This document shows positions 1-43,108 of a stretch of 43,108 nt of DNA, piece by piece. The notes under the pieces are model-generated. The model searched no databases and was not told the DNA's origin. It was given only the letters and a program-made list of their open reading frames with translations. This DNA comes from Terribacillus halophilus. Its GTDB lineage: Bacteria > Bacillota > Bacilli > Bacillales > Amphibacillaceae. Location of the stretch: the NCBI RefSeq assembly GCF_900162685.1, contig NZ_LT727828.1:2090145-2133252 (forward strand), in the 5' to 3' direction. The position numbers were made by a program, and so were the translations under genes. Numbering within the stretch: the stretch's first letter is position 1; each line of letters opens with the position of its first letter.

Positions 1-1004
1 GCGAGCACCGCTGTTCCTCCGATAACATACACACTGAATATCCTTGTAATCGCCAGTACGCCGATGTTCTCTCCGTATGTTGTATTTGGCGGACCTCCAA
101 GCATAGAAGCAATTATGGTCGCTACACCATCTCCAGTGATGGATTTGTCCAGTCCAGGCTTCACCAGCATGTTTTTATCTACGATTTTGGATAGCGCTAA
201 CTGGTGTCCGATATGCTCCGATACGGTAACAACCGCGATTGGCACCATGGTGAAGAACAGCTGCCAGCTGAACACATCAGCGACATTGTAATCTACAAAT
301 GGAACCGTGAAGTTCGGAACATGGAAGATGCCGCTAAAGAATGCTCCGACGGAATCAGCCGTTACAATTTGGTTCCAGGCTGCTTGCACACCACTTGTAT
401 CAACGATCCCCTGTGTTAAAGCGAAAACATATCCACCAACAATTCCAATCAAAACTGGTATCAGACCGAGGAACCCTCGCAGGAAGATAGAAGCTGCTAC
501 TGTGATTGCTAATGTAACAAGTGCTACGATAAAGTATTTGGTGCTGTATTCTCCTGTATCAGGAGCATTCATTGCCATGTCTACTGCAGTCGGTGCCAGC
601 GCCAAACCGATGACGATAATGACAGGTCCGACAACGATCGGCGGCAGCAACCGGATGATACCTTTCATACCGCCAAGTCGGATGGCAATTGCAATAACAC
701 CGTAAGACAGACCCGCGAAAAAGCTGCCGATCATGGCACCACCGATACCAGAAGCATCAATTGCCTGTGTGATAGGGTAAATGAAAGCAAAACTGGATCC
801 AAGATAAGCTGGTACGGATCCTCTTGTTATAAGGATGAACGCCAGTGTTCCGACCCCGCTGGATACAAGTGCGACAGCCGGATCAAGGCCTGTCAGCGCT
901 GGCACAAGAATTGTCGAGCCAAACATTGCGAATAAGTGCTGTAAACTAAATATTATCCATTGGTGCCATTTTGGTATGTCGTGTATTGCTAGTGCTGGTT
1001 TCAT
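1..1004 (-). CDS. pyrP: Uracil permease, UraA/PyrP family (3' end cut by window edge)
   Basis: Proton-coupled uracil uptake permease of the nucleobase:cation symporter-2 family in the cytoplasmic membrane. I translated the minus strand from an ATG at 1004: the protein starts MKPALAIHDIPKWHQW and continues LQHLFAMFGSTILVPALTG, then YLGSSFAFIYPI and PPIVVGPVIIVIGLALAP, which are recognisable UraA/PyrP segments in a series of hydrophobic helices. About 334 codons are present and no stop is reached, so the C-terminus lies outside the window. A GGAGAG ribosome binding site lies just upstream. It follows pyrR, separated by a PyrR-responsive attenuator, as in the B. subtilis pyr operon; further pyr genes probably continue beyond the left edge. 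Confidence 0.93.
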   Translation of the reverse strand, partial: MKPALAIHDIPKWHQWIIFSLQHLFAMFGSTILVPALTGLDPAVALVSSGVGTLAFILITRGSVPAYLGSSFAFIYPITQAIDASGIGGAMIGSFFAGLSYGVIAIAIRLGGMKGIIRLLPPIVVGPVIIVIGLALAPTAVDMAMNAPDTGEYSTKYFIVALVTLAITVAASIFLRGFLGLIPVLIGIVGGYVFALTQGIVDTSGVQAAWNQIVTADSVGAFFSGIFHVPNFTVPFVDYNVADVFSWQLFFTMVPIAVVTVSEHIGHQLALSKIVDKNMLVKPGLDKSITGDGVATIIASMLGGPPNTTYGENIGVLAITRIFSVYVIGGTAVL

Positions 1005-1028
1005 CTGTGTCTCTCCTCTTTTGGGCTA

Positions 1029-1140
1029 TAAAAAAAGCCTCTTTGCGATGTCGGTCGCAAAGAGGCACACGTCTGCCACTAGTCGTGACGACGTTGTTGC
1101 TTGCGACCTTGTAAGCCTCTCTGGACTTCCATTAAAGGTC
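1029..1140 (-). promoter_or_regulatory. PyrR-binding attenuator between pyrR and pyrP
   Basis: Read on the minus strand, the leader carries the PyrR anti-antiterminator core AGTCCAGAGAGGCT (1127-1114) in the loop of a hairpin closed by 1135-1140 with 1105-1110. It is followed by a strong terminator, a 12-bp stem (1055-1066 with 1037-1048) and a T-run (1036-1029). Established mechanism: PyrR with UMP binds the loop and favours termination, lowering pyrP expression when pyrimidines are plentiful. Confidence 0.92.
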
Positions 1141-1144
1141 CTAT

Positions 1145-1708
<564 letters not shown>

Positions 1709-1713
1709 CTATG

Positions 1714-1815
1714 AAAAAACCCCTTATCACCATGAGGTAATAAGGGGCATGGATACACACTTGTATCCCGTTCATTTCCGCTTCCTTATCAGCCTCTCTG
1801 GACTGTCTTAAAGGT
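1714..1815 (-). promoter_or_regulatory. PyrR-binding attenuator in the pyrR leader
   Basis: On the minus strand the conserved PyrR loop AGTCCAGAGAGGCT is at 1804-1791, flanked by pairing AAGG/CCTT arms. A terminator follows with arms 1740-1747 and 1720-1727 and a T-run down to 1714. This is the promoter-proximal attenuator of the pyr operon and makes PyrR autoregulatory. Confidence 0.92.
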
Positions 1816-1833
1816 TCTTATTCAACTGTAATT

Positions 1834-1862
1834 AGTATCGCATAGGGTTGCATTACTGTCAA
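1834..1862 (-). promoter_or_regulatory. Sigma-A promoter of the pyr operon
   Basis: The minus strand reads TTGACA (1862-1857), a 17-bp spacer, then GATACT (1839-1834). The -35 hexamer overlaps the rluD stop codon, so the pyr promoter is embedded in the end of the upstream gene. Transcription would begin near 1827, just ahead of the PyrR attenuator. Confidence 0.75.
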
Positions 1863-2770
1863 GTGTTCAGTTTTAACTTGTCCAATTCCGCTTGAAACAC
1901 TTCTGGTACAGGAGCTTCAAAACGCATCCATTCTCCTGTAATTGGATGATGAAGGCCGAGTACAGCTGCATGAAGCGCCTGTCCGCCAATGTCGAGTGTA
2001 CGGCGCGGACCATATTTCGGATCTCCTGCCAGCGGATAGCTAATATACTGCATATGGACACGTATTTGGTGTGTTCTGCCTGTTTCCAGCTTGCATTCAA
2101 TGTAAGTAAAATCTTCGAAGCGCTCTAACACCTCAAAGTGTGTTACTGCTGGTTTCCCATTTTCTACAACAGCCATTTTCTGACGATCATTCGGGTCACG
2201 TCCGATTGGTGCTTCAATCGTGCCATATTCATGGTCGATTACACCATGAACAATTGCACGGTATTTACGTTCAATATCGTGATCCTTGAGCATATCCGTT
2301 AATTTCTGATGTGCTTTGTCATGTTTGGCGACAACTAACAGACCACTCGTATCTTTATCGATACGGTGAACAATCCCCGGACGAAACGTGCCATTGATAC
2401 CGGAAAGATCTTTAAGATGATATAACAATGCATGTACCATTGTACCAGACTGGTGTCCGTTGGATGGATGAACCACCATTCCTCTTGGCTTGTTTACGAC
2501 TGCAATATCTGCATCTTCGTAAACAATTTCAAGCGGGATATTCTCCGCTTTGATTTCCATTTCCTCGGGCTCTGGAATCGTCCATGCAATTTCGTCGCCT
2601 TCTTGTACGGTATACTTATTTTTTACTGTCGTGCCATTCACTGTCACAAGATCTTCTTTAATCCAGCTTTGTGCTTGGCTCCGGGAAACATCTTCCTGGA
2701 TATCTGACAGCAGTTTATCGATGCGCAGACCCGCTTGCTCGGCTGCAACTGTATGTTCAAACTGACTCAT
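1859..2770 (-). CDS. ylyB: RluD-family 23S rRNA pseudouridine synthase (YlyB)
   Basis: Converts specific uridines of 23S rRNA to pseudouridine in the cytoplasm. The 303-residue protein has an N-terminal S4 RNA-binding domain (about residues 15-60) and the RluA/RluD catalytic signature HRIDKDTSG at residues 135-143, in which the Asp after HRI (D138) is the expected nucleophile. The family motif VVNKPRGMVVHPS is at about 91-103. The start ATG overlaps the lspA stop in an ATGA arrangement, indicating translational coupling. The lspA-ylyB-pyrR order matches B. subtilis. Which uridines are modified cannot be read from the sequence. Confidence 0.95.
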   Translation of the reverse strand: MSQFEHTVAAEQAGLRIDKLLSDIQEDVSRSQAQSWIKEDLVTVNGTTVKNKYTVQEGDEIAWTIPEPEEMEIKAENIPLEIVYEDADIAVVNKPRGMVVHPSNGHQSGTMVHALLYHLKDLSGINGTFRPGIVHRIDKDTSGLLVVAKHDKAHQKLTDMLKDHDIERKYRAIVHGVIDHEYGTIEAPIGRDPNDRQKMAVVENGKPAVTHFEVLERFEDFTYIECKLETGRTHQIRVHMQYISYPLAGDPKYGPRRTLDIGGQALHAAVLGLHHPITGEWMRFEAPVPEVFQAELDKLKLNT

Positions 2771-3231
2771 GTTTCTTTTCTCCCTTTCTTTCGCTCATCA
2801 AGCAGCATTGCGATGATGATGAGGATAACGCCGACAACCAGACAGGAATCTGCCACGTTAAATATCGGATAATGATAATCGCCAAACCTCGTATCCACAA
2901 AATCGACGACTTCTTTACGGAACAAACGATCGATGAAGTTTCCGACCGCTCCTCCTAGTACTAGCGCAAGTGCTGTGCCCATCAACTTGCTTTCTTTGCT
3001 ATATTTCACAATATAGTAACTGACTATAACAATAACAATCGCTGTGACTAAATAAAAGAACCAAAAATGCCCTTCCAAGATTCCCCAAGCTGCTCCCCGG
3101 TTACGGTGAGAAGACAAGTAGAAGAAATTGTCGATGACTGGAATTGACTCTCCTTCTGTCATATTCTTCACAACAGCTAATTTCGTTAATTGGTCAATAA
3201 TGACTGCGATGATCGCGATGATAAAATACAT
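2767..3231 (-). CDS. lspA: Signal peptidase II (prolipoprotein signal peptidase)
   Basis: Membrane aspartyl protease that removes the signal peptide from diacylglyceryl prolipoproteins. The ATG at 3231 gives 154 residues beginning MYFIIAIIAVIIDQLTKL, the typical family start; a longer in-frame extension to 3291 has no family support. A GGGGG ribosome binding site lies at 3244-3248. Four hydrophobic segments are visible, and the two catalytic aspartates sit in GNFIDR (D101) and FNVADS (D128). In B. subtilis ylyA lies between ileS and lspA; here only about 116 bases separate them and ylyA is absent. The stop overlaps the start of ylyB. Confidence 0.95.
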   Translation of the reverse strand: MYFIIAIIAVIIDQLTKLAVVKNMTEGESIPVIDNFFYLSSHRNRGAAWGILEGHFWFFYLVTAIVIVIVSYYIVKYSKESKLMGTALALVLGGAVGNFIDRLFRKEVVDFVDTRFGDYHYPIFNVADSCLVVGVILIIIAMLLDERKKGRKET

Positions 3232-3304
3232 GGACTCTATTTTCCCCCGTTCAATACAATCTATCTTGCATTTTACCATAATTACACACAAAAAGATTGT
3301 ATAG

Positions 3305-3341
3305 ATAAAAAAGAAAGCTCCGCCTTACTGGCGAAGCTTTC
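3305..3341 (-). terminator. Intrinsic terminator of ileS
   Basis: An 11-bp stem (3330-3340 with 3314-3324, one mismatch) with a short loop is followed on the minus strand by a T-rich tract. It lies directly after the ileS stop codon and separates ileS from the lspA unit. Confidence 0.85.
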
Positions 3342-3347
3342 TCTCCT

Positions 3348-6101
3348 TTACGCCTGATAATGAGCTTCTACAACGCTCGCACAGCGGGAGCATAAATCCG
3401 GATGCGACGCATCTTCGCCGACCGTTTCAGATGCAACCCAGCAGCGTTCACATCGTTTTGCTGGGTGTTTTTCCACACATACAGCAACATGTTCATAATT
3501 AGCAGCTTCTGGATCAGCATCCACTACATTTGCTTCAGATACGATAAGCAGCTGATGCAAGTTATCGATGCTCTGAAGCAGCTGTTTTGTTGCTTCATCT
3601 TTCGCAGCAATTGTCAACTTGGATTCAAGCGATTTACCGATTACTTTCTCACTGCGCGCGATTTCCAAAGCTTTCAAGACATCATCACGGATTTCCATGA
3701 AATGATCCCATTTTGTCAGCAGGTCATCGTGATCTGCAATAGACAGCTCTTCTGGGAAGTCAGTCAGCTGTACATAGTCAGCTTTCTCGCCGGGGATATA
3801 GCTCCATGCTTCTTCTGCAGTATGCGCAATGATCGGTGACAGCATCTGTACGAGCGCTTTGATGATCTCATAATACGCTGTTTGGATGCTGCGGCGAGCT
3901 GGATGATCAGCAGATTCGATATAAAGAATATCTTTCCCGAAGTCCAAGTAGAACGAGCTTAGCTCTACAGAACAGAAGCTTAAGATAGCCGAATACACAT
4001 CAGCGAATTCGTATTTGTCATAGCTTTCACGCACACGCTTGATCAAATCAGAAAGCTTCACAAGCATATAACGGTCTACATCTTTCATGTCAGCAAATGC
4101 AACACTGTCCTTCGCCGGCTCAAAGTCATGTAAGTTGGCTAACAGGAAGCGGAATGTGTTACGGATTTTGCGGTATCCTTCAGAAGTTTGCTTAATGATT
4201 TCATCCGAGATACGAACATCGGATTGATAATCGACGGAAGCAACCCACAGACGAAGAATATCGGCACCGTACTGCTTCATGATTTTAGACGGTACAACAA
4301 TATTACCTAGTGATTTACTCATCTTCTTCCCTTTACCATCAAGCGCGAAGCCATGGCTTAAAACTGCTTTGTAAGGCGCTTTGCCTGTTACAGCAACAGC
4401 AGTTGTCAAAGAAGAGTTGAACCAGCCGCGGTATTGGTCAGAGCCTTCCAGGTATAAGTCAGCTGGACGCTGTAATTCCGGACGATTTACAAGCACACCT
4501 TGGTGAGAGGAGCCGGAATCAAACCAAACATCCATGATATCTGTTTCTTTTGTGAAGATACCATTCGGGCTATGTTCGGAAGTAAAGCCTTCTGGAAGCA
4601 ATTCTTTCGCTTCTCTTTCAAACCAGATGTTCGATCCGTGCTCTAGGAACAAATCAGACACATGCTGGATTGTTTCTTCTGTGATGATTGGTTCACCATC
4701 TTCTCCGTAAAAGACCGGGATTGGTACACCCCAGGCACGCTGACGAGAAATACACCAGTCTTCGCGGTCACGGAACATATTGTAAAGACGTGTTTCGCCC
4801 CATTTCGGAAACCATTCCACTTCCTTAATTTGTTCGATAATCTGATCGCGGAATGCTTTAATAGAAGCAAACCATTGTGCAGTCGCACGATAGATAACCG
4901 GTTTTTTCGTACGCCAGTCATGCGGATAAGAATGTGTAAAGAATTCTAGCTTTAGTAAAGCACCTTTTTCTTCAAGAAGTTCGGTGATTTCTTTATTTGC
5001 TTTATCATAGAATACACCTTCAAAACCAGGAGCTTCTTTTGTGAAGACACCTTTATCATCCAATGGGCTGATAACAGGCAGCTTGTATTTTTGACTAGCG
5101 AAGAAATCTTCTTCCCCGTGTCCAGGCGCTGTATGTACACAGCCTGTACCGCTGTCTGTTGTCACGTGCTCACCAAGGATGATAAGGGATTCTCTGTCAT
5201 AAAACGGATGCTGTGCTGTAACGTATTCCGCTTCTTTTCCAGTGAAAGTTTTCACTACTTCTGGATTTTCCCATTCAAGTGTTTCTGTTACGCTGCTTAA
5301 CAAGTCTTCTGCTACGACAAATTTTTCGCCGCCAACTTTAGCGACCACATAAGTTACTTCCGGGTGAAGGGAAATCGCTACGTTAGAAGGTAATGTCCAA
5401 GGCGTTGTTGTCCAGATGATGAATTTCTCATCTCCTTCAAACAAGTCTTTGCCATCTTTCACTTGGAAAGCAACATAAATGGATGCAGAACGTTTATCTT
5501 GATATTCGATTTCTGCTTCTGCCAATGCAGATTCAGAAGATGGAGACCAATAAACCGGCTTCATACCCTTGTAGATGAAACCTTTTTCAGCCATTTCACC
5601 GAAAACTTTAATTTGGGCTGCTTCATAATCTTTTGTCAGCGTGATGTATGGATTATCCCAATCACCGCGTACACCAAGCTGTTTGAACTGGCTGCGCTGA
5701 TTATCAATTTGCTGCATCGCATACTCTGCACATAGACGGCGGAATTCTGCAACCGTCATTTTCTTACGGTCAACCTTCTTCTTCGTAAGCGCCTGCTCAA
5801 TCGGCAAGCCGTGTGTATCCCAGCCTGGAACATATGGGGCATGGAAGCCAGACATGGATTTATAACGGACGATAAAGTCCTTCAGTACTTTATTTAGTGC
5901 ATGACCCATGTGTAAATCACCATTTGCATACGGAGGTCCATCATGCAAGACGAAAAGCGGTCGTCCTTCGGTTCTTTCTTGTACTTTTTTGTAGATATTT
6001 TGTTCTTCCCATTCCTGCTGCATTTTTGGTTCTTTGTTTGGCAAGTTGCCGCGCATTGGGAATGCCGTGGACGGCATCAGCAGTGTGTCTTTGTAATCCA
6101 A
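3348..6101 (-). CDS. ileS: Isoleucyl-tRNA synthetase
   Basis: Class I aminoacyl-tRNA synthetase that charges tRNA-Ile and edits misactivated valine. At 917 residues it matches the usual bacterial-type IleRS. The HIGH motif appears as GDLHMGH near residue 64, the editing-domain segment [11 protein letters not shown] near 230, and KMSKS within [10 protein letters not shown] in the C-terminal half. The C-terminus has a zinc finger, CERC followed by CSRC. The start [10 protein letters not shown] fits the Bacillus protein. The gene is monocistronic, with its own sigma-A promoter, a T-box leader that reads tRNA-Ile charging, and a terminator directly downstream. Confidence 0.98.
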
Positions 6102-6144
6102 TGTTCTTCCTCCTTATCATGACCAGATCTTTTCCGGGTAAATA

Positions 6145-6409
6145 AAAAGAGCCCCTCATCATCCCAAAGGGACGAGAGAGACTCGCGGTACCACCCTTAT
6201 AGACAGAAGTATACTTCTATCCACTCGAATTCGTAACGTGAATGAGACGTCCATTTCTACTGCTTGCGGTTCGAATGGAAACTAACGGGTGATGTTCGGA
6301 AGAAATACCGCACCAGGCTCTCACCTTCCCTGGCTCGCTTCAATCGGCATGGACTTCTTACTGTCCCGATCACAGTCTTTATATCTAAGTCATGTTGTTT
6401 GCTAATAAT
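6145..6409 (-). promoter_or_regulatory. T-box leader (tRNA-Ile, specifier AUC) of ileS
   Basis: On the minus strand the leader shows the stem I elements GACAGTAAGAAG and AGCGAGCCAGGG, then GAACATCACC, in which AUC (6293-6291) is in the specifier position and codes for isoleucine. The invariant T-box sequence GGTGGTACCGCG is at 6195-6184, followed by a terminator stem running to a T-run near 6145. Established mechanism: uncharged tRNA-Ile stabilises the antiterminator and allows ileS transcription. The 5' boundary is inferred from the promoter position. Confidence 0.95.
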
Positions 6410-6415
6410 AGTAAG

Positions 6416-6444
6416 ATTATATGTAAGTTTGCGAAAAACGTCAA
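6416..6444 (-). promoter_or_regulatory. Sigma-A promoter of ileS
   Basis: The minus strand reads TTGACG (6444-6439), a 17-bp spacer and a perfect TATAAT (6421-6416). It lies between the divIVA stop and the T-box leader, giving a leader of about 300 nucleotides. Confidence 0.85.
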
Positions 6445-6451
6445 GCGCGTC

Positions 6452-6952
6452 TTATTCAGCCGGCTCTTCTTGCGGCTCATAAGCTACTTCTGTCGCGAAC
6501 AAACCATCCCAGTCATCTGTTTCAATCATCTCTAGCTGCGCTTCAACAAGCATTTTTAAACGAGTACGGAATACTTTTGCCTGTTTCTTCAGCTCTTCTA
6601 CTTCAAGTGCGATTTGACGAGATTTCGACAGTGACTCATTGATAATGCGGTCTGCATTTTTCTCTGCTTCTTTAATGATCAGCTTCGATTCTTTCATCGC
6701 ATTGCCTTTCACTTCTTCTGCTGTTTCTTGGGCTACCAAGATGGACTTGTTTAATGTCGTCTCAATATTATTGAAATGACCAAGACGTTCTTCCAGCGTG
6801 CTTACTCGCTCCTCTAATTCCTTCTTCTCACGGATGATAATTTCGTAATCTTTAATCACCCTGTCAAGGAAGTCGTTTACATCATCTTCATCATAACCGC
6901 GGAATCCGCGGGCGAACTCTTTATTATGAATATCCAAAGGTGTTAATGGCAC
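6452..6952 (-). CDS. divIVA: Cell division initiation protein DivIVA
   Basis: Coiled-coil protein that binds negatively curved membrane at the septum and poles and recruits division-site and chromosome-anchoring proteins. I place the start at GTG 6952, giving MPLTPLDIHNKEF as in the family; an AGGAGG (6966-6961) sits 8 bases upstream. The longer candidate GTG at 6961 overlaps that ribosome binding site and is unlikely. The lipid-binding N-terminal domain includes FRGYDEDDVNDFLDRV, followed by long heptad-rich helices and an acidic tail. The protein has 166 residues, as usual. It lies between ylmH and ileS, as in Bacillus. Confidence 0.96.
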   Translation of the reverse strand: MPLTPLDIHNKEFARGFRGYDEDDVNDFLDRVIKDYEIIIREKKELEERVSTLEERLGHFNNIETTLNKSILVAQETAEEVKGNAMKESKLIIKEAEKNADRIINESLSKSRQIALEVEELKKQAKVFRTRLKMLVEAQLEMIETDDWDGLFATEVAYEPQEEPAE

Positions 6953-6991
6953 AACGGCCACCTCCTATTAATAGATCTATAATTGCTGTTA

Positions 6992-7000
6992 TTCGACAAA
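6992..7000 (-). promoter_or_regulatory. Candidate Spo0A box upstream of divIVA
   Basis: The minus strand reads TTTGTCGAA, a match to the 0A-box consensus, about 10 bases upstream of a poor -10 (TATAGA, 6981-6976). The position would allow Spo0A to influence divIVA at sporulation onset. This is a sequence match only; a 9-base motif in one place could be chance. Confidence 0.35.
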
Positions 7001-7024
7001 GATAGCACAAAAGAGCTGATACTG

Positions 7025-7798
7025 CTACTTTAATTTTTCTAATGTAATACGCTGCTTGTCCTTCTTTGTCGTGCCTTTCACTTCCGTCAGCTTCCCTCTG
7101 CCTTTGCCGCGTAAAGAAATTAGATCTCCTTCGGCTAGCGGGTAACTGCTATCTTCGACTGTTTTAAAATTAACTTTGACAAGGCCTTTCTGGATGCTTA
7201 ATGATGCTTGCTGCCGCGACATTCGATACAGTTCTTTCATCACTGCATCAAGGCGGAGAGAGGAAACAGACGCTTCCATCTGCATCCATTCTGCTTGTTC
7301 TGGCCGAAATCTGGATGCATCAGCAAGCTCCCAGTTTACTTTCGCGCGTTTTACTTCCGTCAAATTGGCCCGTATGTACACTGCAATGTCAGCTGTTGTA
7401 AATAGCTGCATAACACCATCTTGCACGCTAATATCACCCAATTTTCTGCGGTCTATCCCAAGAGACATAAATGCCCCCATCACATCACGATGCTCCAAGG
7501 AAACAAACTTAACTGGGTAAGTCGCTTCCAGCATCACAATATCAAAGTCACTGTTTGCAACAGCATCATAAAGCGGTGCGATGATGCCGCGTTTTCGTTC
7601 TGCCGCATCAGCACCGCCAGAAAAGGCCCACTGCAGCTCAGACTGCCCGCCGAGCAGCTGCCGGAAAATAAGCTGTTCTCTTGGATCAAGAAAATCAGTA
7701 ACACGCGGCTGATAAGTTCGCTCTACTTGTTCCATCCAGGACAGAATCTGGTCAATGAAAGGACGTTCTTCTTCCCGGTAATGCTGGTAAATACTCAC
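7025..7798 (-). CDS. ylmH: S4-domain RNA-binding protein YlmH
   Basis: RNA-binding protein of the YlmH family, implicated in ribosome-associated quality control in Firmicutes. The 257-residue protein has the YlmH N-terminal domain (DPREQLIFRQLL and the AFSGGADAAERKR segment near residues 40-70) and a C-terminal S4 domain around SRQQASLSIQKGLVKVN (about residues 193-210). Translation starts at GTG 7798, preceded by AAGGAG. It lies in the conserved divIVA-ylmH-ylmG-sepF block. The ylm cluster function in division is known by association; this gene's product most likely acts on the ribosome. Confidence 0.93.
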   Translation of the reverse strand: MSIYQHYREEERPFIDQILSWMEQVERTYQPRVTDFLDPREQLIFRQLLGGQSELQWAFSGGADAAERKRGIIAPLYDAVANSDFDIVMLEATYPVKFVSLEHRDVMGAFMSLGIDRRKLGDISVQDGVMQLFTTADIAVYIRANLTEVKRAKVNWELADASRFRPEQAEWMQMEASVSSLRLDAVMKELYRMSRQQASLSIQKGLVKVNFKTVEDSSYPLAEGDLISLRGKGRGKLTEVKGTTKKDKQRITLEKLK

Positions 7799-7816
7799 GC
7801 TGCTGTATACTCCTTA

Positions 7817-8074
7817 TTAGAAGATCATGAAATAAACTGTCGTTACTCCACTTCGCGCCAAATTAAGAACAATCAACGCGATAAGCGGCGATAGATCGAT
7901 CATTCCAAGTGGCGGAATAAACCGACGAAATACGTCTAAATATGGTTCACAAATCCTGCCGAGCATTTCACCAAATGCTGATTGTCTTGCTCCAGGGAAC
8001 CAAGACATCAGAATATAAATGATTAACGCAAAGGAATAGACCGTGAAGGCTGTACTAATTATGTTTAAAAGCAT
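7817..8074 (-). CDS. ylmG: YggT-family membrane protein YlmG
   Basis: Small integral membrane protein of 85 residues with two hydrophobic hairpin segments (about 5-25 and 60-82). Between them is the family core MSWFPGARQS followed by EPYLDVFRRFIPP, the diagnostic YggT motif. An AGAGGTGG ribosome binding site precedes the ATG at 8074. It lies 6 bases after sepF. The family is linked genetically to cell division and chloroplast or nucleoid organisation in other lineages; the molecular role is not established. Confidence 0.93.
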   Translation of the reverse strand: MLLNIISTAFTVYSFALIIYILMSWFPGARQSAFGEMLGRICEPYLDVFRRFIPPLGMIDLSPLIALIVLNLARSGVTTVYFMIF

Positions 8075-8080
8075 CTGCTT

Positions 8081-8530
8081 CTACCACCTCTTATTATACT
8101 CATCCTGTTCCTCTATCATATCGGTTATATTACCAGTAAGTTCGATATTGTCAGGAGCACACAGGAAGGTCTGGCTGCCTAGCTTTTGGATATCCCCGTT
8201 CAGCGCATAAACCGTACCGCTGAGAAAATCCACAATCCGTTTCGCTTGCTGATGGTCAACTCGCTGCAGATTGAGTACAACCGCTTTTCTGTTCACTACA
8301 TGATCAGCAATTTCCTGCGCTTCGTTATATGTCCTCGGTTCGCAAAGGACTACTTTTGAAGACGACTGGACACTCTTCAAACTGACAACGTTTTGGTTGT
8401 GATTTTGATTGCGCTCCCTGCCGTTAGGGTACGGTTCTACTTCATCCGCTTCGTTCGGCTGTTCCTCCACGTACTCATACTCTTCATCATCCACTGTAAA
8501 GAAGTTCCTCATCTTATTTTTGAAACTCAT
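8081..8530 (-). CDS. sepF: Cell division protein SepF
   Basis: FtsZ-associated septum protein that bundles FtsZ filaments and tethers them to the membrane. The 149-residue protein has the N-terminal amphipathic membrane anchor ([11 protein letters not shown]), a variable acidic/Asn-rich linker, and the conserved SepF core from about residue 55 ([19 protein letters not shown], then [19 protein letters not shown] and GTVYALNG). The ATG at 8530 follows a GAGGTG ribosome binding site. It is flanked by ylmE and ylmG as in other Bacillaceae. Confidence 0.96.
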
Positions 8531-8543
8531 ATTTTCACCTCGC

Positions 8544-9224
8544 TTATTCGTATGGACCTACAAGGGCCGAGCCGACTCGGATATGAGTGGCTCCTTCTTC
8601 AATTGCTATTTGGTAATCATTGCTCATTCCCATCGACAACAATGTGCAAGGTGCATGCGCCATACCTGCTGCTGCTACTTGATCACGAAGCTCCCTTAAC
8701 CCGCTGAATACCTGGCGAAGCACATCTTCATCCTCTGTATGAGGTGCCATTGTCATTAGTCCTGCGACTTGTATGGCAGGAAATGCTTCCAGCTGCTGGA
8801 TGAAAGAAAGCGTCTCATCAGGTGAAACACCTGCTTTTGTTTCCTCACCGCTCACATTAACCTGTACAAAGCATTTAATTGATTTTTCTGCACGTTTTTG
8901 AATTTCTTTAGCAAGTGATAGTCTGTCAAGCGCATGCAAATAGTCTGCCTGATTAATGACATCTTTCACTTTCCTAGATTGCAAACTGCCAATGAAATGC
9001 CAAACAGCTCTATCTCCAATGGCCGCCTGCTTCTCTAAGAAGCCCTCAATCCGATTTTCACCTAAATCGACAATACCGGCATTGACTGCTTCCTCTGTTC
9101 GTTCAATTGTAACATATTTCGTAACGGCTAGGAGTGTAATATCCTCATAATTCCTGCCTGTTTTAGCTGCTGCTGCTTTTATTTTTTCTTGAATTTGTAC
9201 GAGATTTTCCTGTACTGGGTTCAT
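8544..9224 (-). CDS. ylmE: PLP homeostasis protein YlmE (YggS/PROSC family)
   Basis: Pyridoxal-phosphate-binding protein of alanine-racemase-like fold that helps maintain PLP pools. The 226-residue length is typical. The PLP lysine lies in [11 protein letters not shown] (near residue 36), and the family signatures [23 protein letters not shown] and [27 protein letters not shown] (split here by description, near 190-217) are all present. The start ATG overlaps the pgeF stop in an ATGA arrangement, so the two are translationally coupled. Confidence 0.95.
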
Positions 9225-10036
9225 AATTGCTCCTCTTTCATTCCGATAAAACCAATCATCCTGCCTGTTTTACCTTGATCTTGCCGATGCGAATAGAATT
9301 CCGGCATTTCATATGTACAAAATGGCGCTGTCTTTATATGTTCATCCTTCACACCAGCGTCCAGCAAGTACAGTCGATTTAGCGCTTGCAAATCCAAATA
9401 ATACTTGTCCGATTCGCCATTCGCTGTGAGTACTTCCTCACGAAACCGCTCCGGAATATGCCGGAAGATGCGATCATCCACTTCGTACTTTTGTTTCGAA
9501 ATACAAGGGCCAATCATTGCTTCTATGTTAGCAGAATCGGTGCCTTGACTGCATAATGCTGCAATCATCTTTCCGGCCATGTCACCGACCGTGCCGCGCC
9601 AGCCAGCATGTGCCATGCCAATCCAGCCAGTATTTGTATCAAAAAAATACAGCGGAACACAGTCTGCAAAAAAAGCTGCCAGAAGCAATCCCGGTTCATT
9701 CGTTATCAGACCATCAACTGACGGTATACTATCTGATAACGATTTGCTTCCCCGACCGGCATCCTCTTTTGGAATAACTGCAATCTCTGTGCCGTGTACT
9801 TGCTCGCCCAGTACCCAATTCGCTAGCGGGAACTGTATTTCGGCTGCAAGGAGCTGACGGTTCTGAATCACATCAGCTTCCTGATCGCCGACATGCAGCC
9901 CCATATTAAAACTAGTAAATGGTGATTTGCTTACACCATTGTTCTTCGTTGTAATACCGCTTACTATCCTATTAGGAGCTGACCAGCCGCCAAGCTCCAT
10001 ATACAATCTTTGTTTATTGGAAGCTGCTTCTCTCAT
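9221..10036 (-). CDS. pgeF: Polyphenol oxidase/purine nucleoside phosphorylase-family protein YlmD (PgeF)
   Basis: Member of the multicopper-like DUF152/YfiH family, annotated as peptidoglycan editing factor or purine nucleoside phosphorylase in different bacteria. The 271-residue protein has the conserved zinc-ligand segments VHGTEIAV, FADCVPLYFFD and GMAHAGWRGTVGDM, plus MIGPCISKQKYEV. The chosen ATG at 10036 has a GAGGAG 12 bases upstream; an internal ATG at 10000 is an alternative. It precedes ylmE with a 4-base overlap. The exact substrate cannot be read from the sequence. Confidence 0.9.
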   Translation of the reverse strand: MREAASNKQRLYMELGGWSAPNRIVSGITTKNNGVSKSPFTSFNMGLHVGDQEADVIQNRQLLAAEIQFPLANWVLGEQVHGTEIAVIPKEDAGRGSKSLSDSIPSVDGLITNEPGLLLAAFFADCVPLYFFDTNTGWIGMAHAGWRGTVGDMAGKMIAALCSQGTDSANIEAMIGPCISKQKYEVDDRIFRHIPERFREEVLTANGESDKYYLDLQALNRLYLLDAGVKDEHIKTAPFCTYEMPEFYSHRQDQGKTGRMIGFIGMKEEQL

Positions 10037-10099
10037 ATGGTACTCTCACTCCTCTAATTCCTTTAATAGTACCATATTTCAGCTTTATACTGTATAGGA

Positions 10100-10363
10100 T
10101 TACTTCCCCTCTTCTTCTGCAGCAGATACAGCTTCCGGGCTTTTAATCAAGATAACATCTGTTCCGATTGTAATAATCTGATGCCATGGAACGACTAGCT
10201 CTTCTTCCTTGCCAAACAACCCCATCGTTTTTCCTCGAAGTGTTACAACAATTGCTGCTATATGACCATTCTGCTCATTAATCTCTAAATCCGAAACATT
10301 TCCTACCCTTTTCCCGTTTTCCATCAAAATAATGTCCTTCATTTGCAATTCGGTTAATGTCAT
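10100..10363 (-). CDS. ylmC: PRC-barrel protein, YlmC/YmxH family
   Basis: Small cytoplasmic protein of 87 residues with one PRC-barrel domain: GKRVGNVSDLEI followed by IAAIVVTLRG and LVVPWHQIITIGTDVILI, as in the YlmC/YmxH sporulation-associated family. It lies between sigG and pgeF. In B. subtilis ylmA is also found here; it is missing in this window. Function is unknown; PRC-barrel domains usually mediate protein or RNA contacts. Confidence 0.88.
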   Translation of the reverse strand: MTLTELQMKDIILMENGKRVGNVSDLEINEQNGHIAAIVVTLRGKTMGLFGKEEELVVPWHQIITIGTDVILIKSPEAVSAAEEEGK

Positions 10364-10476
10364 CTAAGCCAGACCCCTTTGTTGTTTTATACTATTCTAT
10401 GCGGCCAAGCTGATGATATGGCAATTATTATAAGTGAAGTAGTTTCTGGAGCGGGGATTAAAGTACATTTCTATAT

Positions 10477-10502
10477 AAAAAAAGACACCTATAAAAGGTG
10501 CC
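10477..10502 (-). terminator. Intrinsic terminator of sigG
   Basis: On the minus strand a 7-8 bp stem (GGCACCT with AGGTGTC) and a short AT-rich loop are followed by seven Ts. It sits immediately after the sigG stop codon. Confidence 0.85.
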
Positions 10503-10504
10503 TC

Positions 10505-11287
10505 TCATTCAAACATCTGCTTATTCATTTCTTCGATTGCTGCTTTCTCGAGTCTGGACACTTGCGCTTGGGAGATGCCGATTTCATCTGCTACTTCCAT
10601 TTGCGTTTTGCCTTGGAAAAAGCGTTTGTTCAGTATCATTTTCTCACGTTCGTTCAAACGATGCATGCCTTCTTTGATCGACAGGTTATCAAGCCATGTT
10701 CCATCGTTTTCAGATTCATTTCGCAACTGATCCAAAACGAATATCGGATCTCCGCCATCATTATAAATTGGCTCAAATAGGGAGACCGGATCTTGAATAG
10801 CATCCATGGCAAACGTGATGTCAGAAGGCTCTATACCGAGCTCAGCTGCAATTTCTGCTGTTGTTGGATCCTTAGAAGTCTTGGCTATCAGCTGTTCGCG
10901 CACTTGTAAGGCTTTATATGCCGTATCGCGTAATGACCTGGATACACGAATCGGATTATTATCCCTTAGGTATCGGCGGATTTCGCCGATGATCATCGGC
11001 ACTGCGTATGTAGAAAAACGCACATTATGCTTCAAATCAAAGTTATCAATGGATTTCATTAGTCCAATACAGCCTACTTGAAAAAGATCGTCGACATATT
11101 CCCCGCGATTATTAAAACGCTGAATCACACTGAGCACGAGGCGAAGATTTCCATTTACGAGTTCTTCCCGGGCTGATATGTCGTTCTCTTGCTGCATGCG
11201 AATGAATAGTTTTTTCATTGCATCATTTTTTAGTACTGGCAGCTTCGAAGTGTCTACACCACATATTTCAACTTTTTGTCTCGACAT
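10505..11287 (-). CDS. sigG: RNA polymerase sigma-G factor (late forespore)
   Basis: Directs late forespore-specific transcription during sporulation. The start is ATG 11287, giving MSRQKVEICGVDTSKLPVLK as in Bacillus SigG and preceded by GGGAGGAAAG; an 11-codon upstream extension is not supported. The 260-residue protein has region 2 (GNLRLVLSVIQRFNNRGEYV and DDLFQVGCIGLMKSIDNFDL), region 3 and a region 4 helix-turn-helix (MEVADEIGISQAQVSRLEK). It lies downstream of sigE, separated by a terminator, so it can be transcribed separately in the forespore. Confidence 0.97.
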   Translation of the reverse strand: MSRQKVEICGVDTSKLPVLKNDAMKKLFIRMQQENDISAREELVNGNLRLVLSVIQRFNNRGEYVDDLFQVGCIGLMKSIDNFDLKHNVRFSTYAVPMIIGEIRRYLRDNNPIRVSRSLRDTAYKALQVREQLIAKTSKDPTTAEIAAELGIEPSDITFAMDAIQDPVSLFEPIYNDGGDPIFVLDQLRNESENDGTWLDNLSIKEGMHRLNEREKMILNKRFFQGKTQMEVADEIGISQAQVSRLEKAAIEEMNKQMFE

Positions 11288-11323
11288 GTTCTCTTTCCTC
11301 CCGATTGAAGATACGATCAAGCA

Positions 11324-11353
11324 CAGTATCTCCTCGCGGGAAATTTTTTATGC
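11324..11353 (-). promoter_or_regulatory. Candidate forespore (sigma-F/G) promoter of sigG
   Basis: Between the sigE terminator and sigG the minus strand reads GCATA (11353-11349) and, 18 bases later, GATACTG (11330-11324). The first element matches the sigma-F/G -35 consensus; the second is a partial match to a sigma-G -10. Known biology predicts such a promoter here, but the spacing is slightly long. Confidence 0.4.
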
Positions 11354-11359
11354 AGAGAC

Positions 11360-11402
11360 AAAAAGTGCCTGATATTGTCTACGAAGGACAAACACAGGCA
11401 CC
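11360..11402 (-). terminator. Intrinsic terminator after sigE
   Basis: The minus strand forms GTGCCTG with CAGGCAC plus an inner TTGTC/GACAA stem, followed by TTTTTG. It lies directly after the sigE stop and isolates the spoIIGA-sigE transcript from sigG. Confidence 0.8.
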
Positions 11403-11410
11403 AGTTGGGA

Positions 11411-12130
11411 TTAAAGCATTTTATTAAATTCTTTTTGCAATCTTCTAATAATCTTCTTCTCTAAACGGGAAATATAGGATTGGGAGATGCCAAGCATATC
11501 TGCCACATCCTTTTGTGTCATCTCTTCCTGCCCAATAAGCCCAAAACGAAGCTCCATAATTTGTTTTTCTCTATCATTAAGCTGTTCTAAAGCTTTTTTG
11601 AGTAGATTTTTATCTACATTTTTTTCTATATCTTTCGTGATAATATCGTCATCTGTACCTAGCACATCCGATAAAAGTAATTCATTTCCATCCCAATCAA
11701 TATTGAGCGGTTCATCAAAGCTTATCTCCGATTTCAGCTTGCTGTTGCGACGCAGGTACATTAGGATTTCATTTTCAATACAGCGGGATGCATACGTTGC
11801 GAGCTTGATTTTCTTTTCTGGGTTAAATGTATTAACAGCTTTAATTAAACCGATTGTCCCAATACTTATTAAATCCTCAATATTGATGCCTGTGTTTTCA
11901 AATTTTCTCGCGATGTAAACAACAAGACGGAGATTTCGTTCTATAAGCATAGCTCTTGCTGATTTATCACCTGTAGGCAAGAGCTGCAGCAGTTTGAATT
12001 CCTCTTCCTTCGATAACGGGGGCGGCAATGCCTCACTGCCGCCAATATAATAAATTTCCTTTCTCTTGATTCCTAGCTTGACCAGAAGTTTATACCACCA
12101 GATTTTGAGCTTCCATACTTTTGTTTTCAT
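11411..12130 (-). CDS. sigE: RNA polymerase sigma-E factor precursor (mother cell)
   Basis: Early mother-cell sigma factor, made as an inactive pro-protein. The ATG at 12130 gives 239 residues starting [16 protein letters not shown], which is the family's membrane-associating amphipathic pro-sequence; GAAGGGAGAT lies upstream. A 37-codon upstream extension in the same frame is noise. Region 2 ([20 protein letters not shown] and [20 protein letters not shown]) and region 4 ([22 protein letters not shown]) are nearly identical to B. subtilis SigE. It follows spoIIGA, its processing protease, by 16 bases. Confidence 0.97.
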
Positions 12131-12146
12131 GTTTATCTCCCTTCTT

Positions 12147-13067
12147 TTATCCTGCTTGCGTGCTGGCATCATGTACGAGTGACGGATGCAACAGACAGTG
12201 ATATCGCCGATCTGCAGTGAGACTGCCGAATTGGATACCAATCCATACCCGATCTGTTGCTACTGATCCTTTATCTAGTTCTATTAAGATAGAATCCGGC
12301 TTCAGAACAAGCATCAAAGCTCCTTCCCCATTTACACCTTGATAAGGAACAACCGAAAAATTATAAGGCCAGTTAGCCGGCAGCACATCCAAATCTAGTT
12401 CCTGGTTTGCTTGTGACAATAACTCCCACTCTTTCTCTCCGAACCAATTTTGGAGAAAATGCTGATCACAAATCACAACAGGGCGCTTTGTCATCGGATC
12501 TGATAAATGATTTCCGCTATCGATAAAGCCTGATGTCTTATGTGTGATGCCATTAATGCTAACCTGAACGTCATGAAGCTGGTCGTAACGAAATTGTTCA
12601 AACCGCTGCTTGTCCATTCTGTTTTTCGTAAAAAATAACGCGACTGGAAATGTGACGATAACAAATATCCAGCTGATGTGATCTCCATAACCAGTGCTTA
12701 CAGTCAAGAAGGAAGAAGGCGTGAATGCTAACTGTGTCTGCAGCATATAATGAACGGCGAACAAACTGCCGCCCACTGCAAATGTTACGAAATAAAAAAG
12801 TAACAGTAGTTTGATAAAACGTGCGATGGAGCGATATCCGAAAGCACACCAGATAATAACCATAGAAAACATCAGTTTGCCTATAGGGTGTACTGCGACA
12901 CTTTCCGGAAAGTAGACAGTCACAGGGACGATGAGAGAAGCAAGGAGTGCACCTAGGAAGACACGCAGCTTACTTACTTGCAATCTCGCAATTGCTTGTG
13001 TACTTAAGAGCAGCAGCCAGTCCAAAAATAGATTGAGCGTCCAGACAGCATCAAGATAGATTGTCAC
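12147..13067 (-). CDS. spoIIGA: Sporulation sigma-E processing peptidase SpoIIGA
   Basis: Membrane aspartic protease that cleaves pro-sigma-E, activated from the forespore by SpoIIR. I choose GTG 13067: AAAGGA lies 9 bases upstream and the product starts [12 protein letters not shown] like B. subtilis SpoIIGA, whereas the ATG at 13085 has its ribosome binding site abutting it. With this start the DSGN motif places the catalytic aspartate at D183, the same number as in B. subtilis. Five hydrophobic helices fill the N-terminal half, and the protease domain follows with [11 protein letters not shown] and VPYQGV. 306 residues. It is co-transcribed with sigE. Confidence 0.95.
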
Positions 13068-13102
13068 ACCAGCCCGTCCTTTCATCCTTAATAGATGAAG
13101 TT

Positions 13103-13135
13103 AGTATAACGGAGCAAGCATTCAAAAGCTGTCAG
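13103..13135 (-). promoter_or_regulatory. Spo0A-type spoIIG promoter with wide spacer
   Basis: The minus strand has CTGACA (13135-13130) and TATACT (13108-13103) separated by 21 bp, far from the usual 17 but close to the 22-bp spacing of the B. subtilis spoIIG promoter, which needs Spo0A~P. A TTAGACAAA motif (13189-13181) resembling an inverted 0A box lies about 55 bp upstream of the -35. Agreement of position and spacing makes a Spo0A-dependent promoter likely. Confidence 0.65.
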
Positions 13136-13201
13136 TTTATGCCTGTTACGATCCACTATTTTTATGTCTTTTCCGGGCTTTTTGTCTAACGTTTTTTCGC
13201 A

Positions 13202-13240
13202 TAAAAAAAAAGGATAGCATCCATGGATGCTATCCTTTCC
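13202..13240 (-). terminator. Intrinsic terminator of ftsZ
   Basis: A perfect 26-base palindrome (13211-13236) is followed on the minus strand by nine Ts. It ends the ftsA-ftsZ transcript and lies before the spoIIG promoter. Confidence 0.92.
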
Positions 13241-13248
13241 CTGATTCC

Positions 13249-14418
13249 TTATCTTCTGCGGTTGCGGTTGCGAAGGAATGTAGGAATATCAAGTGTTTCC
13301 TCTTCCTGCTTGCGCGGCTGCGGTGAAGAAGAAGGTGTCTCACGACGAAGCTCTTCACGCTCTCTTCTTCTTTCTGTGTTCGAAGGCTGCTGCTCTGTAC
13401 TTTGCGTTTCCTTTTGTACAGGGCGTGCTTTCGGACGCGGCTGGTTCATTGCTTGCTGGATCTGCGTCTCATCAAATCCTGTAGCAATAACTGTTACAAC
13501 GATTTCATCTTTTAAATCTTCATTAATTACGGAACCGAAAATAACGTTTACTTCCTGGTCAGCTGCACTTGTCACGATGTCAGCAGCTTCCTGCACTTCA
13601 TACAAGCTCAAGTTCGCGCCACCGGAAATGTTCATCAAGACACCATGTGCACCATCGATGGATGTTTCCAGCAATGGAGAACTGATCGCCTTTTTGGCAG
13701 CTTCCGTTGCACGGCTCTCTCCAGTTGCGATACCGATACCCATAAGAGCTGAACCTTTGTCAGCCATGATTGTCTTCACGTCAGCAAAGTCAACGTTGAT
13801 TAATCCAGGTACAGCAATCAATTCAGAAATACCTTGTACACCTTGACGCAGCACATTATCCGCTTCACGGAATGCTTCCAGCATCGGTGTATTTTTATCA
13901 ACGATTTCCAGCAAACGGTCATTCGGAATAACAATCAGTGTATCAACACTGCCTTTTAACGCTTCCGTTCCAGCAAGTGCTTGTGTTTGGCGTTTCCGGC
14001 CCTCAAAGGAGAACGGACGAGTTACGATACCGACAGTTAGGGCACCAAGTTCTTTCGCTACTTGTGCAATGACAGGTGCGGCACCTGTACCAGTTCCGCC
14101 TCCCATACCAGCTGTTACGAAGACCATATCAGCACCTTGAAGTGCCTCTTGAATCTGTTCTTTGCTTTCTTCTGCTGCTTTTCGGCCAACCTCAGGATTT
14201 GCACCAGCACCAAGACCGCGCGTCAGTTTTGCACCGATTTGCATTTTCACATCCGCTTTGGATAGATTCAATGCTTGAGAATCTGTGTTTACAGCGATGA
14301 ATTCTACGCCTTGGACGCCATGTTCAATCATTCGGTTAACGGCATTGCTTCCGCCACCGCCGACGCCGATGACTTTTATCGTTGCTAATGTTTCCATATT
14401 TGTGTCAAATTCTAACAT
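13249..14418 (-). CDS. ftsZ: Cell division protein FtsZ
   Basis: Tubulin-like GTPase that forms the Z ring at mid-cell. The 389-residue protein shows [16 protein letters not shown] near residue 15, the tubulin signature GGGTGTG at 106-112, a T7 loop [11 protein letters not shown], an Arg/Gln-rich disordered linker, and the C-terminal conserved peptide DIPTFLRNR, which binds FtsA and SepF. The extreme tail (RNRRR) is basic. The AGGAGG ribosome binding site precedes the ATG at 14418. It lies 59 bases after ftsA. In B. subtilis bpr genes lie between ftsZ and spoIIGA; here they are absent. Confidence 0.98.
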
Positions 14419-14477
14419 CTTAACGTCCTCCTATTTACAATCGTTCTTCCTGTTTTAATGGAAGAATCATGTCTGTC

Positions 14478-15761
14478 TTAATCGAAAAAGTACTTGAACA
14501 GGTTAGCAAACCCTGATTCTTTCTTTTTCTCTTCGCCTTTTTTCTTTTGTGTTTTTGCAGGTTTTGCCGGTCTTTTCTCCGGCTCGTCAAAATCTCCCTC
14601 AGATACTGCTGAGAAGATTTCCTTCCCTTGTATTCTCGCATTACGATAAGCAAATTGCAAGATTCCGACAGCGCTGGTAAATTGGGGTTCACGCACGCCT
14701 AGATAATCAGGAATTGCCAATCTGACGTTTGCCTGGAAACAATCTTGTGCAAGCTCCAGCATCCCTGGCATCATCGCCGTTCCACCTGTCAGCACATAGC
14801 CGCCAGGCAGTTCAGGAAAGCCCATACGCTTGATTTCACTATCAGCATAAGCGTAAATTTCTTCCACGCGGGCTTCAGCAATGTCCGCTACATCAATCTG
14901 GGAAAGTGTTTGTTTCTTATTGCTGCCAATCATGGAAGCTTCAAATGTCTCTTCTTCTCTGGCGTCGTCATAAAAAGCATGTCCATATCCCAGCTTAATT
15001 TCCTCCGCTTCTTCAGAGGATGTTTTAAGACCAATAGATATATCTTTGCTGATATTCTCTCCGCCAAGCGGGACAACACTTGTTGACATTAGCTGACCAT
15101 TCCCAAAAACAGAAACAGTCGTATTGCCTCCGCCAATGTCAATCAAACCGACACCTAGATTCTTTTCATCTTCCGAAAGGGCAACAGCCCCTGCAGCTAA
15201 AGGCTGCAGACATATATCCATCACTTCTAGGTTGGCCTTCTCGACGCATTTTAATAGATTATGTAAGACTGTACGAGAACAAGTAATAATGGTCCCTTCC
15301 ATTTCAAGCCGTACACCGAGCATGCCGCGCGGGTCATTGATTCCGTCCAAACCGTCCACGATGAATTGCTTAGGAATTACATCAACGATTTCGCGTTCAG
15401 GAGGAATGGATACAACCTGTGCTGCTTCAATTACTCGAGAAATATCCTCATCGTCAATTTCTCTTGTTTCACTGGACACAGCAACTACTCCATGACAGGA
15501 CTGCAGTTGAATCTGATTGCCATTGACTCCTACTACTACCCGTTCAATCTGCATACCGACCATTCGCTCGGCTTGTTCTACAGCATTGCGAATCGATTGG
15601 ACAGTCTGATCAATGTCGACGATGGCGCCTTTTTTCAGACCGTTTGATTTTGCAGTACCGACACCGATTATGTTAAGGGAATCTTGAAATACTTCCCCAA
15701 TAATCACTTTAATTTTTGATGTTCCTACATCTAAGCTGACTAAAATTTCACTGTTGTTCAT
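14478..15761 (-). CDS. ftsA: Cell division protein FtsA
   Basis: Actin-like ATPase that tethers FtsZ to the membrane. I choose ATG 15761, giving MNNSEILVSLDVGTSKIKV like Bacillus FtsA, with AGGAGG 8 bases upstream; the GTG at 15770 overlaps that site. The 427-residue protein has the actin phosphate-1 loop (VSLDVGTSKIK), the SHS2/1C insert, phosphate-2 (VGLIDIGGGNTTVSVF) and adenosine (YVLTGGTAMMPG) motifs. The C-terminus has a Lys/Glu-rich linker and the amphipathic membrane helix GFANLFKYFFD. No ylxW, ylxX or sbp homologue lies between it and divIB. Confidence 0.97.
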   Translation of the reverse strand: MNNSEILVSLDVGTSKIKVIIGEVFQDSLNIIGVGTAKSNGLKKGAIVDIDQTVQSIRNAVEQAERMVGMQIERVVVGVNGNQIQLQSCHGVVAVSSETREIDDEDISRVIEAAQVVSIPPEREIVDVIPKQFIVDGLDGINDPRGMLGVRLEMEGTIITCSRTVLHNLLKCVEKANLEVMDICLQPLAAGAVALSEDEKNLGVGLIDIGGGNTTVSVFGNGQLMSTSVVPLGGENISKDISIGLKTSSEEAEEIKLGYGHAFYDDAREEETFEASMIGSNKKQTLSQIDVADIAEARVEEIYAYADSEIKRMGFPELPGGYVLTGGTAMMPGMLELAQDCFQANVRLAIPDYLGVREPQFTSAVGILQFAYRNARIQGKEIFSAVSEGDFDEPEKRPAKPAKTQKKKGEEKKKESGFANLFKYFFD

Positions 15762-15849
15762 GTAAGGCACCTCCTAATCCTAGAGACATGTGGCCAAGAA
15801 ATCATTTTTAATTTTACTCAATTTTTGTATTTGTGTGCAGACACGCATA

Positions 15850-15876
15850 ATTATAACAAATTTCACGAGGAAATTT
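15850..15876 (-). promoter_or_regulatory. Extended -10 promoter of ftsA with overlapping inverted repeat
   Basis: The minus strand reads TGTTATAAT, an extended -10 (TATAAT at 15855-15850), with no recognisable -35. Immediately upstream, AAATTTC (15876-15870 read on the minus strand) pairs with GAAATTT (15864-15858) around a 5-base centre. The inverted repeat lies where a repressor or activator could touch the -35 region. The 224-base gap 15771-15994 holds nothing else I can identify. Confidence 0.55.
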
Positions 15877-15994
15877 GCTGAAAAAGCGACATTCTGTAAG
15901 AATTTTGCCTATTACTCTAGTAATTGACTCGACTATACCTTATATAGCTCGTTTATTCTACATAAACCGACAAAAATTCTCGGCATTTCTGTAC

Positions 15995-16762
15995 TTACTC
16001 GTCTTTTTCTTTTTTCTTTTTAGCAGGTTCAAAATAAACACCTGCTCCCATGTGCAGTACACCATCCACATCGGGATTCAGTTGCGCAGCGATACTCGGG
16101 TATGCCTCCATATTGTTGGCAAAAGTCCGAATCGTGCCTTGCACTTCCATTCCGTCATTCATAAACAGCTGAATGACGTATTTGCTATCTTCCGATGGCT
16201 TGTAGTGAATCTCTGAAATGAGCTGGGTGATAGACGCTGGAAGCTGATCGAGCTCTTCGGCCATTTCCTCCAAGTACTCATCATCAGAAAAACCATAAAG
16301 TATCGGAGCATCTGACTTTGGCTGAGACCATTCCTTCTCTGAAATGCTTCCATTGGCAAGCAGCGCACGATATCTTCCATCCTGCTGCAGATAACCAACT
16401 CTGCCAAGTTCCGTTACTTGGATTGTAACGGTTGCGGGAAACTCTCGGCTGATTGAAACTTTCTCGACTTCTTCATTTTTCTGTATTTGGTTGATTGCTT
16501 TGTCCTTATCAATTCGCCAAATATTGTCCGAAACAGTAAGACCACTGCTTTGGATAATGACATCATCAGACAGAAACTCGTTGCCTTCCACCTGCAGACG
16601 ATGAATATCGCTTAATGGAGATTGTAAGTACACGATGATGGAAATCAGTACAAAGAAAATAGATAAATAGAATACAAGTCTTCTATTTGCTTTCTTTTTT
16701 CTAGCTTGCTTTAATTTTGGGATACGATCTTCGATGGAAACAATTTTTTTCTTTTCGCTCAT
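15995..16762 (-). CDS. divIB: Cell division protein DivIB (FtsQ)
   Basis: Bitopic membrane protein of the divisome that works with FtsL and DivIC to activate septal synthesis. The 255-residue protein has a basic cytoplasmic N-terminus (about 1-28), one transmembrane helix (LVFYLSIFFVLISIIVYL, about 29-47), a POTRA domain (from IHRLQVEGNEFLSDDVI, about 53-125) and a beta domain. It ends in a Lys/Glu-rich tail. The ATG at 16762 follows AGGAAGAAGAGG. It is now separated from the upstream dcw genes by the sulfur operon and has its own candidate promoter. Confidence 0.94.
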   Translation of the reverse strand: MSEKKKIVSIEDRIPKLKQARKKKANRRLVFYLSIFFVLISIIVYLQSPLSDIHRLQVEGNEFLSDDVIIQSSGLTVSDNIWRIDKDKAINQIQKNEEVEKVSISREFPATVTIQVTELGRVGYLQQDGRYRALLANGSISEKEWSQPKSDAPILYGFSDDEYLEEMAEELDQLPASITQLISEIHYKPSEDSKYVIQLFMNDGMEVQGTIRTFANNMEAYPSIAAQLNPDVDGVLHMGAGVYFEPAKKKKEKDE

Positions 16763-17183
16763 TTCCTCTTCTTCCTATGCTGTACAGTTCAAAACTGCTT
16801 GTATTGTAATTATAAAATTATAACACATTCATATAGCGGAAGTAGTCTCCAAACCATTAAATTGTCAAATATCCGCTAGTAAAAGGGGTTCTTTACCTAA
16901 TTACATAAGAAGCCGCTAATTTCCTTCCTCCAAGACGAAGAAATGATAACTTCCTTGCAGGATTTTCTTTCTCATTCTACCATGACATTCGATTGTATGC
17001 CTTCGGTTCTGGCGGTCACGGGCTGTTTTTTCATTTAGTAATTTTAGCCAAGTGGTTTAGGACGCTTAGTAAAGACAAACTTAGTAAGAGATACAAGCCT
17101 ATCATGATACCGTTCAAACGATACGACAGCAGGATAAATTGCTGCAAAATACAGCCAACTACCCTATTACCCCTTTTCACCAA
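16763..17183. other. Intergenic gap upstream of divIB; candidate divIB promoter
   Basis: About 420 bases without a convincing gene, exactly where murB and murG lie in B. subtilis. On the minus strand an extended -10 TGTTATAAT (TATAAT at 16822-16817) sits 55 bases before divIB and probably drives it. A TTGACA lies too far upstream of it to be its -35. A 50-codon hydrophobic minus-strand reading frame (TTG 17183 to stop 17031) follows an AGAGG, but I see no family. I found no recognisable MurG or MurB fragment in the frames I read. Confidence 0.5.
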
Positions 17184-17214
17184 GAAAGAAACCTCTATTT
17201 AAGTAGAGGTTTCT
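17184..17214 (-). terminator. Intrinsic terminator of the sulfur operon
   Basis: Arms GAAACCTCTA (17213-17204, minus strand) and TAGAGGTTTC (17197-17188) form a perfect 10-bp stem followed by TTTCTTTCTT-like sequence. The stem overlaps the last codons and stop of the acyl-CoA-dehydrogenase-like gene. The T-tract is interrupted, so efficiency may be moderate. Confidence 0.7.
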
Positions 17215-18386
17215 TCCCATAAATTATTTGATATCCCAACAAGTTGTTTTGCAAGAAAATCACGCGCCAAGTTGTTAGATGGTCCCATTACCATACCGGC
17301 TCTGCTATCTCGGTAAAATCGTTCCAACTTCCCAATCTTATAGCCGTAGCCGCCGGTAATGTCCATGGCAATTTGCGCAATCTCATTCACTGTTTCAGAA
17401 GCATGAATCTTAAATGCCAGCAAATCTTGCTGTGTAGAGAGGGCGAGCATTTCTTTGTTCTGAAATTGCAGATCAATGTCGTTACGAAGTTGTTGCAGCC
17501 ACGCAGCCAATCCTTTGTATTGAATGGCTGCCTTGGCAAGCAATCCACGAATAACTTGATAGTCACTTAGGCTTTTATTCACATCTTGGTGGTGATTTCG
17601 CTTCGCATATGCTGTAACCTCTTCTACAATCCCTCCGGCCAATCCTGTCCAGACAGAACCAAGTCCAAGCAAGTAAGCGACACTATGCTCAATAATTGTT
17701 CTGCCGCCTCCTTCACCTCCAAGCAAATCTTCCTCTGGTACTCGTACGCCAGCCAGCTTCAGTGATGCGCTATGATTTCCTCTTACCCCAAGCGCATCCC
17801 AACTACCCCAGGTTATACCAGGATCTGAACCTTCCATAATAAAATAACTCAAGTCATCTGTTGCTTCCGCTTCTGGCGACCCAGTTTGTACGACATAAAA
17901 ATCTGCAAAGCCACTGCTTGTCGTAAAGGATTTTTCTAAATCCAGCTGATAACCTCCTGACGTGCGTTTTGCTCGACTGGCGTTAATCCAGTATCTGCCC
18001 CCAGATATCCGTTCACTTGTTGATGTTGTACCAAATTTCCCTTCTTGTATTGGCAGCAGCCACTTTTGGTGCTGCGCCTCGGTACCGTGCCGATAAATCG
18101 CATCAGCTGCTTCGATGTGCATTGTGTACACAAGGCCAGTGGATGGACAATGCGCGGCAATTTTTTCTGCTACAACAGAGAATTCAGTATAGCCCGCAGC
18201 AAGTCCGCCAAGATGCTCAGGAAGCAGAATGCCGTTCAAGCGTTTTGCTGCAAGTGCCAGCATGTTTGCTTTCGGAAAAATCTTTTCCCGATCAAGCTGG
18301 TCTGCGGAAGGGGCTATAACCTGTTCAATTACAGCATCAACCAAAGTCCGAATTGTCTCTCGTTTTGTATCTTCTTTATATAGCAT
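17199..18386 (-). CDS. Acyl-CoA-dehydrogenase-fold flavoprotein, SfnB/DszC-like sulfur monooxygenase candidate
   Basis: Flavoprotein with the acyl-CoA dehydrogenase fold, probably a flavin-dependent monooxygenase acting on a sulfur compound. I choose ATG 18386 (395 residues, MLYKEDTKRET), one base after the upstream gene's stop; an earlier in-frame start would overlap that gene heavily and lacks support. The N-terminal helical domain (GILLPEHLGGLAAGYTEFS), a central beta domain (FTTSSGFADFYVVQT, ALGVRGNHSASLKL) and the C-terminal helices (ITGGYGY, FYRDSRAGMVMGPSNNLARDF) follow the family layout. Where many dehydrogenases carry the YEG catalytic glutamate, this has MGPSN, which fits monooxygenase relatives such as DszC. 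Last gene of the SAM-riboswitch operon; likely translationally coupled. The substrate is unknown. Confidence 0.8.
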   Translation of the reverse strand: MLYKEDTKRETIRTLVDAVIEQVIAPSADQLDREKIFPKANMLALAAKRLNGILLPEHLGGLAAGYTEFSVVAEKIAAHCPSTGLVYTMHIEAADAIYRHGTEAQHQKWLLPIQEGKFGTTSTSERISGGRYWINASRAKRTSGGYQLDLEKSFTTSSGFADFYVVQTGSPEAEATDDLSYFIMEGSDPGITWGSWDALGVRGNHSASLKLAGVRVPEEDLLGGEGGGRTIIEHSVAYLLGLGSVWTGLAGGIVEEVTAYAKRNHHQDVNKSLSDYQVIRGLLAKAAIQYKGLAAWLQQLRNDIDLQFQNKEMLALSTQQDLLAFKIHASETVNEIAQIAMDITGGYGYKIGKLERFYRDSRAGMVMGPSNNLARDFLAKQLVGISNNLWEETST

Positions 18387-18387
18387 G

Positions 18388-19779
18388 TTACACCGTCTGC
18401 TTTCTTGCCTGCTGTACTGCTTTCCCAGCTTGTCGCGCAGGATGACGATCCGGAAGTTTGCTGTTTCCACTTAAATTTTCACGGAGCGTTTTTCCCTCGT
18501 ATTTCTCTCTAATTCTTCCACGCTTCTGTAAAATCGGGACAACATAATCAGCAAGATCTTTAAATGTTCCTGGTGTAACCGCATAGGCAATATTAAACCC
18601 ATCGACACCTGTTTGTTCCACCCAATCCTCCATCGCGTCTGCAACTTGTTCAGGTGTTCCGGCGACAACAGGACCAATCCCGCCAATACCGACAAATTCA
18701 GCAACTTCACGTACCGTCCATTTTTTGTTAGGATCTATCTTGGTAAACGTCTCTACCGCTGAGTGAATTGCTTCATTCTCTACAAAACGCAATTCTTCCT
18801 CTGGGTCATATTCGGAGAAATCGATACCAGTCCAGCCTCCTAGTAAAACAAGTCCGCCTTCATAGCTTGCATAACTGCGATATTCGTTTAACTTTAGCTG
18901 GGCAGCTTCTTCTGTTTCTGCCACAATTGGTGTAAACAAGCTCATTACTTTAATTTCTTCCGGATTTCGGCCTTGACGCTTCGTCTCCTCCCGCAGCTTT
19001 TCTACATAGCGCTTTGTCACGGTAACCGTCGGTGTACTGATAAACACACATTCGGCGTGCTTAGCAGCAAACGCTCTGCCTTTTGGGGAGGAACCTGCCT
19101 GGAAGAGCACTGGCGTCCGTTGCGGAGAAGGTTCGGACAGATGTGCTCCCGGGACTTGATAATACTTGCCGTTATGATGAATGTCATGGACTTTCTCCGG
19201 ATCAGTGTACACTTTTCGCTCTGTATCGCGCACAACTGCATCGTCTTCCCAGCTGCCTTCCCAAAGCTTATAGCAAACCTCTACGTATTCCTCTGCAATG
19301 TTATAGCGCTCATCATGTTTGATTTGTGTATCTAACCCTAAATTTCTAGCTGCGCTTTCTAAGTAAGAAGTGACAATATTCCAGCCTACCCGGCCATTTG
19401 TTAGATGATCCAATGTGGATACACGACGCGCAAAGCTGTATGGATGCTCATACGTAACGGAAGCTGTAACTCCAAAGCCTAGATGTTTGGTAACTTGCGC
19501 CATCGCCGGTACAACTAGCAGCGGATCATTGACAGGCACTTGAGCTGCCTGGCGTACCGCTCCTTCCCGGGAGCTTTGGTAAACATCATACGTTCCAAGT
19601 ACATCCGCTAAAAATAATGTATCAAACTGTCCTTTTTCTAAAATCTGCGCTAGCTCTGTCCAATAATCCAAATCCTTATAACGATGTGCTTGATCTTCCG
19701 GATGCGTCCATAAACCAGGAGATTGGTGCCCTACACAATTCATGTCAAAAGCATTGAGATAAATTCGTTTCTTTGTCAT
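18388..19779 (-). CDS. FMN-dependent monooxygenase, NtaA/SnaA/DszA/DmoA family
   Basis: Bacterial luciferase-like two-component monooxygenase that uses reduced FMN from a partner reductase. At 463 residues it has the family length. The N-terminus (LNAFDMNCVGHQSPGLWTHP) closely resembles dimethyl-sulfide monooxygenase DmoA and NtaA types. Further family motifs are FDTLFLADVLG, NGRVGWNIVTSYLESAARN, a long insert ending FQAGSSPKGRAFAAKHAE, and VAGTPEQVADAMEDWVEQTGVDGF (split here; near 370-395). GGAGG precedes the ATG at 19779. Given the S-box leader and neighbours, it probably releases sulfite or a reduced sulfur species from an organosulfur compound; DMS is only one possibility. Confidence 0.88.
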   Translation of the reverse strand: MTKKRIYLNAFDMNCVGHQSPGLWTHPEDQAHRYKDLDYWTELAQILEKGQFDTLFLADVLGTYDVYQSSREGAVRQAAQVPVNDPLLVVPAMAQVTKHLGFGVTASVTYEHPYSFARRVSTLDHLTNGRVGWNIVTSYLESAARNLGLDTQIKHDERYNIAEEYVEVCYKLWEGSWEDDAVVRDTERKVYTDPEKVHDIHHNGKYYQVPGAHLSEPSPQRTPVLFQAGSSPKGRAFAAKHAECVFISTPTVTVTKRYVEKLREETKRQGRNPEEIKVMSLFTPIVAETEEAAQLKLNEYRSYASYEGGLVLLGGWTGIDFSEYDPEEELRFVENEAIHSAVETFTKIDPNKKWTVREVAEFVGIGGIGPVVAGTPEQVADAMEDWVEQTGVDGFNIAYAVTPGTFKDLADYVVPILQKRGRIREKYEGKTLRENLSGNSKLPDRHPARQAGKAVQQARKQTV

Positions 19780-19797
19780 TTGTTATTCCTCCTTTGA

Positions 19798-21075
19798 TTA
19801 TCGAACAGCGAGTCCATCGGTCGTCGCATGCAGTTGCGCTTTCGCAGCTGGTTTTAAAAATACTGTTAAACAGAAACTGAGCGCATACATAATGGCAAAT
19901 CCCCACACAACACCGACAATCCCTAGATAATTGTTAAGAACACCAACAAGTACTGGTCCTACAAACTGACTAGCTCCTGCACCTAAATTGAGTACCGAAA
20001 TTGCTGCGCCTCGGTTTGCCGGAGCCAATGTAGGCAAGATAGCCGACAGTGGAACAAAAGCTGCAATTGCTGCACCAAAAAGAATGGCATTCAGTGCAAG
20101 CAGCGGAATATTTGCCCCGAACGCAACTGGTATATAGTAATAAAGCAAGGAACAAATTGCTGCACCAAAGCAACCAAACCAACGAACAACCCGCAGCCAG
20201 CCAATTCGGTCACCGAGCATGCCAAACAAAACCCCCATCACCATATTACTGACAGACTGGATAGCCCAGAGCTGCAACCACTGACTCGTGGTGATATCCA
20301 AAAAACTCGTAAAGAAACCCGGCATCACAACGACAAACCCGTACCACCCAGCAGTATTAATGGCACGCAGCAAACCACCTGCTGCAACGCGCGGACTTTC
20401 CCAAAGAATCGTTATTCCTTTCAACGCTTCCGCCCATTTATTTCCCTTCACCTGGTCTTGAATTTTAATACCTTGCCGGTCTTTATCATCGACAAGAAAC
20501 ACGCCAAGAACGCCTCCGATAATAATCCAGATAAGGGAACTCCACAGCGTTACCATTTCACCAAAAAACGGAAGAAAAATACTAGGATAGTACGAACCGA
20601 GGAACCCGATTCCACCAGCAAACATAAAGAAAAACCATCCCATAGCCGTTGCCAGTTTATGTTTTTCCGTACGGTAAGCAATCCACACGATAAAGGCGAA
20701 CGCAAACAGTGGATATCCGAAACCACGCAATCCGTACATAAGCACCATCATCGAAAAACTTTCTAGATACAGACCGAAGTAGAGAAAGCCTATTTCAAAG
20801 AGCACCCACGTGATGAGACCAAGCAGCATTGTTTTTTTCGGACCGATTACTTCTCCGAGTACGCCGGCAAGCCAAGAAGCTACTGTAAGTACAATGCCAT
20901 AGGCGCTGAACATAATGGCAGATTGATTAGCAGAAAAACCTATGTCGACAACATACTTTGATAGAAAAGCCTGCTCAATCCCATCACCAGTCATAAACAA
21001 TAAAATCGCAAGCAGCCCTCCGATAATTTGAATCGGCATACCAAACAACTTCTTTTCCGCTAACGGTATCTGCAT
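19798..21075 (-). CDS. MFS transporter, RbtT/DalT/CsbX (polyol permease) family
   Basis: Twelve-helix major facilitator permease of 425 residues. The first helix region carries MTGDGIEQAFLSKYVVDIGF, followed by the loop-2 motif GVLGEVIGPKKTMLLGL, and VAGGLLRAINTAGWYGFVVVMPGF-type segments (described in part) occur in the second half; these resemble the CsbX/polyol permease branch. Its ATG at 21075 follows AAAGGAGG. It sits between the FMN reductase and the monooxygenase in the sulfur operon, so I infer that it imports an organosulfur substrate rather than a sugar alcohol. Export of a product cannot be excluded. Confidence 0.85.
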   Translation of the reverse strand: MQIPLAEKKLFGMPIQIIGGLLAILLFMTGDGIEQAFLSKYVVDIGFSANQSAIMFSAYGIVLTVASWLAGVLGEVIGPKKTMLLGLITWVLFEIGFLYFGLYLESFSMMVLMYGLRGFGYPLFAFAFIVWIAYRTEKHKLATAMGWFFFMFAGGIGFLGSYYPSIFLPFFGEMVTLWSSLIWIIIGGVLGVFLVDDKDRQGIKIQDQVKGNKWAEALKGITILWESPRVAAGGLLRAINTAGWYGFVVVMPGFFTSFLDITTSQWLQLWAIQSVSNMVMGVLFGMLGDRIGWLRVVRWFGCFGAAICSLLYYYIPVAFGANIPLLALNAILFGAAIAAFVPLSAILPTLAPANRGAAISVLNLGAGASQFVGPVLVGVLNNYLGIVGVVWGFAIMYALSFCLTVFLKPAAKAQLHATTDGLAVR

Positions 21076-21088
21076 AACTTCTCCTCCT

Positions 21089-21640
21089 TTATTTCACCAA
21101 ACTAACTGTATCGTTACGGCGGATTGCTTCGATAAGGTGATTTGTCTGTGCCTTTAATCTTGCAGCTGTATCTTCCTCCGCAATCGGCTCTGTTGGGTTG
21201 TCTTTTAATATGTGTTGATCACATATATAAACGCCTTGCAGAGACTCACCCTTTAAATTAGCGATAAGTGGTTTTAACGCATAATCTATTGCTAGCAGAT
21301 GCGCCGGACTCCCGCCCGTCATAATCGGAAGTACAGGTTTGTTGGTGAATATGCCTTGAGGCAGCACGTCCAATAACGCCTTCAGCACCCCTGTATAGGA
21401 AGCTTTGTAAACTGGCGATGCGATAATGAGTGCCTTCGCATTCTCAATTGTTTTGCCAGCCACCACGATAGCAGGGCTATCAAATCGCGCATAGACCAAA
21501 TCCTCCGGTTTAAAATCTGTAATGCTGATTACGTCAGCTGTAAAGCCTTGCTGCTTCACCAGCTCTCCTGCATAGGCTGCTGCTAGCAGCGATCTCGACT
21601 TTCGTGATGGACTTCCAGATAAAATAATAATGTCAGACAT
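21089..21640 (-). CDS. NAD(P)H-dependent FMN reductase, SsuE/MsuE-like
   Basis: Flavodoxin-fold reductase (183 residues) that supplies reduced FMN to partner monooxygenases. The N-terminus IIILSGSPSRKSRS carries the phosphate-binding loop of the NADPH-dependent FMN reductase family, and ALIIASPVYKASYTGVLKALLD (near 88-109; quoted in part) is the diagnostic dimer/flavin segment. PVLPIMTGGSPAHLLAID is also typical. GGAGGAG precedes the ATG at 21640. It is the first gene of the operon, directly behind the SAM riboswitch, and is the obvious partner of the NtaA/DmoA-type enzyme downstream. Confidence 0.92.
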   Translation of the reverse strand: MSDIIILSGSPSRKSRSLLAAAYAGELVKQQGFTADVISITDFKPEDLVYARFDSPAIVVAGKTIENAKALIIASPVYKASYTGVLKALLDVLPQGIFTNKPVLPIMTGGSPAHLLAIDYALKPLIANLKGESLQGVYICDQHILKDNPTEPIAEEDTAARLKAQTNHLIEAIRRNDTVSLVK

Positions 21641-21680
21641 GTTTCTTCTCCTCCTTTTTTTCGGTTAAAGTGACGAAACG

Positions 21681-21839
21681 AAAAAAAGCTCTCTTTTCCG
21701 AAGAAAAGAGAGCTTTGAAAAAATCGCCCGCACTCTTATCTTCCAAGAAATTAATCTTGCTGGAATTAGCACCTTTCTGACAGTGTCAGAGGTTGCTGAA
21801 GCTTCTTCGGGCCAGTCCCTCAGCTTCTCTTGATAAGAA
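21681..21839 (-). promoter_or_regulatory. SAM (S-box, SAM-I) riboswitch with terminator
   Basis: The minus strand has the SAM-I hallmarks in order: CTTATCAAGAGAAGCTGAGG, GACTGGCCC, GCTTCAGCAACC, a GACACTGTCA hairpin, AAGGTGCTAATTCC and the closing GATAAGAG. The P1 arms are near 21838 and 21734. The terminator is a strong hairpin (21688-21716) with a T-run at 21687-21681. Established mechanism: SAM binding causes termination, so the operon is on when methionine or sulfur is scarce. Confidence 0.97.
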
Positions 21840-21858
21840 CTATATGAAATTAATTTAC

Positions 21859-21887
21859 ATGATACGTGGGCTGGAAAGGAAAGTCAA
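21859..21887 (-). promoter_or_regulatory. Sigma-A promoter of the sulfur operon
   Basis: The minus strand shows TTGACT (21887-21882), a 17-bp spacer and TATCAT (21864-21859). Transcription would start about 15 bases before the SAM aptamer, exactly as expected for an S-box leader. Confidence 0.8.
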
Positions 21888-21979
21888 TGCAATTGTGCAA
21901 ATATTTTTAAAATAGTACTTTGCTCATTTCTTAAGGGAAAAGCTCTTTTAACTTAAGGTAAGCATTTTTGTTAGGACTT

Positions 21980-22007
21980 AAGACTGCCAGTATTATACAG
22001 CAGTCTT
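21980..22007. terminator. Inverted repeat after spoVE, possible weak terminator
   Basis: AAGACTGC and GCAGTCTT form an 8-bp perfect stem with a 12-base AT-rich loop. No good T-run follows on the minus strand, so termination of the upstream cell-wall transcript here is only a possibility. The rest of 21888-22030 has no feature I recognise. Confidence 0.4.
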
Positions 22008-22030
22008 TGAAACGAATTTGAAAGGAAAGT

Positions 22031-23134
22031 CTAAAGCTTACTATACCGGCTGACATTCAGTAATATCCCGACAGAACTTAAGGTCAGAGTTAGTGAGGAT
22101 CCGCCGTAACTTAAAAATGGCAATGTAATACCGGTAACAGGAATCAATCCGGTGACGACGCTGATGTTTATCATCGCCTGAATTGCAATCATACCTGTAA
22201 TCCCTAAAGCCAGCAGACTGCTAAATCCATCAGGAGCACGGAGCGCTACCTGAATGCCCCGCCATAAAAACAGCAGGAACAAAAGCATCACACCAGCACC
22301 ACCGATGAAACCAAGTTCTTCGGCCAAGATAGCAAAAATAAAATCCGTCTGGGGTTCAGGCAAATAAAAGAATTTTTGCAAACTGTTCCCTAACCCTAGT
22401 CCCATAAGCCCGCCAGGTCCAATAGCGTACAGCGATTGAATGATTTGGAACCCTTCTCCCAGCGGATCTTCCCAAGGATCCAGGAAAGCGGTTATACGCT
22501 TAATTCGATAAGGAGCTGACAGGATCAAGGCTGCAAAAGCTCCAACTCCGAGTAAACCGAGTCCGACAAAGTGAGAAATCCTAGCCCCGCTGACAAGAAT
22601 CATCACCATACAGGTGAGTACAAGGACCACGCCTGTTCCAAGGTCAGGCTGAAGCATAATCATTCCGAATGCAGTAAAAACGAGCAGCAGTGATGGAAGA
22701 AATCCTTGCTTTAAGGAAGTGATGTACTTCTGTTTGGCTGATAGATAGACGGCTAAGTAGATGATTAAGCCAAGCTTCGTAAATTCGGAAGGCTGGATAC
22801 TGAATGCTCCGATTCCGATCCAGCTTCGGGCTCCGCCTCGCACCATCCCAATGCCTGGTATGAGAACGGCGATAAGCAAAAGGAAACAAATGAGCAGAAG
22901 CACTTTCGCATATCGGCGCCAATTCTCGTAATGCACCCTGGAGATGATCAGCATTGCAGCCAGTCCCACCCCGGCAAACAATAACTGTCGCTTAGCAAAG
23001 AAAAAACTGTCACCGAATTTATAGCCCGCCCAAATTGCTGAAGCACTGTAAACCATAATGATACCGACTGTCAGTAAGCCGCCAATAGAGAAAAGCAACA
23101 GCCAGTCCGTCTTTGGAAGATTACTTTTACGCAA
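22031..23134 (-). CDS. spoVE: Lipid II polymerase SpoVE (SEDS family, spore cortex)
   Basis: Membrane glycosyltransferase of the SEDS (FtsW/RodA/SpoVE) family, which polymerises spore cortex glycan with SpoVD. The sequence matches SpoVE rather than FtsW: MVYSASAIWAGYKFGDSFFF, IQPSEFTKLGLI, the essential FLDPWEDPLGEGFQ loop, LPEPQTDFIFAILAEELGF and LPFLSYGGSS. About ten helices. I favour TTG 23134 (367 residues against 366 in B. subtilis) with GGAAATGGGG upstream; the open frame extends to TTG 23200, but that extra segment is not hydrophobic and is unlike the family. A terminator-like hairpin covers the ribosome binding site. No murG follows. Confidence 0.95.
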   Translation of the reverse strand: MRKSNLPKTDWLLLFSIGGLLTVGIIMVYSASAIWAGYKFGDSFFFAKRQLLFAGVGLAAMLIISRVHYENWRRYAKVLLLICFLLLIAVLIPGIGMVRGGARSWIGIGAFSIQPSEFTKLGLIIYLAVYLSAKQKYITSLKQGFLPSLLLVFTAFGMIMLQPDLGTGVVLVLTCMVMILVSGARISHFVGLGLLGVGAFAALILSAPYRIKRITAFLDPWEDPLGEGFQIIQSLYAIGPGGLMGLGLGNSLQKFFYLPEPQTDFIFAILAEELGFIGGAGVMLLFLLFLWRGIQVALRAPDGFSSLLALGITGMIAIQAMINISVVTGLIPVTGITLPFLSYGGSSLTLTLSSVGILLNVSRYSKL

Positions 23135-23136
23135 AG

Positions 23137-23167
23137 AAAAACCCCATTTCCTTGATTGGAATTGGGG
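23137..23167 (-). promoter_or_regulatory. Terminator-like hairpin over the spoVE ribosome binding site
   Basis: On the minus strand CCCCAATTCC (23167-23158) pairs with GGAAATGGGG (23151-23142) with one mismatch and a 6-base loop, followed at once by TTTTTC and the TTG start. The 3' arm contains the GGAAATGGGG ribosome binding site. It could attenuate transcription, block translation, or both. This is inference from structure. Confidence 0.55.
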
Positions 23168-23204
23168 GTCCGCATGCAGCGAAGCGGCTGAGCAGGACAA
23201 GCCC

Positions 23205-24557
23205 CTACTCTAATGTATGCACCGCTTCTACAAACATGTTTCCTCTTTCTTCAAATGTTCTGTACTGATCCCAACTTGCACATGCTGGGGACAGCAGGAT
23301 CACATCACCGCTCTCAGAAAGACGATAAGCGGCTTCCGCTGCTTCTTTTACGTCTTTTACATACTCAATAAGCTCAATACCGGCCAAATAAGCAGTTTCC
23401 CGCAGCTTTTCAGCTGTTTCACCAAATACGACTAAAGCTTTCACATGATCCATGAATGGGACAAGTGTTTCAAACGTATTACCGCGATCCAATCCGCCGG
23501 CAAGCAGAATAGTCGGCTGCTCAAACGATGATAAAGCTTTAGACGTGGCTAATATATTGGTAGCCTTGGAATCATTGTAAAAAGCTCTCCCGTTCAGATG
23601 CTTGATATACTGCAATCGATGTTCCACGCCTGAAAAAGTCTTCAATACATGCTGAATACCTTCATTCGTAGCTCCAGCAAGCTTTGCAGCAGCTACTGCT
23701 GCAAGAATATTCTCCAGCTGATGGCCCCCTACAAGCAAAATATCTTCCATAGCAGCCACGGCTTCGTCTTTAAAATAGACATGCGTCTGATCATACCATG
23801 CTCCATCAGCAAGCTTCCTGGAACCAGAGAAAGGAACAAGCGTCGCCTTTGCATCTTTGACAATATGCTGCAAACGCTCATCCTCTGCATTATAAACAAG
23901 ATAATCTCCCGCATCTTGGTTACGGAAAATATTCGCCTTCGCTTGTTCATAATTTTCTAAGGAATGATGGTAATCTAAGTGAGCTTCAAAAATGTTCAGC
24001 ATGACGGCAATATGAGGTCGGAATTGATCAATTCCTTGCAGCTGGAAAGAGGACAGCTCCAAAACAAGTCGATCATCTTCGGTTGTTTTGTTCGCCACTT
24101 CTGATGCTGCAGTACCGATATTGCCTGCTACATATGTACGCACTTGACTTTCCTTGAGCATTTCATATGCAAGTGTTGTTGTTGTTGTCTTGCCGTTCGA
24201 ACCAGTAATACCGATTAGTGTTCCTTTATGAAGCAAACCAGCAAGCTCTACCTCCGTCAAGACCGGAATGTTTCGTTCAATTGCTGTCTGCACGATCAGA
24301 TTTTCGTAACGGATACCTGGATTCTTGATGAGGACATCCATTCCATCGAGGAGTTCGATTTCCTGCGGTCCAAGCTTCACTTCCGCTCCCTTTTGCTCCA
24401 GAATCGTTACTAACTCATCCTGATTGGAAGCATTTAAATCACTAACGCGTACACTGCGTCCATGCGCTAGCAAGGTGCTGGCAGCTGCAAAGCCGCTCTT
24501 CGCCAAACCAAGCACAAGAACGCGCTTATATGGGAAGTGCGTCTCAAAATCAGACAT
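23205..24557 (-). CDS. murD: UDP-N-acetylmuramoyl-L-alanine--D-glutamate ligase
   Basis: Cytoplasmic ATP-dependent ligase that adds D-glutamate to UDP-MurNAc-L-Ala. I choose ATG 24557 (450 residues, [20 protein letters not shown]); its A is the last base of the mraY stop (TAATG), so it is translationally coupled, and a 26-codon upstream extension is a reading-frame artefact inside mraY. The N-terminal Rossmann motif VLGLAKSGFAAA, the ATP loop GITGSNGKTTTT (near 113-124), NIFEAHLDYH, and the C-terminal HRLQ and NDSKATN motifs are all Mur-ligase hallmarks. Confidence 0.97.
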   Translation of the reverse strand: MSDFETHFPYKRVLVLGLAKSGFAAASTLLAHGRSVRVSDLNASNQDELVTILEQKGAEVKLGPQEIELLDGMDVLIKNPGIRYENLIVQTAIERNIPVLTEVELAGLLHKGTLIGITGSNGKTTTTTLAYEMLKESQVRTYVAGNIGTAASEVANKTTEDDRLVLELSSFQLQGIDQFRPHIAVMLNIFEAHLDYHHSLENYEQAKANIFRNQDAGDYLVYNAEDERLQHIVKDAKATLVPFSGSRKLADGAWYDQTHVYFKDEAVAAMEDILLVGGHQLENILAAVAAAKLAGATNEGIQHVLKTFSGVEHRLQYIKHLNGRAFYNDSKATNILATSKALSSFEQPTILLAGGLDRGNTFETLVPFMDHVKALVVFGETAEKLRETAYLAGIELIEYVKDVKEAAEAAYRLSESGDVILLSPACASWDQYRTFEERGNMFVEAVHTLE

Positions 24558-25537
24558 TATAATCCCACCTTCATGTACACGCCGATGACAGCGAATAGTA
24601 GTCCTACAGCCCAGAATGTAGTAACAACACGCCATTCAGACCATCCGGACAATTCATAGTGGTGGTGAAGCGGGCTCATCTTAAAGACCCGTTTCCCCGT
24701 TGTCTTAAATGAGATTACCTGAATCATGACAGAAAGTGTTTCGATGACAAACACACCGCCAATAACGATTAACAAAATCTCCATCTTTGTCAGAATGGCA
24801 ACAGCAGCAATTGCACCGCCAAGCCCGAGTGAGCCTGTGTCTCCCATAAATACTTTTGCAGGGTGCGCATTAAACACAAGGAATCCGAGCAAAGCCCCGA
24901 CAACAGCCAAAGCAAATACAGTTACCTGTGTTTGTTGTACGTCATAATACGCGACTACAGCGAATGCTCCGAAAGCGATTGCTGCGGTACCTGCAAGCAG
25001 TCCATCCAGTCCATCGGTCAAGTTGACTGCATTGGATGCACCAACCAGCATAACAAGGATTAAGAAGAAATAACCCCAGCCAAGATCCCATTGAATCGAC
25101 GTTCCGGGAATTTGTATGTAAGTACCGAAATCATTGTAGCGAAGCAATGCATAAAAAACGATTGCAATAATAATTTGTCCAAGCATTTTTTGTTTGGATG
25201 TTAGCCCAAGGTTACGCTTCATCGCAACTTTGATGTAATCATCCAGGAATCCAAGTAAGCCATATCCGACTAGCACAAACAGAAGAAGCCATGTTTCTAA
25301 GCTAATCTGGATACCTCCGATTGCATGCATAATCCATGTTGAGGCGACAATGCTGATGATGATCATAACGCCGCCCATTGTCGGTGTACCCGACTTCTTC
25401 ATATGGGATTTAGGTCCTTCCTCACGAATACTCTGACCGAATTTCAATCTGCGTAGAAATGGTATGACTATTGGAGAAATAAGGACGGTGACGATGAATG
25501 CTACCGCAATTGTCACAAGTAATAGTGCCACGTTCAT
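24557..25537 (-). CDS. mraY: Phospho-N-acetylmuramoyl-pentapeptide transferase MraY
   Basis: Integral membrane enzyme that transfers phospho-MurNAc-pentapeptide to undecaprenyl phosphate, forming lipid I. The 326-residue protein has about ten helices and the family motifs KSGTPTMGG (residues near 46-54), [12 protein letters not shown], the catalytic [13 protein letters not shown], and [12 protein letters not shown] with the C-terminal [15 protein letters not shown]. The ATG at 25537 has GGAGG upstream. It lies between murF and murD. Confidence 0.98.
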
Positions 25538-25579
25538 TGTTGTTTCCTCCTTTAAAAAAGCACCCGTCCAATCATTTCA

Positions 25580-25599
25580 AGATGCTAAGAAAAGCATCT
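25580..25599. repeat. Short inverted repeat between murF and mraY
   Basis: AGATGCT and AGCATCT form a 7-bp stem in the 88-base gap between murF and mraY. No T-run follows, so it is not a clear terminator; it may be an RNA processing or pausing site. Confidence 0.4.
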
Positions 25600-25625
25600 G
25601 TTTTGGCGTTTCTAAATACCAGCTA

Positions 25626-26978
25626 TTAATTTTCTTTCATAATGCCAATTGTGTCAAGTATGGATTCCAGCTTCATACCGCGGGAGGCCTTGAGCAGCAC
25701 AATTGTATCTTCCTGCAGCAGTGGCAGAAGTGCTTCTGCCAAAGAAGCCTTATCTGAAAAGTGGGCACTTTGAATAGATTGATCTGTTATTGCTGCTGAA
25801 ATTTCTTCTGCATCTTCGCCAATTGTGAAAACATAAGCCGATTTTGCTGTAATTACGTCAGCAATTTCACGATGGTAGCGTTTAGATTCAGCACCAATTT
25901 CGTAAATATCCCCAAGTACAAGAATTTTCGTTTCAAACGGAAGTTCCTGTACTGTCTGGATAGCAGCTTTCATGGAAGTTGGTGATGCGTTATATGCATC
26001 ATTGATAATCTTGCTTCCATTTTTTCCTTCCAGCTGTTCCATCCGCATCCCCGTCATTGCCGGAGCTTGTAATGCCAGTTGGATTTGATCCTTACTCACA
26101 CCAAGTTGTGTGCCGAGTACAATTGCATAGCCTGCATTTCGTACATTATGCGCACCTAGCAAAGAAAATGAGTAACTTTCACCATTAACAGAAAAAACTG
26201 TTGCGCTGTCGCCTGTCTGTTCAATTACCAACTTCTCTGTGTTCTGTTCTCCAAAACCGCATGTAACGGTATTTTCTTTCCCGTGATGGAAATCTAGTAA
26301 TGACTCGTCTCCATCAATAATCAAGATTGAGGTTTCTCCCATTCCGGCAGTTATCTCACTCTTCGCCTTGGCAATACCTTCTCTGGAACCGAGAAATTCG
26401 ATATGGGACTCTCCGATATTCGTAATGATTGCATAGTCTGGCTGTGCAATGCGGGACAATAACTCAATCTCGCCAAAGTTGCTCATGCCCATTTCCAATA
26501 CGAGCACCTCACAAGATGGCTGCATGGACAAAACCGTGAGCGGCAACCCAATATGATTGTTGAAATTCCCCTTTGTCGCGAGCACTTCATATTTCTCATT
26601 CAGTACACTCGTTACAAGGTCTTTTGTCGTTGTTTTACCATTTGAACCGGTAATACCTACAACAATTGGATCAACTGCTTCCCGGTGAGCCTGTGCCAGT
26701 TTCTGCAAAGCTTCCAGTGTATCATCAACAAGAAAGAGCACAATTGCAGAAGCTGCCTGCGGGACCGGTACGGAACGGTCCCACAGTGCTGCTGATGCCC
26801 CTTGTGCTATTGCCTGTTCGATAAAGTTATGGGCGTCAAAACGCTCCCCGCGAATCGGAACGAAAAGACTGCCTGGCGCATCTTTTCTGCTATCGGTATT
26901 AACTTGGCTGATTGCAAATTCCTGCTGCTTTGTTGCATCAGGGAATAAACTGTATAGAAACTCACTTGAAAATAGCAT
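25626..26978 (-). CDS. murF: UDP-N-acetylmuramoyl-tripeptide--D-alanyl-D-alanine ligase
   Basis: Cytoplasmic Mur ligase that adds D-Ala-D-Ala to form the pentapeptide precursor. The 450-residue protein has the N-terminal MurF segment TDSRKDAPGSLFVPIRGERFD, ATP loop GITGSNGKTTTK (near 110), FNNHIGLPLTVL (the MurF signature), MGMSNFGEI and NDAYNASPTSM in the C-terminal part. The ATG at 26978 is preceded by AGGAG, which overlaps the murE stop region, indicating coupling. In B. subtilis murF lies outside the dcw cluster beside ddl; here it occupies the classical murE-murF-mraY position. Confidence 0.97.
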   Translation of the reverse strand: MLFSSEFLYSLFPDATKQQEFAISQVNTDSRKDAPGSLFVPIRGERFDAHNFIEQAIAQGASAALWDRSVPVPQAASAIVLFLVDDTLEALQKLAQAHREAVDPIVVGITGSNGKTTTKDLVTSVLNEKYEVLATKGNFNNHIGLPLTVLSMQPSCEVLVLEMGMSNFGEIELLSRIAQPDYAIITNIGESHIEFLGSREGIAKAKSEITAGMGETSILIIDGDESLLDFHHGKENTVTCGFGEQNTEKLVIEQTGDSATVFSVNGESYSFSLLGAHNVRNAGYAIVLGTQLGVSKDQIQLALQAPAMTGMRMEQLEGKNGSKIINDAYNASPTSMKAAIQTVQELPFETKILVLGDIYEIGAESKRYHREIADVITAKSAYVFTIGEDAEEISAAITDQSIQSAHFSDKASLAEALLPLLQEDTIVLLKASRGMKLESILDTIGIMKEN

Positions 26979-26980
26979 TT

Positions 26981-28474
26981 TTATTCTCCTAATCCCGCAT
27001 GTTTTATTGCTTCCGCAGCAACGAGGCGATCATCAAAGTCCAGTACTTGATCTCCTACAATTTGATACGTCTCATGACCTTTTCCGGCAATAAGAACAAT
27101 ATCGTCCGCTTCTGCAAGCTCTACTGCACGCTTAATTGCTTCTGCCCGTTCAGGCACAACAACATATGCTTGCTCGTCTAATCCTGCAATCATGTCTTCC
27201 ATAATCGCATGCGGATCCTCTGTTCGCGGATTATCAGCTGTAAAGATAGCTGTGTCGGAATATTGTACAGCAGTTCCGGCCATTAACGGACGTTTTGTTT
27301 TATCACGGTCTCCGCCGCATCCTACTACTGTAATTATCTTACCCTTCACGAATGATTTTATCGTAGTCAGTACATTTTCCAGTGAATCAGGCGTATGCGC
27401 GTAATCGACGATAACCCCAAAACGCTGACCAGCCGCAACCGGTTCGAATCGTCCTGCTACCCCAGTAGTCTCACACAGGGCACTGCAAATTGTCTCAAAA
27501 GGCACGCCGCTGCATAAAGCTGCACCAACCGCTGCAAGCATGTTGTATACGTTGAATTTGCCCATCAATTTGCTGTGGATCGTTGCCTCGCCTTTAGGCG
27601 TGTGCAACCGGAAAGATGTTCCATTGGCCGCAAGCTCAATGTCAGTAGCCATAATATCGGCTTGCTTTTCAATCCCATAGCTGCAAACTGGCTGTGCCGT
27701 CGATTTAATCAAAGCGTCCGCATAACGATCATCTGTATTGATAACCGCAAATTTCGGCTTATTCGAGTCAAACGTATTGCCTAGCTGGGAGAATAACAAA
27801 CTTTTCGCATGGAAATAATCCTCAAAGCTATTATGGTAATCCAAATGGTCTTGAGACAAATTCGTAAATACAGCAACATCAAGATCTGTTCCGTGCACCC
27901 TTCCCATATCCAAGGCATGGGAAGATACCTCGATAACTGCCGTATCTACACCTTGGTCAACCATTTTCCGGAAGCCTTTCTGCAGGAATAGTGCGTCAGG
28001 TGTTGTATTTTTAACCGGATAAGTTTCCTCTTTAATTTTCATCTGAATTGTGCCAATAACCCCAGTCGCTTCCGCATTAGCTCGGAAAATACTCTCCAAC
28101 AAGTAGGTCATGCTCGTTTTTCCATTGGTGCCCGTAATCCCAATGATACGCATTTCTTTTGATGGGTGTCCATAAAAGTGAGTTGCCAATGCAGCCGAAG
28201 CACGAAGCGTGTCCTTTACAAGGATAACAGGTACATTCACATCAAGCGGGCGTTCCGCGAGAATTGCTGCTGCCCCTTGTTTCTCTGCTTGACTGGCAAA
28301 TCGGTGTCCATCGACAAGCGCTCCGTTTATACAAATAAATAGATTGCCAGATTCGACATTCCGAGAATCAATCGTCAAGCCGTTAATGTTGATTTGTTCA
28401 TGTTCCGCCTGCGGTTCATAGAATGGCAGTGCGGATAATAGTGCTGCCAGTTTCAAAATTGCCACGTCCTTCAT
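26981..28474 (-). CDS. murE: UDP-MurNAc-L-alanyl-D-glutamate--2,6-diaminopimelate ligase
   Basis: Adds the third stem-peptide residue. The 497-residue protein has the ATP loop GITGTNGKTSM (near 113-123), the substrate motifs NTTPDALFLQ and FTNLSQDHLDYH, and DYAHTPDSL. The specificity motif DNPRTEDP in the C-terminal part indicates meso-diaminopimelate rather than lysine, so the wall is A1-gamma type. An AAGG lies 6 bases before the ATG at 28474. It begins the murE-murF-mraY-murD block, with a candidate promoter in the 125-base gap after spoVD. Confidence 0.97.
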   Translation of the reverse strand: MKDVAILKLAALLSALPFYEPQAEHEQININGLTIDSRNVESGNLFICINGALVDGHRFASQAEKQGAAAILAERPLDVNVPVILVKDTLRASAALATHFYGHPSKEMRIIGITGTNGKTSMTYLLESIFRANAEATGVIGTIQMKIKEETYPVKNTTPDALFLQKGFRKMVDQGVDTAVIEVSSHALDMGRVHGTDLDVAVFTNLSQDHLDYHNSFEDYFHAKSLLFSQLGNTFDSNKPKFAVINTDDRYADALIKSTAQPVCSYGIEKQADIMATDIELAANGTSFRLHTPKGEATIHSKLMGKFNVYNMLAAVGAALCSGVPFETICSALCETTGVAGRFEPVAAGQRFGVIVDYAHTPDSLENVLTTIKSFVKGKIITVVGCGGDRDKTKRPLMAGTAVQYSDTAIFTADNPRTEDPHAIMEDMIAGLDEQAYVVVPERAEAIKRAVELAEADDIVLIAGKGHETYQIVGDQVLDFDDRLVAAEAIKHAGLGE

Positions 28475-28559
28475 TTATCCTTACGAAAAGATGTTTGATT
28501 TTATAAGGCTGCTTATCAAAAGACCTTATTATACTAATCTTGATTTTATACCAAACACC

Positions 28560-28568
28560 ATTATACCA
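28560..28568 (-). promoter_or_regulatory. Candidate extended -10 promoter for murE
   Basis: The minus strand reads TGGTATAAT (TATAAT at 28565-28560), an extended -10 about 85 bases upstream of murE, with no clear -35. Two more TATAA-like boxes follow in the same AT-rich gap (28475-28600), so the exact site is uncertain. Confidence 0.5.
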
Positions 28569-28600
28569 GAATTTATGTCTGCAGGAATGGTTCATCCGAT

Positions 28601-30535
28601 TTATTCCGGCGGGTTTTCCGACAAATACAATCGTACTGTTGATCCTGCCTCCACCTTTGTGCCTGCTTTCGGCTCTTGATCAATAATAAAGTCACCAGAA
28701 CCGCTTACTTCTAATTGGAGCGTTGTGTAGTATTCTGTTAGCTCCCGTTTCTTCATCCCAATGAAGTTTGGCGCTTCCAATGGCGGTTCCTCTGGCCAGC
28801 TGTACGATTTCTCAAGTCCGTCTGTCTGTGGCTCCACCCCCATAGAACGCAAGCTGTCTTCCAAGATATCTCCTACTATCGGTGCTGCTACTTTTCCGCC
28901 AAATTGAATCGTGTTCTTCGGGTTATCAATAGCGAGATAGACAACAATTTCCGGATCATTTGCTGGCGCAAATCCGATAAAAGATAGGATATAGTTGTTA
29001 TCCATGTATCTGCCGTTGGTGCCAACTTTTTGTGCTGTCCCAGTCTTGCCGCCAATGCGGAAGCCTTCGCGATAAGCACCACGCCCTGTCCCCTTCGCCA
29101 CAACTGTTTCCAAAGCTAAGCGGACCTGTTCGGACGTGTCCTCTGATACAACGCGTCGCTTCATCACCGTCTCAGTCGCCGTTTCTGTCTTATTTGTTAC
29201 AGGATCTTTCCACGACTTGGCAATATGCGGCTGATACAGATAACCACCATTGATTGCAGCTGATACGCCCATCACCTGCTGGATAGGTGTGACGGAAACT
29301 CCTTGACCGAAAGCGGTAGTTGCCGTTTCTACTGCGCCGATTTTGTCTGGGTTGAATAAAATTCCTTTTCCTTCTCCTTGCAGATCAATTCCTGTCTTTT
29401 CCCCAAATCCGAAATTCTTAATATACGAAAACAAGCGGTCCGTGCCGAGCTTTTGACCTAATGAAACAAAACCCGGGTTACAGGAATTTTGCACGACTTC
29501 CAAATACGTCTGGTCGCCATGTCCGCCTCGCTTCCAGCAATGCAGCGTAGCTCCATCCACTTTTATCGAACCACTGTCGTGAAAATGGTCTTCTTCCAGG
29601 TCAACAACTTTCTCTTCCAAAGCTGCGGCGAGTGTAATAATTTTAAATGTACTCCCTGGTTCATACGAACTCCAAATTGGTAAGTTTCGGTTATATGTGT
29701 CCGGGTCTGTTTCTTTGTATTTCTCTGGGTCAAATGACGGACGGGAGGACATTGCCAAAATTTCTCCATTGTCCGGATCAACCGCCAATGCGATGGCGCC
29801 GTCTGGATTATACTTTGCTTCCGCATTGTTCAGTTCTCGCTCCACAATCGTTTGGATATCCGAATCAATTGTCAGCTGCAGATTTTCACCGTCGGTTGGC
29901 GGCTGATAGACATCTGCCATATCCTCCAACCGGTGTCCTTTAGCATCAGAGAAGAAGGACAGACTGCCCGCTTGTCCGCTCAGCTCTTCATCATAATATG
30001 CCTCCAGCCCCATCAAGCCTTGGTTGTCGATACCACTGAAGCCAAGTACATGAGATAAATAGTCACCGTTTGGGTAGTGGCGCTTAGAATCTTTGGCAAT
30101 ATAAACCCCTTCCATGTTCAGCGCCTGGATTGCTTCTGCCTGCTCTTCAGTTATCTTCCGTCCTTCTGGATGAATTCTCTCAATTGAAGCTTTCTTGGTC
30201 ACATGCTGCATAGCCTTGTCCTTTTCCATCCCAAGTATTTGCGAAAGCTTTGTTGCTGCTTCCTCTGGATCTTTAATTTGACGCGGTACGACCATGACAG
30301 TTGGTGCCGATACATTCTCCGCCAGCACATCCCCATTTCGATCTAAAATTCTTCCTCGTTCCGGTTCGAACGTAATATTTCGGCTCCAGGAATCCTCTGC
30401 TTTGTCCACTAAGTCTTTGCCAAGAACAAATTGGACATATGCCAACCGGATTCCAATAACAAGGAACACGATAAAAGCCAAAATAAAAACAGTGACTAAC
30501 CGCTTGCGCATCGTAACATTGGATACTCTTCTCAT
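28601..30535 (-). CDS. spoVD: Sporulation-specific penicillin-binding protein SpoVD
   Basis: Class B transpeptidase for spore cortex synthesis, partner of SpoVE. I choose ATG 30535 (644 residues, MRRVSNVTMRKRL), as in B. subtilis, with GAGGGAGAG upstream; a 7-codon extension is less likely. One N-terminal transmembrane helix is followed by the dimerisation domain (RGRILDRNG) and the transpeptidase domain with active-site motifs GSTFK, SCN and KTGTAQ. One PASTA domain closes the protein (APNFIGMKKRELTEYY to the end). A strong full-length match to SpoVD; it lies 83 bases after pbpB. Confidence 0.97.
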   Translation of the reverse strand: MRRVSNVTMRKRLVTVFILAFIVFLVIGIRLAYVQFVLGKDLVDKAEDSWSRNITFEPERGRILDRNGDVLAENVSAPTVMVVPRQIKDPEEAATKLSQILGMEKDKAMQHVTKKASIERIHPEGRKITEEQAEAIQALNMEGVYIAKDSKRHYPNGDYLSHVLGFSGIDNQGLMGLEAYYDEELSGQAGSLSFFSDAKGHRLEDMADVYQPPTDGENLQLTIDSDIQTIVERELNNAEAKYNPDGAIALAVDPDNGEILAMSSRPSFDPEKYKETDPDTYNRNLPIWSSYEPGSTFKIITLAAALEEKVVDLEEDHFHDSGSIKVDGATLHCWKRGGHGDQTYLEVVQNSCNPGFVSLGQKLGTDRLFSYIKNFGFGEKTGIDLQGEGKGILFNPDKIGAVETATTAFGQGVSVTPIQQVMGVSAAINGGYLYQPHIAKSWKDPVTNKTETATETVMKRRVVSEDTSEQVRLALETVVAKGTGRGAYREGFRIGGKTGTAQKVGTNGRYMDNNYILSFIGFAPANDPEIVVYLAIDNPKNTIQFGGKVAAPIVGDILEDSLRSMGVEPQTDGLEKSYSWPEEPPLEAPNFIGMKKRELTEYYTTLQLEVSGSGDFIIDQEPKAGTKVEAGSTVRLYLSENPPE

Positions 30536-30618
30536 ACAAATCTCTCCCTCATACACAAAGGTAGGCTTGTATCCATGTTATGACGGTACGCAAGTGGATA
30601 GACCACTGTTCGTTATCC

Positions 30619-32757
30619 TTATGTCGAAAATTCGACAGCAAGGTAGTCGTTTTTATTCAGTTTTGTGCCTTTTTTGATGCTTTGTATCTTCGCATAACCG
30701 CTATCGATCGTTTCCACATCAAGCTCCAGCAGTTCGCTTAACTCTAATACTTCTCGCATCGACCAGCCTGTAATATCCGGCATCGTCGGCTTATCGGTTA
30801 CAATAAGCGCACGCTGCCCTTCAATCACTTTCTCTTCACCGTCTACACTCGTCTTGGCAACATCATCTCCGTCACCAATTACGACGACTTCCATGCCAGC
30901 ATTTTCGAGCGCTTTCTTGGTTGCGCGAGTGGACATGCCGTCGATATTAGGAACTCGTTTTTCCGTAATTTCTTCCTGATCGCTCGTCTGATCAGGGCTA
31001 ATATCCATATAATGCAGCGCATTTTCCATTACGTTTTTAAAGATAAACGAAGTAGGTGCAGAGTCTGCTTCACTCGCTTCCAATTCTGGCTGCAGAACTG
31101 ACACATACATCACTAATTCTGGATCATCTGCCGGAGCCATGCCTAGGAAAGAAAATAGATAATTCCCCTTCCCTCCCATATAACCGCCATTAGGTGACGG
31201 AATCTGTGCCGTACCAGTTTTTCCTGCCACACTATAATCGTCCAGTTTATACGGCTTTCCAGTTCCATGCTCGGAGGTAACCACTGACTCGAGTATCTTC
31301 AGCGTCTCATCCGCAGTTTTTTTGGAAATTGGGTTGCCTTGTACTTCTGTCTTCTTCTGTTCTACTACTTTGTCTGTATCCGAATCGACTATTTTGTCGA
31401 TAATATGCGGCTTTATCATCTTGCCATCATTAGCAATAGCCGTAGCTGCTGTGATCATCTGAATTGGAGTTGCCGTAGTACCTTGTCCAAATGAAGTACT
31501 AATTTTCTCCGACTGGTAGTTGTACAAAATCGTACCAGGTATCTCTCCCGGCAAATCAATGCCTGTCTTTTGATCAAAGTTGAATTTTTTCAGATAATCC
31601 AAGAAGGTATCTTCGCCGATCTTCTTATCCACGAGATTCGCAACCATGACGTTAGATGACCGCTGCATACCTTCTAAATAAGAGATTGAACCCCAGCCTT
31701 CACCGTTATTCCAGTCCTTAATTGTAGCTGTATTATCCACTTTGTACGTACCAGACTTATATTTTTCTTCCGGATTCCATTTCCCTTCCTCTATCGCAGA
31801 TGCTACCGTAAACATCTTCATTGTAGAGCCAGGCTCCATTGGATTGGAGATGCTATCATTATACCAGTTTTCGACATTTTCCGGATTGTTCGGGTCATAG
31901 CTGGGCCGGTTGCTCATTGCGACAATTTCTCCGGTTTTTGGATTCATGACGATGGCACTGACTTTTTTCGGATTGTACTTTTTGTCAACTTGCGTGAGGG
32001 TGTCTTCCAGTAATGTTTGGATTTTCTGATCAATCGTCAAGTAGACATTTTTTCCATCATGAGCGGCCTGCACTTGTTCATTCGGGTTGATTAATTTCGT
32101 CCCATAACCATCGCGCTCATAAGATATCTTGCCGTCTTTGCCAGCGAGCTGTTCATTGAGCTGCTGTTCAATACCTGTCAGCCCAGTGATAACTCCATCT
32201 TTTCGCTGTGCCAATCCGATGATTTGGGAAGCAAAGGTTCCATTCGGATAGAAGCGCTTCGCTTCTTCTGTGAATTGAATGCCAGGTAAGTCAAGTTCCT
32301 CAATCTTTTTCTTTTGATCTTGTGAAAGGCCGCTTCCTGCAGCACCGAATTCTACTTGCCATAAATCGTCATCGATGCCCTTCTGCAGGCGTTTCTCTAA
32401 ATCTGCAGCATCTGCTCCTATTATGGGAGCAATTTCTTCAGCTGTTTTGTCCACATCGGTCACATGAATTGGATTATCTTTATCTGTGGAGTATTCTTCC
32501 GTAACGATGGCATAAATAGAATAAGTTGGCTGATCGTACGCCAACTCCATTCCATTGCGGTCTAATATCTTCCCACGAGTTGCTTCTAACTTATACGCAT
32601 CGGTTCGTTTATCTGCCGCATACTTTATTAAATTTTTCCCTGCCACTTCCCCAGAGGCCTGGATGAATAAAAAGCGTCCAGCTAAGACAAGAAAGAGCAC
32701 GGAAAAGATAGATAATAGCGTAATCGCCATCTTTTGTGTCGTCTTGTTCTTTTTCAT
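30619..32757 (-). CDS. pbpB: Penicillin-binding protein 2B (septal transpeptidase)
   Basis: Essential class B transpeptidase of the vegetative divisome, acting with FtsL, DivIB and FtsW. The 712-residue protein has a short cytoplasmic tail, a transmembrane helix (about 10-30), a pedestal domain beginning RGKILDRNGMELAYDQ, and the transpeptidase domain with GSTMK, SSN and KTGTAQ. Two C-terminal PASTA domains follow (VPNIDGMSTRATKKAL and MPDITGWSMREVLELSELL). The ATG at 32757 has GAGGTTG upstream. It follows ftsL by 17 bases. Confidence 0.97.
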   Translation of the reverse strand: MKKNKTTQKMAITLLSIFSVLFLVLAGRFLFIQASGEVAGKNLIKYAADKRTDAYKLEATRGKILDRNGMELAYDQPTYSIYAIVTEEYSTDKDNPIHVTDVDKTAEEIAPIIGADAADLEKRLQKGIDDDLWQVEFGAAGSGLSQDQKKKIEELDLPGIQFTEEAKRFYPNGTFASQIIGLAQRKDGVITGLTGIEQQLNEQLAGKDGKISYERDGYGTKLINPNEQVQAAHDGKNVYLTIDQKIQTLLEDTLTQVDKKYNPKKVSAIVMNPKTGEIVAMSNRPSYDPNNPENVENWYNDSISNPMEPGSTMKMFTVASAIEEGKWNPEEKYKSGTYKVDNTATIKDWNNGEGWGSISYLEGMQRSSNVMVANLVDKKIGEDTFLDYLKKFNFDQKTGIDLPGEIPGTILYNYQSEKISTSFGQGTTATPIQMITAATAIANDGKMIKPHIIDKIVDSDTDKVVEQKKTEVQGNPISKKTADETLKILESVVTSEHGTGKPYKLDDYSVAGKTGTAQIPSPNGGYMGGKGNYLFSFLGMAPADDPELVMYVSVLQPELEASEADSAPTSFIFKNVMENALHYMDISPDQTSDQEEITEKRVPNIDGMSTRATKKALENAGMEVVVIGDGDDVAKTSVDGEEKVIEGQRALIVTDKPTMPDITGWSMREVLELSELLELDVETIDSGYAKIQSIKKGTKLNKNDYLAVEFST
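30622..30637. promoter_or_regulatory. Perfect inverted pair of Spo0A-box-like motifs upstream of spoVD
   Basis: TGTCGAA and TTCGACA face each other across two bases, forming a perfect 16-base palindrome. Each half matches the 0A-box core. It overlaps the last codons of pbpB and lies about 90 bases upstream of spoVD. The match is exact, but because the sequence is also coding it may be coincidental. Confidence 0.4.
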
Positions 32758-32774
32758 AGTGCTAACAACCTCGC

Positions 32775-33155
32775 TTATTCAGAGACTTTATTTGCCTCTT
32801 TTACTTTCGTACTCTGCACCTTCAAGCCCGCATCACGCGCGATATCAATGATGCGTTCCGGTTTGCTCAATTCCTTTACTTCATATGTGAGGTCTTGGTT
32901 GGCAACCTGCTGGCGATCAATTTTGGACTCCAGTGCTTCCAGGTCACTATTGACGTTGTAGGTAGACGCTGCGAAAGTTACGAAATAAGATGCTGCAGCC
33001 AAGATGATTAAGCCAAAGAATGCATAAAGAACCTTCTCTCCTGGCGTTATCCACGTTTTTTTCTGGACTTTTACTTTTACCTGCCTTTTCGGCTCCTGCT
33101 GCGGTCTTTGTGCCGGACTGCCTTGCTGCCAGCTTCTAGCTCTTTCTGCACTCAA
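32775..33155 (-). CDS. ftsL: Cell division protein FtsL
   Basis: Small bitopic divisome protein that, with DivIB and DivIC, activates septal synthesis. 126 residues: a basic, Gln-rich cytoplasmic region (1-42), one transmembrane helix (VLYAFFGLIILAAASYFVTF, about 43-62), and an extracellular leucine-zipper coiled coil (LEALESKIDRQQVANQDL), then ELSKPERIIDIARDAGLKVQ. Translation starts at TTG 33155 with GGGGAGGAA upstream. A rare start codon could keep levels of this unstable protein low. It lies between rsmH and pbpB. Confidence 0.92.
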   Translation of the reverse strand: MSAERARSWQQGSPAQRPQQEPKRQVKVKVQKKTWITPGEKVLYAFFGLIILAAASYFVTFAASTYNVNSDLEALESKIDRQQVANQDLTYEVKELSKPERIIDIARDAGLKVQSTKVKEANKVSE

Positions 33156-33173
33156 GCTTATTCCTCCCCTGTA

Positions 33174-34157
33174 CTAGAATTCGAATTTTGAACTCCACGG
33201 TTTTATTTTTTCTGCTACGCGAAGTTTTGCGGAACGAGATCTTCTGTTATCTTCTAGTTCCGACTCACTTGCAACAATCGGCTTTCTCGTAACAAGAGCA
33301 AATGGTGCCTTACTGTCTTCCGGTAATATTGGGATGTTACGCGGCACAGGAAGTGGCGTACTCCAAGCTTTAAATGCTTGCTTGCACATCCTGTCTTCCA
33401 GTGAATGGAAGGTTATGACAGAAACCCTGCCTCCTATTGCTACAATCTCTGCTGTTTGCTGCAGCGCGTCCCGAAATGATTGCAGTTCATCATTTACTGC
33501 GATTCGGATCGCTTGAAAAATCCGTTTGGCCGGATGGCCGCCTTTTCGTCTTGCAGGTGCAGGTATGGCTTCCTTGATCACTTCTACAAGTTCAAAGGTT
33601 GATTCAATTGGTTTCAATTCTCGTCTGTTCTCTATTTTTCTTGCAACTTGCTTGGAAAATTTCTCTTCGCCGTAGCGGAAGAAAATCCGTACAAGCTGCT
33701 CGTAAGACCACGTATTGACCACCTCGTAGGCAGACAGCGTTTGATGTTGGTTCATGCGCATGTCCAGCGGCGCATCGTGCTGATAGCTGAATCCTCTCTC
33801 TGCCTGGTCAAGCTGGGGTGAAGAAACACCAAGGTCAAATACAACCCCGTCCACTTCTGTCACACCTCTTGCTTCTAGCTCACTTTTCAAATCACGAAAA
33901 TTAGCTTGGATATATTCGATTCGATCGCTGTATTCCGCCAACCTCGCCGATGTGGCCTCTATGGCTTGCTTGTCCTGATCAAACGCATACAGCTTTCCTT
34001 TATCAGACAGCTGCTTCAAAATCACTTCCGAGTGACCGCCTCCACCTAGGGTGCAATCGACATATGTACCTTCTGGCTTCACAGCGAGTCCTTCAATTGT
34101 CTCTCTGTTCAGCACACTATAATGTTCAAACAAGCTATACATCCTTTCGGCTGCCAT
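33174..34157 (-). CDS. rsmH: 16S rRNA (cytosine-1402-N4) methyltransferase RsmH (MraW)
   Basis: SAM-dependent methyltransferase that modifies C1402 of 16S rRNA near the P site. The 327-residue protein has the SAM loop [15 protein letters not shown] (near 36-50), [25 protein letters not shown] and the [15 protein letters not shown] segment typical of MraW. I choose ATG 34157, which overlaps the mraZ stop by one base (TGATG); a TTG one codon earlier and an ATG five codons later ([11 protein letters not shown]) are alternatives. Translation is probably coupled to mraZ because the ribosome binding site is poor. Confidence 0.96.
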
Positions 34158-34588
34158 CAAATATCGAAATCAAGCATATTCTCAGCAATTTCAGCAAAAG
34201 ATTCTTCAGATTCATCGAAATAGGAATTCCATTCGCTCTCCGCCCAGAATTCGATCCGTCCAGACACGCCGATAATGGCAACGTCCTTCTCTAGATTCGC
34301 ATATTTCCGGAGCGGTGCAGGAATATTGATCCTTCCCTGCTTATCAAGCTCGCATTCCACTGCTCCTGAAAAGAAGAAGCGTGTGAATGCGCGGGCATCC
34401 TTTTTGGTCAATGGCAGCTTTTTTAGTTTTTCTTCTAAGAGTCTCCATTCCTCCATAGGGTAACCAAACAAACATTGGTCCAATCCGCGTGTAAGTACAA
34501 ACCGCTCACCTAAGTCCTCGCGGAACTTTGCAGGCACGATAATACGTCCTTTCGTATCGACCGTATGCTGGTATTCCCCCATGAACAT
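34157..34588 (-). CDS. mraZ: Transcriptional regulator MraZ
   Basis: Ring-forming DNA-binding protein of the AbrB superfamily that represses its own dcw operon. The 143-residue protein starts [20 protein letters not shown] as in Bacillus. The two duplicated MraZ halves carry [13 protein letters not shown] (near 10-22) and [13 protein letters not shown]. The start is ATG 34588; a GTG five codons upstream and the next ATG two codons downstream are possible. Direct GTGG repeats with a 10-bp period lie immediately upstream, so autoregulation is likely. Confidence 0.95.
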
Positions 34589-34614
34589 AGACTCCGCCCC
34601 CACTTTCCATTTTC

Positions 34615-34646
34615 ATAGTACCACATCCCCCCACATTACACCACCT
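34615..34646 (-). promoter_or_regulatory. mraZ promoter with MraZ operator repeats
   Basis: Three GTGG repeats lie at exact 10-bp intervals: plus-strand CCAC starts at 34621, 34631 and 34641, the first two extending to ATGTGG on the minus strand. A fourth CCAC is at 34600, 21 bases away. They abut an extended -10, TGGTACTAT (TACTAT at 34620-34615). Direct repeats with 10-bp spacing are the known MraZ binding pattern, which suggests autorepression of the dcw operon. Confidence 0.75.
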
Positions 34647-34710
34647 CAATATTCACACTTTTTACTAGCATTTTCTCCCGTACTTAGCGGTTTTTCGGAG
34701 ATAACTGCAC

Positions 34711-34742
34711 AAAAAAACGTGCCTGGTCGTCGACCAAACACG
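34711..34742 (-). terminator. Intrinsic terminator of bshC
   Basis: The minus strand folds with CGTG/CACG and TGGTCG/CGACCA arms, one internal bulge pair, then seven Ts (34717-34711). It separates bshC from the mraZ promoter. Confidence 0.88.
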
Positions 34743-34754
34743 CTTCCTGTGTCA

Positions 34755-36380
34755 TCATACCGAAACAATATAATGTTCTGTAGTAAAATCATAGTTTTTC
34801 TGCCATAATTCACGCCAAATCCCCACGCCGGATGTATTCCAGATTGCAAATACGTTTAATGTCCGCTCCTGCAGCCCATTTTCGGGATGCAGCGCAACTT
34901 GCAAATGCTCAAAATGTGACAGCGCTACATGGTGCTGCTCTTTAATCCTAGCTTCCATTCTGCTTACAAGGAAATCAATATCTTCTTCCAAATGAAGCAG
35001 GTTCTTATCTGCAAGCCGACCAAGATCATCGGCAATTGATGAAGCACTTTGCCGAAGCGGCGCGTGCAATTCTGCCATTGCTTGTTTTACTTGCTGTGAC
35101 AATACAGACAGTGGAGGCTGCGCTTGAGCGGCTAAATACTGAAGCTTTTCTGCATTTACTCCGTCCGCGATTGCTTTTTCCGTATTCAACTGATAGCGAT
35201 GCAGCAGTTTTTCTGTTTTGCTGTCCAGCATCGTAAACGAAAGCCGCGGCATAATTGGCGGCATTTTAAAACCGACGGCATGGAATCCAGCTTGCAAATT
35301 CGACCAATAAGAAATCTCTCCAGGACCAGCGATAAAAGCTAGCACTGGCAGAAGGTAGTCTTGCATAAGCGGGCGTGTTACCACATTATTACTAAGTCGT
35401 TCCGGCGCAGCTTCTGCCATGTGCACTATCTCGTCCTCGGTAAAGACCGCTTCATCTGCTTTCCCGCGCCATTTGCCTTCCTCATCACGTATCAAGAGTG
35501 TTCTTTCGCCATCAATATAACAGAAGAGATTGGCATCCTCTATTTCCGGTCCTAATGTATTAGAATAGCCTTGCTGCTGCAGCTCCTGTGCTGTTTTATA
35601 CACCCCTGCACTTATTTCCTGCTGTTTTTTGATCAGCTGCTGGAAAAACGGCCCTTCTATCCGTCGAAGCTGTTTATCACCGGAATCCAGTAAAATCAGA
35701 CCTGAATCTTGATAAAGATGGTGGATAAGTCTCGCAAAGAAGTCGACAAAGGTGTCGGATTGATCCAGTAAGTCGCTAACAATTTGATGGATATCCTTCG
35801 TATCTGCTGTTTCTGGTAAAGCAGCAATCACTTCCTGCAGAAAGCGATGCGTCAGCTCTTTATCAAGCACCACATCGGAAGCTGCCACTTTTTGTGTCAG
35901 CTGCTGTTTCCATTTGAATTTATGTAATTTATGTTGTTTCGGCAGATAAATGTGGTTAATCTCTTCTACATCATGGTCTTCTCCGGCAATCCAAAATACT
36001 GGAATTACTTTGGTTCCAAGCTGTTCACTCTGCTGTGCAGCAAGTGCAATAATAGAAGTGATCTTATGCAGCGTCAATAACGGACCTGTAAATAGACCTG
36101 CTTGCTGACCGCCAACCACTGTAACGGTACTAGGGTCTGCCAAGGCTTCTGTATTGTGAAGCGCCTTGTCGTCTGCTCCCCACTCTTTATTTCGTTTATA
36201 TAGCAAATCAGCCAGTTCTCCTCGCGGAAAGCTGCGTTCTTTCAACTCTTGCTGCCGGGCTTTATAGCTATCCTGGCGAAATGGTGCGTAATCGAATTTA
36301 TCTATAACAGAAGGATGCTCTGCCCGATAATCGGCCACCAATTTATTCGGACTTTCCAGTCTCATTGGTTGTATTACCAT
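34755..36380 (-). CDS. bshC: Bacillithiol biosynthesis cysteine-adding enzyme BshC
   Basis: Final enzyme of bacillithiol synthesis, adding cysteine to glucosaminyl-malate. The 541-residue length matches the family (about 539). Visible family segments are GGQQAGLFTGPLLTLHK (near 90), VFWIAGEDHDVEEINHIYLP (near 128-147), and the C-terminal stretch MPRLSFTMLDSKTEKLL, followed by a long coiled coil. The ATG at 36380 follows AAAGGAG. It lies immediately upstream of the dcw operon, as yllA does in B. subtilis. The presence of bshC shows that this organism uses bacillithiol as its main low-molecular-weight thiol. Confidence 0.96.
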   Translation of the reverse strand: MVIQPMRLESPNKLVADYRAEHPSVIDKFDYAPFRQDSYKARQQELKERSFPRGELADLLYKRNKEWGADDKALHNTEALADPSTVTVVGGQQAGLFTGPLLTLHKITSIIALAAQQSEQLGTKVIPVFWIAGEDHDVEEINHIYLPKQHKLHKFKWKQQLTQKVAASDVVLDKELTHRFLQEVIAALPETADTKDIHQIVSDLLDQSDTFVDFFARLIHHLYQDSGLILLDSGDKQLRRIEGPFFQQLIKKQQEISAGVYKTAQELQQQGYSNTLGPEIEDANLFCYIDGERTLLIRDEEGKWRGKADEAVFTEDEIVHMAEAAPERLSNNVVTRPLMQDYLLPVLAFIAGPGEISYWSNLQAGFHAVGFKMPPIMPRLSFTMLDSKTEKLLHRYQLNTEKAIADGVNAEKLQYLAAQAQPPLSVLSQQVKQAMAELHAPLRQSASSIADDLGRLADKNLLHLEEDIDFLVSRMEARIKEQHHVALSHFEHLQVALHPENGLQERTLNVFAIWNTSGVGIWRELWQKNYDFTTEHYIVSV

Positions 36381-36423
36381 AGTAAGTACTCCTTTGTTTA
36401 AATTAACAGTTATATTGTATGTA

Positions 36424-36807
36424 TTATTGCCTAATGAATGTAACGATAATGCCTGCTACGAGCAGCAGTGCATACAGCGGAGCAAACATTAAGAAGCAAA
36501 TGCGCAGGAACATACGCCAAATATGCTTGAAAACAATCTCGCCTCGGTATTTGTAATTCATAAATACGATGAGCATAAACAATACTGCAAGAAATCCTAT
36601 CATATATCCGATGACAGCTTGCTGTAAAATGATTTGCAACATTATCATAACAGAAACGATGTAAAACACGGCTGTCGTTTGAACTGTATGCAGAAAGGCA
36701 TTCCGTCTTTTCCGAATGAACCTTCGAACAATAAGAAAATATATCCAAGTTGCAAGCGGCGGTACTGTAATGGCTGCTGCCAGAAGGTAAGCGATAAAAT
36801 GCGTCAT
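36424..36807 (-). CDS. DUF3397-family membrane protein
   Basis: Integral membrane protein of 127 residues with four hydrophobic segments (about 5-25, 42-62, 66-84 and 100-124). Between the first two is a basic loop RRFIRKRRNAFLH. The arrangement and position between panE and bshC match the DUF3397 family of Bacillaceae. It overlaps the panE stop by 4 bases (ATGA), so it is co-translated. Function is unknown. Confidence 0.8.
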   Translation of the reverse strand: MTHFIAYLLAAAITVPPLATWIYFLIVRRFIRKRRNAFLHTVQTTAVFYIVSVMIMLQIILQQAVIGYMIGFLAVLFMLIVFMNYKYRGEIVFKHIWRMFLRICFLMFAPLYALLLVAGIIVTFIRQ

Positions 36808-37685
36808 AAGCTAGTCCTTTCTTGCTGTCTTGTAAGTCCAAGTATACTATAGTAGACAAAATCCGTATAAGGAACGGCTCGTTTAGCATGCTTTTGCACA
36901 TATCCTGAGATGGATTCCACTTCGGTCTTTCTGCCTGCTTCAATATCTTTTAACATGGAAGAACGATTGCCTTTGGTGGCCATAATAATCTGACGTACAT
37001 ACACCCATTGTTCCGCGAAATCGAAATCCAGTGCTTCCGCTGCTTCCTCACATAGTTTCTGCGCTATCGCACAGAACGCTGGACGTTCAAGCAGCTCCCC
37101 GTTTTTCACACGATATATCGCCGTCAAAGGGTTAATCACTGCATTGGCAATCAGTTTCTTTCCAAGCATACGATGCCAATTCTTCTCCAATAGAAAAGGG
37201 AAGTTCGGGTCATGTAAATGTTTGACAAGCATTTCGGCGCTGTTACCCGTTAGGTTTGCCAGTCGGATAACTGCTTTTCCGGTATGCAGCACACTCTGCT
37301 GATCTACCCGCAGGGCACCCTGTTCCACAGATCCGACAATGATTGGATAGTCAAACGCCGCAGACCGCAGCATATCCGTGTGAGCCATTCCATTTTGGAG
37401 AAACACGACTGGTGCTGCAGCATGGGACACTAGTTTATCCCATACAGACTTTACGTCGTATTGCTTCGTACAGACAATATATAGATCAGTTGATTGCACA
37501 GTATACAAATCATCCAATGTTATAGCTTTTATATGTATTGTTTCTCCATCCAGACGAATGCCTTTCGCAGAAATTAATTCGGCTTGTACGTTTGTTCTTG
37601 TCAAAAGCTGCACCTGATGCATGCTGCTAAGTTTTGCGGCTGCAAGCAGTCCGATTGCACCTGCACCGATTACAGTGATTCTCAT
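36804..37685 (-). CDS. panE: 2-dehydropantoate 2-reductase
   Basis: NADPH-dependent reductase converting ketopantoate to pantoate in pantothenate and CoA synthesis. I choose ATG 37685, giving the Rossmann start MRITVIGAGAIGLLAAAKL and 293 residues; an 8-codon extension is not supported. The catalytic lysine region NWHRMLGKKLIANAVINPLTAIY (near 160-180; quoted only in part) is present. A G-rich ribosome binding site precedes the start. It matches B. subtilis ylbQ in position, followed here by the DUF3397 gene. The long Val/Ile-rich core differs slightly from PanE, so a related ketopantoate reductase paralogue is possible. Confidence 0.88.
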   Translation of the reverse strand: MRITVIGAGAIGLLAAAKLSSMHQVQLLTRTNVQAELISAKGIRLDGETIHIKAITLDDLYTVQSTDLYIVCTKQYDVKSVWDKLVSHAAAPVVFLQNGMAHTDMLRSAAFDYPIIVGSVEQGALRVDQQSVLHTGKAVIRLANLTGNSAEMLVKHLHDPNFPFLLEKNWHRMLGKKLIANAVINPLTAIYRVKNGELLERPAFCAIAQKLCEEAAEALDFDFAEQWVYVRQIIMATKGNRSSMLKDIEAGRKTEVESISGYVQKHAKRAVPYTDFVYYSILGLTRQQERTSL

Positions 37686-37765
37686 CTCCGTCCCCCCCAT
37701 TTGACACATACCTAATTGTTTATTTTAGCAAGGTAGCTGCCAAAAGGATATAAGAAATATAACGC

Positions 37766-37794
37766 TTGAATTTGCAAACGTTTTCATATATGCT
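37766..37794 (+). promoter_or_regulatory. Promoter of ylbP with cre-like site in the spacer
   Basis: The plus strand has TTGAAT (37766-37771), a 17-bp spacer and TATGCT (37789-37794). Inside the spacer TGCAAACGTTTTCA (37773-37786) matches the catabolite-response element consensus at 13 of 14 positions. CcpA binding here would repress. The gap is shared with the divergent panE, which might also be affected. Confidence 0.65.
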
Positions 37795-37844
37795 GAATGC
37801 ATAAGCACCTAGCGATTTTTTTTAATACGGAGAGGGGAATCTGT

Positions 37845-38294
37845 ATGACAGTAGCTAAAGTGGAAAAATTGCCAGTGAACTATAAAACAGCAGAGGATTT
37901 TGAACGCTTTGCAGCTCAGGGAAATGCAGAGCTTTCGATGTTCGATGAATTTCAGCTCAGCTTAATTGAGAGTGACGATGACACGCTTTTTTACGGCATT
38001 TATATGGATGAACAGCTTGCCGCAAGAATGGCACTCACTTTCGTAAGCGAACAGAAAGATAATACATTTTATCCTCCAAAAGGATACGTGGAGATTACCA
38101 AACTTGAAGTGCTGCCAGCATACCAAGGAAAAAAACTCGGCTCATCCCTAGTTGAATTTGTACAATCCTTTACGAAACCCGTACGTACGAAAGCACGAGT
38201 TAATTCTGAGTCCTTCTGGGAACAGTGTTATTTCAAAGAGACTGGCAAAAAAGAAGATAACTTGTCTGTAATGACTTGGCAGCCGACAAAATAA
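37845..38294 (+). CDS. ylbP: GNAT-fold N-acetyltransferase YlbP
   Basis: GNAT-superfamily protein of 149 residues. The start ATG 37845 (MTVAKVEKLPVNYKTAEDF) follows GGAGAGGGG and resembles Bacillus YlbP; an upstream ATG at 37797 would lie right behind the -10 box. The core contains YGIYMDEQLAARMAL, the beta-strand KLEVLPAYQGKKLGSSLVEF (the acetyl-CoA-binding QGKKLG corresponds to Q/RxxGxG/A) and a C-terminal FKETGKKEDN. Acceptor substrate is unknown. It is divergent from panE and convergent with the RsfA-family gene, with which it shares a terminator. Confidence 0.9.
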   Translation: MTVAKVEKLPVNYKTAEDFERFAAQGNAELSMFDEFQLSLIESDDDTLFYGIYMDEQLAARMALTFVSEQKDNTFYPPKGYVEITKLEVLPAYQGKKLGSSLVEFVQSFTKPVRTKARVNSESFWEQCYFKETGKKEDNLSVMTWQPTK

Positions 38295-38316
38295 AAAAGC
38301 CCCTTTGGGCTTTTTA
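38294..38316. terminator. Bidirectional terminator between ylbP and the rsfA-like gene
   Basis: A 9-bp stem AAAAAGCCC/GGGCTTTTT with a CTTT loop has T-runs on either strand. It lies in the overlap between the two convergent stop codons and serves both genes. Confidence 0.88.
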
Positions 38317-38790
38317 TTTTGTCTCTGCTTCCTCAATCACCCAACGACACAGCTTTTCCATCTCGATACATGCATCTTGATACCGTTTCAGCTGATCTTT
38401 AAGCTTCCCATTCTCTATTTGCAGCGTGCGCAGTTCTTCATCAGGCTGCTTATCAGGAACATGGAAATTTTGTTTCACTTTTTCCAAAAGATCTATCGCA
38501 GCCTCCAAACTGACAGAATCCTTTCCTGCCTTCTTCGGAGCAGCCTCTGGAGTTGGTTCTGCACTTTGCTGCTTCCTATTTTGTTTCGCTATTTCAATAT
38601 CCGTTTGATAATATTGCCGAAGTGAGGCATTCCAACGAAAACCGCAAGCTGCACCTGTTCGGTTAAGCTTTACCGCAACATCCCGAAATGCATCCAGCTG
38701 TGTTTTACCTTCCTGAATATAATCCAGCACTGTATTTGCTAATAGCACATCTTCTTTGTCAGTCCATGCATCCTGCCTTGTACTTTTCAC
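38314..38790 (-). CDS. ylbO: RsfA-family transcriptional regulator (YlbO-like)
   Basis: Myb/SANT-like DNA-binding regulator related to the prespore factor RsfA. 158 residues: the N-terminal domain has TRQDAWTDKEDVLLANTVLDY and RTGAACGFRWNASLRQYY (about 4-62), the family's hallmark. A variable Pro/Ala/Gln linker is followed by a C-terminal coiled coil (LRTLQIENGKLKDQLKRY), suggesting dimerisation. Position between rpmF and ylbP matches B. subtilis ylbO. It is probably a sporulation regulator by family; its targets are unknown. Confidence 0.9.
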   Translation of the reverse strand: MKSTRQDAWTDKEDVLLANTVLDYIQEGKTQLDAFRDVAVKLNRTGAACGFRWNASLRQYYQTDIEIAKQNRKQQSAEPTPEAAPKKAGKDSVSLEAAIDLLEKVKQNFHVPDKQPDEELRTLQIENGKLKDQLKRYQDACIEMEKLCRWVIEEAETK

Positions 38791-38870
38791 AAGCTTCCCC
38801 CCTCTTCTATCCTGCTATCAATGTATGCAAGAGGGAAAAATGCTAGACTAGAAAAAAGTAGATAGAATAT

Positions 38871-38910
38871 AAAAAAACACCTATCATCATTTCTGACGAT
38901 AGGTGTTTTT
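38871..38910 (-). terminator. Intrinsic terminator of rpmF
   Basis: The minus strand folds with AACACCTATC and GATAGGTGTT arms (about 12 bp, small loop), followed by a T-run. It ends the ylbN-rpmF transcript before the RsfA-family gene. Confidence 0.88.
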
Positions 38911-38916
38911 CAGTTC

Positions 38917-39090
38917 TTACGCTTCAACCACTGCTTTGCCATCATAATGTCCGCAAGATCTGCAAACGTGGTGTGGTTTTGCAAGTTCGCCACAGTTAGA
39001 GCATTCTACCATTCCTGGTACATGCAATTTTTTGTGTGTACGGCGTTGATTTTTAACTTTTTTAGAAGTTCTTCTTTTAGGTACTGCCAC
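38917..39090 (-). CDS. rpmF: 50S ribosomal protein L32
   Basis: Zinc-ribbon protein of the large ribosomal subunit, only 57 residues. I translated the minus strand from GTG 39090: [19 protein letters not shown], then ECSNCGE and HHVCRSCG, and GKAVVEA at the end. The two CxxC pairs make this the zinc-binding form of L32, expected under zinc sufficiency. AGGAGGTG lies 7 bases upstream of the start. It follows ylbN (YceD), the nearly universal neighbour of rpmF. Confidence 0.97.
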
Positions 39091-39121
39091 TGTCCTACAC
39101 CTCCTTCAATCATTCACATGC

Positions 39122-39637
39122 TTATTCGTCGTCCTTCTTCAAGAGAGCCTGCAACTTCTCAAGCCTCGGATCGATCTTGTCCTGCTGTGCATCCTCACTG
39201 GCAACCTGCCAGCCTTCTCCTTGTTTGACGGCATTATCCAATACCTCTTCATCATCGGAGAAAACACGGAAAGGAACATCCAAGAGAATATTTTCCTCTA
39301 TATACGGTTTCAAGTCAAGCAGTTCTCCATCAACTGGATGAATTTCCGACTCGTCATCCGCGCTTGCATAAGGAGACAAAGTAAACAGTTCAGTCGCATC
39401 AATATGGAATTCATACGGCACATCCGCCAAAGTACGCGCACATGGCAAGATCATCTTGCCGTCTATCGCAAACTTAACAGTAATGTCGTTACCATAAGAA
39501 GTCGCCTGACCGCTGACCTTCACCGGATCAATACGACGAATATCATTCTTGCCCTGGATGTCAGACACATCCACTTGCTCTGTAAATTCGAAAGGTTCAA
39601 GACCTTTAGCTTTAAGCTTTTGAACCGGAATTTTCAC
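39122..39637 (-). CDS. ylbN: YceD/DUF177 family protein YlbN
   Basis: Protein of 171 residues in the YceD (DUF177) family, conserved immediately upstream of rpmF and implicated in 23S rRNA processing. It begins at GTG 39637 with GAGGTG upstream. Family features are the N-terminal MKIPVQKLKAKGLEPFEF, the CAR loop in MILPCARTLADVPYEF and the acidic segment DLKPYIEENILLDVPF, ending with a charged tail. The position before rpmF matches Bacillus and supports a role in ribosome assembly. Confidence 0.92.
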   Translation of the reverse strand: MKIPVQKLKAKGLEPFEFTEQVDVSDIQGKNDIRRIDPVKVSGQATSYGNDITVKFAIDGKMILPCARTLADVPYEFHIDATELFTLSPYASADDESEIHPVDGELLDLKPYIEENILLDVPFRVFSDDEEVLDNAVKQGEGWQVASEDAQQDKIDPRLEKLQALLKKDDE

Positions 39638-39747
39638 GTTAATTCACCTCATGGCAACAAAAGTAATTGTAAAAAAAAACAGAAGCTTTGTCAATATATT
39701 TTCTTTACAGCAAGGCAATAATTAGCCTATATTCATATTAACACACT

Positions 39748-40050
39748 AGAAAAGCGGAAGAAACCGTTTAGAAACGGAGGAATAGGTGAGAAAGCCCGGA
39801 GAGTGATGCCTTTCCACTCGCAGGGATTTATCACCTATACCGCAGTTTCTGGTTTCTGGAGCTAGACACAACCGAAAAGCGTAGAAAACCGTTTAGAAAC
39901 GAAGCGGTAAGTGAGAAAGCCCGGAGTGGGCGTTTTCCCCACGCAGGGATTTATTGCTTACAGCACAGTTTCTGGTTTTCGGAACTAGACATCACTCGGT
40001 AAATGAGAAAGCCCGGAGTGATGCTTTTCCACTCGCAGGGATTTATCGCC
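39748..40050. repeat. Tandem structured repeats, two full copies (about 120 bp) and one partial
   Basis: Copy 1 (39748-39867), copy 2 (39873-39990) and partial copy 3 (39991-40050) share GAGAAAGCCCGGA (39788, 39913, 40005) and CGCAGGGATTTA (39819, 39942, 40034). Copies 1 and 2 also share GAAAAGCG near the start and CAGTTTCTGGTTT...CTAGACA at the end. Each core folds into a long hairpin: arms 39782-39789 with 39831-39838 in copy 1 and 39907-39914 with 39954-39961 in copy 2, enclosing AAAGCCC/GGGATTT and an inner stem. The stretch is the 447-base gap between ylbN and tmcAL and has no plausible gene. The ends recall small repeats I have seen in other Bacillaceae genomes, from memory only. Confidence 0.85.
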
Positions 40051-40084
40051 AAAAACTATCCCTACCCCAAAAAGGAGGTCCCAC

Positions 40085-41275
40085 ATGAAATCATGCGGTA
40101 TTGTCGTTGAATATAACCCATTACATAACGGTCATATTTATCATATACAGGAGGCCCGTAAATTAACCGAAAGTGACTGTATGATTGCTGTGATGAGCGG
40201 TAACTTTATGCAGCGGGGTGAGCCAGCTATTTTGGATAAGTTCAGCCGTACGGAGGCTGCTCTGCAAGCTGGCGTCGATTTGGTAGTAGAGCTTCCTTTC
40301 CTTTATGCAGTTCAGCATGCTGATTTATTTGCGAAGGGTGCTGTAGCTATCTTAGATACGTTAGGCGCTGACCACCTTGTATTTGGTTCTGAAGATGGCA
40401 CTATTGATGCTTTTCGTCAAGCACAGCTAAAACGTACACAGAAGAAGGAAGAATTTGACGAGATCTTGAAACAGTCACTCGAACAAGGCTTATCGTATCC
40501 AGAGGCAAGCCGGTCTGCATATGAAAATATAGGAATAAATTCAACTTTAGATTTGCAAAGTCCAAACAATATTCTCGGGTTCGCGTACTTGCGAGCGGCT
40601 GAGCAGCTTCACGCAAACATACAAGTGGATACCATTCCACGTATAAAAGCAGACTACCATGACGAATCCATCACTGGACCGATTGCAAGCGCAACCTCTA
40701 TTCGGTCTGCTCGGCTAAGAGATCAAGCAGAAAGCATAAAACAAGCTGTGCCCGAATCTACATACGCTGCCTTACAAGATTTGGAACAGCTTCATAGTTG
40801 GGAAGACTATTTTCCATTGCTGCGTTATCTCATCCTAACCCATACACCTGAAATGCTGCGAAAGATTCAAGGAATGGACGAAGGTTTAGAATATCGGTTC
40901 AAGCGATACATTCAGCAATCCGGTAGCTTTGAGCAATTCCTCACTCACGTCAAGACAAAACGTTACACGTGGACAAGGCTTCAGCGCGTTTGTGTGTACC
41001 TTTTGACGAATTCACACAAGCAGTTCGTCACCGAGTGGCTGGATAACAAACAGCTGCCATACATTCGAATTTTGGGGATGAGCAAAGCAGGTCGCGCATT
41101 TCTGTCTTCTAAAAAGAAGCAGCTTGAGGTGCCGCTTTTCACGCAGTTAAAGGATAACAGCCATCCAGTAGCTGATTTAGAGCTTCAAGCATCGGATGCC
41201 TACTACAGCACTTTAGCGCCGGCAGCAGCTGCTGCCGCTCGCAAACAAGAGATTTCGCCTCCTAAATTCATATAA
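40085..41275 (+). CDS. tmcAL: tRNA(Met) cytidine acetate ligase TmcAL (YlbM)
   Basis: Forms N4-acetylcytidine at the wobble position of elongator tRNA-Met using acetate and ATP. The 396-residue protein opens with a nucleotidyltransferase-like motif: GIVVEYNPLHNGHIYHI, containing HNGH (the HxGH signature), and MSGNFMQRGEP (near 38-48). DKFSRTEAAL and SATSIRSARLRDQ (a KMSKS-equivalent region) follow. The ATG at 40085 follows AAAAAGGAGG. The first plus-strand gene after the repeat array; it ends in a terminator shared with ylbL. Confidence 0.95.
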   Translation: MKSCGIVVEYNPLHNGHIYHIQEARKLTESDCMIAVMSGNFMQRGEPAILDKFSRTEAALQAGVDLVVELPFLYAVQHADLFAKGAVAILDTLGADHLVFGSEDGTIDAFRQAQLKRTQKKEEFDEILKQSLEQGLSYPEASRSAYENIGINSTLDLQSPNNILGFAYLRAAEQLHANIQVDTIPRIKADYHDESITGPIASATSIRSARLRDQAESIKQAVPESTYAALQDLEQLHSWEDYFPLLRYLILTHTPEMLRKIQGMDEGLEYRFKRYIQQSGSFEQFLTHVKTKRYTWTRLQRVCVYLLTNSHKQFVTEWLDNKQLPYIRILGMSKAGRAFLSSKKKQLEVPLFTQLKDNSHPVADLELQASDAYYSTLAPAAAAAARKQEISPPKFI

Positions 41276-41330
41276 CAACACAGCCAATTAAAGCGAAACT
41301 TTATTAGTCCTGCATATTAATTTTGATGTA

Positions 41331-41372
41331 GAAAAAAATCCAAACGATGCTCGCAGTATCGTTTGGATTTTT
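41331..41372. terminator. Bidirectional terminator between tmcAL and ylbL
   Basis: AAATCCAAACGAT and ATCGTTTGGATTT form a 13-bp perfect stem with A-runs and T-runs on the respective sides. It lies between two convergent genes. Confidence 0.92.
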
Positions 41373-41394
41373 TATATAGCTCTAACCTATTATT

Positions 41395-42417
41395 TTATTT
41401 CTCAGGCAATTTTTCTAAGTATTCTTTTGCTTCCTCAAAGGTGTCTACTGGAACGACTTTCATGTCTGTTTTAATATCTTCTGCTGTTTGTTTTGCGAGC
41501 TGGTAATTAGAATCTTCTGCACCATTTTCATTTGGCGCAAAGAAAACAGCACAGCCTTCCTTATCTGCTGCCACAACCTTCTTATCGATGCCGCCAATAC
41601 GGCCAACATTTCCTTCGTAATCAACTTCCCCAGTACCGCAAATTTGTAATCCCTGCGTCAAGTCTTCTTTTTCCAGCTGATCATAGATTTCCAAGCTGAA
41701 CATCAGTCCTGCACTTGGACCGCCAATTTCTCCGCTTGAGAAGGTAACTTCCGGATCTTCGTTTACTTCCCTGTCGGTTACTAATGTAATACCAATACCA
41801 GGAATCTGGGTATCAGGCAAGGCTTCAAGCTTCAATTCCTTCTCCAGCTGCTTGTCGCCGCGATTAATTTGCAAAGTGATCGTATCGCCTAATTGTTTAG
41901 ATGTCACGTATGTTGTCAGATCTGTTGCTTCATTCACAGTTTTATCATCTATACCGGTTATATGGTCACCTGGCTTTAGAATTCCATCAGCAGGCAAATC
42001 ATTTACCACGGATACGACATAAACCCCTTGATAATCCACTTGCAAATCGGCATCTGCTGCTTGATAAGCAACGACTGTAGAGGCTTCCTGTGAGCTCTCC
42101 ATTTGCATGAGTTGTGCCTGGGTATATTCTTCCTCGGAAATGCCTTCTGGAATAACATCCTCCAGTTTCTCAATCTGATGATACGGGAGAATGTGTGCCA
42201 TCACATACTGAAATGGCGTTGCCTGTCCGCCCCGTACGGTGACAAGATGCATATCTCCTTCGCTTTTATCACTGCCAGCCACCGAAACAATTGGATCAAG
42301 TGCATCTGCTCCCCCGGGTTTGTATATATAATACGGCATTCTGTAAATCCCGGAAAAACAGAAGACAATGAGCAGCAATAGCACGATAAACAGGGTATAG
42401 CGCGTTTTCTGTTTCAT
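41395..42417 (-). CDS. ylbL: PDZ and Lon-like serine protease YlbL
   Basis: Membrane-anchored Lon-type protease of 340 residues, facing outside. An N-terminal transmembrane segment (YTLFIVLLLLIVFCFSGI, about 7-24) is followed by a PDZ domain (GVYVVSVVNDLPADGILKPGDHI, near 132-152; quoted in part) and a Lon protease domain with catalytic serine in GEIGGPSAGLMFSLE and catalytic lysine in IGGIDKKV. The ATG at 42417 is supported. In B. subtilis YlbL contributes to SOS cell-division inhibitor (YneA) turnover; the same role is plausible here. Position and convergence with tmcAL match Bacillus. Confidence 0.95.
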   Translation of the reverse strand: MKQKTRYTLFIVLLLLIVFCFSGIYRMPYYIYKPGGADALDPIVSVAGSDKSEGDMHLVTVRGGQATPFQYVMAHILPYHQIEKLEDVIPEGISEEEYTQAQLMQMESSQEASTVVAYQAADADLQVDYQGVYVVSVVNDLPADGILKPGDHITGIDDKTVNEATDLTTYVTSKQLGDTITLQINRGDKQLEKELKLEALPDTQIPGIGITLVTDREVNEDPEVTFSSGEIGGPSAGLMFSLEIYDQLEKEDLTQGLQICGTGEVDYEGNVGRIGGIDKKVVAADKEGCAVFFAPNENGAEDSNYQLAKQTAEDIKTDMKVVPVDTFEEAKEYLEKLPEK

Positions 42418-42466
42418 CTTCAGTTCCCCTTTTGTGCCCTCTTTCTCTACTAATTCAGCAGAAGAA

Positions 42467-42496
42467 GCATAATTCTCTTTGAAGCACGCGTATAGT
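42467..42496 (+). promoter_or_regulatory. Candidate sigma-E promoter of ylbJ
   Basis: GCATAAT (42467-42473) and CGTATAGT (42489-42496), 15 bases apart, match sigma-E -35 and -10 consensus at roughly 6 of 7 and 6 of 8 positions. This would give a leader of about 80 nucleotides before ylbJ, which is a mother-cell sporulation gene in B. subtilis. Confidence 0.45.
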
Positions 42497-42581
42497 TAAG
42501 GTAGCCTGTACCAACAGACTGAATTCAAGTGTACTACTTCGATATCAAGAAGTACAGCAGTCACAAATCGGAGGGATCATT

Positions 42582-43108
42582 GTGCAAAAAATGAAATCGA
42601 TTTTGTTCGCTGGGGCAGCGCTGCTTTTAGCAGTCAGCCTGATTACATATCCGGATCCAGCACTGCAAGCAAGCATACGCGGGCTGAATATGTGGTGGGA
42701 AGTCGTATTTCCATCTCTGCTGCCTTTCTTCATCACAGCAGAGCTGTTAATCGCTTTTGGGATGGTTCGCTTCATCGGTGTATTCTGCGAGCCGATCATG
42801 CGGCCTTTGTTCAATGTACCAGGTGTCGGCAGCTTTGTACTGGCAATGGGAATGGCTAGCGGTTATCCATCGGGAGCTAAACTCACCAGCAGATTGCGGC
42901 AGGAAAAACAACTGACAAAAACAGAAGCAGAGCGACTCGTATCCTTCACAAATGCCAGCAACCCTCTATTCATTGTTGGCGTAATCGCTGTTAGTTTCTT
43001 CGGTGACGCCGAGCTTGGGCTCCTGCTTGCTATTGCACACTACGGCGGGAATATACTTGTAGGTATCTGCATTCGATTTTTCGGCCGGAATGAAAATCGC
43101 CCTTGCTT
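42582..43108 (+). CDS. ylbJ: Sporulation integral membrane protein YlbJ (3' end cut by window edge)
   Basis: Polytopic membrane protein needed for spore cortex formation. Reading starts at GTG 42582 with GGAGGG 6 bases upstream; an ATG at 42591 is a weaker alternative. The 175 codons present give VVFPSLLPFFITAELLIAFG, then RPLFNVPGVGSFVLAMGMAS, GYPSGAKLTSRLRQEKQL and FTNASNPLFIVGVIAVSFFG, matching the nucleoside-recognition-like YlbJ family. Frame is open to the edge. It is divergent from ylbL, as in B. subtilis. Confidence 0.94.
   Translation, partial: MQKMKSILFAGAALLLAVSLITYPDPALQASIRGLNMWWEVVFPSLLPFFITAELLIAFGMVRFIGVFCEPIMRPLFNVPGVGSFVLAMGMASGYPSGAKLTSRLRQEKQLTKTEAERLVSFTNASNPLFIVGVIAVSFFGDAELGLLLAIAHYGGNILVGICIRFFGRNENRPC

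Follow-up and report, generated by a model that had tools for sequence, protein, structure and literature searches.

A SAM-riboswitch-led four-gene operon, probably for sulfur scavenging, inside the dcw cluster of Terribacillus halophilus

Organization of the operon and its leader

Four genes of Terribacillus halophilus, lying behind a SAM riboswitch inside the dcw cluster, would be turned on at SAM shortage, probably to extract sulfur from an organic compound. Computational analysis established the parts of this operon, their order, the riboswitch with its terminator, the conservation of the arrangement and an order-wide link between S-boxes and relatives of its monooxygenase. Judged from this gene content and context, sulfur scavenging under a SAM-off riboswitch is a likely function, and the order-wide S-box association supports the sulfur reading beyond this locus. 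Coordinates below refer to the window, the whole 43,108-nucleotide stretch of DNA that was analyzed; all features lie on its minus strand.

The leader starts with a sigma-A-type promoter, TTGACT-17-TATCAT (21859-21887), called from a motif scan and the genus alignment. It is followed by a SAM-I riboswitch aptamer (S-box; 21733-21839) that matched RF00162 over positions 1-108 of 108 with 102.9 bits and an E-value of 4.9e-24, the gathering score being 44.4. Between aptamer and first gene, as expected of a SAM-I riboswitch, scan, genus alignment and folding located the expression platform, an intrinsic terminator with a 14-bp stem and a T-run (21685-21716) which is conserved in the genus. Because our scans were near chance overall (nine promoter-like sequences versus 8.5 in shuffled sequences, and eight terminator-like ones versus 5.0), the promoter and leader terminator calls rest on place and conservation. 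In an alignment of ten genus leaders the aptamer and terminator are almost invariant, the -35 box is TTGACT in nine and TTGACA in one, and the -10 box is TATCAT in nine and altered in genome G131. The leader has a folding z of -3.14, and constraining the aptamer did not alter the structure predicted by free folding. Both the S-box leader and the operon's own sigma-A promoter, as proposed in a preliminary description of this DNA, were borne out.

The first gene (21089-21640) encodes a 183-aa SsuE-type NADPH-dependent FMN reductase (TIGR03567, 190.7 bits, cut-off 164.05), whose nearest solved chain is SsuE 4pty. It is followed by a 425-aa MFS transporter of the RbtT/DalT/CsbX family (19798-21075; TIGR00897, 487.6 bits, cut-off 375) and a 463-aa two-component FMN-dependent monooxygenase of the NtaA/DmoA family (18388-19779; TIGR03860, 597.3 bits, cut-off 279.7), so that all three family assignments made earlier exceed curated cut-offs. 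Alignment and fold identify the last product (17199-18386) as a 395-aa flavoprotein with the acyl-CoA dehydrogenase (ACAD) fold and without the catalytic glutamate; we prefer its ATG start at 18386 over the mechanically called GTG at 18470, a position internal to the monooxygenase gene. A terminator-like hairpin ends the operon (17183-17218), with a 15-bp core stem and a loop that includes the operon's final stop codon; the region 17172-17230 folds at -21.3 kcal/mol. This hairpin is absent from the terminator-scan list, and a clean T-run was not seen 3' of it. Outside the operon lie spoVE/ftsW upstream (22031-23200; TIGR02615, 556.6 bits, cut-off 448.8) and divIB/ftsQ downstream (15995-16762), the latter assigned by its conserved place before ftsA since its FtsQ match is weak (29.8 bits versus a cut-off of 353). 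The location within the dcw cluster given earlier is correct.

Under the established SAM-I mechanism, ample SAM, and hence methionine, would let the aptamer fold and the leader terminator halt transcription, while low SAM would let transcription continue into the four genes. By analogy with its family, the FMN reductase would supply FMNH2 to the monooxygenase, which with O2 may oxidize and cleave an organosulfur substrate, family and context pointing to oxidation at a C-S bond. The ACAD-fold flavoprotein may perform a second oxidation, most likely at or next to the sulfur, and the MFS protein could import the substrate. Sulfur freed in this way would enter cysteine and methionine synthesis.

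The view that these genes amount to a complete pathway for import and oxidation goes further than the evidence at the transporter. Its family carries a polyol-transport name, and none of 26 loci with MFS relatives outside the genus (at most 49% identity) has an S-box within 1.5 kb upstream, 10 more matches outside the genus being left out of this count as they had no locus. The sole S-box near these relatives (L311) stands 3' of the gene. In the searches for MFS and ACAD relatives, too, no more than four first-look candidates were scored in each genome, and paralogues may be missing.

S-boxes upstream of related monooxygenases across the order

Relatives of the monooxygenase gave at least 97 matches in 70 of the 397 genomes of the order searched, with scoring limited to four first-look candidates in each genome, so paralogues can escape. 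We analyzed 92 regions containing 94 of these matches; the other three, orthologues in G000, G128 and G129, were examined separately. A same-strand S-box lies within 3.5 kb upstream of the monooxygenase gene in 73 of the 92 regions, which are not independent and in many cases closely related, and downstream in none of the 92. Six of the regions come from the window's own genus and all six have the S-box, while outside the genus it was found at 67 of 86. Altogether 97 S-box matches fall within the 831 kb of these regions, including one double count (L190 overlaps L192), versus 4.3 expected at the density of this genome. The S-box model used (R1) was built from 24 sequences, three of which recur among the 92 regions (L174, L185, L251). 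With Rfam alone, an upstream S-box was found at six of nine named Bacillota loci outside the genus (L030, L031 and L033-L036; not L032, L037 or L044). Among relatives with at least 60% identity and an S-box, an FMN reductase gene stands between S-box and monooxygenase in 20 of 27. Within this order, DmoA-like genes are commonly preceded by a SAM switch.

The T. halophilus genome encodes five members of the monooxygenase family, and four of them stand behind an S-box, in agreement, like the order-wide count, with the sulfur role suggested from this locus. Another S-box precedes MetX, O-acetylhomoserine sulfhydrylase and an SsuA-family protein, all above cut-off. Further S-boxes precede SfnG-like and DszC/SfnB-like proteins below cut-off, the DszC/SfnB-like one at L277 scoring 341 and 272 bits against cut-offs of 850 and 431.

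Possible roles of the two oxidizing enzymes

The fourth protein has the overall fold of an acyl-CoA dehydrogenase, as its earlier description as ACAD-like implied, and lacks the glutamate that goes with that activity. The glutamate of YEGT, the catalytic residue at the short/medium-chain acyl-CoA dehydrogenase position, is replaced by glycine in MGPSNN. All 24 distinct relatives in the alignment have glycine, alanine or serine at this position, duplicate loci being counted once and rows with fewer than 300 aligned residues dropped, among them the two SfnB/DszC-like proteins encoded at L030 and L277. By eye, no glutamate was seen facing the column that would correspond to the isovaleryl-CoA dehydrogenase position. 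Judged by the YEGT position, the protein differs from a normal acyl-CoA dehydrogenase. In the fold search its model is nearest to true dehydrogenases among the top rows, a result that is compatible with a monooxygenase as well.

In dibenzothiophene desulfurization, DszC oxidizes the sulfur and DszA then cleaves the C-S bond. A sharper form of the sulfur-scavenging explanation, which we offer as a tentative possibility, is that the ACAD-fold protein S-oxidizes a thioether and the DmoA-type enzyme cuts the C-S bond. DszA (5tlc) is related to the monooxygenase (274.7 bits), and the missing glutamate in the ACAD-fold protein and its relatives fits such a role. Outside the genus, 12 genomes have a relative at E 1e-70, and in six of them (G169, G261, G279, G287, G452, G469) an ACAD relative lies within about 3 kb of a monooxygenase gene; the S-box gene at L277 is itself DszC/SfnB-like. 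However, the protein scores far below the cut-offs for DszC (NF043015, 45 versus 850 bits) and SfnB (TIGR04022, 70.7 versus 430.9 bits), and its nearest folds are the dehydrogenases. Eight loci (L030, L032, L173, L193, L197, L203, L205, L226) have a separate protein near the monooxygenase that is SfnB/DszC-like but scores below cut-offs, so the roles may differ. Like the operon, the Dsz 4S pathway (DszC, DszA, DszD) combines an ACAD-fold flavoprotein with a DszA-type monooxygenase and a flavin reductase, but the operon has no desulfinase-like gene and is under riboswitch control.

The operon could instead encode a true DmoA that converts dimethyl sulfide to methanethiol, from which methionine would be made directly, a route consistent with SAM control. 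DmoA (6ak1) is the top-scoring solved chain at 582.9 bits, ahead of LadA (3b9n) at 545.4, and an S-box gene in Bacillus methanolicus is named dmoA in a published table (PMC4342826). We nevertheless consider this reading unlikely. Although both belong to the NtaA/DmoA family, identity to DmoA is just 56%, compared with 58% to LadA, and DmoA forms a long branch separate from the group of the window monooxygenase in both of our trees. A volatile sulfide would presumably require neither an MFS importer nor a second flavoprotein.

LadA is encoded on plasmid pLW1071 of Geobacillus thermodenitrificans (L270, 9269-10591) and, unlike the window monooxygenase, has no S-box nearby: the idea of an S-box on LadA itself was rejected, as Rfam found none in L270 and our own model none in L269 or L270. 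The window monooxygenase is not a member of the LadA group, sitting in another supported group in both trees. LadA is placed next to a second group of Bacillales monooxygenases that is linked to S-boxes, with an SH-aLRT of 97 in the first tree and only 84/39 in the second. The first tree labels L271 and L272 "none", yet S-boxes were found upstream of both.

A sulfur-free substrate such as an alkane or polyol, with the S-box serving another purpose, for example sensing SAM as a general growth signal, appears very unlikely. LadA is named an alkane monooxygenase, and the polyol name of the MFS family and the ABC genes of sugar type found at L030 and L173 could be read in the same way. A 2025 work reports, however, that the alkane activity of LadA was not reproducible and that activity on dibenzothiophene sulfone was not found (PMC12449030). 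Homologous operons tied to a non-sulfur substrate, which would speak against the sulfur role, were sought among the 19 of 92 regions in which no S-box was detected, some of which have short upstream sequence (627 nt at L198). Seven of the nine annotated ones have sulfur-related neighbors: L203 and L205 adjoin SsuD and L193 adjoins SfnG, all three above curated cut-offs, while L173, L197, L226 and L253 adjoin SfnB/DszC-like or MetQ-like genes below cut-offs. The other two, L177 and L204, have no sulfur context among their neighbors. Together with the S-boxes found at most homologous regions, these neighborhoods argue for a sulfur-containing substrate. Since L030 and L173 pair the monooxygenase with ABC genes of sugar type, this substrate may be something other than a simple sulfide or sulfonate.

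Distribution and the dcw site

Comparison of gene neighborhoods, as recommended in the preliminary description, showed the full set with the same leader and gene order between spoVE and divIB in nine of ten genomes of the genus; the tenth (G131) has only the riboswitch and FMN reductase at this site. The operon is absent from the dcw site in all of 12 other family genomes (11 genera), hand-picked from 149 outside the genus, and spoVE and divIB are at most about 1.1 kb apart in 11 of these 12. We also considered whether the operon had replaced murG-murB between spoVE and divIB, which is unsupported given this short distance and a murG about 328 kb away in T. halophilus. A search of 72,556 plasmid records gave no near match to the operon. 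In another genome of the family (L169) the same junction holds an IS110 transposase and an ABC/FtsX-type gene.

The dcw site looks like a tolerated insertion point rather than a sign of functional linkage to cell division. That sulfur supply is co-regulated with cell-wall synthesis is highly improbable: the site is occupied in ten of ten genus genomes, if only in part in G131, but the operon starts from a promoter of its own and carries both a leader terminator and an end hairpin, the junction in L169 holds the two genes named above, and in G009, the sole other family genome with both places compared, the monooxygenase gene is on another contig than dcw.

Relation to known systems and significance

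The listing of SAM riboswitches in PMC4342826 has one upstream of dmoA of B. methanolicus MGA3, under dimethyl sulfide degradation. This case resembles ours in having a SAM riboswitch before a DmoA-like gene in Bacillus or a relative, but the table shows a single gene, whereas here an FMN reductase, an MFS transporter and an ACAD-fold protein are added and the whole lies inside dcw. A general statement in the literature is that in Bacillales a variety of SAM-riboswitch-controlled genes probably serve cysteine and methionine metabolism or transport (PMC3766115); the main text of that paper does not use the word monooxygenase, and its supplements could list such genes. Sulfur-starvation operons of the Sfn/Ssu type (SsuE, SsuD, SfnG, SfnB) share the SsuE-type reductase with the window operon, and relatives of its monooxygenase elsewhere adjoin SsuD and SfnG, but the window enzyme itself is neither SsuD (75.6 bits, cut-off 518.2) nor SfnG (79 bits, cut-off 382.95). 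The combination was earlier called unusual, which is right for the exact four-gene set and its site; a SAM switch before dmoA has already been published for one species.

A much broader proposal, doubtful as a whole, would make the Bacillales DmoA/LadA-like monooxygenases, with LadA included by descent, a group of SAM-riboswitch-controlled organosulfur C-S monooxygenases. The glutamate-less MGPSNN ACAD-fold proteins would be an undescribed partner, and together with polyol- or sugar-type importers these enzymes might free sulfur from organosulfur compounds that are hydroxylated and resemble sugars or polyols.

When a SAM riboswitch precedes the gene for an enzyme, it indicates which nutrient that enzyme serves. 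The S-boxes at 73 of the 92 DmoA/LadA-like regions are a strong and testable hint that organosulfur compounds may be the substrates of these enzymes; LadA is a relative of this monooxygenase group linked to SAM switches.

SAM riboswitches at monooxygenase genes

The preliminary description placed an S-box (SAM-I riboswitch) with its own promoter ahead of four genes in the dcw cluster, and this arrangement was confirmed. On the minus strand, a promoter (21887-21859), the aptamer (21839-21733; 102.9 bits, E 4.9e-24) and a terminator hairpin (21716-21685) precede four tightly spaced genes. In order, these encode an FMN reductase of the SsuE type, an RbtT/DalT/CsbX-family MFS transporter, a monooxygenase of the NtaA/DmoA family and a protein with the acyl-CoA-dehydrogenase fold (ACAD-fold protein). 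The last stop codon lies in the loop of a hairpin at the end of the operon (17183-17218), and the limits set by promoter, riboswitch, genes and hairpin agree with those first proposed. The operon is flanked by spoVE (22031-23200, minus strand) on the S-box side and divIB (15995-16762, minus strand) beyond the ACAD-fold gene.

A search of 397 genomes of the order with the monooxygenase gave 97 matches (E 1e-100 or better), spread over 70 genomes. Fetched regions (92, containing 94 of the matches) were scanned with a covariance model of S-boxes made in this analysis. Counting one target gene per region, a same-strand S-box was detected within 3.5 kb upstream in 73 of 92 regions, 67 of 86 outside the genus, and downstream in none of the 92. 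Such a neighborhood comparison was suggested in the preliminary description, whose interpretation is right in kind, with corrections needed on the fourth protein, on pathway completeness and on the rarity of the pairing. Opposite-strand S-boxes were located upstream in 22 regions, in divergent operons, and downstream in one. The regions held 97 S-box matches in 831 kb (one counted twice) versus 4.3 expected at the density of the window's genome. Counted by hit, with no distance limit within the fetched stretch, S-boxes accompanied 27/36 relatives at ≥60% identity to the window monooxygenase, 44/51 at 45-60% and 5/13 below 45%. In a tree of 108 proteins the S-box label switches 12 times versus 29.9 in shuffles, a low number to which close kin contribute. 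Rfam's own model and threshold gave an upstream S-box at six of nine named Bacillota loci outside the genus.

The divergent second S-boxes (L194, L196, L199, L222-L225, L227, L229, L230, L233, L234, L238, L240-L246, L249 and L250) lie about 115-290 nt from the first in checked cases, forming back-to-back SAM-switch operons. A second, S-box-linked monooxygenase gene of a genus member (L239; G129 C1:822967-824328) has an in-frame TGA. A weak S-box-like match (32.1 bits; L052, 942-1041) precedes a monooxygenase relative in the actinobacterium Kineococcus rubinsiae.

No S-box was found within 3.5 kb upstream in 19 of the 92 regions, and neighbors were annotated for nine of these. SsuD adjoins at L203 and L205 (657.7 and 656.8 bits; curated cut-off 510) and SfnG at L193 (595.6 bits; curated cut-off 382.95). 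Under the cut-offs, six loci (L173, L193, L197, L203, L205, L226) have an SfnB/DszC-like neighbor and two (L226, L253) a MetQ-like lipoprotein. The annotated neighbors at L177 and L204 include nothing that points to sulfur.

Other S-boxes in the genome

The host genome (G000, 3.45 Mb; window on contig C13) has at least 18 SAM-I riboswitches. Five of its proteins score above the NtaA/DmoA-family cut-off, and four of them have an S-box upstream: the window's own, C12:60175 (at a distance of about 80 nt), C13:2534743 (110 nt) and C12:633040 (2.1 kb, with small ORFs and a gene for O-acetylhomoserine sulfhydrylase between); the 12-kb stretch around the fifth, C13:1826679, has none. In one array, S-boxes precede genes for MetX, for O-acetylhomoserine sulfhydrylase and for a protein of the SsuA family, each over a curated cut-off. 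At L276, tandem same-strand S-boxes stand before metX (2664-2775) and before the sulfhydrylase gene (3920-4027), both genes ahead of an SsuA-family transporter. Another S-box stands before the gene for an M20 amidohydrolase that exceeds its cut-off, and others before genes for two proteins that fall short of theirs, one SfnG-like (193 bits; cut-off 382.95) and one DszC/SfnB-like (341/272 bits; cut-offs 850/430.9). The window operon is one of several SAM-switched gene sets that seem geared to organic sulfur.

The dcw site

The preliminary description called the combination unusual. The S-box-monooxygenase pairing is widespread in the order. It is also already published, since an RNA-seq riboswitch table of Bacillus methanolicus contains (SAM)-dmoA, filed under DMS degradation (PMC4342826). 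The same table files a (SAM)-(PyrR) leader ahead of ssuA1-ssuC1-ssuB1 under sulfonate uptake (PMC4342826). We found no description of the order-wide extent in the literature searched, a partial search that prior reports may have escaped. The dcw location, however, is genus-limited among the genomes examined. In 159 family genomes, the ACAD-fold gene (E 1e-40 or better) occurred in nine, all among the ten of the window's genus, and in none of the 149 outside it. Eight fetched genus relatives share the order spoVE, S-box, FMN reductase, MFS, monooxygenase, ACAD-fold gene, divIB, and aptamer and terminator are almost unvarying across ten aligned leaders of the genus. In the tenth genus genome (G131; L160, 5882-6627) the site is reduced to S-box and FMN reductase, the MFS and monooxygenase genes being absent from that site and the ACAD-fold gene unmatched genome-wide at 1e-40; this looks like a loss. 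None of the four genes occurred in the dcw stretch of 12 other family genomes (11 genera). The spoVE-divIB junction seems to tolerate insertions, since in one of these family genomes, G004, it holds about 5 kb (L169, 7370-12436) that include a transposase of the IS110 type (204 bits against a cut-off of 140) and an ORF of ABC/FtsX type.

In this genome about 328 kb separate murG (G000:C13:2439571-2440620) from the dcw cluster. The window also contains, on the minus strand, a T-box leader (6165-6382; 115.9 bits) upstream of a 917-aa ORF and two PyrR-binding leaders (1030-1142 and 1712-1818).

Proposed role

The fourth protein (P0004), first described as an acyl-CoA-dehydrogenase-like flavoprotein, is not an ordinary acyl-CoA dehydrogenase: in its branch a motif near MGPSNN, around residues 367-372, replaces the catalytic YEGT. 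Of 12 genomes outside the genus with a protein of this branch, 6 encode it close to a monooxygenase gene of the DmoA family. The wording "complete pathway" was also too strong, the MFS transporter belonging to a polyol-type family. At L030 and L173 the monooxygenase relatives have sugar-type ABC genes beside them (resembling RbsA/XylG and RbsC/AraH at scores under the equivalog cut-offs, with a Peripla_BP_4 binding protein); together with this transporter, these genes hint weakly at a hydroxylated substrate.

The most likely working scheme is a SAM-off switch followed by organosulfur oxidation. By the established SAM-I mechanism, high SAM would terminate leader transcription and low SAM would turn the operon on. 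Judging from family membership and context, FMNH2 would then be made, and the substrate taken in and oxidized at or beside a C-S bond, its sulfur passing to cysteine and methionine synthesis.

In a study of LadA, a relative of our monooxygenase that was named an alkane monooxygenase, LadA, an optimized variant and four homologs are reported to show no long-chain alkane hydroxylation, and LadA no activity on dibenzothiophene sulfone (PMC12449030). The latter, for one organosulfur compound, counts against a broad sulfur role of LadA. The value of our finding lies mainly in what the riboswitch link tells about the DmoA/LadA group.
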